Assembly (NCBI GenBank): GCA_022606135.1
Contig: JABYQN010000021.1
Location: forward strand, 40,605 to 104,604
Direction of reading: 5' to 3'
Length of the DNA stretch: 64,000 bases
Origin: Fomes fomentarius
Lineage: Eukaryota > Basidiomycota > Agaricomycetes > Polyporales > Polyporaceae
Shown here piece after piece: positions 1 to 64,000 of the stretch. Made by a program: the position numbers and the translations under genes. The notes under the pieces are model-generated. The model saw only the letters and a list, made by a program, of their open reading frames with translations, had not been told where the DNA came from and did not search any database. Numbering within the stretch: the first letter of the stretch is position 1; every line of letters begins with the position of its first letter.

Positions 1-1160
1 CGTCCGTTCTTATAAGTTTTCAGGTAGATCATGACATCCTCCGCTAAGTCATCTCCTATATATGTCCCAAAATCGACGTGCGTTGCTTTGATGATGTGAC
101 CTTGATTCCTTTTCCAGGAGGCTGTCAATCACGCGCTACATATCCCCGTTCTTCTGTCGGACGTGATCAGCTTGGCCAATATCTGTTCGTTTCAAAACTT
201 CCATGTTTGCTGCTTCTCTCTCTCTTTTAACAACAACCGCTGGCACAGGATTCCGGTTGTTCATTCATTGATATGAGTCTCGCAGTGGCGGCAGGCATCA
301 ACCATATGGATCTCTTCAATTCGTGCGATTATCGATACTAGTTGCACTTCTGCCGGACGATGTGAGCGACATATGACATCGTGAGTACCATTCGACATCG
401 GCTGGCGCCAACCTTCCGTCAATCATCTAACGCGTTGTTCTATTTAACCATCACGTCACATCCATCTGCTTCAGCATGCTTCGTCAAACAGCTGCGACAG
501 TTGTTCCATGATCACTCGTACGGTACGTCACCATCTGTAGCGGGCCATGAGAACATGTGAGAACGCTGACCGGCGGCAGACACTTTTTAGTAGGGCGAAC
601 CTCGCGTACCCGCGCCACCGCCATCCGAAGACAGCTGTATGGAAGTTTTGATTTTCCGGTATGCTGTATACTATCCCGACTTATTCGGACCTGCATGTGG
701 AAGTCCGATGAATTCTTCACGCTCTTACTCGGGCGTCAACATTGACTCGGAGGACAGCACTGACAGGAGCATATCAAGCTCTTGGTGCTACGACCGGGAT
801 TAACACCTCCGACAGCCTCCAATATGGTCTGTGAAGCGATAGATCCAGAAATAGGGTGCCACTGCCTCATGGCTAGCGTACTCGTATGAGTACTCCCTCA
901 TACATCTCTGACGAGGACGGGCTCAAATTGTGCATAGGGTACGCGACGACAGTGATTCTTCGGGTGCCCTTATCTTTGCGGAGACATCAGCACAGAAGTG
1001 AGCGTTCCGTTGCCGAACATACACATACAACTGAGCGTTCCGTTCCCGAAAACTCGTAAATGACCCTTTCGGCTTCATTTTATCCATTTTATCAACGTTC
1101 GACTCATTATACCGCATTGCAAACAGCCCATATATTCTACACAGCCTCGCATCTTTTTCC
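1..1160. other. No supported gene
   Basis: I see no recognisable protein family, tRNA or repeat here. Open frames are short and overlap on both strands. The last part is presumably the 5' flank of the thioesterase-like gene that starts at 1241. Confidence 0.5.
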
Positions 1161-1161
1161 A

Positions 1162-1168
1162 TATAAAA
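1162..1168 (+). promoter_or_regulatory. TATA-like box of the first thioesterase gene
   Basis: TATAAAA lies 73 bp before the chosen ATG at 1241, a common distance for fungal core promoters. It supports the start at 1241 over an upstream ATG at 1223. No experimental evidence. Confidence 0.4.
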
Positions 1169-1240
1169 ACAGTCCGCAGTGCCGCATGGCTCACATACCC
1201 CTCCCACTACCACTGTGGAATCTTGCCTCACTCAGTATCA

Positions 1241-2328
1241 ATGTCCGCGCTATCCGACGTCGTCCAACAACCCACCACGGAGCATTCAGTGCTCTTCCGG
1301 GGCGATGTTCCTCCGGCGGTCCAGAAACATATCGTTGAATTCAGCAACTTCCATCTCAAGGATGTCAACTTTGCTCGCTCGACAGGACAGCAGCTTGTGC
1401 TCAAAGAAGCGTCCATCTTCCGGCGAATCGAGGACAGAAAACTTCAATCAAAGCTAGTGTATGAGATCACCGTTGGTCAAGGTACGTCTGATACGGTTGA
1501 ACTCACTGTATGTCCAGTTACTGACACTGAGTCTCTCGGTGGGTGCTGCCTTTCTTCCATGACCATGCGACTACTGCGTACACATGCGAGTAGAGATGCT
1601 AAATCGCCAACACACGATGCATGGCGGATGCACCGCTTTCCTCGTTGACGTGTGAGTGAGACCGGGTCCTGTTCCTCAATTGACTCGGAATCCATATGGG
1701 TCTCCTTCCTTCCCGTCCTTCCGACGCTGTCAGCGGTGGCTAAATCGTTTTGTGATGATTAGTGTACGTACGGCTGCTGATTCCAGGTATGGATCGTACA
1801 CAGGTGCTCTTCGGTCGGGCTCGCGTTCCTCGCGATGGTGCAGGGCAAGCCGTCGGACTTTGTCTCGCAGACGATCATCACCACGTATCATGCGCCTGCG
1901 CCATTGTAAGTACCACCCGGTTTCGCCAAGAATCCTCAGAATTAACACATGGCTAATTTGTTGCTGTCCGTTATCGCAGGGGTGCGAAGCTCAATATCGT
2001 TAGTACGACAACGTCCTTCGGTGCACGGACAGTTGCGTCGCGAATAGAGGTGAGGTCCTTCCATTCCTCCTTTCGCGCACTTTTCTCCGGGACCCCTTTT
2101 CCCTTGCTTCTGTGCTTCGCAACTTCTCCGAGATCGGAGCGTGGCGGGTGCAGTGCTATCATGTATGGATCCGAGAGTCGAGACAGGCTTGAGGCATGAC
2201 ACTGATAATCACGCACACAGCTTTGGGATGTTACACACGGCCGCCTTTGCGCAACGGGGGTGCACAACAAGATGGCACCAAAATTGCCGACACCCACACA
2301 CCGGGAGTCCGTGCGGGCAAGATTGTAG
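1241..2328 (+). CDS. HotDog-fold thioesterase-like protein, paralogue 1
   Basis: The predicted join is 1241..1481, 1594..1651, 1804..1905, 1980..2049 and 2221..2328, giving about 192 aa. The key block is MHGGCTAFLVDV, the HGG signature of PaaI/ACOT13-like acyl-CoA thioesterases, followed by CSSVGLAF, a mid-domain VSQTIITTYHAPAPL strand, and a last exon reading LWDVTHGRLCATGVHNKM. Such enzymes hydrolyse acyl-CoA thioesters; the substrate here cannot be told from sequence. All splice sites are GT-AG and every junction keeps frame. Internal exons are 58, 102 and 70 bp, the same as in three paralogues on the minus strand at 20.2, 22.5 and 29.6 kb. This copy is the only one on the plus strand. The 5' part before the HotDog core is the least conserved. 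Confidence 0.85.
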
Positions 2329-2388
2329 TGCCAGACCTGGGTTAGCTACGATAAATATTAAGCCACAGAGTTTCTCCATTTGATGCGG

Positions 2389-4075
2389 TCATTCATGGAT
2401 GTACTCTACGTATCTGACGTCCTTCTCACCGTTGAGGCCAGCCTTAATCGTCGCGACGCGCCGACTTCCATGCCGCGGCCTCGCAACCGTGACTTGCACA
2501 TCGCGCAGACGTGGAAACGTCGCCACAACTCGGTTTGTGAGCTCCACCACGTCGAAGTGCTCCAGAGCAGCCTCGGTGGCGGTGAGTGGCGGGTCGGGCT
2601 CAGGAACGGACCGAAGGGAGCCACCGATGGCCACCCTAGACAGGGCGGTCGGGCTGTCGTTTGGGTTTGTGAGCGTCAGATGAGGAGCGCCTCCGCGCAA
2701 GCTTCGTTTGGGCCGAGGCTGTGGGAGAAGAGTAGGGATTGTTGTGCTGTTGGAACTGCGTGTGACGTATGCAGTGGAGTCCCACTCCCGGGGCTTTCGT
2801 GCAGTGCCGCTGTAGCGTAATGTGAGGGCGAGACACTGGAGATGCTCGAGGTCCAGGAGAGACGAAAAAAATCCCTCCTTGTTGGCAAACGTTTACAGAT
2901 CCAGATCGTGTCAGCCTGTGACTAGGCTTACGAGCTGCGAAACTGGCGCTCACCATGGTCGCAGAGAGTCGAACGTTTTTCTGCTCCTCGATGGATACTC
3001 CAAACACGGCTTCTATACCCTCCAGGGCGGATGCCCCCGGCTCGGCCATCGCAGAGCTGAAACGTGATACTGCGTTTTCAAAGTGCCCATCAACGAACTC
3101 GATCTTGAGGTTCAGAGGGAGGGCTCGGGACAGCACAGATGTAAGTTGGTCAGGGTGCTGTGTTGAGCCCGCATCTTCCAAGGTGAGGTGGGGGATATGA
3201 GAAGCGAGCCCGAGCGCGGAGATGCTCTTCAGAGACCCCGTCAACTGCTCGAGGTGTAGCCACGCTCCGTGCGCCGCGGCATCACGCATCATCCAGTCTG
3301 AAACGTGTTCACGCCTCAAGGGAGACCTCCTGTCAACTCTATCGGGAAGCAGTCGGAGGTGTGTGAGGTTCGGGAAGAAGGGCATGCGCCCTTTGAGGAA
3401 GTGGGCGCTCTGGCCTTCTGTGATGGAAAGGCGGCGGAGGCGAGGGTACGCGATCGTCCCGGACGTGGGTTTGGGATGGAAGTCGTGATAACCGTCATAC
3501 TCCCAACTGAGTTCTTCGAGTGACATTCTGTGTCGATCCATCACGAGCACTGGGTGGAATTTGCTATCCCGGACGCTGTGGTTGATGGATATATGGGCGG
3601 TGACTAGGGAGAAATGCGAAGACTGAAGGAGGTTGTAGCCGAGTGTATTCGTGTGAGATAGAGTGAGGTGTTTCAATGAGCGAAGAGACGCGAGACTTTG
3701 TGGAAGAGCTGGGTGCGATGCGAGGGTCAGTTCAGGGTGGGTGATGACGAGAGTATCGAGGGCGGTCATGTGAGCTAGAGAGAATACCAGTGCCTCTGCA
3801 GCAGCAACAGACAGTCCCAACGTCCAAAGGTCGAGACGACGTAGGTAAGTGCAACGTATCATGTCGTCCTCTGCGTGCAGAAAGCTAAGGAAGGAGAGCA
3901 GTCTCCGCTCGGTTTCGAGCCCGACTGGATCCTTGATAATGACTTTAGCCCCTTCGTGGTAGAGCAGTCGGCAGGTAGACATGAGGGACGTCCCCGCTTC
4001 GTGCGGTGCTAGGGATATGACATTTAAGAGTACGTCGTAGTTCAGGGTGGTTGGTAGGGTTGCATCAGGTGCCAT
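2389..4075 (-). CDS. F-box/leucine-rich-type protein
   Basis: Two exons on the minus strand, 4075..2954 and 2877..2389, join in phase 0 across a 76-bp intron and give about 536 aa. The N-terminus (MAPDATLPTTLNYDVLLNVI, then a segment ending MSTCRLLYHEGAKVI) has the layout of a weak fungal F-box. It is followed by leucine-rich stretches such as LRSLKHLTLSHTN and FFPNLTHLRLLP, as in agaricomycete F-box/LRR proteins. These usually act as substrate receptors of SCF ubiquitin ligases. The last exon ends VRYVEYIHE; without splicing, the first exon would read into an unrelated tail, so the splice matters. Earlier in-frame ATGs exist but the F-box begins right after 4075. The target is unknown. Confidence 0.7.
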
Positions 4076-5298
4076 GCGAGTGGAGTGAGGAGTGCAGATG
4101 CTGATAGTATGTGAGTAAACTAGCTCCGTGGACGTGAGGGCGATAAGCCAAAAGCTCACCGAATAAAAGCTTCCTTTTCTCTTGTAAGCAGAGGACACTG
4201 GAGGATGAGTAGAGTAGAATCAGAGCTAGGCTCGATACCACTGGCTTCAAGCTTCGCTACGGGAGAGGATCTCAGATCTGTCAATCGGGGTTCAAAATTC
4301 GGAATATCCCAGTGTTCGTGTGAAACAACCGTCTGGCTGGATTGATGTATATGTATGTAGACATGCCCGTATGCCTCGGTACACGCACCTCTGTTCTGGC
4401 CGCTGAGTCCCTCAAGTAAGTACAACGCATGCGAAACGGAGGAACGCCAACTGAAGGGAAGACGAAGAGGAAGACTGGCCCGTCACATATAATGCTACTT
4501 GTCACACAGTAGTGATCGGCGTCAGTCACTGATTTGTTATAATGACTTGTTCCCCGTTCTATCCGTGGGAACAGGCCTTCGTCTGTCATTGCCACTGCGC
4601 GCGAAATGACAGCAGTAACTCAAACTCTCAAGTTCCAAGGGTACGTACAGTCAACGTATTATCCATCTCACCCACCGCACTTTAGAACTCCAGACGGTAG
4701 TTTCTAGCAACCGAACAATGCAGCCTCGGAAGTCTGCTTATCTGAATCTCCGGTTCAAGGCCTGCTGCTCTGCCTCGCTTGAATGGGGTTCCGACGAGAG
4801 GGCATCGAGTGCTATCATGCCCGAGTTCTGCTAGCCATGCATAACGTAAGCCCGACTTACTGCCTTTTTGATCGACAAGTTGACTCAGTAATGCCTCACG
4901 TGTGGCGTGTTCTTGGGATGAGTTACTGGTAAGTTGGAGGCGCCGCTTTTGCTCTCAAGCCCATCGACTATGCGTATTCACTGGGTAAGATGAGAGTGAC
5001 TCTTTCAAAAGAGCTTACCAATCTCAGGTCATAGAACATGGCATTCTTGGGAGACTTGGCGGCGGCTTACTACTAGGTGAGCAATAGTCCCATGGCACCA
5101 TACTTTCAAGGTCCTCTTAGACGTTCATTCTGTCGCTCTTCCAATTGATGGGTGATATGCCTGCATGAGCCACAAGTGCATCGACTCTCACTACATACTT
5201 TGTGCGCACGCACTTACTTCTCGGAAACGAGCAGCGCAAGGGCGGACAGAGGCTGACATGGACACCCCGGTTCAAGTCAGCCCTGTCCGCCGCGAGGT
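4076..5298. other. Intergenic, no supported gene
   Basis: Short overlapping frames only. Nothing resembles a protein family, RNA gene or repeat. It separates the divergent F-box gene and the secreted-protein gene, so it probably holds both promoters. Confidence 0.5.
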
Positions 5299-5307
5299 TA
5301 TATATAA
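5299..5307 (+). promoter_or_regulatory. TATA box of the small secreted protein gene
   Basis: TATATATAA lies about 127 bp before the ATG at 5434. A CT-rich stretch follows it, a frequent arrangement at strongly transcribed fungal genes. A TATA box here fits a regulated or highly expressed gene. Confidence 0.45.
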
Positions 5308-5433
5308 TACTGAGTGCTGCATCCCTTGTTCATCATCGGATACTACCACCTTCGCTCTCTCTCTCTTGGGCGGAACGCACATCTTCGCATCACTACACCA
5401 CTCGTTCCAACCACACTCCTTTACTACTTTGTC

Positions 5434-5841
5434 ATGGCGCCCTCCTACCGCCTCACCCTTGCACTCGCTGTCTCCTGCTTGAGTTTTACTGCGTTTGCCC
5501 TGCCCGCCGGCTCACCTGTCGACCAAGCCACCCAACGCGCGGGAGTCACACACACACACGCGGGCGCGGGCGCGAACATCCCTCCACAGGTGAAGGCAGC
5601 CGCCAAACAACTTGGCGCTAGAGTACGTGCATCTCATCCTTGGGCCCTTGGGCAGGTCTGATCATGCAACTTCTCACTGCAGATGAATGGCCTCCCTGTC
5701 AACGTCGCCGAGGGCAACAACGCTGAGCGGTCTGTAGTCCCCATGCAGAACTACAAGAATGACATCGCGCGCATGCCGGTCATGGACACCCTCGCTGGGT
5801 CACAGGCTTCGTCTGCGGAGGGGGCGGGGAGTGCTGAGTAG
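5434..5841 (+). CDS. Small secreted protein, 115 aa
   Basis: Two exons, 5434..5622 and 5683..5841, join in phase 0 across a 60-bp intron (GTACGT...CTGCAG). The protein starts MAPSYRLTLALAVSCLSFTA and looks like a classical signal peptide cleaved near AFA-LP. The mature part is about 95 aa, has no cysteine and no family I recognise, and ends in a Ala/Ser/Gly/Glu-rich tail. Size and signal peptide put it with fungal small secreted proteins, of which some are effectors or pheromone-like, but there is no CaaX end and no repeated processing unit. A clear TATA box lies upstream. The neighbouring P450 remnant is on the same strand but gives no hint of function. Confidence 0.6.
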
Positions 5842-6151
5842 TAGGCGACCACCGCGAGGAGTGATCTAGACCGTTTTATCATGTGGGCTGTGGAATGAAA
5901 CGCTTCGTGGAGAGACCGGTGTTATAATCGTCATCGAGACTTGTCTCTTCCTCCCTATACAGTGTGTTCGAGTCCGTGGCTCATTTAGCATGCTTTTTCC
6001 AGCTGAACTCCGTACCCACTGTAGGGGGATCCTCATTGCCGTTGCTCCCCTACTAGACATACGGAAAATTTCAACGTAAGCCATATGAACATTTACGGGA
6101 GGGCCATTGAAGGGTGAATGAAAAGGCACGCTGAGGTCCGTCCAGTCATGC

Positions 6152-7149
6152 CCCGAATGCGCAGGGAAGGCGTTGCAATACCTGAGTCCCATGTTCGACG
6201 AACGTAGAGCCATGTTGGAAGCGTTTGGAGAGGGCTACACTAATAAACCCGTGAGCTCGATACTTGGTTCCGCTTCCGCAGAACGATATTATCATCTCCT
6301 GTCGACGTCTCTTCCTTATAGAAGGACCTCTTTCAATGGATATTCGAGGAAGCTCATACCAGGCAATGGCTACGCGTATACTACTCACAAACATTGCAGC
6401 GACAGACACAACGTCCCAAGTGCGTGGTTCCTGCTCATGACTTGCATGATTCGCTGACATCGCCACGTCATGTCCCAGACCCTCACCCATGCGCTATTCG
6501 ACCTTGCTAGCATGCCCGAATATATCCAACCTCTCAGGAAGGAAGCCGAGTCGGTGATCGCAACGGAGGGTTGGACAAAGTTATCCATGGGTAAGATGTG
6601 GAAGCTCGATGAAGGAGTCGCAGCGTTACAATGGTATAGCAATGGGTATGAACGCCCTACTGTCTCATGTGGAGCCGTTTATTCACTGGATCCCCTCTTT
6701 GTAACTATGAGGCGGAAAGCTCCCAAAGATGTGAGAATGAGCGACGGCACAATCATACCAGCAGGCACCTCTGTCGCGGTGGCATCATACCTACTCCACT
6801 ACGATAGTGCCAGCTACCCTTCCCCCGACCTATCCCACCCCTTCGAATTCGCCACCCTGCGCGTATCCGAAGGCGAAGGCAGTAAGCACCAGTTCGTCAA
6901 CACGTCGATGATATATATCTCCTTTGGTCACGGCAAGCATGCTTGGTACGTACCTAGACCTCGAAGCGTGCGATCGACACTTACATGGGATGATGATGTA
7001 GCCCGGGCCGGTTCTTCGCGGCTAACGAGCTGAAAGCCATGCTTTGCTACATCCGCATCGATTATGACTTCAAGCTGGTCGGAGAGAGGCGTCCGGAGAA
7101 TTTAGTGTCCAGGGGTTTCCTACTCCGCCCAACTCGTCCGGAGAGGTAA
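6152..7149 (+). pseudogene. Decayed cytochrome P450, C-terminal half only
   Basis: The C-terminal half of a basidiomycete P450 can be followed through several exons. A DERRAMLEAFGEGY stretch resembles the F-G region. The I-helix reads NIAATDTTS and splices over a 59-bp intron (6420-6478) to TLTHALFDLASMPEYIQPL. The heme loop FGHGKHAC-PGRFFA is rebuilt across a 56-bp intron (6946-7001), and the frame ends at 7149. Cys and the FxxGxxxCxG pattern are intact. Two faults stand out. The N-terminal membrane anchor and helices A-E are absent, since the secreted-protein gene ends only 300 bp upstream. The K-helix ExxR motif (KESQRYNG) is encoded at 6611-6634 but in a different frame from the preceding KLDE, without a usable intron. 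I therefore call it a pseudogene. Monooxygenase activity is not expected. Confidence 0.75.
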
Positions 7150-9403
7150 TGTTCAGGCGCGTGAAGCGGCCGCATGAACTCAACAGGGGTCTTAACCTTG
7201 TCCTCGCCTTTGGCTCTGTCTCTCACCTCCGCTATGCATAGCAGCTCTATACCATACACATTTATCCCCCCAAAGAAGTCACAACTCCCCTCCCCTCGAA
7301 CACTAGTTTCAGGGTGGGCGTGCCCATCGCCAAGCTTCCGCAATCTTGGAAAGTCTGCTTTCGAATGACGTCACGATATCCTGGTCAGGAACCGCTAGCA
7401 CGTCCTCCCTCCCTTCCCCTACCTTGAACTCTCCATCCACAGTGCATTCCAACCCAGTACGTCACATATGAGAACATGAGAGGGGGGGGGCGCGGCAGAA
7501 GACGCTTAAGTCTTGAAGAAGTGTGGCCACCCGCGCACGATGTCCGGATTCCCCGGGCTTGATGCATGATGCATGATGGGTGAGAATAGTATTAGTATTA
7601 GTATTAGTATTAGAGTTCGGTCCCCCGTGCCTGTTGGACGTTGAGAGAAATCTAGCTCCTGTCAAAGATGCTCCCTTCGCATCCCACACTCTGTCTCGAC
7701 CATGTGCGCACGCGTCACAAGTGGGGCAGGTCGAACCTCCAGCTGTGAACAACCATCGGGCGGCGGAGCGCGCGCTCGGCTGTCGGCAGTCGGCACGGCG
7801 GGAACAGGTCAGGTCAGGTCGGGTCGGGTCGGTAGAGGACCTGTTGGACGATCAAACTCGTTAGAGTCGGTGTAACCACCTTCTGGGATGGCGATATTGA
7901 CACGGACTGGGACGGATGCTGCTTCGTCTCTCTCTCACCTCGGTTTGGTTCTTCGACGGTTGGTCGTGCGAGGATGAGGTCAGCGCGCAAGTCCCAGCGT
8001 GGGGCACTTTTGGAGGACGAATACATCGACTGGGGGTAGTCTAGCAGTGAACACAACCGTAATCTGGTTCAGGATCTGAGCTGTACAAGAGCAACGACTG
8101 ATCCCAATTCTGTCTGCAAAATGACGTAGAGATCGTCAGTAACATGCCGGAGGTAAGAGCGCGCGCAAAACCGCCCCGGGTGACAAGAGCAGCAAGGAAC
8201 GGGACTCACGGACACACTTCCTCGCTCACTGCTCCTGTCGTCACAGGCCACAAGCATATTGATCTCCAATTGACCCAGCTCCACACTTCTTAACCCTTCC
8301 TCGAGCCTTCCTCACGTTCGAGAGAGAGAGAGAGAGAGGTCTCGAATTACACACCCACGCCGCTACCAGCCTCCCCACAACTTCTCAGTATATCCGACGT
8401 CGTCCGTCCATGTGTGGCAGGCCAACCCTGTTCCTCGCATCGCGGTTCGATTGATAGCCCTGTCGGCATACAACGAATAGTGTTCGTCGCACCATTTCTC
8501 TGAGCACCGGCCTGAACCTTGTCCACCACCGTGGCAGGGAGCAACACGGATTCCGGGGCAGCTATTGGCAATGGCGACATTCCTTGGCGACAGATCCCGT
8601 CCACGTTTCGAATAACGTGAGGACGGACGGACACGTACACGGGTCAGGGGCGCGGGCACGCGCACATTCTCTGGTTACTTTTACGGTTGGCTGCATTAAC
8701 CTGCCCACGGCCACGGCACCTCGGGAGCTATCAGCCGTAGGCGACTATAAGCTTAGCTGATATTGATATTAGGCAAAGTTATACACCTCGGGGGTGTCGA
8801 TCCTGGCAAGCGTTTACTTGTTCTTGTTCTCGTAATACGGCACATCTTCTCCCCGCACTGGGTCGGCCCGGACGCTGGGCAACCAAGGGGAGTAGGTTAT
8901 GTGCCTTCTGTGGTTCGCAAGCGCCGTTGGTATCGTTCCTTGCAACTGCCGAGAGCGAAAAGGAGAACGAGAACAAGGGACGTTCGTCAGAAGGCCGCTT
9001 GGGAAGGCTGCTGGAGCTAGGCGGAATTGACGCGGGAACCCCGATAGGAAACTTTGGGGATGTGCCTCACGAGCGATGTTTGACTGTTGGTAATGAAGGG
9101 TGGCGAGATCAGGTGGTTTGCGGGGAGCTCGGTCCACACAGGAAGAGTGGCGATGCGGCTGATGCCTCCATACTCGTAACAAATGGCACGAGCCGGCCAC
9201 GAACAGTACAGTCGCGGTGCATCTCATCTGTAGAGGACCGCTGAGAATTGGGCATCTGGATCAGCATCGAAAGGGAACAGCAATGCATATGACAGGTATG
9301 AACCATACCTACACCGACCCGCCCGTACACAGCGTCTCACCAGTACCTCACCCTCACCCTCACCCTCACCCTCTCTCGTTCGCGGCCTGCATCCCTGTCA
9401 CCG
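7150..9403. other. Intergenic with simple repeats
   Basis: No gene supported. It includes four ATTAGT-type units (about 7588-7613), GGTCA/GGTCG runs near 7805-7832 and a GA dinucleotide run (8320-8338). Open frames here lack family likeness and change frame often. Confidence 0.5.
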
Positions 9404-9509
9404 TCACCGTCCCTGTCCCCATCCCCATCCCCATCCCCATCCCCTGTCCCGTTCTCCTCCTCCTCCTCCTCCTCCTCCTCCTCCTCCTCCTCCTCCTCCT
9501 CCTCCTCCT
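9346..9509. repeat. Cluster of short tandem repeats (CCTCAC, CCCCAT, CTC)
   Basis: CCTCAC-like units (about 9349-9372), CCCCAT units (about 9416-9442) and about 19 CTC triplets (9453-9509) follow each other. The CTC block lies inside the last exon of the LENG1-like gene, where it encodes a long Gly run on the minus strand. Length variation there would change the glycine tract without breaking frame. Confidence 0.8.
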
Positions 9510-10885
9510 CCCAACCTCCTCCGCGCCCTGTGCACTTCCTCGACCTCCCGCCGATTAAACACATCCCCATACCCCGACCCGTACCCACCCCCACCGCTCC
9601 CACCGCCCCCACCGCCCCCACCGCTCCCACCGAGAACGGTACTCGGGGTCTCGCTCCCCCTCTCTGAATCCGTCTCGGTCTCGGTCTCGCGCTTCTTCCG
9701 CCGGATAAGCTCCAGCGCGCGCTGCCGCTCCGCCGACTCGCGGGTCTGCCGCTCGGTGCTGGCGTTTGGTGGGGACGGCGCCGGGCCGGGACGGGTGGGC
9801 AGCGAATTGGGCGGCTGAGAGTGGGAGTGGGAGTGGGAGTGGGAGGAGGATGGGGCGGTTGGGCGGCCGCGGGGGCGTGCGTGTGGATGTGCGTGTGGAT
9901 GTGGGTGGCGAGAAGAGGAGGGTGTGGTACGGGAGGAGGAGGAGGAGGAGGAGGAGGAGGAGGAGGATGCGAGTTGTGAGTTGATTGATGTGAGAGGGTC
10001 GTGTGCGGACTTGCGTGCGAGGTCGCGTATTCTGAGAGCAGAACGATATGAGTACGAGATAGAGTGACCGTCCGCCACACATGCTACATCCGATTGAGAG
10101 GCGGGAACGGAACTGAGGACTGAGGACTGGGGGGTGGGATGTGTGTGCGGCGGAGAGAGCAACGCACCGTTTGTCTTCGTCTGGCTCCAGGCTCTTCTCG
10201 TGTTGTCGATCTGAGTACCACGGATTCAAGTCCTTAGCAGAGGGAGCGAGTGCGATGCCCTTCTCGCTCTCGGGGGTGGCGGCGCCTTCTTCGTCGACCG
10301 CACGGGTATCGTCGTGGTCGTCTATGGCAGCAAGCAAGCTTCAGTCGAGCAGATCACGCACAGCGCCCGCACAGAGAGGGCGACGACAGGAACGTACTCT
10401 CTCAAGGTCCTCAATCAGATTGATATGCCCGTTCGCCGCCGTGATCGTCGACGGGCCCGCCAGTGCATTCGCACTCGCACTCGTAGTCGCATCCTCATTT
10501 TCTCGCTCTTCGCGTTCCCTGAACGCCCTCTCCAGATCATCCCCTTCGCCCTCCCTCCGCCGCGCCTTCCCACCCGTATGGTGCAGCCCAGCACGCTGCC
10601 GCAGCAAGTCCATCCTCGCCTCCGAGTCCTGCACACATACGCAACCGCAATCATCAGCCGCCCTTTCTCGTAAGTTCAAAGTTCAAGTTCCAGTTCCAGA
10701 AAGAACGCTGCGAGGGGGGGGGGAAGAAACAGGAAGGGGCAAGCAAGACGCACCGCAAGCAACATCCTCCCCTCCTCTGCCGCCTCCTTCAACCGCGCCT
10801 CCTCCTCATCCTTCCGCACGCGCTCGATGTTGTCGCGGCGGTAGGGGTGGTACGACTTGTGGTGTGCGATGTTCAGCTTCCCCAT
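9404..10885 (-). CDS. LENG1-like protein with N-terminal CIR_N domain
   Basis: The N-terminus MGKLNIAHHKSYHPYRRDNI followed by RVRKDEEEARLKEAAEEGRM is a CIR_N domain, as in LENG1/CIR-type nuclear proteins linked to splicing and transcription. Exon 1 (10885..10754) joins exon 2 (10628..10398; DSEARMDLLRQRAG) in phase 0. Exon 3 ends at 10167 and joins exon 4 (from 10031) in phase 2, giving DEDKR-IRDLARKSAHDPL. The exon 2/3 junction near 10320-10397 is uncertain. The C-terminal exon has Ser, Pro and His-rich runs, a basic helix (ERQRALELIRRKKRE), a conserved-looking YGDVFNRREVEEVHRAR and then a run of over 20 glycines from a CTC microsatellite. The family is normally encoded in one copy and probably acts in the nucleus. 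Product name is by N-terminal and GDVFN-motif likeness. Confidence 0.7.
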
Positions 10886-11439
10886 CGTCCTTCAAAGTAG
10901 TCAGGTAGATCCAAGAGGAGTCCAAAGTGCAGAAAGGGGGAAGTCACGGGCAGTGGATGGCAGTAGCCTCGTCCGAGATTGTCGGATAACAAGTGCTCCC
11001 TTCGAGGTGTTCATAGGCGCCCATGGTATTCCACCATGGGCGTCTCTTGATTGTCACCGTGACGTCGACACCATGCAATCAAGCTCAAGCTTAGAACCCT
11101 CGGTAGACTCATAACCTCGGAAAAATCTCATATCCCGAGCGTGTGCCCAAATTCCGTCACAGCCGAGACAGACTGACACAGTTTTACTCTTCAGTCGTAA
11201 GTATGGCATTATGACCACGTCGGGTAATTATCTACTGATACATTTGGGCATTGGGAGTCGCGGCAGGGTCGTGTATCGGTCGATCTACGTACGTATGACT
11301 AAGGGTAATAAAGAGACTGGGAAAACCCGCATTCCCGAGCGAGCGAAAGTTTACATGGTATGTTACAGTGAGATGACCGCATGAGAAGTGAAGGGCCGAG
11401 TATCAGAAAAGCGAAGAGTCGAGTCCGTTGCGTGTCTCG
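10886..11439. other. Intergenic between LENG1-like and cyclophilin genes
   Basis: It contains the LENG1-like promoter and the 3' end of the cyclophilin gene. Apart from one perfect inverted repeat (11018-11042) I see nothing in it. Confidence 0.5.
11018..11042. repeat. Perfect inverted repeat, 10-bp arms
   Basis: CGCCCATGGT and ACCATGGGCG are separated by five bases. It lies about 135 bp upstream of the LENG1-like start codon. It could be a dimer-binding site or a small hairpin; nothing else tells which. Confidence 0.6.
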
Positions 11440-12698
11440 TCATAGCGTGCCGCAGCGCGAGATGAGGATATCCGCGGAGGGCTTGTACAGGATGTGATCG
11501 GACGCGTACGTCTCGATCTTGCGCACAACGTCCATCCCGCAGAGGACTTCGCCAAAGACAACGTTCCGCCTGTCGCACCAAGGCGCAGGCACGGTGGTGA
11601 TGAAGAACTGCATGTCTAGAACGTCAGTCACTGGTCATACGGAGAGAAGGAGAAGGAGAAGGACGGATGACACGAGACGAGACGAGACTAATGAGGGCTT
11701 GTCCGTGACGATCGCGCCATTCCGATGGGTCCCATTGATAGATAGCCCCATCTGAGCCGTCGTGATGATGAACCGCATTGTCTGCGCACAATTCGCACGC
11801 TGAAAGCACAGTATAGCGATGGATCGCAAACTCTACACTGACTTGGACGGGGAGGGGCGTGGGCGTGGGCGAGAAGACGTGATGGAAGATGAGATAGAGC
11901 TATATCGGCCGTAAGCTCACCCACGAGGGTCACTGGACCCTCAGGGCTGGCTGCGAGGACCGGAAGCCGGCTCCGTTACAGTAATTGTATTCTTGCATAC
12001 TGAATTGGGCTGACATGTCCGAGACCGAAGAAGGGCACGAGGCAGCGTGTTCGAGTTCTCAAGGGAGAGGAGAAAGAGACATGAGATATATGTATATGTT
12101 ATGAGCTTACCTGTGATGAGTTTGTATGCGGCCCACGATTAGCCATGGAGAGGAGGCCGGGGCGGTCGTGTCGAATGAGAAAGTTCTCGTCTGGGATTTC
12201 GAAGGAGATGGTGAGGTCAGAAGGAGATGGTGGAGAGAGTTGAGTTGGCAATGTGAGACAATCGGCGGAGGTAGATGGACGGACCGGCAAAAGTGGGTCC
12301 ATAGATAGACCTTCCAGTGGTACCGTTGCCCTCGACGATATCGCCTGCTTGGATCATGAACTGCAATAGAGGAAAGATAAGAGGGTGGAGAGACGTCATA
12401 GAGGGACAAAGATATACGAACGTGAGGCATAATGCGGTGGAAATATGATTGGGAGTAGCCGAAACCGTTCTGGCCGGTCGCGAGCTCGCGGAAGTTGCGA
12501 GCAGTTATGGGGCAGACGGCGTCGAAGAGTCGGAAGACGATGCGGCCTGCTGGGAGACCATGAATCTCAATGTCAAACTAGAAGAAAGAGGGAGAGATGA
12601 GTATGGAGCATGGACGGTTGACGGAAGAGACTGACAAAGACGTCTGGGCCTGAGAGGGAGCGGGCGCGAGCGGTACGGGCGGTGGAATCTTGGGACAT
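11440..12698 (-). CDS. Cyclophilin-type peptidyl-prolyl isomerase
   Basis: Five exons give about 180 aa. Exon 1 is 12698..12636, exon 2 starts at 12577, exon 4 ends at 12111 and exon 5 is 11607..11440. The cyclophilin core is clear: [58 protein letters not shown] and [20 protein letters not shown]. The catalytic Arg in FHRIMP, the Phe and Gln in FMIQAGD and the Trp in PAPWCD are kept, so the isomerase should be active. The protein lacks a signal peptide; a short Ser/Arg/Ala-rich leader precedes the domain. The last intron is 503 bp, about ten times the others, and holds a second exon-like sequence (see findings). The end, [12 protein letters not shown], differs from the usual VVIADCGEL. Confidence 0.88.
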
Positions 12699-15600
12699 GA
12701 GTTGGTATGAGGAGAAGAGAGCAGGGGGGACGTCGGGAGTAGCATGGCAGGGACAGGGACTATTTAGGCGGAAGGAGGTGGGGATGCGCAAGGGACGGAC
12801 AGTCTTCTTCGCTTGCTGCTCAAGAAAGGCCTTTCGGAGTATGCCGAAGATCACATCTGACAGTCGGGTGTGGCCGAGGGCTGGCGATGACGCGGGCATC
12901 TCGGCTGCGATCTCTGTGGCCAAGCGCTCAAGGCAGCTGAAGCCGGGCTGAAGCTGAAGCCGAGCCTGAAAGTGGATTAAGATTGGCTGTAGCAGTCCAA
13001 GAACAGGCGATGGAGGATATAGAGAGGGCGATAGCAAGGACGTTACCGGACTGACCCCGAGCGGTATCACTTGTCGGCATCCATCCAACTCCGAGTCCTC
13101 CTTAGTCCCCAACCACCGTCTCATTCGTACGCGTGGCCTCGATGGCCTCTCAATGAGTGGCCCCCGCCTCATGTTGCCTCACGCGCCTCAACTCGTGAGT
13201 GGTTCATGCCACTCGCTTGTCTTCTTCTCGCATCCGCGCTCTCCCACAATCTAAGCATTGTTTCCCCGAAGAGCTCGTGTAACTGTGGTCTGGACCTTGT
13301 CACCTCTCGCCATCTCACCATACCATATCTGAATCAGGGGATCTAGTGCCCTCACTCGCCCAGCGCCGCCCCCATCACACGGCACAACCCGCGCCATCCG
13401 CATTCCTCCACTCTCATTCGTCCTTTGGGGCGGCAGACCACAAGCTCATGCACTCCTGAGGGTCCCTCTTTCCTTGACCGTATATCTATATCTCTTCCTC
13501 CGAAGACCGCTGACCTGGCACTGCACGCATTCTGCCGACTGCATCTGCATCCTGCCTATCCACACGGATCTTGCCACTCCTTCTCTTTCGTCACTAGCCC
13601 AAAAATTCCCCTGCTTCTCTCTCCCCGGTTTTCGCACGGCCCGTTCCTAGTAGAATGCCTGCTCTTAATGACGCTCACGGTGGGACGGACGACCTCGTTT
13701 TGCTCTTTCTTCGCGGGATGATCTGCCACCCAAATCCGCCCCGACGTAGCGGCAGATCGGGCCTTTGCGGAAGCGTACATTTGGCCTGCGACCAAGCTAC
13801 CGTTCACCCTTCCACCACCCTCCGTACTTTCCGTCACCTTCAGAGCTCGCTGCGCAGGGCCTTGGAAAGCTCATCCGACACTCTTGCAATCGAAACAAAC
13901 TCATCAAACTCATCATGCTCCTAGTACTTGATTTTGGCTTCGTGTGCTCACTTGCCCGTGCGCCGTATCATCTGGAGGCATGGCATCCGATCCGAGTAGA
14001 AGACTGGGAATATTGCTACACGCGATGCTGCTATGCTCTCCTACAGCACGCAATCTTCGCCGTTGGCCCGTAGTCTTCATCCCCGCAAGCCTATCCGACG
14101 TCTGCACTATACTGCTTGCGCTTACTAACGCGTGGTGCTGTGAGATAGTCACCCCACGACTGGCCGCAAATTTGGAGGCTCCTTGTCCACCTTCTCTAGG
14201 CGCCCATCATCTTCACCGTGTCACCGTGTCGCGCGGCGTTCACCCGATGTGTTTAGCATCCTAGTCATTGTCTCAGCTCCTGCAACATGGCCAAGTCGTG
14301 TGAACGGTCCTCGTGTTTTCCCTCATCTCTCTTCATCTCGCGATTCTCCGCCGCCCACGATGTACTCATAATGCTTGTGTGGGCTGCGGACGATGACAGT
14401 GCTCCGCTCATTATGAACATCACGGATGTCTATTCAGCACCATTCCGCCCTCGTCAAAGTCCCCCCGCATCATCTCGTGGCCCCCACGTTGTAACTTGTC
14501 ATTCGCGTACCGGGCTGCGGCCCAGACTCAACGCAACTCCGCCGTAGCAGTATCACGAGTCGATGCCAGGCGTTACATCATCCTCACCCTTCTGCGCCTC
14601 TCTCCGTCTCAACTCCAGTCTCCAGCCGAGCCGTGGCATCGTTGATTGCCACGACGACACTACATCCTCCCAGCTTGCAAGGTCTCTTCACTGCCGTCCC
14701 TTCGTTCGGCACAGTGTGCGCGACCCCCAGACCACCCTCATTCACAACACCCACGCCCACGCCCACGCACACAAATAACCACGTCCATCAAGCTCAGCCT
14801 CCCCCCATCGAGTCGCGTTCTCGCACTCATATATGCGGAAGTCGAGCTACTCTCCGTGCCTTCGGCTTTCGCTGTTCGCGCGTTCGTTCTGTGCCTTGCG
14901 CGACGTCGTTGTCGCCATCAAGTTCTCAGTACGTACACTTTCAGAGTGTGTTTACATATACCTCGAGCTTCGAAGGTGCTGCGAACATTCTCCGGGTATT
15001 GTCCCGTCGGCTTTCGCGCCCTCGACGGGGACCCTGTGCGTCCATGGCCCTCGGTTCGATCTCCACGGTGCCACGGTGGCCACGGCGCCACGGGTGCAAT
15101 TAGTCGTGTCGAGAAGTACTGGAACGCCGCGAGTTAGACGTGCCACGTGGTATAGTGCCGTTTTGCACGATGAGGCTTCCCGCTGCGTTCGTTCAGGGTT
15201 AACGTTATGCATGAAACGCTGGGTCTGGGCAAGTTGTGATCCGAGTGAGAAGCTCCCAGCTTACGTTGTTGGGGATTCGCGTGCGCAGCGCAGCGCAGGG
15301 GGGGAAGGGGGCGCAGCGTGAATCTTAACTCTCACTCTACGTATACATTCTATGTATTAGAGTCTCGCCCGCTAGGCCTACTTGCACATGGCCACCATAC
15401 CATTGAATGGTGCGCGATCCTCTGCCCTTGCTCTTGGCTTGGCAGTCAGGTTCGACTTGTGCCCCCGAACCCGAACCCGATGAACACGGTTCTATGTAAC
15501 ACAAACAACATCAAACCCAATTCAGTCAAACACGCGCGCGCGCAAGTGGTAAATCCCTCTCTCTCTCGATCCTGGTACGTAACATTTACTGCATCCGTCA

Positions 15601-16522
15601 GCGCCGGCCGTGCTGGGGTGCTTCCGGCTATGTCGGACTTTGCTTGCTTCTAGTGTGGAGTGGAGATCGTGGAGATTGCCCTTTGCGTGACTGGAGCTTG
15701 ACCGCCCCGGGGGCTGATCGGGCCCTTGCAGATTGTCTGAATACATTATGTAGAATCGTTTCCGTACATAGGCGATATCGGAGGTTGGGGTGGGGAGTGT
15801 GGAGCCGGGGCTGTGCCACCCGCTACTATAGAAGACCCTCGTATCTCTACGAGCTCGAGGTGTATGTACTTACATGCCTTGTCTGCCTACCATGTATTTT
15901 TGGGAGAACCATGTATTTTTGAAAGAACGTTCCGATCAGGCGACCCTGTGCGGTGATATCGGCCCTGAGTTGTTACGTTCTACTTACTTACATGTACTCA
16001 GATTCTCGTATGTAGGGTTGCGCGATGCCACGGACTTGTGCTCTGCGTCCCGGCGGGCAAGTTACTAAGTATGTACCGAGTTTGAATGTCCCTTAGCCAC
16101 TCTCCGATGACCTAAGTGCTCGTTCTGACTTCTTCTTATCTATGGGCAGTTGGCCTGGAACCTTCACTCATTTCAGATTGCGATATACTGGTGATCGCTA
16201 ATGGTGTTGATTGCGCCTGTGCTCACGATTTTGCTCTCAGATGCTCGGGGCTCGGGTAGTAAGGGCACCCATCCCCATCCTGGAGCGACCTGAAATATCA
16301 CAACACCTTGTTGAGTTGTTCACATCGAGACAAGTACAAGGATCAGTATACAGTTTGTATCGCTACAGATGGCCTGTGTTGTGCAAGGTTTAGCAAGTCG
16401 CAGATGTTCAAGCCACATCACATTTGCGGATCATGTTCAGAACATCGCGCTCCTCTTGAGAGAAGTGGTACTGATCCAGAAGAACTCTGTGATATCGCAG
16501 AGGCGCGCGTCAGCAATACCTT
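12699..16522. other. About 3.8 kb without a supported gene
   Basis: CT-rich on the plus strand between about 13.1 and 14.8 kb, with many overlapping frames and no recognisable domain. The part from 15.3 to 16.1 kb is AT-richer and has short pyrimidine and CG runs. The plus-strand frame 14833-15321 is fairly long but looks like random translation of GC-rich DNA. No transposase, reverse transcriptase or RNA gene seen. Confidence 0.5.
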
Positions 16523-17446
16523 TCATATGGTCCAAGCCAGACAGAACACACACCTAGTCTCGAACGTGAATTGCATAGATCGCAGGCGTTGCCTCCAGAT
16601 TACGGACTTGTCCCGGCAGGTGAATCCTACGGAGACAATAGCCCGCTTCTCGCGCATGGTGAACTGATCTGCCATCTCCTGCCCAGACGGCCAGTCATCA
16701 GGGTCGGTAGACCAGTATCCGAGCGGGGTTTCAAACCGGTCCTCGAGGCGCGGCACGGAGAGGTTCTCGAAGAAGTAGAGTGTATCAGCTTCGTCGACAT
16801 GCGAGGCCTCCTTCGCCGCGTCGGTTTCGATTGGGTTGGGGTGCTCTTCGTCGAACTCGAATTCGGTCCGTGTGGTGCTAATATCAATACGCACACCCCA
16901 TACTGCACGATGATCAGCGAATCGAAAGCAGGGGGCTTTCGTGCTATGATATTTACGTACCTATGCCCATACCACTAGCCGCTTCAGCTGGTATGTCGTC
17001 GCTCAGAACCTTGTCACAGAACCAACCGCGGACCTCGCGCCACGGGCATCCGGAGAGGTACAGGTGGAACAACAGGGTCGGGGGTGTACTCTTCCCAACC
17101 GAATGTCTACGGGTCTTGTTAGCATGGATTGGACAGTACTACTGACCGCTAGGACACACCTCCTCCACCCATTTGTCCCCTGACTGATCGTCCCGTTGAG
17201 CTCGGTTGCGTTCGGGAGATCTGTATATAATTCGTCTGCCACTTCTAATGGATCTACAAATATTGCACGCCTTTTGCAGGCGACATTCCGACAAAGTGGT
17301 GAATACCAATTATCCCGGGCCTCACATAGGCATCGGAAGTGTCGAGGACCGACCAGCTTCCAGTCAATGGTCGCTGGGTGGTACCGGTAAGGCGCGATAC
17401 AGACAGAGTGCGATCCAGGAAAGCATAATCCCACAGAGGGCACCAT
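16523..17446 (-). CDS. Hypothetical protein or C-terminal part of the MLKL-like gene
   Basis: Several minus-strand stretches look coding and are separated by plausible introns: FVDPLEVADELYTDLPNAT, then FGWEEYTPDPVVPPVPLRMP and REVRGWFCDKVLSDDIPAEA, then an acidic exon with EFEFDEEHPNPIETDAAKEA, LYFFENLSVPRLEDRFETP and LGYWSTDPDDWPSG. I do not recognise a catalytic domain. The YFF...YWSTDPD pattern resembles C-terminal regions I associate with agaricomycete four-helix-bundle/kinase-like proteins, so this may be the tail of the gene at 17560-19349. That gene has a stop in phase at 17560, so I keep them apart. Start and exon ends are not settled. Confidence 0.35.
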
Positions 17447-17559
17447 GGGGAGGGGCCATGGGTGTCTGCAGGAGTGCTCGGTATGTTGTACACGGAAGGA
17501 CCACGCGTCCTTGATTGTGTCGATGTTCGGGGACGACTGTTTGAGAAGGTCTGAGTGAA

Positions 17560-19349
17560 TCAGGTTAGATCGACACTAGCTCCACTCATAGGAACAGCCA
17601 AAGCTTTCCCTTGAAGCGACTTCATGTCAACGTCATGTAGGCTGAGGACCTGGAGTGCGGCTCGTCACATACAACGGAGATACACGTCTTGAGAGCAACG
17701 TACTTTGTTATCGTTCAGCTCCAAGAAGGCGGGGAGAACAGATAACGTCCAGTTGTTGACATCCCACTGGATCGTACCGTTCTTTCGTACCACAAGATCT
17801 TCCGGGAAGACTCCATGAAGCTGACAAGGAGTACTATATGGTTAGTGACTTCGGACAAATGCAATAGAGGTGCGATCAAAACCTCTGAGTTTACGATGGC
17901 AGGACGCGTAAGACCATGGTGTTCCATGAAGGTGAACGCACGCTGCAGTCTGCTCAGCTTCCGCCTCACGAAAGAATCGAGTGGTAACTCACGAGTAGTT
18001 GTTGAATCTGCGAGTTACCAACATTGGATCAGTTCCCAGGTTAGAGATTCTGATATGTACATATTGTAGGATATGCTCGATCCTCTCCACTTTCCCAAGA
18101 GCTTCTAAGGATCGCATAAGCTGTGCGCCTGTATGAATACTCTCAGTGTGGGAGTGATATGTAGGGATCGTCGCACCTACCACTGACCCCTGATCCATCG
18201 AGTACAATGAACGCCTGAGTTGGGTCCGGTCGGGACATGCCTAGCGTCTGTACAATGTATGGATGCCTAGAAAGAATCTCGCAATCAGTATGCAGAGGCC
18301 GAGGGGATCTGAAGGTGTCATATTCATAGATTGTATACCATATTCGCTTGGAGAGCTCTACTGCAGCTCGGAAACGATGATCGGCGCGAGGGTACTTTCG
18401 GACGATAACAACGCCCCCTGTTTCACGCAACTCAGCCCGATAGCGTAGGACAGGGTCCTGGTCTAAGGAAGGCCATTGAAGCTCTGGTCCGATCTCATCG
18501 AGAAGGTCGATGTCTTCTCTACCAAAAAGTTTCATCTGTCTATGATTCAGACAGACGTCAGATGATCTAGTAAAAGAAACACACGACACCGTCTTCCGTC
18601 GCCCGAGGTCTGGAGAGCTCCGCGATTCCTTTCTCGATGAGGTTCGTTCGAGATAGGACTAGGGCATTGACCCGATCCGTGTCCTCCGCGTGACACACGA
18701 GGCGTCTCTGTGTACTTGCAACGTGCGATAATTGCTCACACGTGTGGAGCGATGTCTGGATCTGGTAAATGTATGGCCAGTATCACTAGAGAACATCAGG
18801 AGCGACCTGGGAGTGCGTACGTTGAAGATCTGCACTGAGTCTTCTAACTCAGCGGTCAGCCGCACAATCTCCTTGGTAATGCGCCCCTGCAACGAGAGAG
18901 CAGAGAAAAAGCTTTTTGTTGCTTGTCGGCGCATGAAGATATCGATGGCTTCCAACGTGCTGGTGCGAATTATAATTAGTAGTTAGGATCATCACCATCG
19001 ATGAGACAAGGAGCTGTAGACTTGCCAGAGGAAAGTAGCAATACACTCTGAGATATGAGGAGATATGGCGTCAGTCGCGTATGCTCGGAGATGCTCGTAC
19101 ACCCCAAGGGTGAGTCTGGCGGCACGATCGGCCAACTCCCGGCATCGTTCTCGCATGGACTTCACTTCCTAAGCACATTCACATTTGTTCTAGTACCTTG
19201 CATATTATATTAGCCTTGACAGTTGTAGGACGCACCTCTGCAACTTCAGCAATATGCAATGCGACGCTTATGGCCGATCCAAGATAAGGTATGGGGATGG
19301 CGTCCGCTGTTTTCTCGGACAAGCGCAGGGCCCGAATCGTCGCATCCAT
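17560..19349 (-). CDS. MLKL-like protein: four-helix bundle plus pseudokinase
   Basis: The N-terminal exons (19349..19236, 19168..19026, 18959..18821, 18761..18585) join in phase. They give helices such as MDATIRALRLSEKTADAIP, ELADRAARLTLGVYEHLRAY, TLEAIDIFMRRQATKSFFSA and LQGRITKEIVRLTAELEDS, which match the MLKL N-terminal-like bundle found in many agaricomycete proteins. Later exons (18535..18339, 18266..18181 and on) give a kinase N-lobe-like segment: GGVVIVRKYPRADHRFRAA, KRIW-HPYIVQTLGMSRPD and AFIVLDG. The catalytic-loop position reads LHGVFPEDLVV...GTIQWDVNNW, with no HRD and no DFG, so it is probably a pseudokinase. In animals and plants this pairing drives membrane-permeabilising cell death. 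Exon joins near 17890-18070 are unresolved. The second intron (19025-18963) is GC-AG. Confidence 0.6.
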
Positions 19350-20165
19350 AGTCCTTGTCAACTGGGAGTGTAAAGCAGTAATGGGTGCAAAAGCGTGATA
19401 AGGCCCAAGGGAGTAGGGAGTAGATATATGTGAGCATCTCCTCGGGAGGCTGTGTGGAAGCTTGAGAATGAGGCACGGCATGGCTGTACTAGTCCAGAAC
19501 AGACCCTCACGTACACCCGAGTAACCCAGAAGTCCCATGTTAGTTTGGTACCCACCTACTTCAAGGGTGCTGTGACACTTGTAGCCCATATATGACGCAG
19601 AGATAGCATAGTCGGAGGCGCTAGTGCTCAACCAGCCGAACGTCCTCAACGCCGACCATGTGGTACTCATACATGGAAGTCGCCCGTTGCAGTCAGCCAT
19701 CTCATGCTGACAAAATGCCACGAAAGAACATCCCATCCTGGTCAACATGTGTTTTGAGGACCCAAGAGACCGGTCGGCATCCGCGAGACCCAGACTGTTC
19801 CACAACTGAGGCCCTCTAAGATCACGCTGGCTTTCGCTAGCACTGCCCGATCAATAGACCTAAGCACAGCCTAGGCAAATTGGACAGCCAGAACGCACCT
19901 TCTGTGGACAAGTCGGGCATGGACCAACCAAATGATTGCAAAGCGGTCTTCATCTCACGGATGACACGTGCAGTCATCTTTGGCGCAATTGCCTGCTCGA
20001 TATGATGGAGGGGAGTGGGGTAGAGGGACGCTACTCGAGCATTGTTGACAAAGTCGCGCGATTAGCACCAATATAACCCACCCACATAGCAGAGCACAAT
20101 CCTAGACGCCAACGCAATCGAGTTCCTATAGTAGCAATGCAATTCACTACCAGGCAGGTGGGTTC
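19350..20165. other. Intergenic with a small coding-like stretch
   Basis: On the minus strand from 19977, a frame reads MTARVIREMKTALQSFGWSM and continues across a possible intron into VLAKASVILEGLSC, about 59 aa in total. It looks coding but I cannot assign it; it might be an extra upstream exon of the MLKL-like gene or a remnant. The rest shows nothing. Confidence 0.3.
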
Positions 20166-20925
20166 TTACAATCGCGATATCTGCATCTGGTTCTGTATCC
20201 CGCTTGCAACGAGTCTCCGATTCGTGATGTCCCATATCTGAGTAGGAAGTCATATGAACCATGCATTACCGATGATGGATGAGAGGACATCACCTCTGTG
20301 CGCGCAGAGATCATACGAGAGCCCCACACGACTGTGGTATTGACGATCTTGAGCCTCGCGCCACTGGGGGGGAGTTGGGACTAGGGTGAGACGGAAGATC
20401 AGTCATCGGCAAAGTGCGACATACAGTTGCGCCGGGGCGTGGAACATGGTATGGATAGCTTGGGATATGAAATCTTCTTTCTTGTTCAACGCGGCTCTGA
20501 GCGTAAACAGAGCAGTACAGGTGCATCTACACGGCCTCAACTTCTATGCGAAGACATCCTACATCATGGGTAGAGAGACTTACACGTCAATCAGGTGCAT
20601 AGTACACCCCCCATGCAGCGTTTGGCCGGCGTTCAACATATCTGGTTGGTATGGACATGTAGGCTGGCTTGCGGATGAGGGATTTCGAGACGGGCGACGC
20701 ACCTTCGTCCACATCAACCTCAAAGACTACACGCGCATGGGTCTTCCCATCTTCTAGTCTCTCGAATACATCAACATCCTGAAGCTTTAACCGCGCTGTG
20801 GTTTGTCTCCCGAACTTCCGTGAGCCTCGCATAAGCATATCTTCGAAGTCGATGATGGATGTGCGTTGTTCGCTTGACAGGTTGTCGGAGAACCGAACAA
20901 GCGGGTGAGATGAAGGGTTAGTCAT
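20166..20925 (-). CDS. HotDog-fold thioesterase-like protein, paralogue 2
   Basis: Exons 20925..20703, 20641..20584, 20526..20425, 20363..20294 and 20237..20166 give 174 aa with all junctions in phase. The signature reads MLNAGQTLHGGCTMHLIDV. It is followed by a region with ALNKKEDFISQAIHTMFHAP, then GARLKIVNTTVVWGSR and the last exon IWDITNRRLVASGIQNQMQ. The HGG turn is intact, so an acyl thioesterase activity is possible. Internal exons of 58, 102 and 70 bp equal those of the other three paralogues. A TATATA sequence at 21040-21045 lies about 115 bp upstream of the ATG. The next gene upstream is the broken light-chain gene on the same strand. Confidence 0.85.
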
Positions 20926-21168
20926 TGCTATGGGTCGAGAACACCATGGCACGATATAGGAAAGCACTTTACGAAGGCGAGCATGTCCGTGGAAAGGCGG
21001 CTCGCCAGGCGCTGAGAAGTTGGATGGAAAGAAACGGTCTATATACTTGAGCGCTCGTGAGGTGGCTTATGTACACAGTACTGTCAATGAAAGCATAAGT
21101 ATCTTACCTTGTACTATAGTGTGTATGTACAATGTCAAGATCGTGATCAGGGTATAGGTCGTGAAACA

Positions 21169-21897
21169 TCATGGCAGATACAAGTATATCATACATCGTC
21201 CAATGCGCATGCATCCATATGATTCAGGTTCTTCAGCGTCGGTATTGATTCGAAGTACCTTCACCCATTCGCGGTAGTTGAACTGTCCATTCCTAGTGAA
21301 CGGACCTTTCAGCAGCTTGTCGATCTGCCCACACGTCCGTCAGCAACCTCCAATGTCTCGCCCAGCATCCGCTCGTCCTTTCGCAAGCCTCATCATTCAA
21401 AACCACAACGAGAACTTACCTCATGCTCTTCCATTCTTTCCCCGAAATTTCCAACCCACTTCCCGATCTCGTCGCACTTCACGAGGCCCTGTCGTCCTCG
21501 TCGAAGCATTCAAATGCGGCGAGCAGCTCCGCCTCCGCGTCGAAGTCGTACAGGTGTTTGCCCATCATCGTGAGGAACATCGGGAACGTGATCCCGCCGT
21601 CCGAGCCGCCGTCGTCCGACGCGCCGCGCGAGTGCGCCCCACCACGAGTAGCTGCAGTCAGTGGCTCTGCATAAGAAGATGTGGGGTACATACCAAGCGA
21701 GGCGAAGATGTGTTTCAGATCCTGCTCGTTCACAATCCCGTCTCCGTCGTGGTCGATGAGTGAGAACGCCTCGCGGAACTGCTAGAACACGCCTGAGGGC
21801 TCGCGGTGCGCGCGCGAATTCTGCGCTTTGGTCAGCTTGGTGGGCGTGCTTGTTGGCGTGATGTCTGGTGAGAGAGACCGTATGGGTAGTGCGACAT
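21169..21897 (-). pseudogene. Myosin regulatory light chain pseudogene (EF-hand)
   Basis: Fragments match a fungal myosin II regulatory light chain from end to end. After a start at 21897 come RAHREPSGVF, then QFREAFSLIDHDGDGIVNEQ (a complete EF-hand loop), ITFPMFLTMMGKHLYDFDAE, AAFECFDEDD, GLVKCDEIGKWVGNFGERME and IDKLLKGPFTRNGQFNYREW. Two lesions break it. Between GVF and QFREAF there is a TAG (21782-21784) and the usual eight or so linking residues are missing, unless an unlikely intron removes the stop. After FDEDD (about 21488-21492) the frame shifts by one base, and only the shifted frame continues as GLVKCDEIG. The light chain is normally a single essential gene of cytokinesis, so an intact copy should exist elsewhere. 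Confidence 0.75.
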
Positions 21898-22486
21898 GAT
21901 TGCTAGAAACCTGCAGAGCGATTAAGCGAAGTGGGCAAGCGGAGACGAGCCTGGGGCTGGAGACTCGGAGCGTGTTGGTTGAGCGGGCGCCGGACGGACG
22001 TGTACTGTACCGCTTGATCTTCCGGCTGATACTGAATAACTTATACTGTGGTCACTGGCTTTGTCGTTCTGAAGATCGTGTTCTCATACGCTATGCACTC
22101 CGTTCATTTGCGACCTCGAGTTAAGAGTTGTATTCGGACGTGCGTGTGTCGAGGAACCTCGATTTCCAGAGATGACATGAGGGACGTCTACTCGCATGGT
22201 CCTAGACTCAGCTGGTCATGAGCGCACTAGGCATCGACATCTCTACTGTCTGCAATACGTGGACGATCAACAACTCTTGCTCTTGCTGACAGAGTGTCAT
22301 CACCGCCCAGCTTAATCAGATACCTATGTCTAGTCCGGAACACCTACGTATATCACATCCAATGGGGCGTCAGGTCAAGTTCGGCCACGACTAGAGAGCG
22401 CATTCCTGCTACCTTTATGTACATCACGGCAGCCTGATACTGATTCTAGTAAGAGTGACAGTTGCCCCACGGAAAGAGACAACCTG
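21898..22486. other. Intergenic, nothing seen
   Basis: Flanks the start of the light-chain pseudogene and the 3' end of thioesterase paralogue 3. No repeat, RNA gene or coding stretch recognised. Confidence 0.5.
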
Positions 22487-23273
22487 TCACAGTTTCGGTT
22501 GCGAAGGTTGCATCTGATTGTGGATACCAGTCGCTACTAGCCGGCGATTTGTGAGGTCCCATATCTGAAAAGGCCGTCAGGAAGGTAGATCGTGGCAGCA
22601 GAGGATAACATACCTCCGTGCGTGCGGACACTGTACGCGCTCCGAACGCGGTTGTCTTGTTGACGATGCGCAGTCGTGAATCCCTAGACGACTAGATTAG
22701 ATGCAAAGGCGAAGTGCTCCGGAATCCTGCGAACGTACACCGTAGCTGGCGAGTGGAAGACAGTGGTGAGTGCCTGTGAGACGAAGTATACAGGCTTCTT
22801 CATGGCAATGCTGAGTGCGACGAGCGCGATGGACGAGCAGCTGTGCGATGGACGAGATTAGAGCCGGCCGCATCTCTATCTCCGGTTGCGCGCACCAGGA
22901 TAGTGACTTACACGTCAATCATGAACATCGTACAGCCGCCGTGAACATTTCTTCCCGAGTTCGTCATGTCTTCACGCCGTCCAGCATCAGTTCCTATGAG
23001 CCTGGTATAGAAGGCAGACGTACCGAGCGCGGTATCAATCTCGAACACCACGTCTGCGTGCAGCCTTCCATCTTCCGCCCGCTCGTAGGCGGACACCTCT
23101 GTCAACTCGAGACGAGAACCGACCGGCTTCGCGAACTCGCCGGGACCGCGCAGAATGAACTTCGCATAATTGATGATGCTTTCCCGTTGCTCCGTCGAGA
23201 TGTTGTCGGACCACCGTGTTGAGGAGTATCCACCGTCAGCTGCTGGAGGTGTTGATGACGCCGGATGCTCCAT
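22487..23273 (-). CDS. HotDog-fold thioesterase-like protein, paralogue 3
   Basis: Exons 23273..23024, 22969..22912, 22840..22739, 22683..22614 and 22564..22487 give 185 aa. The signature is NVHGGCTMFMIDV, then CSSIALVALSIAM, VYFVSQALTTVFHSPATV, DSRLRIVNKTTAFGARTVS and the last exon IWDLTNRRLVATGIHNQM. All joins are in phase, and the 58/102/70-bp internal exons match the paralogues. The start at 23273 gives MEHPASSTPPAADGG, a longer Ser/Pro/Ala-rich leader than in the others; an in-frame ATG 63 bp upstream would add a hydrophobic stretch (RLLALHACILSS), so a targeted form is conceivable. Substrate unknown. Confidence 0.85.
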
Positions 23274-24187
23274 ACTTATGGTTGACGTGGAAGAAAGGAT
23301 GCATGCATGCAAGGCCAAGAGTCGGGTAGAGAGCAACTAGCGTAGAGTGGCATAAGGCTAAGGCAGGGAGGAGAGTGGGTGCATGTTTTCCTCGGCACTC
23401 GGTTGTTGAACCTGTCCGGCGTCCGGCCCGTAATCATTACCGGTATACGTTGACGGTCGACCTGTTCTAAAGCTTCAGCCTCTGTCCATCCACCTCATCG
23501 ATATCGATCACAATGGGCACTCGACTACTTCCCCTCCCAGGCCACTGAGTACGGAACAGTCATCGTCTAGCAATCGAGGTGAGTACTTAGGCTAGAATGG
23601 TCTCATGTTCCGGTCCTGAATAGTTTGGGAGGCTCTGAGTAAAGTTGCATAAGCTTGTTCTGTCATGCTCCCTGTACCTGCGGTTAGAACTTTCTGTGGG
23701 CCAGGGCGCACAGCCCTGTATACTAGTCGCCGCTCACTGAGACAGTATCATAGTCAGGGGAAGACCCTCACCAGCAATCACAGATGGTCGCTGCCTCTGT
23801 TTCCTGTGGCACTCGTCGTTTGCAATGTGGAACGACGACATTGGCACAATCTGGCACGTGTCTGATACTGGTCGCACAGCTTCACGGCGGCGCGCGCACG
23901 GCCACCCTGAGGATCGCTCCCCGGTTCGTAGATCATATCATTATCGACAACTCCTAAGCTGTTCACGACGACGTGATGCGAATCCCAGCGAGTGGGCTGC
24001 AATTCAGTGACTTATGTTATGCGCCCCTGACAATGCTATGTAGCGTGGACTCCTGTTCGTTCTGTACTCACGGTACTTTGAAATATGGTGACAATGACAC
24101 ATAGTACATCGGAACGATCCTTTGAAAAGGACGAGGGTGACACTTTTCGACGTTGCGAACGTCTCGTCCACGTTTCCTTCTCTTTTC
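23274..24187. other. Intergenic between divergent genes
   Basis: Separates thioesterase paralogue 3 (-) and the DUF6533 gene (+). No domain, repeat or RNA gene recognised; both promoters must be here. Confidence 0.5.
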
Positions 24188-25905
24188 ATGGCTGACAATG
24201 ATTTCGCAGCCGCGCTGGTCGCGGCTTACCCTAATGTGTATGTCAACGCCCTCGTCTAACCCGGATAGTATGACTCAGGCTCACTTCTTCTGATATCTGT
24301 AGGATCGTAGAGCAGATGTGTTACGGGGCGATGAGCGGTACGGACCAAGTCATCGCAACTCCCACAAACTTCCTATTGATATTTTGGTACAGCACTCGCA
24401 ATTTACGAACATCTGATCACCTTCGACCGAGAGGTACGCCTTGTATGGCGGCGAAAGATCACGGGCGCGACGGTCTTGTTCGTGCTGAATAAGTATCTCC
24501 TCTTGATGAGGTTTATCGTGGTCCTCACGTCGTACAACATATCCACGACCGAGGTGAGCCCTCACGTCCAATGAGGAAGAGAATGATACACTGACTCGGG
24601 TTGCGACAGAGGTACATAAGACTTTACATTGTACATTGCGTATTGATGTGTATTAACTTGCGCAATACTACAGGTGCAGGCAGTCTATCCTGTTGGGAGA
24701 CGTCTTGCAAACGACACCCCACTTGGTATGGGCATGTACGTCATCAAAAAGACTGCGTATCCCCAGGCATGCTCTGACGGGACCTGATCCACTTAGCATT
24801 CGCGGCGCTAAGAGTGTACGCCCTCACAGACCATCTATGGTGGCTTGCTGGGATTATCTTCCTTGTATCTTCGGTTCCGGTTGCTACGAACTCAGTGAGT
24901 TGCAGCTACCTTACTGCCATTGTCACACGTGTCTTGACGTAGCATTTTCTTCAGTACTTCTACTCGATAACCTCCATCGACAGCTTCATCCCACCATTCA
25001 ATTGCGTCACATCCGCCAATCTCTCAAAGGAGGCCTACTTGGGGTGTACGTCCTCGTGCGACTCAGAGTAGCAACATCTTACCTGAAGGGCTATCGATCT
25101 CCAGTTCTTATATCTACGCGTTCTTCGGTCATCCTGGGAGATATCCTCGTCCTCATCGTGACCTGGTACAAGACATATAGTACATGGAAGACGGCCGCAA
25201 GTGTTGCCATGAAGGCATCTTTCTCAAGTATGATCCTACGAGACGGTTCGTCCATCTGTTTCGTTTCCGTCAAGCGCGATCACAAGACTGATGGTGCCGT
25301 GGCCCATTGCAGGTACAATATATTTCCTGTACGTACTACTGACGTGCCAACAAGTCTCCGCGCCTCGCTCATCGTTCGCTGGCTTTGTGTCTCATATCTA
25401 GCTGTTTCATGACCATCAACGTCTTGCATCTGGCGTTCTCTCTGACAGGTTTGTTTACGAGCACTCTCGTCATATTCCAAGACCCGTACGTGCCCTGCTC
25501 TGACTTGAACATGTACTTCGTCCAAGTCCTGAGCCCTTCTCTTTTTGCAGTCTCATCTCAATCCTCGTCTCGCGCTTCATCCTCGATCTGCGCGATCTAG
25601 ACCGCTCTGGTGGCTCGTCGATAACCGAACCTGGGAGATGGACAGAAAACATGAGTTTGAACTTCGCGGCGTTCGAAAACCCCCCCACATCCTCTCCCAC
25701 CGCGCCGAGCCGCATTGCTGAGTTCATTGCACCACTAGGCGCGCCGCTAGGTCCATCACACGATAACGATGAGTACCTTGGAGGCCCAGCGGACGAACGG
25801 AGGAGGTCGTCCGAAGTTGAGGTGGAACAGCTCCAAGAGCCGGGAAAGGAGGAAGATTCAGAAGGGTCGAGTTGGTCGAGGATTTCAGAGGAGGCGGTTG
25901 TATAG
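24188..25905 (+). CDS. DUF6533 integral membrane protein
   Basis: A many-exon gene whose joins keep frame throughout: 24188..24237, 24303..24337, 24393..24553, a 2-nt exon 24610..24611, then from 24674 on to the stop at 25905. The DUF6533 hallmark LAIYEHLITFDREVRLVWRR is clear, followed by membrane segments VLFVLNKYLLLMRFIVVLTS, WASFAALRVYALTDHLWWLA, GIIFLVSSVPVATNS, SVILGDILVLIVTWYKTY and MTINVLHLAFSLTGLF. The conserved Cys after the second segment is present (RCRQSILLGD). The cytosolic tail is Pro, Ser and Glu-rich after SRFILDLRDLDR. DUF6533 proteins form large families in agaricomycetes with seven membrane helices and unknown function. Reading frame is only open if the 2-nt micro-exon is used (see findings). 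Confidence 0.85.
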
Positions 25906-26659
25906 TATGTCTAATATAATGCGGGAGACATGTATGTATGCCCTACGTAAGGACAGTTGTTGTATTGATATATCTGCCTCGAGCCCATCGTAACGGATAG
26001 ATATCCCAACGGGCGCTCAATATACGGGATCGCAGTTTGCCGAGGACCGAACGATCACGAAGCCGGGCTCGGAATTTCGGACTGCCAAGCGCCAAGGCAA
26101 GTCGGAGTCGATCAACGTTGAACGAGTGCGTAATAGTATGAATCCGACCGTGACTTCCGAGTCGGGGTCTGCCAGGTATGTCTCGCAACATTGAAACTGT
26201 ATGAATGGTGATACAACCTGAAGGTGAGCACTGTACACAGATCTAGAGGCATGCGCAATGTGAAGCTATCGAAAAGTTGCATCAGATATACAAGAGATGC
26301 AATGGATCGTTAATGAACCTCCTGCGAACCGTCACAGGGTCTTCCTCACGTCACTTGCATTTGTCCGAGTGCTGCTTCGGAAACATACTGCAAGACACGG
26401 TCAACAAATTGAGTCAACCTAGGGTAGCCATCGCACTCTCATTCCCGCTCCGATTCCGAGGCCTCTAGACACAGACTCATTGTCCAGTTAGCCACACACA
26501 GATCCAGGCGAGCATTATGCGCGCTCTCATACATAAGTAGCCGAGGATGGAACACTTGCCCTCCCATCCTTGCGCTGCGTCTCTACTGGTTCGGCCCTCG
26601 TATCCTGTCCTGTAGCTGCCGTCGATCATACCTCGAACTCCTTCGAAACTGACAACACG
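25906..26659. other. Intergenic, nothing seen
   Basis: Between the DUF6533 gene and the MFS gene, both on the plus strand. No coding likeness or repeats recognised; the MFS promoter should lie in its last part. Confidence 0.5.
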
Positions 26660-28994
26660 ATGGCTACGTCCGGTGACAGCGATACGAGCACAATAGACGG
26701 GAACAATGACACTCATCCCCACGTCCCTCAGTCACACGACCCTGCACGCCCAGATCTCAGCTTCCCATTCCAGACGACCGACACCGAACGCGCTGGGTTC
26801 ACAGATGAGTACCGTGTAACGTCTAAGACAGGCTACATCTCTGCCGACCTTGCCCTCCGCCCTGTCCCGTCCCACCTCCATAAACTGCCACACGTGCTTG
26901 CGGACCCGGAGAAGGCGTTGCGGCTAAAGGAGGTCAGGCTTGTTACATGGTTGGAGAACGACCCAGAGGATCCGCGGAACTGGAGTGCCGCGTACAAGTG
27001 GTGTGAGTGGTCCTGTCCTCCTCCCGTCTCAGTTGTGGTGGGAGCTAATGAACGGACAACGTACTCAAGACATTACCTTCGTCTGCGCCTTTTCCGTCGT
27101 GTCGATTGCGTTCGCCACTGCAATCATCGCAGGCGATTTCGGGGGCGTCATGCGCGAGTTTGAGGTCTCGTCGGTCGTGGTGGCGCTCAGTGTCTCGTTG
27201 ATGATTGTAGGATTCGGCATTGGACCGTTGATCCTCGCTCCACTGGTACGTCTGTCCACTGCGTATGCGTTCGCCCTTGCTGACGCTCTCCTCCGACCAG
27301 AGTGAGCTCCACGGACGAAAGCCGTTCTGGGTCGCACCGTTCCTCGTCTACATCAGTGGGTCTTGCTCCTAATGTCAGATCTCATTTGGATACTAACGGC
27401 TATCGTCTCGTCAGTCTTCAACATCCCCTGCGCACTTGCGAAGAACATCGGCACGCTCCTCGTGTCGCGCTTTCTCTGCGGCTTGTTCGGCTCGGGCCCG
27501 TTCGCCCTAGCAGGAGGCGCTATTGCAGATATATGGGACAACAACGAGCGAGGGTTTGCAGTCGCGCTTTTTGCCGCTGCCCCGTACGGGTGAGCCCCCG
27601 TCCATGCGTGGATTAATTAGTGTGCGCTGATGACTGTGTGACATGGACGTAGTGGTCCTGTCCTCGGGCCCATCGTAGGAGGGTTCATCGGACAGAGTAT
27701 CGGATGGAGGTGGATCTTCTGGGTATGGATGCCTTGTATCCTTGACTGACGCATCAATGAGCTGATCCTAGACCTGCCCCTAGGTGAATATGATGTTCGC
27801 CGGGGTGGTGGCAGTGATGTGTGCTACGATCCCCGAAACGTATGCTCCTGCACTTCTTCTCAAGCGCGCAAAGCGGCTGCGGGAGGAGACAGGGGACCCG
27901 AATATTACCACCGAGCAGGAGTTGTTCAAGAAGACGATGAAGGAGATCGTTATTGAGACTGCTGTTCGTCCTTTCCGTGCGTTCTCTCATCTCATGCAAA
28001 GTGCATACGGCATCCTGATCGGGCGCGAATGCTGTTAGAGATGATCGCAACTGAGCCTATCTTAACCATGATGTCGACGTACGCGTCGCTCATCTACGGC
28101 CTGTTGGTACGTCACTATCCACATTTCCCCACCCTTGTCCCTCTCGTTTCTTCTCTTCTCTCTCGAGTGCTCTGCCCTAAGGTGACATCACTTCTGCCTC
28201 CCTCAGTATGCGTTCTTCTTCAGTTTCCCCATCGTCTTCATCGAAGAATACGGCTTCTCCGACGGTATTGCCGGGCTTATGTTCTGCTCGGTCCTGATCG
28301 GAGTCGGCCTCGCGCTCTTTGTCACGCCGCAGCTTGAGAAGGACTATCTGCGTCGCGCACGTGAGAAGGGAGGGCATGCGGACCCAGAGGATAGGCTCGT
28401 GGGGATGATGATTGGGTGCTGGTTCATCCCGATTGGTACGTTCCCATGTCTATGCTCCATCGTTGCACAGAAGTTCTGACGAGCTGTTTTTATTGGTGGA
28501 CAGGGCTGTTCATATTCGGATGGACGAGTCCGCCTACCGTCATGCCGGGAGGTGGGAACTGGGTGGGCCCGTGCTCAGCCGGCATCCCGTTCGGTTTTGG
28601 GAGTACGTTTACTACTGTCTAGCGCTTTCAGAGCTCTCTAGACCGTATGCTGATCGCTTCATGAACTATCAGTGGTCGTGCTATACTTCTCCGCCAACGC
28701 CTACCTAATCGACGCCTTCCCTGGTTACGTCGCGTCCGCGCTCGCAGCCAAGATCGTCATCCGCTCGGGCTTGGGCGCCGCGACGCCGCTGTTCATCACC
28801 GCCATGTTCCATAACCTAGGTAATGGGTGGGCAGCGAGTGTGTGGGCGTTCATCTCGCTCGCTTTGGTGAGCTCTACTGGCAGTCCTCTAGGGAAGATGC
28901 ATGCTAATAGACGTGTTCTGGATAGGTCCCGATCCCGTTCTGCTTCTACAAGTATGGCAAGTGGATCCGAAGCAAGTCGAAGAGGGCTGCTTGA
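26660..28994 (+). CDS. MFS exporter, DHA1 polyamine/drug transporter-like
   Basis: The start at 26660 ([13 protein letters not shown]) gives the long hydrophilic N-terminus typical of TPO-type exporters, with the signature [18 protein letters not shown] before helix 1. Splicing over a 67-bp intron gives [19 protein letters not shown]. Helices follow: [20 protein letters not shown], then the motif A loop [59 protein letters not shown], the central cytosolic loop ([17 protein letters not shown]), and C-terminal helices to [17 protein letters not shown] ending at 28994. All twelve expected helices can be accounted for and no lesion is seen. Family members export polyamines, drugs or toxins across the plasma membrane by proton antiport. 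No biosynthetic cluster is evident beside it. Confidence 0.88.
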
Positions 28995-29642
28995 GCTTGT
29001 GGGGTGCACTTGGTGTTGTGACACATGTGCACTAGAGAGACTGCTGTACGTCGAAAGATCAGAAGGTGAACTTCCCTATGGGTTCCATCGATCAACTCAC
29101 GTCAGCAGGGCAGGGATCAGTGCTGCCGAGTCTCATCTGAGTAGACATTGTCCCAGTTCGTGTATGGGTATACATACGTACTGAGATAGCCAAGATGGCG
29201 CGTCGATAAGCCGATGCGACCATATGTATCGACCAAGCAGGCGAGATAGATATCTTTTTGAGAGCAAGTAATGAATGTAGTGAATCGGCAACAACGGGAC
29301 GGGCATATGGGCACTTTGTGTCTCGTGTACCGTGCATGTGTGTACGTGAGTGTATCCTGATCAAGACAACGTGTAGCGTTAAAGTCTCAAACGACTTTCT
29401 TCTGTACTATATGTGCGAGAAGACGCGCACACATTCGTGCGAGCCTCATTAATGCGGGATACTAACGCAAGCATCCCGTGGGGACGAGCATGTCCCTGCT
29501 GTTTGCAACGAGATAGTGTACAGATAGAAATAAAAATATATCCCAGCATGAGGTAGGATACGACACAGGTATGTACATCCTAGGAGGCAGTTATAAGCAA
29601 GCAAAATGACGACAACGCAACCAGGACAGACTAGAGTGTGTA
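28995..29642. other. Intergenic between convergent genes
   Basis: 3' flanks of the MFS gene and thioesterase paralogue 4. Nothing recognised. Confidence 0.5.
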
Positions 29643-30487
29643 TCATAGCTTTGGCTTGGAGGGTGCCATTTTGTTATGGACGCCGGTCATACAGAGCCGC
29701 TTATTTGTAACGTCCCATATCTAAGCGGGCAACCGTCAACAAGAAGGGTAGGTCATATCACTAAATGCCTACCTTGGTGACTGCGGACACGGTACGCGTC
29801 CCGAAGGAGAGAGTGGTATTCACGATCTCGAGCTTTGCGCCACTGATCGCATGTACACATTGAAAGCGGAGGTGGGCGTTAGTTCGAAAAGAGGTAAGTA
29901 CAGAGGACTTGAGGGAGACTTACAGAGGGGCCGGTGCGTGGAAGGTGGTGTTAATCGCCTGGGAGACATAGTGCGGCGCCTTGCCACTGGCGTGCGCGAG
30001 CGTAATGACGGCAAGGGATGAGCACCTAGTGAGTGTGTATTGATGAGACATGGAGGTTCGGGCGAACATCACGGGGAAAGGGGGCACAATACTTGAGCCA
30101 CGGGGAGGTAGTGAGGAGAGATGCAAGTCGAAGTGAGTGACGTACAGATCAATGAGGAAGACTGCACATCCGCCATGCATTATACCCGCTAGATTGAGCA
30201 TGTCTATCTTCCGCGATGTAAGCCGCATCGAGCGCATGTTTGGGAGGACTGTATTAATGTCGGCGCCGCACGCTGGCAGATCTCAAGAGCGTACCTTCGC
30301 TGACCGTAGTCGTATACGTAACCCGTGACTGCAACTTCCCATCCTTCTCGCGCGGGGAGACCTCAACCTCCGTTAGCTCCAGCTGTTTCCATACCGAGTC
30401 TGCGAAGTGGCCGCCGCCTGAGAGGGTTTCTGCAGACTTTGCGAGCTTGGCTTGAATCTCGGGCGGGACTCCTTTGAAAACCGTCAT
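29643..30487 (-). CDS. HotDog-fold thioesterase-like protein, paralogue 4
   Basis: Exons 30487..30295, 30203..30146, 30025..29924, 29842..29773 and 29720..29643 give 166 aa. Core motifs are MLNLAGIMHGGCAVFLIDL, CSSLAVITLAHASGKAPHYV, SQAINTTFHAPAPL, GAKLEIVNTTLSFGTRTVSA and IWDVTNKRLCMTGVHNKMAP. It is closest by eye to paralogue 1 (shared HAPAPL and TGVHNKMAP, against HAPAQL and GIQNQMQ in paralogue 2). The N-terminal start MTVFKGVPPEIQAKL is the shortest of the four. A TATATATT sequence on the minus strand (30589-30582) lies about 95 bp upstream. Confidence 0.85.
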
Positions 30488-31813
30488 CTTTGCGACACCG
30501 CTGGTTGATACTTGGTGCGGACAAGAGCACGTACAGAAGTCGTAGACGATCAGGGAGAGCAATGATGATAATACCAGGACAATATATACAATGGCCCAGT
30601 CTCGGTTCTCGGCTCTTTAGTCGGCCCGGACCGCACAACACTACTTACTTATTATACTTACACGGGTTTCTGCCGGCTCTCCGGCCTCACTCGTCCCGCT
30701 TCGCCAGCATCGCATCAGCAAAAGTGCACCAGGCTCCTGCACAACTCGCGGAAGCTTGGAAGACCGGCAGCGTATACACAGGGATAGAAACAGCGGCCGG
30801 CTATGGGAACTGAGAACATTTCCTGTCTTGGAGGATGGCTAGTCCTATGTATATACACCATAAAAGCCCTGGACTAGCGGAACCGCCGCAGACACCGAAG
30901 GGCGAGAGCCAGCGCATGCAAACTGACCAAGCCGGGGTGGGATGTAACTGCGTGACGGTAACCTGATTTGCACGAGTGACTGACCAGTATCAAATCCTCG
31001 AATCGACAACGTGCGCATCTCGTCATGCTTGGCTTCCTAACTGCGTGTATGGCCAGGTTAGCGGGGAAATCAGTCAAGTTGTAAGCCATAGATCAGGTAC
31101 CTTGTGGTATCCGAACTCTGAGGGAGAGGGGGACGGGACGCGTACCGCGAGTCTTGCGCCCAGACAAATGGGCATAGCTGGCAATTGAGCTCGAAGATTG
31201 CGGTAGGGTCGAAGCTGGGTGGGATGCGCTTCGGATGCCCTGAAGTCGGATGTTAAACGTTGAACACCTGAAGAGGGCACGATGCGCCCTTCCAACATCC
31301 AGCCTCCCCCTCACTAAGTACATATTCTGGCCAGTGTTTCGTTCCTCGCACTTGGCCGAATAACACTGGATTTTACTGAGACGAAGGATGAAGAAGGAGA
31401 GTGTGAGCGAGGCCATCATGGCAGAAAGCCCATCCTGGAAGAAGGGACCTCAGATCAGATCGATTCGCAGAGAGCCAGATCTGTGAAATGCACGACGCTT
31501 CCCGGGCCGCGAGCACTTGCAATGTGCGGCGAAATGGAAGGCCCTAGCCGAGCGCCAATCTCGCTCGAGCTAGAGCCACTCGTAAACGATGGTGTGGAGT
31601 CTCTAGAGCTGGTTGCTTGAAGTACATGGTCGCAGATGTCTAGATCTACTCACCTTGCATAATGAGATGCGGAAAGCGCGAGACCGTACAGCGCATCTAG
31701 GTTCCCGCAAAGATGCTCCAGTTCCTCCTAGGAGGCGTGATTCTCCTTGTTGTATCCGCGGAGCACGTCCAGGTCTTCACACCAACATCTATTCTTGACG
31801 TCGTGCTAGTATA
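30488..31813. other. Intergenic, no supported gene
   Basis: About 1.3 kb without recognisable coding sequence, RNA gene or repeat. Frames are short and on both strands. Confidence 0.5.
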
Positions 31814-32809
31814 TCAAGGATCATCGACTCCCGAACCAATGAACGTTCGAGGTAGCGGAGGCTTGGGAACAACCGGCGAAGGTCCGTGACTCCGCGGTTG
31901 TGAAGTCACTGAAGACCCGAAGCGGCGGACCTTGGTAAATTGTATGCTGGTTTCATACGAGTAGAGTTCAACGTACCACGAGGTCAATAAGGTCCACTGC
32001 TTCGTCCATCTCTTCCAAGAGACAGAAGACATCTATTTCGATGGCGAGGAGCGTAAGGCTGCGCTGTGCAGGGTCGAGATGGAGCTTGATGAGGCGGACG
32101 AAATCGTGTGCATGTCTCCTTCTTCTGGGTATTTGAGTGCATGGGTGCGGGCGCGGAGGAGGTGAGGAGGCGGGAGGAAGGCAGGGCTGGGCTCTGCGAG
32201 GCTGATTGCGGATCCTTGCGGTCAGCTCGTCCACGGCTCGTCAGACTTCGTACTCTAGCGGAGTAGCACGGTGTCCCTGTGCGGGTCACCTCGCACAGCC
32301 AGCGAACGATTGAAGATACAGAGGCACCACACGCACAGTCGAGGACTGCTGGACAGTCGGAATGAATATGGAGGCTGCAGCAGCTCTGCGAGTCGTGTCA
32401 CCATCTCGTCTTTGAGCTGGGACTGTAGGGACATAGACATGGACACAAGCGGGGGAGCTCACCGCTGGAGCGCGCGTAACAACCAATTTCGCGACAGCGC
32501 GTTTTTCTGCAGCGCGAATGCGGACGAGTTAGTCTTGAGGCGCAAGTTAACCGGCGTGGGCTTACCTCGGCAAATGTTTCAAGTCCGAGAACAACTTGAA
32601 TGCGCAAGTCCTTGTGTAGTCGCGCAAAGTCTTCCTTCCACCGCGTTGGCAGTGTGTAGTGAAAGACGGATAGGAACACACTTTGGGTTTGACGGGGGAA
32701 AAGTCCGATGCCGTGTCGATGGCCCCGAGTCCAGAGAGCGCGACGATGACTCTGAGTCTGAGTCTGAGGCAGGAGACTCAGACTCAGAGCGTCCACGGTC
32801 CGGTGTCAC
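31814..32809 (-). CDS. Unknown protein, divergent partner of the FunK1 gene
   Basis: I do not recognise a family. Exon 1 from 32809 reads MTPDRGRSESESPASDSDS, a Ser/Asp/Glu-rich start, and joins over a 54-bp intron in phase 0 to EDFARLHKDLRIQVVLGLET. Later exons give KNALSRNWLLRALQ, SQLKDEMVTRLAELLQ, HDFVRLIKLHLDPAQRSLTL, AIEIDVFCLLEEMDEAVDLI, and a final exon VRRFGSSVTSQPRSHGPSP ending GSGVDDP at 31814. Helical, Leu-rich middle exons suggest a small alpha-helical protein. The junctions between 32250 and 32470 are unresolved. Its ATG and the FunK1 ATG are only about 45 bp apart head to head. Confidence 0.45.
32750..32789. repeat. Perfect inverted repeat, 16-bp arms
   Basis: CTCTGAGTCTGAGTCT and its exact reverse complement flank an 8-bp spacer. 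It lies within the Ser/Asp/Glu-coding first exon of the minus-strand gene and 66 bp before the FunK1 start codon. Repeated Ser, Glu and Asp codons explain part of it, but both orientations being exact is unusual. Confidence 0.7.
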
Positions 32810-32854
32810 GTGTGTGTCATGCTCGTCGGCATGTTAGTCGCCGGTGATGTAAGC

Positions 32855-35495
32855 ATGTCGAACAATGCCCGCATACTTACCTCTTCGTTCCAACGAGTCT
32901 CGTCCGACAGCGACCATTCGACCACGAGACGTGACATCAAGGGTCGGGAAGCTGGACTTCAAGCGGCACTCTCGAAAGCGGATTGTAAGTAGCATCCCAT
33001 CGTCGTGAATGCTGCTTTGCTGACGTGGAGTCACTTTGTATGTAGAGTAGACGCGGTCATCCCTATGTTGATCCGTGATGTCGAGAAACATGACACCTGC
33101 AGTTTCGACGACATGCTCAGATTCATGCTCGAGAAAGTGGACAATGCCAAATCGATTACCTCGGACAAACGTCTACAGAACACCCTGAAAGCCGTAGTAG
33201 GGCTTTGTAAAGAGATGGACAAGCAGTTATGTGAGCCGTTGGCAAAATAGTATGTGCATTTTCGTATGCACATACAAGTCCATTGAGTTTCCTTCCAGCT
33301 GTACGAAGATGTCTGATGAACACGAACGCTACGACTCTTGCGTTCGTACCTTCAACGATGCATTCCCTTACCTCGAGGGTCTGAAGGTCAAGCAATCGAA
33401 CTTTCGCTCGGCGAGCAAGCTCGACATCCTGTTCTGCCGGAATGCCGAAAGACAAATCCACGGCTCCCATGTTGGGGCGGACGACAACAGCCTCAAAAAG
33501 ACCAAGCGCAAGCCCGACATCGTTTTGACCTCAACACATGCTGCAAGTCGGGTTTTTTGCCTCAGAAAGCAGGAGAGCAAGCGGCACCTCGTTGAGCGCC
33601 TGGGCCAGCAGCCGTCCGGCAACTTTACGTGGCATGACGTGCTCTCGGCCTGGGAGTTCAAGCTGCATTCGAAGACACTCAAGACTCCCCCGACGTCCTA
33701 TGACACAGCCTTGCATGGCGAATATGAGACGATAGCTGTCACATCGAGAACTAAGCCACAAAAGAAGGATTCTAGGCAAGGGGGCAGGGACAAAGGAGTG
33801 CCGGAGGTCCAGAGACCCACCCGCAGTAGTGACAGTATGTGTAACAAGGCGCAGTCTATCAATATACGCTCATCTACTCTCTCAGAAACCTTACGCACTA
33901 CGACGCTCCTCGAGGAGGCGCAGAAAACCGACGAAGCAGTTCAAATCAAATGGGAGGACCAGATTGCGCTCAGTTCTGACCGACCCTCGCCGGGTGTACG
34001 GTGTGCGTTGTATGGCGCTGAAATGCTCTCTTGCGCTCCCGCGGTTTCACATGCTCTCGTCATGCTCATACAAGGTGCGTTCTTCTGTGCTCGGAGGCAA
34101 CGGCATAATTGACATCGTCCTCAGACTCTATCTTCCGCATTTGGTGGTACGATCATCAAGGAGCCATCCAAACCACCGGCATCGACTTCCTCACGGACTT
34201 GCCGCGCTTCCTTGCCCTCCTCTTTGCTCTGCAACGGTTCGAACTTGAGGATTGGGGCCGCGTCCCTGAGTTTGATCTGGAGTACCCACGAGAGGTAGAT
34301 CCCACCACGAAAATCATCGGCCGCATGGGCCGTGAGGTAGAGGTGTATCTAGCGAAGCACGTGTACAAGACTTTGGGTCTCAAGGGGAGGGGGACTTACG
34401 TCGTCGAGTCCAAATGTCACAACGTCGGCAAGGCTCATTCACTCAACGATGCACGTCTGGTCACCAAATTGTTGTGGGCGGACTGTATGCGGATGTTAGA
34501 GGGCAAAATCGTGCAGCACGCCATTGCGCTTGACAAGAAGATCGAGGACCACATGCCGCAGGTCGTGGACGAGCATCAATACGACGAGTACAACACTCGT
34601 ACTGTTCGTGAGAAGCTTGGAATTCCCTTGAAGATTTGCGTCGGAGCCGACGGAATCGAGCGCAAGGTCTATCGCGTTCTGCGCGTGATCACGATGGAAC
34701 GCCTGGAACATCTGCGTAAGCTCATAGGGCAAGACTTCGTCAAAGGCTGGATGGTGTTGACGCTGGGTATGTTACACTTGCGCGCCCGTGGTCTTGTGAG
34801 CTTGAGGGCTAACCAGGCATATAGTGCATCTTATCAACTGGCGCAACGGCATTAAGCACAAGGATATCAGCGTGAACAATCTCATGTACCGCTGCAAGCC
34901 CGACAAGACCCTCTGTGCGGTACTGAACGACTGGGATCTCAGTTCCATCGTTATAGATGGGAAAGAGACGTACAGCAGCTTCGAACTGACGGGCACGGTA
35001 CCCTACATGGCTATCGAACTTCTCAGCCCGAAAGCGCTTGCCGGGAAAGTTCGTCATCTGTACCGCCATGATCTCGAGTCCTTCGTATGGGTCTTCCTAT
35101 GGGTCGTCCACTGCTGCCAGGACGGAGAGAAGCTCGCCAAAACACCCTTCGACGACTGGAGTACCTCTGACGTGAAGGCATGTCGTGGGGCGAAGTTGGG
35201 TTTCCTGCTCCATGACTATCAAGACATCCAACCCACCGCCTCGTGGACATCAGAATCCCCACTCGCATTTGCATTGATCGGCTATCTACGGGCTGCTGGG
35301 CAACAGCAATCGACACAGGTGTGGGCTCAAACACAGCGTGCACGGGGTCTACAGGACGTTGGGGAGTTGGTGATAAAGGAGGAAGATGTGCCCGATGATG
35401 TGTGGAAGGGGCTATGGTCTGTTGTTTCATCCAGTTCTAAGCGCAAGCCCGAACTGCAATGTGTTCTTGTTCTCGCCGACTTGAAGCTAGAGTAG
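32855..35495 (+). CDS. FunK1 fungal protein kinase
   Basis: Exons 32855..32984, 33051..33249, 33299..34074, 34125..34766 and 34825..35495 join in phase to about 805 aa. The family layout is complete. The N-terminal helical region ends EPLAKYCTKMSDEHERYDSC; then come IKWEDQIALSS, GVRCALYGAEMLSC and FRIWWYDHQGAIQTTGIDFL with TDLPRFLALLFALQRFEL. The kinase C-lobe has the catalytic loop KHKDISVNNLMYR, the metal site LNDWDLSS in place of DFG, TGTVPYMAIELLS, and HLYRHDLESFVWVFLW. The catalytic Asp and Asn are kept; Lys replaces the usual Arg of HRD. FunK1 kinases are expanded in multicellular mushrooms; function is mostly unknown. No lesion seen. Confidence 0.9.
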
Positions 35496-35959
35496 CACTC
35501 ATGTACATCGATATCCTGGACGTAGTCGTCATAATGGTATGTCGAACGTTGCGAGCAAATCGGGATAGAAATCAGACAAGCCACGGGCTCACTGGCGACT
35601 TCCATTCGTTTGCAGGTGATCATAGGTCGAGATAATACACCATCGTACTGTCATCCTCCTCTTCTCGAGGCACACGGCACTCTTTACTCTTTCATTCGCA
35701 CCATTAACCTCTTCGTTCCCCCGATGTTTACGAGCACCACTTCGACCACCGCACTGCCATGCACTCCGACATCCTCATCGCAGCACGCAACATCGCCCCG
35801 ATAGAGGAGTTCGTCATCCCGGTGGGATGTGGTGCATGAGCGAGTTATCGAACATTGTGCAAAATCACACATGTGCTGCAGATCCCATCCTCACAATTCA
35901 CATCACCCTCTAAGCTTCTTGAGCAACGCCACATCACCTGTGGTCACCTTCTCCAACAG
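35496..35959. other. Intergenic, nothing seen
   Basis: Short stretch downstream of the FunK1 stop with no recognised feature. Confidence 0.5.
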
Positions 35960-36494
35960 CTAAGCTCCCGCACATCGTAGATCCCGTGGCAAGTGCGCCT
36001 GGTACAGCAACGAGGTTATGAAGTTGTGCAGCATGAGCGACGCGCCGAGCGAGCAGTGGCTAGTCACCCGCAAAGCATCAGCATCAATCATTGACTCTAT
36101 GCGTTGTTCAAAAACAGAGACGCACCCTGGGGATTCCGCGGCGCACTCGTCGTATACAAGATAATAGGAGAACATATATGCGAGTACCAGCCTACCAGGC
36201 TCACCACGTCCTGGTTCGACACGACGACATGATTTCGCTACCGGGCGTAGGGCTCTGAGCGGGGTAGCCGATCGACTGGACCGGTGCGCGTTCAGCCGGG
36301 TTTGGAACATGAGTAAGTGAAGCGAGGTTCGGCGGAGGAGGGGGCACGTACGTTGAATGTGATAGACGAAGAGCCGCCCGCCCCAGTGCCAGGGGAACAT
36401 CCTGCGCCTGTTTCAAGTTTGAGCACGATCGTGGCTCTCCACTGGCACCATTGATCATGTTATCCAGCGACCGCTCTTCGCACATGCTGAACAC
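35960..36494 (-). CDS. Unknown protein or fragment
   Basis: A coding-like minus-strand stretch reads GRLVLAYMFSYYLVYDECAA, then FEQRIESMIDADALRVTSH and SLGASLMLHNFITSLLYQAH, ending at 35960. An upstream exon-like part (CEERSLDNMINGASGEPRS) may join across an intron near 36300-36360. Composition and helix pattern look like protein rather than noise. No family recognised, and start and splice sites are uncertain. Confidence 0.35.
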
Positions 36495-36719
36495 TCCATC
36501 TCATTTGGTCAAATCAGCTCACTTTTTGAACACATCTGACTAGAGCGTAGATAATAATGAAACCTTGCGCGGAGACATGCCATCGTACGAAGTCACGATG
36601 CTGTCCCGCTGCTACCTTCGTGTCTATTCCTAGATGCCTTGGCTCAGGATCGAGTTGCAGTCGACGTCATTGTCATTTACTCCTTGCCCTGTGTACGCCC
36701 TTCTCTCAGCCTCCGCATA

Positions 36720-37330
36720 GCGCCTCTCTCAATTGATAATCCAGACTTCGCGATCCCTGACTATCTTATGCGCGACCATCATGCGGTGAGCGCAACCAGC
36801 GAACGCGAGCACCAGAAGGCCGCACCGGACGCCGCTGTCTATCCGCATCTTGGGGAATTTTGGGAGCTCTATACCGCCTCACTTCCCGATGCCACTCTCG
36901 CAAGGTCATGCGCGACCTGTGCACTTCGAAACTCGTTCCCTTCGATTTGTGTATGCACACTGCCTCGGACGCTGTGACGGCAATCGAAGACGATGAAGTT
37001 GCACGGCTCGGAAGCCTTGTGATGACGGTCGTTCCGAGTCTCGCTGGTAAGCCTCTCTGACTATTGTTGCTTTCGTGTACGACGTCGTGGCTCACTTGCC
37101 TCCCTGGCCCGCTTCGAGGAATCTGACTGTTTCTCTATCACCGCTTCCGTCTCTGCATTGAGCGGGGCGACTTCTACTTGACAATCTTGACAGAGCTGCT
37201 TCGTACTTGTCGCACAGCCAGGCGATCGCTCGAGGATACAGACATTGTGATGACTATCAATGAATTCCTGCGAGTCTTGGCGAGCAAGGCGGAGGCCCTG
37301 GAGGTGTTCGGGCTGAATCAAGAAGGTACG
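36720..37330 (+). pseudogene. Unknown coding region, probably frameshifted
   Basis: Plus-strand pieces read IDNPDFAIPDYLMRDHHAVS, YPHLGEFWELYTASLPDATL, then in another frame KVMRDLCTSKLVPFDLCMHT and IEDDEVARLGSLVMTVVPSL. After a likely intron comes LTILTELLRTCRTARRSLED and INEFLRVLASKAEALEVFG. The frame change near 36900 happens within a continuous-looking protein and has no intron of usual size, so a frameshift is likely. I do not recognise the family. If a short intron does exist there, it could be an intact gene. Confidence 0.35.
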
Positions 37331-39135
37331 TGTGTTAGCTCGTATGGTCCGATTGACCTATCCACGTGGTGAACCCCATCTTGTGAGATGGTCAATGCAT
37401 CTTCCATCTGCACACGCTATGTGGGCATTGTGTATGCTACTCCTCGCGACGAGAACGGACAATCATGAGCGACTCGACGCAGACGTCGATATTCCACGCA
37501 TCTACGTGAACCTCGTGGACGGCGGTAAACAATTCTTGCACAAAGACAGGTCTCGATACACATCATCCGGAACTGAAACAGATACAGATTTGCGTATACC
37601 AGGGGGCGCGGGAGATGATCGCATGTGTGTCAACATGTGAACAGGTGGAAATTCCAGAACGACAGGACCACAACTCCTCCGAAGTCTTGGCTACACCTCC
37701 TGAGACCGCCGCGCCTCCTCGATTTCATGTCCATGAGGTACCCTGCGAGGCTCCCCCTCGTCGTCCGTGATATCGGTGTCTTGTGGCTCTCTCCAATCGG
37801 AACCGGGTTCGTCATCATCAACACCACCAAATCCGTGCAGCTGTGCACCGAGCGGCTCGACGAAGCTCGCAAATCGGGATGAGATACCCTTTGTGTCTCC
37901 TGGGTTAAGGCCACTCGGTCCTGCAGGTTGCGAACGTAAGCTTGGTCACCAGTTGTTACTCCACGTGCTTGCAGTACGAGAGCGGTCAAAGTCGCGCAAG
38001 TTTAAGATGAAACGAGAGATGAGTATTGTAGTGAGCCTGTGGCAAGGTAGGGTGTCAGCACAAGCTGTGAGCATAACGGGGGAAGTAGATAGGCGAAGTT
38101 GAACGATGCTGCAAATGTACTCTAGAGTCTTCGCAGCTGGCGGCAGGAAATCATCGGGCTGCAGTCGCTCGAGTACGAGCTGGACTGATCTTTGCGAGAG
38201 TGGTCCTCGAAATGGATAGCAAGGACCCGGGTGATGTCTAAGCCTTGTGACACGGGGTCGAGACAGGAGCGCTCTCGCCTCTCCCCTTTTGGTAGTAGAA
38301 GAAGCAAGAGGTGAGGGTGATCAGCTTAGAGCAGGTATATCGAGGGGCAACAGACATGGTCTAGGGCAGGCCTACCTAGTAGGACATCCCAGCTCCAAGT
38401 TTAAGGCGGCGATTTCGGTCGGACTTGAGGAGACCTGTGAGAGGCAAGGTGTAACTGTCCCTAGCAGTGATTGCAAATGAATAGTCAGTACTTTTGAGGG
38501 CCCTAGATCGGACTGTCTACAGGCCATTTCGAAGGCCCTTAGTAGAGAAGCGCTGTGGCGTCCGCGTGCGAAGAACGGTCATTGTTGCGGCCGCGGGCTG
38601 AGCTCGAGCTTGGTGCCGACGTATATCATAACGGTCGCCCTCTATCTAGCATTGGATCATGGCAGACTAGGAGATCTGGTCAGACTGAAAAGCGCGTACG
38701 TACAGTAGCACCGGATGAAAGATCACGTGGGAGATTCAAGGCAAAGGCGTCTATCGACTTGTGTCATGATAAGTCTGTGACGATCCTCTTCTCTCTCATA
38801 TCTGCTCGTTGACTTGTCGTTCAAGAGCCAAATCCGGGTACATAATACTCGTGCCCTCTCATCCAGCCAAACCAAGGCCGCCCAAGCTGCTTTCTTTCAC
38901 AGACTCGGTTTGCCTCCGAACCGTCTGGTAGTATGTATGCTGCATGCAGGACACCCAGCATCCAACTCACGAGTCAAAATTAGCAACCTGCCCCGGTGCG
39001 CTACCAGCAATAGAACCAAGCCAGACCTACGCGGAAGTCGAGGCAACTCTAGGCTTCTGAAGAATTCGAAGTCATGAGCTTCGCGGCACCAGCCTCCGTC
39101 CCGCCGTTCACTTGACCTCTCTCTTCCCGCCTCCG
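37331..39135. other. Intergenic, no supported gene
   Basis: About 1.8 kb. A Pro/Glu-rich stretch near 37640-37760 (VEIPERQDHNSSEVLATP) might be a further exon of the preceding unknown gene. Nothing else is recognisable. Confidence 0.4.
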
Positions 39136-39142
39136 TATATAA
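39136..39142 (+). promoter_or_regulatory. TATA box of the GMC oxidoreductase gene
   Basis: TATATAA lies 50 bp upstream of the ATG at 39192 and favours that start over the ATG at 39168, which would be only 26 bp from the box. Confidence 0.5.
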
Positions 39143-39191
39143 TCCACCTTGCGAAGCCCAACCCTTCTTGTTCCTTCTCCCTTCGCTGCCA

Positions 39192-41443
39192 ATGAAGCTC
39201 CGCCAACAGCTCTTGCTCTCCAGCACTTTCGCCGGACTCTCCGCTGCTGTCATCCTAAACGGTTCCTCCCAGCTCAAGCACTCATATGACTTCATCATTG
39301 TCGGCGGTATGTATCTCCGTCCCGCTGTTAGCATCCGATCTCATTCTCTCTCAGCGGGTCCGGGAGGTGCGACGACTGCAAACCGTCTCACTGAGAGCGC
39401 AAACGTGAACGTATTGCTCCTCGAAGCCGGCGGCGCGTGAGTTCACGTTTACTTGCTACTAACCTTGGCAGATGCTGACGGATCTCGTACAGTAACGATG
39501 GAGTACTCGAGATTGATGTGCCCCAGCTGTGCGTAACGCTCACACCAAACACTGCATGGGACTGGAACTTCACCACCGTCCCGCAGGAAGGTTTGAAGGG
39601 ACGCACGCCACCATTCCCGCGTGGTATCGGCCTGGGCGGGACGAGTGCCGTTAGTACGTACTACGTACCCTCTATTCCTCTCTGCCGTATACACGATCTG
39701 CTCATGAGCACTCCGACTTACGTAGACTGCCTTGTCTATACGCGCGGCACAAAGTCCGACATTGACACCTGGGCTGACCTCAGTGGAGATAAGAGTTGGG
39801 GATGGAATGGCGTCCTTCCCTACTTCAAAAAAGTGAGTAACGCGTAATTTTGAAAAATAATTTTCATTCCATCTTCGTGTGCCTGTGCCTGAGCAAGGCA
39901 TTCATTCGCGACTTGTCTCAAACACACTACAAACTCTCGCCCGCAAGCCACACTTACTACGTCTCCACACGATGCTCTTGATAGGATTCTGACACGCTGC
40001 CTCGTAGAGCGAGAAATTCAACTTCCCTGCGGACGGCCACAACATCTCGCGCCAGTTCTTGCCTGAGGTACACGGTTTCGATGGCGTGATTGGTGTTAGC
40101 GTGCCCGGCGCGGCGCGTTCCATCGACCGCCGCATTATTGCCGTTACACAAGAGCTGGAAGAATTCCCTTTCCAGATCGACATGAACTCGGGCGAGCACC
40201 TTGGTCTCGGTGCGCATACATGCGTCATGTCTCACGCAGCCCACAACTTACACCGACCCCGCTCCAGGGTGGACACAGGCTCTCGTCGATACTGGGGTGC
40301 GTTCAAGTGCGAAGGCGTACCTAGCACCTGAGTATCTCAAGCGCCCGAACCTCGATGTGCTCCTGCACGCTCGCGTTTCGCGCGTCTTGCCAACGGACGG
40401 CGCACTCTCACTCAACAGTCTCGAGTTCCAGGACGGCGAGGGTGGCAAACTCAAGCGCCTCACCGCGAGAAAGGAAGTCATCCTCTCTGCCGGAACGGTG
40501 CACACGCCCGTCATCCTCTTCCACTCTGGAATTGGTTCGTCTGACGTCCTCACTCCCCTCGGCATCCCCGTGCTCGTCGACAACCCGTCCGTCGGCCAGA
40601 ACTTGACCGACCACGTCGGTTGCAGTATCACCTTCGAGGTCAACTCCACGAAGACACTCGACGAGCTCTGGCGCAACGAGACGTACAAGGACTCTTTGCT
40701 TGCGGAATGGCGCGAGAACAAGACTGGTCTCCTCGTGGACACCTCCGAGAATCATGTCGCCTTCCTCCGCCTAGCTGAGGACGACCCGATCTGGGAGACC
40801 CACCCGGACCCTGCGAGCGGCCCTACTACCGCGCACTTCGAGTTCCTCTTCCAGAACGGCGTGTACCCGACCAAGGAGTCCGGCAATTACTTCAACTTGC
40901 CCGTCGGCGACGTCTCCCCGGCTTCGCGCGGGTTCATTACCATCAACTCGAGCGACCCCTTTGCTGCGCCCTTGATCGACCCGAGGTTGCTCTCGGAGGA
41001 CATCGACTTGTACATCGTCCGACAGGGTATCAAGGCTGGTCAGCGGTTCGTCGCTGCGAAGGCGTGGGAGGGCTACTTCATCCGGCCGTTGGTCAACTTG
41101 ACGACGGACGAGGAGATCGATGAGTACATCAGGCAAAACACCGTCAGTTTCTTCCATCCAGTCGCTACCGCCGCGATGTCGGCGAGGAACGCGTCGTGGG
41201 GTGTCGTCGATCCTGATCTGCTGGTGAAGGGCGTTAAGGGGTTGCGCATCGTTGATGCGTCTGTTGTGGTACGTCTCGCCTTCCGATATATGAATGTATC
41301 TACTCATGAGAGATTGTTTACAGCCAAGGTTGCCTGCCGCGCATACCTCTGCGGCTGTCTATGGTGTCGCAGAGAAGGCGGCGGACATCATCAAGGCTGC
41401 GTATCCCGAACTGTTTTGTAGTGATGTGGCTACCAAGGCGTAG
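39192..41443 (+). CDS. Secreted GMC oxidoreductase, aryl-alcohol oxidase-like
   Basis: The protein begins MKLRQQLLLSSTFAGLSAAV, a signal peptide. Splicing makes the FAD-binding motif DFIIVGAGPGGATTANRL (exon 1 ends 39306). The second FAD signature is PFPRGIGLGGTSAVNCLVYT. Then come YFKKSEKFNFPADGHN, DMNSGEHLGLGWTQALVDTG, ILSAGTVHTPVILFHSGIGS (GMC signature 2) and NPSVGQNLTDHVG. The catalytic pair is kept: His in FHPVATAAMS, and His in PRLPAAHTSAAVYG after a short last intron. The stop is at 41443 and the length about 600 aa, normal for CAZy AA3_2. Such enzymes oxidise aryl or polyunsaturated primary alcohols outside the cell and supply hydrogen peroxide to ligninolytic peroxidases. Several N-glycosylation sequons are visible. 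The exact substrate is inference. Confidence 0.92.
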
Positions 41444-42224
41444 TCATACCTCGACTACTGGGTTTTACGGACGAGAAGCATTTACTCTCACAATTGATAC
41501 TGATTAAGAATCGACAGAGACGCTTTCTTCGGATTAGTACTAGGTTGACCGTGCCTTGACAATAGTAAGCATGCTCTTGCTCTTTTTCCACTGATGACGT
41601 CATGGCAGAGCGTGTCTTGAGGACGTGTCATATGTGAGCTCTTCATCACTGCTACCTCACACCCCGATCTCGATCCTTCAGCAGCATATCTTTGTCTTTG
41701 TCCCTCAATGTGCCGCGAGGGTTCGAAGAAGATTGCTTATGCAGCGCGATCAAGTACATCGTCAATCGATACATAAGCGGTGCGTGCCATCGTGCCATGG
41801 ATCCACAGCGTTCGCTGGGTTGATGGCGCGTAGTCGCAACGCGGTGAGTCTTGGAGCTTGGATGCTTGCACTGGGTACTAGCGATCGGTCAGAGACAGGG
41901 GGTGCATCTACAGCACCCGCACTGGTAGCTGTTCGCGGCCTGCACGTGCGTGTGCGTTTGTGGGACCACCATTCGTCCAAGGTTCTGTATAGAAGATATG
42001 GTGGAATCTGCATCTCTACCCGGTCGAACGCAGTTTTCGGACTACATGGGGAGGGGTAAGGATCGGATGTGGGTTGTTCAGTCAGCAATGGCAAGCATAA
42101 GGCACAACCATTCATAAGATGCGCATCGGCATTGTGTATCATCGATCCACGTTCATTGTCTCTGCAAAAATTCTAATTCTACAACGTGGCAGTGGAGTAA
42201 ATCAAGGTGTATTGGCAGTAGGGC
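41444..42224. other. Intergenic with one copy of a 28-bp repeat
   Basis: No gene supported. Positions 41876-41903 match 43999-44026 at 26 of 28 bases or better. The two copies flank the F-box gene. Confidence 0.45.
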
Positions 42225-43177
42225 TCAAATGTACGCAAGATTGCCCACAATTGCGATTCTGTCCACACCACATCCACCCCGGTCTCTCATCCCGGAGGTA
42301 CCTCCGAGCTTGCCCTTGCCCCTGGCCTTCCGGCCACCTAGTTCCTTGTACATCTCACGCATCTCGAACTTCGTCGGCTTCGATGCTTCGGCTTCTTCGT
42401 GCCACCTCTCCTCCCTGATCTCCTGGGGAGTTTGGTGGCCAGAACGAGAAGAAGTGGTGTAGCCGGAATAAGGGAATTGGGGTGGAGGGCGTTGGGGGAT
42501 GGTTTGGAGATAGGTGATCCGCTGAAGACGGCCGTCTCAGTATATGAATGCATGTCGACCGGCGTGATTAACTACGACTCACCCATTTCTGTTTGGACTC
42601 GCGCCTCGTCCAGTTGCCCAAGGGCAGACTTTCGTCGCGGAAGTGTTCTTTCCGGTAGTGCTGGAACCAGACTGTGCACGGAAACTGAATAAGGGTCGTC
42701 GCCGGTTACAAGTCCTGTAATAGTAACTCACCGAAGTTTAATGTCTGGCTCTGATTCCACTTCTTCGAGACCCGCGAGCAGCGTGCGAGTTCCTTGATTG
42801 TCAAGAGAGAGAAAATGCGCCGCGATATATCGGTGGGCAAGACGCGGAGCGGGTCTCTGGTAACTTCTTTCACTGCGGGTAATGGGCTGAGGGGGCTAAG
42901 CTTTGAACCCCGAGTGGGCGAGTGAGGGCGAGATGTTGGTTGCGAGCCGGTTCTGGACCTGCCAGGACTGTCCGCGAGAGACATCTATGAATATGAGATA
43001 ATGGGAAGGAGACCGTCGTAAGAAAAACCGCTTGCAATGCACCAAGAGAAAAAGAACACTAACCACATTGACAAGCCTGAGCTCTTCATCGCCGTCTGAC
43101 GAGTTGCGACCGCCTGCGGGCGCCTTGTCGAGTGCGTCGGTGACTTGTGTACGGAGAACGGCTTGTAGAAGACTCAT
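42225..43177 (-). CDS. F-box protein
   Basis: Exon 1 starts at 43177 (MSLLQAVLRTQVTDALDKAP) and splices in phase 0 to an exon beginning at 42984 (MSLADSPGRSRTGSQPTSRP). That exon holds a full F-box: DPLRVLPTDISRRIFSLLTI then KELARCSRVSKKWNQ. The next exon reads VWFQHYRKEHFRDESLPLGN and WTRRESKQKW. The last exon includes KPTKFEMREMYKELGGRKAR and GKLGGTSGMRDRGG, and stops at 42225. This layout, a short F-box protein with a basic, Gly-rich C-terminus, is conserved in basidiomycetes. It should be an SCF ubiquitin-ligase receptor; targets are unknown. The ATG at 42984 is an alternative start that keeps the F-box. Confidence 0.75.
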
Positions 43178-46100
43178 GATGAAAGTGAAAGGGTGTTTGG
43201 GGTGGATAAGGTGTTGGATGTTTCGCTGGATGGTGCTTTCTTTTTATCCATCTCAGTCCATCACGTGCAAGACGTCGCGGATGTAGAACAGGCCTGAGTG
43301 CGGACTTGCCCGTAACTGAAAGGGGCTCTTACTGAAAGCAAAAAAGTTGACAGTACACGACTGGCCACGCCATAACCGAAATCGAATATTATTCACCTGC
43401 ACGGAATGAACTCGTCCCACTGTAACAACACATCCAGCACAAGCTTGTAGCTTGCATCTTGAAAGGTTGAGCAGCTGCGTATGATACTAGTGACTGGCGA
43501 ACATAACTTGCTGACATAGTACTGTCGTACTTACTACGACCGTCAGCCAGAGGGAAATACCCCATTTGCATCTGTACCAGATTACAAACCCTCAATCAGG
43601 TGATGTGTAGTGACTAATGCACACGCGATGAGTAAGTAAAAGTAACGGTATGTATTGATACGGAAATGGTGGCGAATATCCGTAGGCCAAACTCAAAGTT
43701 GACGTAGTACGACTGCTGTGCTCATGATATCATGGCTTTAGCTGTTACTCTCGATCTTCAAGTGAACTTCAGAGACGGAACACAGTCACTTGGTTCGCCT
43801 CCTCGATCTTGGCTGCAATTTCGGTGTTCCTCACTCTTGCACTCCTGCAACTAACTGTGGATAAGCTCTGTCGCTGCAAGCTCAGACATCAGACTCTGGA
43901 CTCGGACTCCGCTTGCAGTGATGCACATCATACATCAGTGATCGAAATGGTTCGTGAGTGGCGCATACATTGATTCGGTATACACGACCGATCAAGGATA
44001 CTAGCGATCGGCCAGAGACAGGGGGCCCAGATGAGCTGGTTCAACTCATTGTCGAGAAGCGCCTCGGTGTGGTTGGGCGCCTATCCTGGGGTGTTCGGAA
44101 ACCTAGACTCGCTGGAAAGTGCACCGAAATACATTCAATCCCCCAGAAAACTTCCACGGGTTTTAGTAGGTCATTTATAATAGCGCATTCCAAGTTACGA
44201 AGGGAGTTGATAGGAAATGTTTGAGTGAGACCGTTTCATGTGTTCGCCTGTCCCGAATTAAGTTGGGTTCGCGTTCTTCGTACTTGATTGTCGCCTCAGC
44301 TAGCTTCGCTCGCAACCATTGGACCAGCATCGTAGGTATGGCATGGCCGTGCTCCCATGTTCGGCTAGCTACAACCTCTATGTAGCCTAAGTATCTCAAA
44401 GCATCCCGGCGCTCTGCGGCCTGGTGACTTCAGACTACGATGCCATAAAGCTCACAACAGCTCACTATGGCAGTGAGCTTCGAGGTTGGCCAATAGGGTT
44501 GTATCCCTCAGGCTGAACTATCGGGACTGCCAGCGTACGACGAACGCGTAGACGTCGAGCATTCGTCCCGTCATCTGGATACTTGATCCCTGTGAGGACG
44601 GCCCCTGCGTGCCTCTTGATTCCATCCTAACTCTGATGCCTCGCGCGTCTACAAAATTTCAGGATCAGAAACGGTGTCAGACCACCATCGAACATCCTCG
44701 TCCTCGCCCAAGACTTGTGATCCGTACGTCAGTCAAGGCTTCGGTGAGGTGTGCTTTGTTCGCTGGTTTCAAAAACTGCCTCGATGGCATATATCCCCTG
44801 GACTCGGTGGAGGCTCGTCCCGGATCGGTGGGCATCGTCATCTTGCTGGTAATATCGATCGGGAGGATGAAGTGAAGCATATCCAAACTCAAACCCAATC
44901 CGTGCCTGGACGATGTGGCCACCTTCTTCGACCAAGTTCTCGATTCCTGCTCGCGCACTCAAACCTTGCGCGCGGCTAACGGCACTGGCGCACAGGGCGA
45001 CCGTTTGAGCGCATACGCACGCAAAGTTGGCGTCGTTGGCCGGTTCGAGTCAGTTCAAGCCTTCCAGCCCTGCCCCCCACTGAGTACTGATGACGACGGC
45101 TCGGACTAGATGCCCCAGTGACATGACCCCCCACTATCACTCATTGCTTCCGAGGGTCGCGAGACCAGGCTCGGACATGGACATAGACTCTCGCACGACG
45201 CCCAAGCTCCGCAAATCAGTCCAAGTCGGGCCCACGAAGAGTCTTAATTGCCAGCTCTCCGCTTCGGCCCTGGCATCTGCCCCGTTTACCTGCGCAATGG
45301 CCCGAGGGACGTGCGCGAGCGTGGGTGCCAGCGCGACATATCAGGTGCTTTGCGGGGTAACCTCGTCCTCGTCCCTTGTCCTTCAAGGGTTCCCGCAACC
45401 TTCTCAGTTCCCGCATTCCATATTCGAGGCCCCTTCTTCCGATTCCGAACTTTAACGCTGCGTCCCGCCTGCTCCGCTTCGACGCCTTCGCGACGTAAAT
45501 GCATCAGCCAGCACACACATTGCTGGGACGGTTTTGTATGACAAGGCGACTTCCTCCGCGGCGTTCCCGTTGCGCGCGTTAAGCGTCGACGGGGGTGCAG
45601 TGAATGCGTCCTTGTTCCATGAACTGCGCGACAGCTCGTCCCTTGTTCTCCACTACGTACCGCCCAGACTGATCAGGCAAGTGCTCGCCTCCTTCCGCAA
45701 TCAAATCACGTCCTTACCGACGCCCAACGTCGAACGAGCTCAAGTCCCAGCCGGGGCAAGTCGCAGCTCGTGCGCAGCAGCCGCCTATCACAGTCCATCC
45801 TCGCACGGCAAACTTAGCAGATCTGCGCATACGTCAAGCATACGCGTACACTTTACTTGCAATTAATTATACATTGCCCACAGACGATCCGAAACGAGCA
45901 AGGACGCTCCCACCACGCACCTGCTGATCACTTCTCGCCGTGCTCGCCGACAGAAGCTTCGCGCCACATCTCTCCGGGACAGAACTGGGGCAGGAGGATG
46001 GGAAGACCCGAAGACGGTCAGCTTCCTTCCCCAGCCTCGAGGCCTGCCCCGCGTCCCGCTGCGGCCCGCCCCCAGGGAGCTTAGCGTTGGCGTGGTGATT

Positions 46101-47191
46101 AATGTTGGACTCTGTACGCGAACAGCTCACCGGCGACTTCTTCATTGTCATGATTGACGGCACAATACATCGAGAACACTCACCGTGCTCGCCACAGATG
46201 CCTTCCCCCTCGAATGATATCGTAGATAACCTAGAGAGGCCAGTCAACGCGAACGAAAGACAATCCGACAAGCAACACTCACCTTCCCATCCGACTCCGT
46301 TACACGACACAGAGATGTTCGGCACCAACGAATCAACACCTGCATTCAGATGTCTGAATACAGCACGACACGCGGCACCTATTACTATTACGACTAGCAT
46401 AAGCGTACGACGATACACGACGGGGAGGTGCCCCGAATGCCCCCTGTCCGGATCCCTTGCTCCCAGAGAGGACACGCGGACACGAGGAACACCGGCCCAG
46501 GGTATAAGAACGTGGGGGGAGAACAGAAATCAGAAGGGAAGAAGTAGCAAACGAGCGTAATGTCCAGCGCGAGCGAGAGACGAATGCGAGCGAGAGGCAA
46601 GAATGAGCGTGGGTGGGGTGACGTACGGTAGGTGAGAGCGACAGCTTTTTTTCCAACCCGCCAAAGCTCGCGTCGCACGACAGGCGTAGCGACCGATGTT
46701 CCATCCAGAACACCGATTGTCAGGAGGTGGCAGTGGGAGAACGGGCGGACGAGTACGGTATGTTTCGGATTCACAATGGTTTTCCGATCTGTCAGACGTC
46801 TACCGTAACAACAACAAGCGAGCGAGCGCACAACAGCGACGAGTGTGAATGAGTGTGTGTATGCGAGAATATTACAGACAATGACTGGACGGGCGGGGCG
46901 GGGTAGGGGCACAGATGGTACATGGGCTTCCGGGTGCGGTGGTATCGAGTACGACGAATGCGTAGCGTATAGCACAAGAAAATAATCAGTAGCGGCAGCC
47001 GGGGCCGGCCGCGCGCGCAAGGGGCATAGATACTGGGCCCGGGTAAGAGCAGGCAAAAATACAGCACAGGGGGACGAGGGCAATCATAGGCTAGGGTGGC
47101 GAGCATACACGAGCAATGGGTGGTCCAGGTGGCAGTAGTGTGTGGCGAAAGGCATAGGGTGCGAGCGAAGGAGAAGGGAGCAGAACATGGC
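43178..47191. other. About 4 kb without a supported gene
   Basis: Includes the second copy of the 28-bp repeat (43999-44026). Frames around 44609-44979 and 45867-46475 are fairly long but show no domain and no family likeness. The region next to 47191 is probably the 3' UTR of the bHLH gene. Confidence 0.45.
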
Positions 47192-48706
47192 TCACATCAT
47201 CATGGCAGCGTAGCCATGGCCGTTGCCACCTCCTCCGACGCTGATGGGCGCGCTCTTCATCATGCCCAAGCCCATGCCACCCATACCCATGTTCATCCCA
47301 TCGTCCCAGCCAGCGCCGCCGCCAGGTGCGGCCATCCGCCGGGGAACCGCCGCAGCGCCGTTCATGACGCTCGGCATCTCGTAGCTGCCAGGGTTGCTCG
47401 CGGGACTCGCGTACCCGCTACCATTGCTGTTAATGCTGCCGCTGCGCTCGCGGCGCACGTTGATCGGGCCCGACGTCGGCGAGCCGTCCTGCTGCTGCGC
47501 CTGCTGCTGTTGTTGCAGGAGCTGCTGGCGCTGCAGGCTCATGAAATACGCCTGCTGCTGGCCGTTCATCGGCGGCGACACGTTGCCTGTGCCGTGCGAG
47601 GACGTCGGCGGCGTGAAGAGCGCAGGCCCACCTGGGACCTGCGCGCCGAACATCTGCGCTGCCGCTCCCCACGCGGCCTTGTCGTCGTGAACGGCCTGCG
47701 CGTGGTGCGCGTTTAGGACGCCCTGCTGCATGTACTGGCCCGGGTACTGCATATGGGCGGCGGCGGCATGTTGGTGTGGCTCGTACATGGCCGCCATAGC
47801 TGGGTTCTCGAACGAGACCGAGCTGGGGCTCTGAACGATCATGGGCGTGTGGGGGCCATGGGTAGTTGGGCGGGGGAGGATCGTCTGGAGCTGGAGCCCG
47901 CCGCGCTGAGGAACATTGTGCGCGAACGGGTTGACATCACTCGTCTTGGCGAGTGGGATATGCTGGGGGATGTCCATGGCGACCTCATCGGCGGACATGC
48001 CAGGACCAGCATAGTCGTCGTCGCCGTAGTCATCATTGCCGTAGTCGCCGTCGGCGCCCTCCTCCTCGATGGGGCCTATGCTGAGGACCTCAACCTCGCC
48101 GCTGAGGATCATCTGGAAGGCCTCGCCGCGGACGGGTTCGTCAACGCGGGGGAGACCGGAGCGATCACGCCATTCGTTGAGTTCGCGACGGAGGGCGTCG
48201 GACTCGAGCTTGAGAAGGCGGAGCTCACGGGCAGCAAGGAGGCGGTGCCTGCGCGAGGCGTGGATGTGTGCGATGGAGGAGTTGACAATGGAAGACTTGG
48301 AGGGACGGCGGATCTGGGAAAGGTTGGGGAGGAGGGCAGCCAGATCCTGCATCACAAGCGCGGGGCGATATCACGGACGTTTAGCGCGAGACTGCGGAAA
48401 GAGGAGAAAATGAAAACATACGAGGAAACGGCCGTTGAGGGTTTCGCGGCGAGCACGCTCGACGGCGTTGTGGGTTGCCCTGCGCTCTGCGGTGTTGGCG
48501 CGTCTGCTGGGCTTGCGCTTTGGCTGAGCAGGGTTGTTGGGAGACGTGCTCTGTGCAGGGGCGGCGCCTTCGGCGGGCGGGGGAAGGGCGAGAGTTTGGA
48601 CAGAGGTGGAGGGAGAGACGGGAGTCTGAGGGCCGTTGGATCCGTCGGTAGAGGAGGGCGAGTTACCGGCGGAGGGCGAATCGGGGATGGCGAGGGGGAG
48701 AGCCAT
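47192..48706 (-). CDS. Basic helix-loop-helix transcription factor
   Basis: Two exons, 48706..48422 and 48346..47192, join in phase 0 over a 75-bp intron and give 479 aa. The intron cuts the bHLH domain: the basic region and helix 1 read RRATHNAVERARRETLNGRF then L-DLAALLPNL. The loop and helix 2 are RRPSKSSIVNSSIAHIHASR, followed by a leucine-containing helix (RLLAARELRLLKLESDALRR) that could extend dimerisation. His, Glu and Arg of the E-box-reading basic helix (HNAVERARR) are present, so it should bind CANNTG sites. N-terminal Ser/Pro-rich and C-terminal acidic, Gln-rich and Met/Gly-rich parts look like disordered activation regions. It acts in the nucleus; target genes cannot be inferred. 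Confidence 0.9.
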
Positions 48707-49470
48707 TGGGACTGCTGGTGAGGTAGAGGTACAGAGGGGATGAAGAGCGATCAGAGCGGGGAGTAGAAAGAGACCGTCTATTGAAGATGGAGTGGGGTTT
48801 TACAGCAGTGGACTCGTCGTCGTCGGGAGACCGGGTACGCGAAGAAGTTCAGCGGAAGCCGGGGTTGATGTGTGGGGTGAGGATGGGCGGGCTCAATCGA
48901 TGGCGCAGGGGGGCGGATGCTAGTCGCGAGCGGGGCTCAGCGGTACTAGAGGAGAAAGAGATGTTTGAAAGGCGAAGGTAGCTTGCTTGGGAGGGTTGGG
49001 CGGATGAGGAGAAGCCGGCAAGGGTCGCGAGATCTGCAAACGCAAGCGATAAGGTGAGCTCGGGGAGAGCAAGGGCATTGGGAAGAAAGAGGACATACTC
49101 CAGGCGGTATCCTTGTGACGGCTTAGGGTTAGGCGGGGAGAAGAGAGCAAGGCGGGAGGCGGAAGAGGATGGAGGGCGACTTTCAAACAAGAACCATGCG
49201 ACGGCGAGAGGGCGAGCTCCAGCTGAGCCCATTTCCACCCTCCGTCCCATATATCTCCCCCTCGGCGTTCCCCGCAACCTTACCCCAATTAGGCTCCCCA
49301 TCAATTCCTGCCACTCCGTCTCCCGCTCTCCCTCCCCTCGCTCCTCGCCCTCTCCGACCCGGACACAATCCGTCTGCGTGCTGTGTTGGACCGTCGGGGC
49401 TGCCCACATTGCGCTGAATGGCGGAGGGAGCGAGGGGAGGGAGAGGGAACAGCCATCACACGATGTGTAC
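48707..49470. other. 5' flank of the bHLH gene
   Basis: GC-rich, with pyrimidine-rich runs on the minus strand close to the start codon. No gene recognised. Confidence 0.5.
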
Positions 49471-52400
49471 TCTCTCACGGCAGAGACTTCTCGCAGTGGT
49501 CCTGCGCCATTGCAGCATCGACGACGACCGCTCGGTCGGAAAGGTCCGTGTAGAGAGTAGGGCATCGCCCGGGGACGCTGCAACGACCATCTCGTGTTCT
49601 GAATCGTGACGGGTCGTAAGTTTAGGTGGCCTCTAGTGCGCGCCGACTATCTCCCGTCTGATGCTCTGCTGACCAGGCTCGAGTCGCGCACTGACCGTCG
49701 TCTGCCATCGCTCACCATCGTCGCCTGCGACCCCGCATTCATCCTAGCCATCTGTCCTTTGTCGTCCGCTTCTTGACCTTCTCGCCCCAGTCGTGACTAG
49801 GCCGCAGAGTATCGCCTTACCACATCATCACCCCTTCTCACTCGGACTGTCCAACGACTGGCAGTGCTCTTCCCTCGTATCTTCCTTGACCCCGTCCAAT
49901 TCAGCCGCTCATCCAGGCGCTGTCTCTCCCTTTTGCACCCAATTCTCACGTCTGTCTCTAGATCTCCCGGTCCCCTCCAGCACCCGAGCCGGCCTCGCCG
50001 TTCGCAACTTGCATGTCAAACGTTTGCAAACCCTCTCCCCGCTCTGGACGTCCGCGCCGCCGGTCTCGGCCTCTCATCCTACCCGCCTCCGCACGCGGCG
50101 CTGTGTGGTGCGATATACGGACCTCACGCTGATTGTAGACTGTATGCTTGTCTCGAATGGAATTTCCATCTATCCGCACTTGGAACGTGCACGAGATTCA
50201 TTCCCCGATCGCGCTGCTGAAACAGGCAAATCTCGCCCCCGTAGCTTCCGGCAACATTTGAACATACCGACTCCCAGATCCCGCCCGCGTCTGTGCTTAT
50301 CTCCCGCAGGGCCCGACATGCGTCCGCACAGGCGTGCAGCCAGCAGTCGAGGTCCGTTGCTCTACGGAGCGTTTCTAATCCTGTCAGTGTATGTGTGCTT
50401 TGATGCATATCGGGCAGACCGTCGTTCTGTAGTCACCGTCAACTCTGCACAGCCAATCCGACTCGGACTCGGACACTACATTCTCCAGCCAAGATTGAGA
50501 AGCCCTCGACTTGCAATGTACCGCACTTTCATACACCGACGCCGCTTCGAGCTCTGTGTACGTCCTGGATGTTTAATCTGGCCACAGACGACCTCCTCTG
50601 TCGCTCCGTCGACGTACGTCGACACTACCATCCGTCAAATCCAATTTCAATTCCGAACCCTAGACCTTCGCGGGGTTGGCAACTGCTGCGCATTCTACAT
50701 CTATGTCATGCAGTCAACCAGAAGCACGATCCATTCCCCACACGCCACGATGACAATCAATCACCATACACGGTCTGCGTCCGCGGATTTTCTGGCTGCA
50801 GGAGGGCGAGCGGCGGCGCGATATGGGCCTCCCGCGACGACGGCCATGGCCAGTCAATCGCAGTGCCGCCGCCGCCTCTGTGTTCATCATCGAGGGCTCC
50901 GGTATTCTATCCTCCATAGCAGTAGCCTTGGTCCTCTACTGTTCTGTCCCTGCGCCGAGCTGTGTCCTGGATCAATCAAGACCGATATGGATAGCTCGTC
51001 ACTCGGCCGGGATGGCCATCTGTCGTGGGTTCGATCGTCTCTGTCAGTGCTGTCTGTCTTCACCTTTCGCTGACAATACGTCTTTGACTCTTCCAGACTT
51101 GCTCGCCTTCATCTCCGCTCCGTCTTCTATCCTCAAATTGCTGCGGCGACCAATCATCCGCCACGTCCTCGTCCATTCATCTTATGCCAACTGGTTCCTG
51201 GCTTCCTCGGCAGGCCGTGCACCACTCGAAATCTGCACGAAGCCGTGATTGCGAATCACATGCCGTCCACAGCCTGTCGCCCTTGTTCTCACTAGGGTCG
51301 CACCAAACCCGCAATCGGCTTGCGGCCAGAATGCGGCCATGCGCCCGAGGCCGGATCGTAAACCGGCAACTTACTTTGCAGAATGAAACGACTAGACAGC
51401 GCCCTTGCCGTACGCGTACGTAGTCGTAGTTCCCGTCTGTCCTCGCTGGGTCGCGCGCTGGTCTAGCTCCCGTCTCGATACTACCCAACCGACTTCTCTT
51501 TCTGATCCCCTCCGTTCTGAGATTCAATCGTGCGTAGCGGTCTGCCGGCACACCGCTACAGACTTGCCTTCAATTACGCTCGATCTGGGAGCACCAACGA
51601 ACCAGTCGCCACGGGCCTTTCGTCATCGTTCGCACGCGTAGGTACGTATGTTGTATACCTATGTCATCGAAGGCCCGGAGAGCCCAGAACTGCTTCCTTT
51701 GTCTGACATTTGTCTGTCAAGTGCTCCAACACCCCTATTACACGACCTTCGCCGTCCTGCCCAGTCGCTACGGCGTAAATGGCGTCTGGCCCAAGTTCGA
51801 TGCTCTTCCGTCGCTTTCTCATGACGACTGCGCTCAAACACAAGTATAGCCCGATAAGACATATGTAGGTACTTAGCGGGGCGAAGAAGTGCCATGCTTT
51901 CTCCACGCCGTCCTCCCCGTCACCGGCGAATGTCGTCATTGTGCGGGGACAGTCCGCGCTGACCGACCTTTCCGTGTCATTCCGTGCACATGACGTCCCG
52001 AGGGTCAATGGATATGTCCAACCTGCGTTGGGAGGTGAGCATCTCTTCTTCTCTCGATCCTACTTGTTCCTGAATGTCTTGCACAGTACTCGCACGGATC
52101 ACACGTACTGCAGCGGAGCGCCCTCACCGGCAACTATCCAATGCCGCACTCGTCCGCGCCAGGTACACATGCTCCTACCGTCCAAGGCCATATTGTTCAG
52201 CGGAGCGCCTCCGTTTGCTTTCGAACCAGCTCTTTACTTCCCCTCCAAACGCGACACGGACATATGTGCCTACGATCCGACCAATGTGCGCGCGTTAGCA
52301 TCCTTCCTCCTATGGACTCATACTGCCGTTACCACGTTCCCACTCCCGTCCTCGACCTCGGCTCAGTTTGAACACCGACTTCCAGCAGCCAAATAGATAG

Positions 52401-53517
52401 AGCGTTCTATCTCCCCGTTTACGACACCAAAGCCCTTGCTGTGTATTTCTGGCCATCGTTCTCGAATGCCGCAGAATTGACTGGTGCTGAGGTGAGTGTG
52501 CGCATTGTCATAGTTCTGCTTAGCGTCGAGCTCGGACCCTCAGTGCGTCCGACGTCGCTTTCGCCCTGCAGGTGAGGGGGGCTGTACAGCTGCTGATGCA
52601 GTTCTCTGCTCTCGTACCCCGGGCCCCGGGCCCAGTTATGAGTCCTACATAAACAATGCTACCCGCCCCCGCTTATCCAGTCTTACATCATGTTCAACTC
52701 CGTTACCAAGCTACTTGAGCTCAGCTCGCAGCACGGCCATTGCTCGAGTCCGATCTGCGCAGACACCTTCAATCCTGCTTCTTTGCCTTTCTTTGCTCGT
52801 AGCTTCGTTTCCCGCTTCCAACACGGGCCAGTCACTCGGCAGTCAACGTACTAGTATGTATGACCCCTATGTACTTGTTCAAATTCGGTCGGTAACCTGG
52901 TTAGGGCGCGGCTACTCGCTAGGTTGCGATCAAGGCTGCGCAGGTCGGCAGGTCGGCTGGAGCTCGGTTGACTGGGATCTGCAACGGGCGCTGATCCCTG
53001 CGCACCGCTCTCCCGAACGAAGGAACGGCGGGTTCAGCCTTTCAGGGATCGGGATCCCCGTGTTTATCGCGACCCTGGCTGTCGTCGCTTTGTCGACGCA
53101 CAGCATGCCGGCGTTCAAACTTGTATAGAACCATCTGACTGGTCTGAAGAAGGTCGGCGGGCAGACGGTGAGTACTTATACTGGAGTACGTAAGACTTGA
53201 GTGCTGACGATGACTTGTATACGAACAGACGTTGTTTGAGCCTCGAACCAAGTACTTACCTACAGAGGCTGGACACCCGAGCTGGCCGTGTATGACAGTT
53301 CCGCGAGGCCGAGGCTCAGGCTGAGGAAGGTCAAAGTCAAACCGCGGATATCCATGACAATGAAACGCTTCGGAAGCAAACGTCCACCACTCGCCTCCCG
53401 GTTCATACCTCTTGCAGCCCCTTGATATTAGTACAACACCTCGTGCCTTGCAGCAATGGACTTGTACGTGTGCGGGCGAGGTGACAGGTCCCATGGCCGG
53501 CACGCGCCCCCTAGCGG
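49471..53517. repeat. Segmental duplication, long copy A
   Basis: 49471-50294 and 53042-53517 match the continuous block 59276-60457 with many small substitutions and indels; both begin TCTCTCACGGCAGAGACT-like. The 2.75 kb between (50295-53041) is absent from the other copy. Within the shared part an intron-like GTGAGTACTTATACTGGAG...GAACAG is kept in both, and copy A has membrane-like stretches (GIGIPVFIATLAVVALSTHS; AFYLPVYDTKALAVYFWPSF), so a former multi-exon gene is possible. I could not assemble an open gene or name a family. No terminal inverted repeats or target duplication are visible at the ends of the 2.75-kb segment. Confidence 0.7.
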
Positions 53518-55426
53518 AAGACTACCGAGAACAAGGACCGTCAGCTGGCCTAGGGACGATCGCTGCGCGCGTACTCAATGGACGCATGATGGCGCGCGCA
53601 ATATCAGCTGGAAGGCTCGCGAGGGTGAGCAGGCCACGGCGGGATATTGCTATATCGAGCGATCGCGTCCTCTTGTTTGTCGCGCTCGGCCGAGCTGGGG
53701 ATGGTGCGCGCTTGGCGGGGTTGCGGCATTGTTTTGATGGGAATGTGGGAATGTGAGGATGAGGGAATGTGGCTGGAGCGAGAGCCGAGAGGGGTCAGTA
53801 CAGATGCCATCTTGCGCTGCCATCTCAACGCGCCCAAACTCTGGCCGAGCAACGGACCGCCGGAAGGTGAGTACTACCGAGTCGGGATCGTCGCGAGAGT
53901 CGCGAGTCGGAATGTTGATGCTAGCTAAGCTGACGGTGAGTTGACGGTCGCGACAGATGGCGCCTCCGACTTGGGTTGTGGCGCGACGCCACGAGCCCCG
54001 CGTCTGGATAGCAACCTCTACGTCACCCGGCAGCGGTCGATGACGAAGGAGGCGTTCTTGATCGCTTGATGGTTGATGCGCCCCCGAAGGCTATCTCACC
54101 CTCGTCTCGCCCCAGGCTCACGTGTCGGTATACCATCTTGTAGACAGTCGTCGCATCGCCTCGAGCTTGTTAGCGACACCGACACTGAGGCAACATGCCC
54201 GATCGTGGCACTCCAATCACTCAACTGACAATTCAATCAAATGCTACTCGACGATATTCTACAATGCGCCTCTGTCATGTATCACTGATATCTCCCTAGT
54301 ACATACGCCACTGACTCGCTCTCCTCTGTGAACTAGCTGCCATCAAGTGGCGGTAAGTGTACGCACCATCTATCAGGTTAGTACTCAACTCGAACATTGT
54401 CTTCTCCGATACTCGCTCCCAACTATGAATGACGTGAGAGGCATAACATAATATCCCAGGACCCTTGCACCGATTGGTACCGATCAACTTCTGTGCGTGT
54501 TGTCGTGAGCAAGAGAAGCAGGCACAACACGCGGGTCAAGCTTGTCGGCTCTTCTCTTCTTTCGAACATGGACTTTGTCTCATTCAATATCGACCAACTC
54601 TGATAGCGACATTTACTCGCTATCTTATCTCAATTGTAACAGTCGACAGAAAGATCCGATCCGTTAGAGGGACGCGATAACTCCTCCCCCCGCTTGCCGA
54701 CCACCACAACAGCGCCCATCGTGATTGTCTTGAGCTTGCTGAATTCTGGACGTTCTCGCACTTTTCCATCGAAGCCGAGGCCGCTTTCAATGAAAGAGCC
54801 TAACGAAGCCTGGGGAGCGATCACCTCTTTGTGATCGGCTGTGCAACGCATGGACTGAGTGAGTTTGGTATTCCTGGTCCGAGAGTGGCTAGTACTGTTG
54901 ATAGTAAGTATGCTTCTCGTCCGACGATGACAATGACAGATCAACGACGAATCAATAGCATCAGTGTATGACATGTGTATCTCGCCGTCGGGGATGGTTG
55001 TAAATAAAGCAGGAAACTTAGCCAGGCGAGTCGGGAGACTGACAGACGTGGTTCTATGCCGTCTCTTTGCAAAAGGCCAGGCTTGAGGGCGACCAGAGTA
55101 TATGCATAAGTCGGTCTGGACCTACCGTCAAGTGTTTCGTTTGCAGTACAAAGTATTGATCGGTGCGTGCACGTACAGCGGCATACAACCCAGCGGCCGT
55201 CCGTTGACTCCTGGTCGAGCGAAGCACCCATGGCGGTGGGCTCGGGCGCTTTACTCATATCGCACTTGAAGTACGAGCACGACTTTGTGAGTAGCAAACG
55301 TGGATACGTGAGAAGACGCATTGGCGGAGACACGCTGCTCAGACGCAACCACAAGTCATGCAGCTCACCATCAATTTCTACTCTATGGATCTCGATGAAC
55401 GCGATAGTAGCAGTCATAGCTATTCC
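53518..55426. other. Intergenic, no supported gene
   Basis: A minus-strand stretch near 54650-54830 (FIESGLGFDGKVRERPEFSK, then LKTITMGAVVVVGKRGEEL) looks coding-like but has no frame around it that I can extend. Nothing else recognised. Confidence 0.4.
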
Positions 55427-55840
55427 ATGAATCGGGACACTTTCCTGAACGACATTCTTGGTTGCAACGAGATGAAGGACGCTCTCCGACAGTTTACGAC
55501 ACTCCATCGCTTTTCTTTGACAATACAGGGGAACGACATCTCAGGCTACAGGCAGAAATGGTGGAGGTCAGAGATAGAGAGCCGGTTGCACCGCGACCTG
55601 CACGCTGCCCTCTCAGTTGGGCTTAGGAAGATCACAGGTATGTGATCCAGCTCTACTACCCTTCGAAGATGTAACAATGATTATGGTGACCACGACAATA
55701 CAGGAAGCGACATACTGTGGTGCACCGAGGCTGAGATTGACAAAATCCGAGCCCGGAGAACCACTTCCAAGTTGTCAATTGTCGATGAAGACTGTTCATC
55801 AGAGGGAGCTGACATTCCAAGTGGTGGACAAGATGATTAA
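55427..55840 (+). CDS. Unknown small protein
   Basis: From an ATG at 55427 the frame reads MNRDTFLNDILGCNEMKDAL and continues to a donor at 55637 (ITG|GTATGT). An exon from 55704 continues in phase with GSDILWCTEAEIDKIRARRT, then LSIVDEDCSSEGADIPSGGQ, to a stop near 55840. The helical, charged composition suggests real protein. I do not recognise the family and it could be a fragment, as other subtelomeric coding pieces here are. Confidence 0.35.
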
Positions 55841-56949
55841 GCTTCCCACCCGTAGCATCCACGCTCTACCAAGTGAGGTGTCGGAGAACCATACCATACC
55901 CTCTCGTCCTCGTCTTCTAATCACAACCCGCGATCCTTCTCCGACTACCACTGTGAAAGGTTAGCGCTTTCATAGTATATTTGTCATCACTGCTTTCGCT
56001 GACTGGATTCTGTTCTCTCGCATTCCTAACTGCCACCGACTGCATAAGTCGAACCCGCCGATCCATCATCCAACTGATCCATAGACTGGAAATCCTCACC
56101 CATGCTATCGAAGTTTCCACCCCCACATGAACTGATCTCATCTTGTCTCGCGCTCGATATAACTCTTATGTATGCCTCCCTTCTAAGCCTCCCATTGATT
56201 GTCATATGCTCTCCGCGCTGTTGTCACTTTGTTCGTCGTGTCTGCCTCAAGTCAACAAGCTCTCCACAAGTACCGTCTCTTTGTCTATATATTCCCTTGC
56301 TACACACCTCTCTTGACGTAAAATAGTCGGGCCAGGTGTCATTCCGTATATGCGTCCCCTTTCCCGATATATTTCTTCTGCTTTCTCATATGTAATGTTC
56401 TTGTCATCATTGCATTGTATCATGAAACCGTTCCTCCCTGCGACTCGGAATCCGACCAAATTCACCCAAAATATCTTACAATAGTACGTACAGGCCAAAG
56501 AACCGTGACTCGCACAGACGAAATCACATAGGAGTGACGCACCTCATACATTCTCGTCATCTAGGCTCGTCTTCACATGTCGAGTGCCTCCCCGTGCACT
56601 GCGCAAGCCGTCGTCGTGGTGCCCAGGGCGCGCCACCCGCTAGATGCAATCAACCTGTATGTCCGCCGGCATGCTTAGTACACCACGCACAGCAGAAGAA
56701 GTCAGGGTCGAGGTTGCTCTCATCGTAGTAGCAACATCGACCCAGTCAGAAGCGAACGCCGGGCGAGACTCGAGTGGGGGCTTGACATCGAGTCGGAGAA
56801 GCAGGATTCGAACTCCTCAATCGTACATTGTGGCAGATAGGCTGCGATACGAGGGGCCGCTGAACTCTTTTCTAGTCGAGGGAGTAAGCATGTCACCACA
56901 AAGCTGCTGCGCGGAATGATGTACCTGCCGTACGCATGCCACGCCGACG
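55841..56949. other. Intergenic, nothing supported
   Basis: No domain recognised. A tRNA T-loop-like sequence near 56806-56820 does not belong to a foldable tRNA. Confidence 0.45.
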
Positions 56950-57876
56950 ACTCGGGCGAATCTACCTCTGACTCACTCACCAGACGGTGACCTGACACCT
57001 CAGGCTGGACCTCGCTCTGAGCCTGTTTCCGACTCGCTCACATCCCTGCTGGCGACTCTCCCGAACCTCCAGTCAAGCGCACGAACCTTCGCTGGAAATT
57101 CGCGCACACTGCTCTCCTCTTGACGTAAGGCCGCACTCGTCCTTGAGCACCATGACAAACTTCACGAAGTGCTCTCCCTCCCCATCCTCCTCGAGGCCTC
57201 TGTTAGGAACTGCAACTATCTGTCAAGGCGGACTGCGACGCCCGCATCCACTCTATGTTCGCCTAGCGTACTGCATGAGCAAGCCAAGCTACCAGCCCTG
57301 TTCCGTGCTGTCGGCTTCCTCCGCAAGATGAACGTGCTCTCCGAATTAGAGCTCGCACTTGCCTTCCTCTCGGGGCGCAGCACATACTTGGACGGTACCT
57401 TTCGTGCAGTCGAGGTCGAGAAGGGAACGGGCCGGGCGGGCAGCACCCAGCGGGAACGAGAACGAGAGCGGGAGGACCAGGCAAGGTATCTCAAGCGGTA
57501 CGTTGATGCGTGGCGGGAAGGAGTCCATGATGTCGTCACCCAATATACCACCATCTTCCTCGACCGCCCCCAAGGCTCAGAACCCGCAAGTTCAGAGTTA
57601 CACGTCCTCCTGACAACCTTCACTACCCTCCATGTGCGCCGCCTGCTTGACCTTTTGCGCGACGCCTTGCCCCTCGTCGCAGACCCATCCCTCCTCAACT
57701 GTCTCCTCACCCCACTCACGTATTGTGCGACCTCGTTCGCGTGTGTGGGCATGGACTTTCGCAGCGCGCTCGCACCTCTCTTCGTCGCCGCCATCCGCGA
57801 AGGCGTGTTGCGCAAGTTCGAAGAGGCAACGGACGCGTGGTGTCGAGCGATCGACACGTCCAATAGTGTTGGATGA
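56950..57876 (+). pseudogene. COG8: COG8 (conserved oligomeric Golgi subunit 8) fragment
   Basis: The translated stretch matches the middle of COG8/Dor1: DSLTSLLATLPNLQSSARTF, RKAALVLEHHDKLHEVLSLP, ILLEASVRNCNYLSRR, LPALFRAVGFLRKMNVLSEL, ELALAFLSGRSTYLDGTFRA, RYLKRYVDAWREGVHDVVTQ and LTYCATSFACVGMDFRSALA. COG8 belongs to the tethering complex for retrograde vesicles in the Golgi. An in-frame TGA (57121-57123) sits where the family has Arg before RKAALVLE, as if CGA had become TGA. The N-terminal region is missing or unrecognisable and the frame ends at 57876, well short of the family C-terminus. It is therefore a truncated, nonsense-mutated copy of a normally single, essential gene. Confidence 0.75.
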
Positions 57877-59275
57877 GTCATGGCCATGCGCCGTAGCGCA
57901 ACTGTGGACATCTTGCGATCACGCGCATCCTTCTCGAAGTGCGGGCCGAAGGTGCAGCAAGGCACATTATAGAGTGGGATTCAACATCGACGTACATACC
58001 TAGCTCCCTGAGAGATACCCGAGTGTGTACTACAACACAAACATGACCGCGAGCTTACCAGTAGGGCGATGCAGGGCGATACATGGCCTCTAGCTCGACG
58101 CGAACTGGCCTTTATCATCACTGTAATCGATGTCATTGCCTCCACCGCCGACGAAATCTTGGAGGAGCGAAAGGCCGATGTTTCCGAAGCTGGGAAATGT
58201 TCTGTAGACAGATAGATCGGGCTGTCGTGGCTGAGCTGCTTGACGATGTGGTCGAGGCGGATGGGAGGGAGGAGTATCTGGCAGGAGCGTCGAGTTCAGA
58301 CAGGATGGCGGCGTCATCGTGACTGTCATCTGCGGGGGTGACTGGGGAAGGGAAGAGCGCGAGGTGTGCTGGAACTCGTTGCTCATGGAACGTTGGGGAT
58401 AGGGAGATGGCAGCGGGGAGAGGGGAACAGCGGTGAAGCTGGTGTTTGAGATACTTGGGGCGATGGGCAGTGGAGAGAGGACGTCTTGGGAAATTCACGG
58501 ACGAAGACACTCTTCTCATCCTCATGGGCGATCACGGTATGGACAGGAAGGGTGACCATGGTGGGGACGACGGGGGGCAGGGGGCTCGCGTGGAGAGAGT
58601 ACGACTGGCGAAGACTGACGGATAGCAGGAGAAGGGACGTCGCGGGCGGAGAGGGCAATGGTACTCTGGGAGGACGAGGGGCGGGATATAGGCCAAGGAT
58701 TGGTGTTTGGTGAGGACAGGCTTCTTGAGCCAGCCGTGAAAGCGGACGGCCGAGGCGGACTACGCCTTCGCGGTAACCCTAGAGAACGGTGATCCCACTC
58801 ACGAGGAAGAGCTCGGTCTTGGCGGGTAGTTGCATGAGAACTGTGATCTCGTCGTCCTAGACCATTGCGTTCACCAGCACGACACGGTTGGGCTGCGAGT
58901 TAGACTTGCCTTGAGAAACATCAAATCGCCTGCCTGCTCAGCAAACCGCGTCCACCGTCCGAGCTCGCTCGCATCCATCCTGGCCAGAACCTTCGCGCGG
59001 CGTTGCAAATCAGAGCAGAAAGGAACGACAAGATCTAGGTCCGAGAGCAGGAACGTTGGAGGAGAAACAAAGAAAGAAAGTGAGTTACTGACGAGACTCA
59101 CCTCCTTCAAGCGAGTCACTGCAGTTCACGCAACCAGTCACACGGGTAGCACGGGCCGGCAAGCAGATATGTATTCTCCATTCGGATAGTAGTCGTAGCA
59201 GACCCATTCACTGACATGCATCGCAGCCAGGTCAATAGAGGGCAAAGGCTGCCTCACGGCAAACTGCTCTTCCAG
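57877..59275. other. Intergenic with coding-like fragments
   Basis: Minus-strand pieces near 58940-59050 (RRAKVLARMDASELGRWTRF, AEQAGDLMFLK) and near 58440-58560 (VHTVIAHEDEKSVFVREFP) look coding, but no gene can be assembled and I recognise no family. They may be remnants, like the COG8 piece beside them. Confidence 0.35.
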
Positions 59276-60457
59276 CTCTCTCACGGCAGAGACTCTCGCA
59301 GTGCTCCCAGAATTGACGACGACCGTCGGAGGACAAGGGCATCCAAGTCGCCCAGGGACGCCAGCAACGACCATCTCGAATTGTGACACGTCGTAAGTTT
59401 AAGTGGCCTCTAGTGCACACCGACTATCTCCCGTCTGATGCTCTGCTGACCGCGCTCACTGACCGTCGTCTGCCATCGCTCAGCACCGTCGCCTGCGACC
59501 CCGCATTCCTCCTAGCCATCTGTCCTCTGTCGTCCGCTTCCCGCCCCAGTCGTGACTTTGTTGGACCTGTGATTGCGACCGCGGAGTATCGCCCTGCCTA
59601 CCACATCATCACCCCTTCTCACTCGGACTGTACAACGACTGTTAGTGCTCTTCCCTCGTATCTTCCTTTGCCCCGTCCCGCTCATCCAATCCAGCCGCTC
59701 ATCCAAGCGCTCTCTCCCTGTCGCACGTCTGTCTCTCCCGGTCCACTCCAGCACCCGAGCCGGCCTCGCTGTTCGCAACTTTCTACTCCTTGCATCTCAA
59801 ACACTTGCAATCCCTCTCTCCGCCCTCGACATCCGCGCCGCTGGTCTCGGTCTCTCATCCTACCCGTTGTACGACCTCACGCTGCCAGTGATTGCGGACT
59901 GTATGCTTGTCTAGAGCGAAAAAGGCAAGTCTCGCCCCCATGACTTCCGGCAACATTTGAACATACCAACTCCTAGATCTCGCCCGTGTCTGTTCAGGGA
60001 TCGGGATCCCCATGTTTTTCGCGACCCTACCTGTTGTCGCTTTGTCGACGCACAGCATGCCGGTGTTCAAACTTATATAGGACCTTCCGACTCGTCTGAA
60101 GAAGGTCGGCGGGCAGACGGTGAGTACTTTATACTGGAGTACATAAAACTCGAGTGCTGACGATAACTTGTATACGAACAGACATTGTTTCAGCCTCGCA
60201 CAAGTACTTACTTACCTACAGAGGCTGGCCGTGTACAACAGTTCCTCAAGGCCGAGGCTCAGGCTCAGGCTCAGGAGGGTCAAAGTCAAACCGCGGATAT
60301 CCATGACAATGAAACGGTACGTCCACGACTCGCCTCCCAGTTCATACCTCTTGCAGCCCCTTGATATTGGTACAACTCGTGCCTTGCAGCAGCAATGGAG
60401 GTACTTGACTTGGACGCGTGTGGGCGAGGTCCCATGGCTGGCACGCGTGCCCTAGGA
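59276..60457. repeat. Segmental duplication, short copy B
   Basis: Matches both flanks of copy A (49471-50294 and 53042-53517) and joins them directly at about 59992-59994. It lies 0.3 kb upstream of the terminal F-box gene. It is either copy A with a 2.75-kb deletion, or the ancestral form from before an insertion in copy A. Confidence 0.7.
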
Positions 60458-60741
60458 GTCCACAGCGTGATCTCGGTCCACATCCGTCCACCACGACCAA
60501 AATTCGAGACCATACTATAGCAGGGTTCTGTCAATCGTCAAACCACATTCTTTTGCATATCTGCCATTCCTTTTCCCAACTTCTCCACTCGGACCGAGAC
60601 CCGTGCGCAGACAGATTGGGGCGGTTGTCGATGGCCACTCGCTCGGCTACTATTTGTAGGTCCGTCTCGAGTTGTTGCTCGACCACCACTGAAGGACGCT
60701 ACCAGTGTTTGGGCCATCCCCTATCCATACCCGCGCCACCC

Positions 60742-62648
60742 ATGGAGTCTTCGTTGAATGAGAGGTTGTCGAGACTGAGGTAATTGTAGACCATCGTCAC
60801 ACCCTAGAACCCACGTTGACCTTTCTCTGGACTGTGATGTAGCCGAGACCAGGTTAGTCCGCTCGCTGCAACTACGGAAACCCTGTATGCTTATCTGCAT
60901 TCAACCAGTTGCTCGTATATCACACCCGAGCACTAGACTTTGTCCAGGAAATATGTCACCGCATCAATGCCCTCCCATCCATCAATCGACTTCCCGTCGA
61001 ATTTCTCGTCGAGGTCATCAAGTACGCCACGCACTGCAAACGAACTTCGCTCCATGACACCATCCCACTCCGAAAAGTAGACATCTCTCCTCTTCTCACC
61101 CTCATCGCCATCACGCATGTCTGTCGCCGATGGAGAGATGTTGCCACTGGTACCCCGATGCTCTGGAATCGCTTCCGCTCCATACCGAACAATTCGCTGC
61201 TCGAGCTGTTCCTCGAACGATCCGGCAACGCACCGCTGACGGTCGGGGTCGTCGTGAAGAACAAAGGGAGGAAGGTGGTCCAGGGCGTGCTGGAGGCCTG
61301 CAGGCCCCGGCTCCAGACTCTCCACATTTTTGACACGCGGTCTTCATATACTCGGCATCCTCCGCTGCATCAGCGTCCTCTGCAGCTTCGCCTAGTCGAA
61401 CTGCTGTGCTGCACCATCATGTCCAAGTCCGAGCGTCGTGACAGGGATGCTTGGCCGTCGAACCCGTCGAACCCGTCGATGCCTGTTCTCTTCGGTGACA
61501 CGGTCTCAACGCTACGAGCATTGGCTATCGTGCCCGTCGCGTGGCTACCAGGCAATCACTTCTCGCATCTCACCCATCTCTATCTTTCTTTCTCCATGCA
61601 CTACGGTACCAGCCTCGTGGATCAGCTTCGTCGACTGCTCACGCTGCTGTCAAGGACACCGGGGCTGTCATACTTGCAGCTCAGAGACGTTGGCCAGGTA
61701 CGAGCGCCTTTCAGTTCCGACCCCACGTTCTCGCAGTCCTCTGAACCCAAACGCGTCGCGCTGTCACACTTGCGTTCTCTTATAATCGCGGAGAGTGGCT
61801 ATCGGATAACGCTCTCCTTCCTCGACTGTTTGGACTTACCCGGAAGCGTCCTTGTGCATCTCAGTGGTATGGACATCAAGCAGGGTTCCCCGTCGATTCG
61901 TATCCCTATTATCCCTCCCCTGATCCTCTCGCACTTGGAGATTTTCGTAGTCAAACTATCTCTGCATCTAGTAGCTGGTCCTTCAGACGTGTACAACTCA
62001 TCACGTCCCTTCCGCGCCGGGTTCTGGATGCAAGCGAAGATATACCAGGAAGGACAGGACCAGTGGGAACCATGGCCCCTCTCCCTACACAATGTGCTCC
62101 GTCCATCCTCCATCCGCACGCTGCATGTCTGCTTCCGGGACCCAGAGCAGTTTGCGGACATCCTCCCGCACATGTCACACCTCGTCGAGCTGGGCGTCCT
62201 CTTCTCCGATTCGAGCGTCGCCGTCTGGGAGCCTTGCATCAACCGCTTGTGTGCAGTTCTTAGGCGTAGGGAGAAAATATGCTGTCCTCGGCTGCGTGTC
62301 TTCTGCCTCGAGACACACGTCAACCCAGAGACCATGCCATGCTACTCCAAGATCACGAAAATGGCTGCTATGCGCATGCGTCGGGGTCATCCCTTCCAGC
62401 GCATTGCTATCCGCGCTGTGCGTCTGTGGGGGGGCCAGCGGGGAGTCGCTGCACTGTTCTATGGGGTGTTCTCGCGTCTGGGAGAGTATGTTGAAACCGT
62501 AGAGTACCGTGGAGCTGGAGACGAATCGCTCTGTCCGTTTAGCATGCATAGGAGATGGGAGGCTGCAGATGCGGATGCGAGTAAGTATTGGGATGTGGAG
62601 CCGTCGGAACGACTTGAACAGCAGTTCTCCCTCCCTACAGGTATTTGA
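60742..62648 (+). CDS. F-box protein, last gene before the telomere
   Basis: Three exons, 60742..60779 (38 nt), 60843..60852 (10 nt) and 60909..62648, give 595 aa. The start reads MESSLNERLSRLSRDQLLVY, then a helix HTRALDFVQEICHRINALPS and an F-box: INRLPVEFLVEVIKYATHC, LIAITHVCRRWRDVATGTPM, LWNRF. Leucine-rich stretches follow (LRALAIVPVAWLPGNHFSHL, THLYLSFSM, SSIRTLHVCFRD, MSHLVELGVLF). The N-terminal helix plus F-box is a very common agaricomycete family, expected to be SCF receptors. Both small introns (63 and 56 bp) have GT-AG ends. If the micro-exon is not used, an ATG at 60952 could still give an F-box protein. No lesion seen, although it is only 1.2 kb from the telomere repeat. Confidence 0.8.
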
Positions 62649-62866
62649 GTCTCTGTCAGCGATCTCCTTGTGTTCTTCTTGGCAATGTAGCCTTGCTCTT
62701 TGTTTCGTTCCTTGTATTCTATATGATACCTTGGTCTCGGAGCACTTCTCTTCCGTTTTCTGTTGACATTTGCTGCAGAGGCAAGCAGTCTGATTTGAAT
62801 GGGATTGTCATATCCGACTCGACTCCTGAATCTAGTGTTGTAAAGTCCCATCAAGTCCAGTTACTC

Positions 62867-62882
62867 AGGGTTAGGGTTAGGG
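62867..62882 (+). repeat. Interstitial telomere repeat
   Basis: AGGGTTAGGGTTAGGG, in the same orientation as the terminal telomere, lies 984 bp inside it. The sequence changes at once to GC-rich DNA holding a ribozyme motif. It looks like the scar of a former chromosome end. Confidence 0.85.
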
Positions 62883-62947
62883 TGGGCGGAGCGAGCGAGA
62901 CCGAGCGAAGCGAGGTCGAGTGAGCGACGCTTGTGGTGGGCGTTGCG

Positions 62948-63023
62948 AAACAGAACAACGGGTGTTGGGAAAATCCCAGCACCAACCCGTTTCGGCTTAT
63001 ATACGCCTCATCAGGTTCTGCTT
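62948..63023 (-). ncRNA. Hammerhead ribozyme, type I
   Basis: Read on the minus strand: helix I 5' arm AAGCAGAAC, core CTGATGA, stem II GGC with loop GTATATAA and GCC, core GAAA, helix III CGGG, an internal hairpin TGGGA-TTT-TCCCA, then CCCG, the cleavage-site TT, and helix I 3' arm GTTCTGTTT. Every invariant base of the hammerhead core is present. Helix I has nine pairs including one G-U, helix II three, helix III four plus the A15.1-U16.1 pair. The predicted cut is after the U complementary to 62957. With helix I open it is a type I ribozyme. The site triplet GUU is allowed by the NUH rule but is not the fastest. Confidence 0.85.
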
Positions 63024-63343
63024 AGTAATAATTACCGTTTTGGGACTTCAACGTCGATGTGGCGTGCTATCTAGGCGCGCGGGTGACGTCGTTACGTCTC
63101 GTGACTGCTTACTTGGCGGAGCCGGCCCGGGCATGACAAGCGCCGGGCGGAGGTCGGAACGAAGTGTGGCGCCGCCTCGGCGCTACGCATTGTTCCGATG
63201 CTTACATAAGGCGCTAGACCCTGGTCCAGACTCTCGTCACGTGATGGGTCTGGGCTTTGGATGCGTGCGCACGAGGTCACGTGTCTTAAACTTAGCCGCC
63301 GAACACCTAACAGTATGAAGCCGGCATTATGCCCCATAATGCT

Positions 63344-63690
63344 GGCCCTCACCTGGTCCTCAGGTGGCCTTTTCCATTTTGTGACTGAACCGTCAACTGT
63401 GGCACTGAGGGCCAGTGGGGACTTGTTTAGAGGTCATCAAGGGCTTTCTGACGATATAGGTTATGTGGCTGTGCGGTGCGATTCCACCAAGATAGCCTGG
63501 CCCTCAGCTGGTCCTCAGCTGGCCTTTTCCATTTTGTGACTGAACCATTAACTGTGGCACTGAGGGCAAGGGGAGACTTTTATAGAGGGAATCAAGAGCT
63601 TTCCAACGGTATAGGTTATGTGGCTGTACAGTATGATTCCGCTGAGTTATGTTTGCCCTCACCTTGCCCTCACCTTGCCTTTTCTAATTT
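63344..63690. repeat. Tandem repeat, 155-bp unit, two and a part copies
   Basis: Units start at 63344, 63499 and 63654 (the last partial). Each opens with a doubled CCCTCA(C/G)CTGGTCCTCAG-like motif, then CTTTTCCATTTTGTGACTGA, and holds ATAGGTTATGTGGCTGT. The second unit has several substitutions against the first, so the array is not young. It lies between the ribozyme and the telomere. Confidence 0.85.
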
Positions 63691-63713
63691 CGGAGCACTT
63701 AAAAGCGGGAAAG

Positions 63714-63748
63714 GGCGCTAAATATGGCAGGCTGCCAGATTTGGCGCT
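63714..63748. repeat. Imperfect palindrome near the telomere
   Basis: Arms 63714-63730 and 63732-63748 match at 14 of 17 positions with a one-base centre (GGCGCTAAATATGGCAG against CTGCCAGATTTGGCGCT). It is placed between the tandem repeats and the telomere. Confidence 0.6.
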
Positions 63749-63866
63749 GAAAAAGGGAAAAAAGCGCCCAAAAGGTCGGGTCACGTAAATTTTGACTTTT
63801 GTGGTTTTTGTAGCCATGGTCAGTACGATTCTAATGGTGGTAGTAAGAAGGAATAGTGATGATTAG

Positions 63867-64000
63867 TTAGGGTTAGGGTTAGGGTTAGGGTTAGGGTTAG
63901 GGTTAGGGTTAGGGTTAGGGTTAGGGTTAGGGTTAGGGTTAGGGTTAGGGTTAGGGTTAGGGTTAGGGTTAGGGTTAGGGTTAGGGTTAGGGTTAGGGTT
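63867..64000 (+). repeat. Telomere, (TTAGGG)n
   Basis: 134 bp of perfect TTAGGG, about 22 units, running off the right edge. The G-rich strand points outward, so this is a right chromosome end. The window ends inside the repeat, so its full length is unknown. Confidence 0.99.

Follow-up and report, generated by a model that had tools for sequence, protein, structure and literature searches.

A type I hammerhead ribozyme motif between an internal telomeric tract and the telomere at a chromosome end of Fomes fomentarius

Described ribozyme-bearing elements and the Fomes chromosome end

Type I hammerhead ribozymes have been reported in Penelope-like elements and in Terminons (PMC6431247, PMC7761336), and telomere-attached retroelements with hammerheads have been described in rotifers (PMC6431247). 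For Terminons, a hammerhead beside C-rich repeats has been proposed to free a 3′ end that can pair with the G-overhang (PMC6431247, PMC12477314). Penelope-like elements have also been reported near the chromosome ends of Agaricus bisporus (PMC7473861). In vitro work on one Penelope element found insertion unaffected by mutations in the hammerhead and cleavage dependent on the element's protein, and no RNA-seq ends were found at the cleavage site (PMC11167929); the role of these ribozymes has been termed a mystery (PMC7761336).

The window analysed here is a 64,000-nt stretch of contig C21 (C21:40605-104604) from the polypore basidiomycete Fomes fomentarius, whose assembly comprises 40.9 Mb in 24 contigs, and it ends in telomere repeats. 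Going outward, an F-box-type gene is followed by a flank of ~0.2 kb, a GGGTTAGGGTTAGGGT tract, a ribozyme-bearing unit, a second element and the terminal TTAGGG repeats (Table 1). The initial annotation had proposed, for a basidiomycete, a complete type I hammerhead core on the minus strand at 62948-63023, adjoining interstitial TTAGGG and lying 0.85 kb from the telomere; the host, the exact coordinates, the adjoining tract, 16 nt long, and the distance were all borne out. It had also treated 62867-63866 as a single captured sequence. We rejected the reading of this whole interval as one captured RNA copy, as its distal 560 bp belong to a helicase-type subtelomeric element with copies elsewhere. 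In literature searches for hammerheads at the chromosome ends of fungi or basidiomycetes, the titles and abstract openings showed no case of this kind.

Table 1. Positions, in the window, of the features at the chromosome end and of the parts of the predicted ribozyme.
Feature	Position	Strand	Description
F-box-type gene	60909-62648		
Internal telomeric tract GGGTTAGGGTTAGGGT	62868-62883	+	16 nt
Ribozyme-bearing unit	62884-63305	sense strand minus	~422 bp
Type I hammerhead motif	62948-63023	minus	
Stem I	63023-63015/62956-62948	minus	AAGCAGAAC/GUUCUGUUU, 9 bp, one G-U
Core CUGAUGA	63014-63008	minus	
Catalytic G8	63009	minus	A in the C15 copy
Stem II	63007-63005/62996-62994	minus	GGC/GCC, 3 bp, 8-nt loop
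GAAA	62993-62990	minus	
Stem III	62990-62985/62963-62958	minus	ACGGGU/ACCCGU, 6 bp
Distal hairpin on stem III	62978-62974/62970-62966	minus	5 bp
U16.1 and U17	after stem III	minus	part of GUU triplet
Predicted cleavage position	between 62957 and 62956	minus	after U17 of GUU; predicted from the motif alone
Subtelomeric helicase-type element, left end	63306-63869	+	cut off by telomere
Terminal TTAGGG repeats	63870-64000	+	TTA at 63867-63869 common to element and repeats

Architecture and rarity of the hammerhead motif

Read on the minus strand from 63023 to 62948, the motif is a full hammerhead, with three stems, CUGAUGA, GAAA and a GUU triplet in type I order. U17 and the predicted cleavage position are placed by hammerhead numbering. 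Cervera and De la Pena (2014) are said to have found that the hammerheads of fungal Penelope elements have a stable helix III. Helix III of the Fomes unit consists of 6 bp plus a 5-bp hairpin, whereas the minimal variants described in reviews lack helix III (PMC6155905, PMC7761336). Because stem I is without a bulge or internal loop, the usual tertiary contact is not evident; Penelope hammerheads have also been described as lacking this contact (PMC6155905, PMC7761336).

We composed a three-stem descriptor (6/3/5 pairs) after the motif had been seen; it matches once on the two strands of the 64-kb window, at this motif alone. One strand of 40 Mb of Markov random sequence yielded no matches at 6/3/5, 5/3/4 or 4/3/4 pairs, and one strand of 60 Mb yielded six at 2/3/4, one at 3/3/4 and none at 4/3/4 or 5/3/5. 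With random-sequence counts this small, the expectation extrapolated to the observed 9/3/6 pairs is ~2e-6 per window and ~1e-3 per genome, figures that carry the post hoc choice of descriptor. As a control, a looser setting of the descriptor gave a type I call in 33 of 58 viral stretches holding a hammerhead-like core. Applied to 83 overlapping stretches of the Fomes genome (the window and 82 loci, 0.30 Mb), the loose setting found the unit on C21 and a second copy on contig C15 only.

Curated models did not recover the motif. At the gathering score, Rfam gave no matches in the window, and the sole Rfam signal near the motif was a shifted match to RF00008 (15.6 bits). A hammerhead covariance scan of the genome, put forward in the initial annotation as a check, lent no support either: RF00163 gave two matches (73 of 7172 candidates scored), neither of them over the cut-off or at this site. 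Sub-cut-off matches to RF00163 were also present in 11 of 14 control genomes. The match at C3:394361 (22.2 bits), which has a CUGAGGA core and apparently no GAAA in place, was taken as chance; the other is at C3:311820 (19.4 bits).

For the isolated 81-nt RNA, the best fold (-28.4 kcal/mol) is not a hammerhead; the strict hammerhead structure reaches -25.5 kcal/mol, and the best fold with the hammerhead pairs forced -28.0 kcal/mol. Stem II pairs with a probability of 0.99, stem I with 0.38-0.99 and the base of stem III with 0.18-0.29. Compared with shuffled sequences, the 80-nt motif folds better (z = -3.17), and its best fold is again not the hammerhead.

A chance resemblance, in which stems and core would be accidental, could draw on the absence of a curated model that passes, on the GUU triplet, on a stem I without a bulge or loop for tertiary contact, and on the position of the only motif change between the two copies, which hits the catalytic base. 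Set against the extrapolated expectation per genome for a motif this complete, we regard such an accident as very improbable. The orphan hammerhead at this chromosome end is, judging from its sequence, probably real.

The unit, its second copy and their junctions

DNA searches of the genome identified one further copy of the unit, which is subtelomeric and begins at C15:791048 (L039:3749-4186). Patterns for the left end of the unit and for the ribozyme core, allowing up to 3 mismatches, were likewise found in the genome on C15 and C21 alone. With DNA and pattern searches returning these two copies only, a genome-wide dispersed family was rejected. Each copy is no more than 2.3 kb away from a contig end bearing telomere repeats. 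Over the unit, 3 substitutions and 12 inserted bases separate them, and the neighbouring element has 1 more substitution; because the differences are so few, the spread of the unit is apparently recent. Across the motif stretch, 80 of 81 positions are identical and the sole change is G8 to A. The two copies offer no stem variation from which covariation could be scored, and the core is not conserved at G8. In a Penelope hammerhead, G8C or C3G alone abolishes activity (PMC11167929); based on the effect of G8C, the C15 copy is expected to be inactive.

The unit has a GC content of 59%, and CpG is not depleted. It contains no direct or inverted repeats of at least 14 nt, and no tandem or LTR-type duplication with a hammerhead per repeat; a single motif is present. 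Its folding does not stand out from that of shuffled sequences (z = -1.01; equalled or bettered by 16 of 100 shuffles), its short ORFs (up to 132 aa) are taken as chance, and a phage search with the unit gave no match. A short element driven by Pol III was also considered; A and B boxes on the ribozyme strand match only with one mismatch. Like metazoan non-LTR retrozymes, the unit is short and non-coding, carries a type I hammerhead and would rely on a reverse transcriptase provided in trans (PMC7761336). Unlike those retrozymes, it is fungal, telomere-adjacent and not tandem, with two copies found, and its GC content contrasts with values below 50% in animal retrozymes (PMC7761336).

On the sense strand of the unit, the 3′ side (CCGCCC, then ACCC) adjoins the TTAGGG tract, and the 5′ side adjoins the CCTAACA element. 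The arrangement resembles that of Terminons in the hammerhead near the RNA 3′ end, the C-rich 3′ end against G-rich repeats, and the orientation (PMC6431247). Unlike Terminons, the Fomes unit has no linked reverse transcriptase or other ORF and no (ACACCC)n-type repeat, and 73 nt separate the predicted cleavage site from the telomere junction, whereas in Terminons the two are immediately adjacent.

Within the window, GGGTTAGGGTTAGGGT at 62868-62883 is the sole exact non-terminal copy on either strand, and we read this internal tract as a former healed chromosome end. A second short TTAGGGTTAGG is present at 49123-49133, away from the end, and may be chance. The C15 unit copy likewise has, at its left end, the last GGGT of the tract (62880-62883); it adjoins not TTAGGG but another repeat, truncated at GGGTGG. 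Four other distinct copies of this C15 repeat (two on C8, one each on C3 and C17) continue with ATTGTTACTATGG; at the truncation point, 3 of these 4 copies have GGGTGG and one has GGGTAG. The flanking repeat itself (L039:2950-3754) is GC-rich, spans at least 0.8 kb and contains degenerate units; its copies are ~95% identical to one another. The initial annotation proposed looking for the same TTAGGG-ribozyme junction at other chromosome ends; the only other copy is subtelomeric with a non-TTAGGG junction and a mutated core.

The text common to the two copies, GGGTGGGCGG, starts within the telomere tract on C21 versus within the repeat on C15. Two histories fit this arrangement. The same RNA 3′ end may have been added twice, to two G-rich ends; alternatively, it may have been added once, to the telomere tract, and the unit then copied to C15 through microhomology. 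This latter history needs fewer events, because the right junction is also identical in both copies. The GGGT overlap is short and does not independently attest priming.

At the right junction, both unit copies stop at the same base, ...CCGAACA|CCTAACA. The sequence that starts at 63306, CCTAACA.TATGAAGCCGGCATTATGCCCCATAATGC, marks exactly where a subtelomeric family has its left end; in the window, the element reads CCTAACA...GGCATTATGCCCCATAATGC and continues into ~155-bp tandem repeats. The family begins with a telomere-like left end (CCTAACAC), followed by a palindrome, and comprises several subfamilies. Beyond the window, it is present on C1, C4, C8, C10, C11, C15, C17 and C19 (L001, L039-L043, L050-L070, L148). 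Using an exact CCTAACA[C/G]TATG search, we identified 16 distinct copies in the loci examined, 15 of them on the + strand, with 15 left flanks; this count leaves out a C4 copy with the one-base variant CACTAACACTATG. Only one left flank is common to two element copies: on C15 and C21 alike, it is the ribozyme unit. On C17 (L042:2312), the CCTAACAC element directly follows AAGAAGAAGAAGGAAA in what is apparently the interrupted end of a coding sequence. Genome-wide, TTAGGGTTAGGGTTAGGG was found 183 times on the + strand and never as its reverse complement; the places among the matches listed are right contig ends.

The C4 copy of the element starts 8.4 kb from the contig end. Two of its ORFs, which run towards the telomere, scored over the Pfam cut-offs for DEAD (58.0 bits) and Helicase_C (38.7 bits); two other ORFs of this copy scanned against Pfam gave no family. 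The left end of the window element is common to copies that carry helicase ORFs towards the telomere, and we place 63306-63869, from its sequence, beside the telomere-linked helicase elements as a putative relative. The C15 copy of the element carries an ORF with an OrsD domain. Likeness to TLH (telomere-linked RecQ-type helicase) elements is limited to this part of the locus, separate from the ribozyme unit, and no ribozyme motif was found in the helicase-element copies examined. The MoTeR elements of Magnaporthe are telomeric retrotransposons grouped with the FoTeR elements of Fusarium. FoTeR share with the Fomes locus a fungal chromosome-end setting, telomere-linked helicases and internal telomere repeats; unlike the Fomes unit, they encode their own reverse transcriptase (PMC12857005). 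The word ribozyme is absent from the main text of that paper (PMC12857005). Telomere-linked helicases have also been reported in basidiomycete subtelomeres (PMC7473861).

The window and C15 carry different subfamilies of the element; therefore, the distal arms were exchanged or acquired separately. Segments that are 95-96% identical are present on the subtelomeres of C11, C17 and C19. Subtelomeres of this genome have plainly exchanged DNA, and such exchange could explain both junctions. On this view the unit would be a piece of subtelomeric DNA with a hammerhead in it; break-induced replication, or end joining at G-rich microhomology, would have brought it to the TTAGGG tract or away from it, with no reverse transcription at the junction. 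This account is a realistic possibility, if one to which we give distinctly less than an even chance. Further points in its favour are that the unit ends are common to both copies while the proximal flanks differ (TTAGGG versus repeat), that the distal flanks belong to two subfamilies, and that GGGTGG lies at the same place in most other copies of the C15 repeat. It leaves unexplained, however, both the complete ribozyme motif in the unit and the coincidence of the unit's left end with a telomeric tract.

Candidate enzymes and the origin of the unit

Using the RVT_1 profile, we identified 92 matches in the genome. None was near either unit copy; on C21 the only match is at 15186-15788, and the last 94 kb of C15 has none. 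Eleven matches, picked for an unusual span or low score, were translated and read by eye, and they comprised one Ngaro/DIRS, seven LINE and three Ty3-type sequences. A weak match at C2:3823335 was set aside as a Penelope enzyme since it reads as LINE. Weak-RVT_1 ORFs of 763 aa were also dropped as candidates; the one on C12 reads as a DIRS/Ngaro-type protein, and others are on C6 and C3. Four Penelope proteins score just 30-44 bits on RVT_1, so a decayed or intron-split Penelope enzyme could escape this profile.

We also used an animal-type Penelope consensus as a query. In a database search it gave 5611 matches; among the 120 listed, most carry PF00078, PF28514 and PF26215, with animals as the organisms named. 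In the Fomes genome, the query matched one place, C4:974128-974298 (E = 0.58), inside the telomerase gene region. This match spans GIPQGSVLSAVLCSFFYGDLE, presumably a telomerase-type motif, ~1 kb past the telomerase RNA-binding domain through which the host telomerase gene (C4:972629-974298) was located; the query thus touches the reverse transcriptase part of that gene weakly. A second Penelope protein query gave no matches in the assembly, a result that, without a positive genome, says nothing alone. A Penelope-type reverse transcriptase was therefore not detected by searches of limited sensitivity, in which the animal query is maybe distant from fungal families and assembly gaps are possible.

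The initial annotation had related the sequence to endonuclease-lacking Penelope-like elements. The unit could be the 3′ end of such an element proper, truncated upstream, with the full element lost, diverged or unassembled. The host group, the type of ribozyme, its location and its orientation all suit that origin. A 3′ end on telomeric repeats, a trait of Penelope-like elements and Terminons, is present in the window copy and absent in the C15 copy. However, our searches placed a Penelope reverse transcriptase beside neither copy; RVT_1 is absent near both, and variable 5′ truncation is not seen, as both copies (n = 2) have the same upstream boundary. We consider this origin unlikely.

The reading we favour, tentatively and with somewhat under even confidence, is that the unit is a copy, non-autonomous or truncated, of a retroelement with a ribozyme (Penelope/Terminon or retrozyme kind) and was joined to a chromosome end that had been healed with telomere repeats. 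The strand and junction of the unit and its ribozyme fit the copying of an RNA to the end of a chromosome, which is how Terminons are proposed to attach; of the end-directed reverse transcription suggested in the initial annotation, the strand and the junction are thus supported. The minus-strand motif fits end-primed copying, because priming from a G-rich 3′ end requires a centromere-ward RNA sense. The unit adjoins internal TTAGGG, both copies are subtelomeric, and the motif is far above chance expectation under a post hoc descriptor. Several observations weigh against this retroelement origin: no Penelope reverse transcriptase was found, only two copies are present and one has G8 changed, the C15 junction is non-telomeric, the unit lacks repeats of at least 14 nt and any excess of folding, and Rfam gives no support. 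DNA exchange between subtelomeres is a close rival to it.

Under the retroelement origin, the chromosome would have broken ~0.2 kb past the F-box gene and been healed with TTAGGG, as the junction suggests. An RNA with a hammerhead in its 3′ region, ending in ...CCGCCCACCC, may then have served as template for a reverse transcriptase acting in trans and primed from the G-rich 3′ end, which would leave the unit in minus-strand orientation. In the RNA, the predicted hammerhead cut would fall 73 nt before the junction. A helicase-type subtelomeric element would later have joined the unit, and the end would have broken again and been re-healed by TTAGGG; both of these junctions are present in the window, and their order is conjectural. 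The C15 copy would most likely derive from copying between subtelomeres. The ribozyme step need not matter for insertion, because Penelope hammerhead mutants were without effect on it (PMC11167929). As to the repeated end-extension envisaged in the initial annotation, neither a copy linked to a reverse transcriptase nor a second TTAGGG junction was found in these searches, which in part counts against it.

A more specific proposal, which we hold to be improbable, is that a protein-less RNA of ~0.4 kb, with a hammerhead and a CCACCC 3′ end, is copied in trans onto telomeres or other G-rich ends, possibly by the host telomerase; telomerase is considered here because no Penelope-type enzyme was detected in the genome. 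Ribozyme-bearing, telomere-attached retroelements are already known, and the Fomes unit is set apart from them by the missing enzyme. If the unit is enzyme-less, it would offer a way to test if a C-rich tail together with a ribozyme suffices for end-copying in trans. If it is a mere relic, it would still preserve, layer upon layer, how one chromosome end was healed, extended by an addition and healed again.
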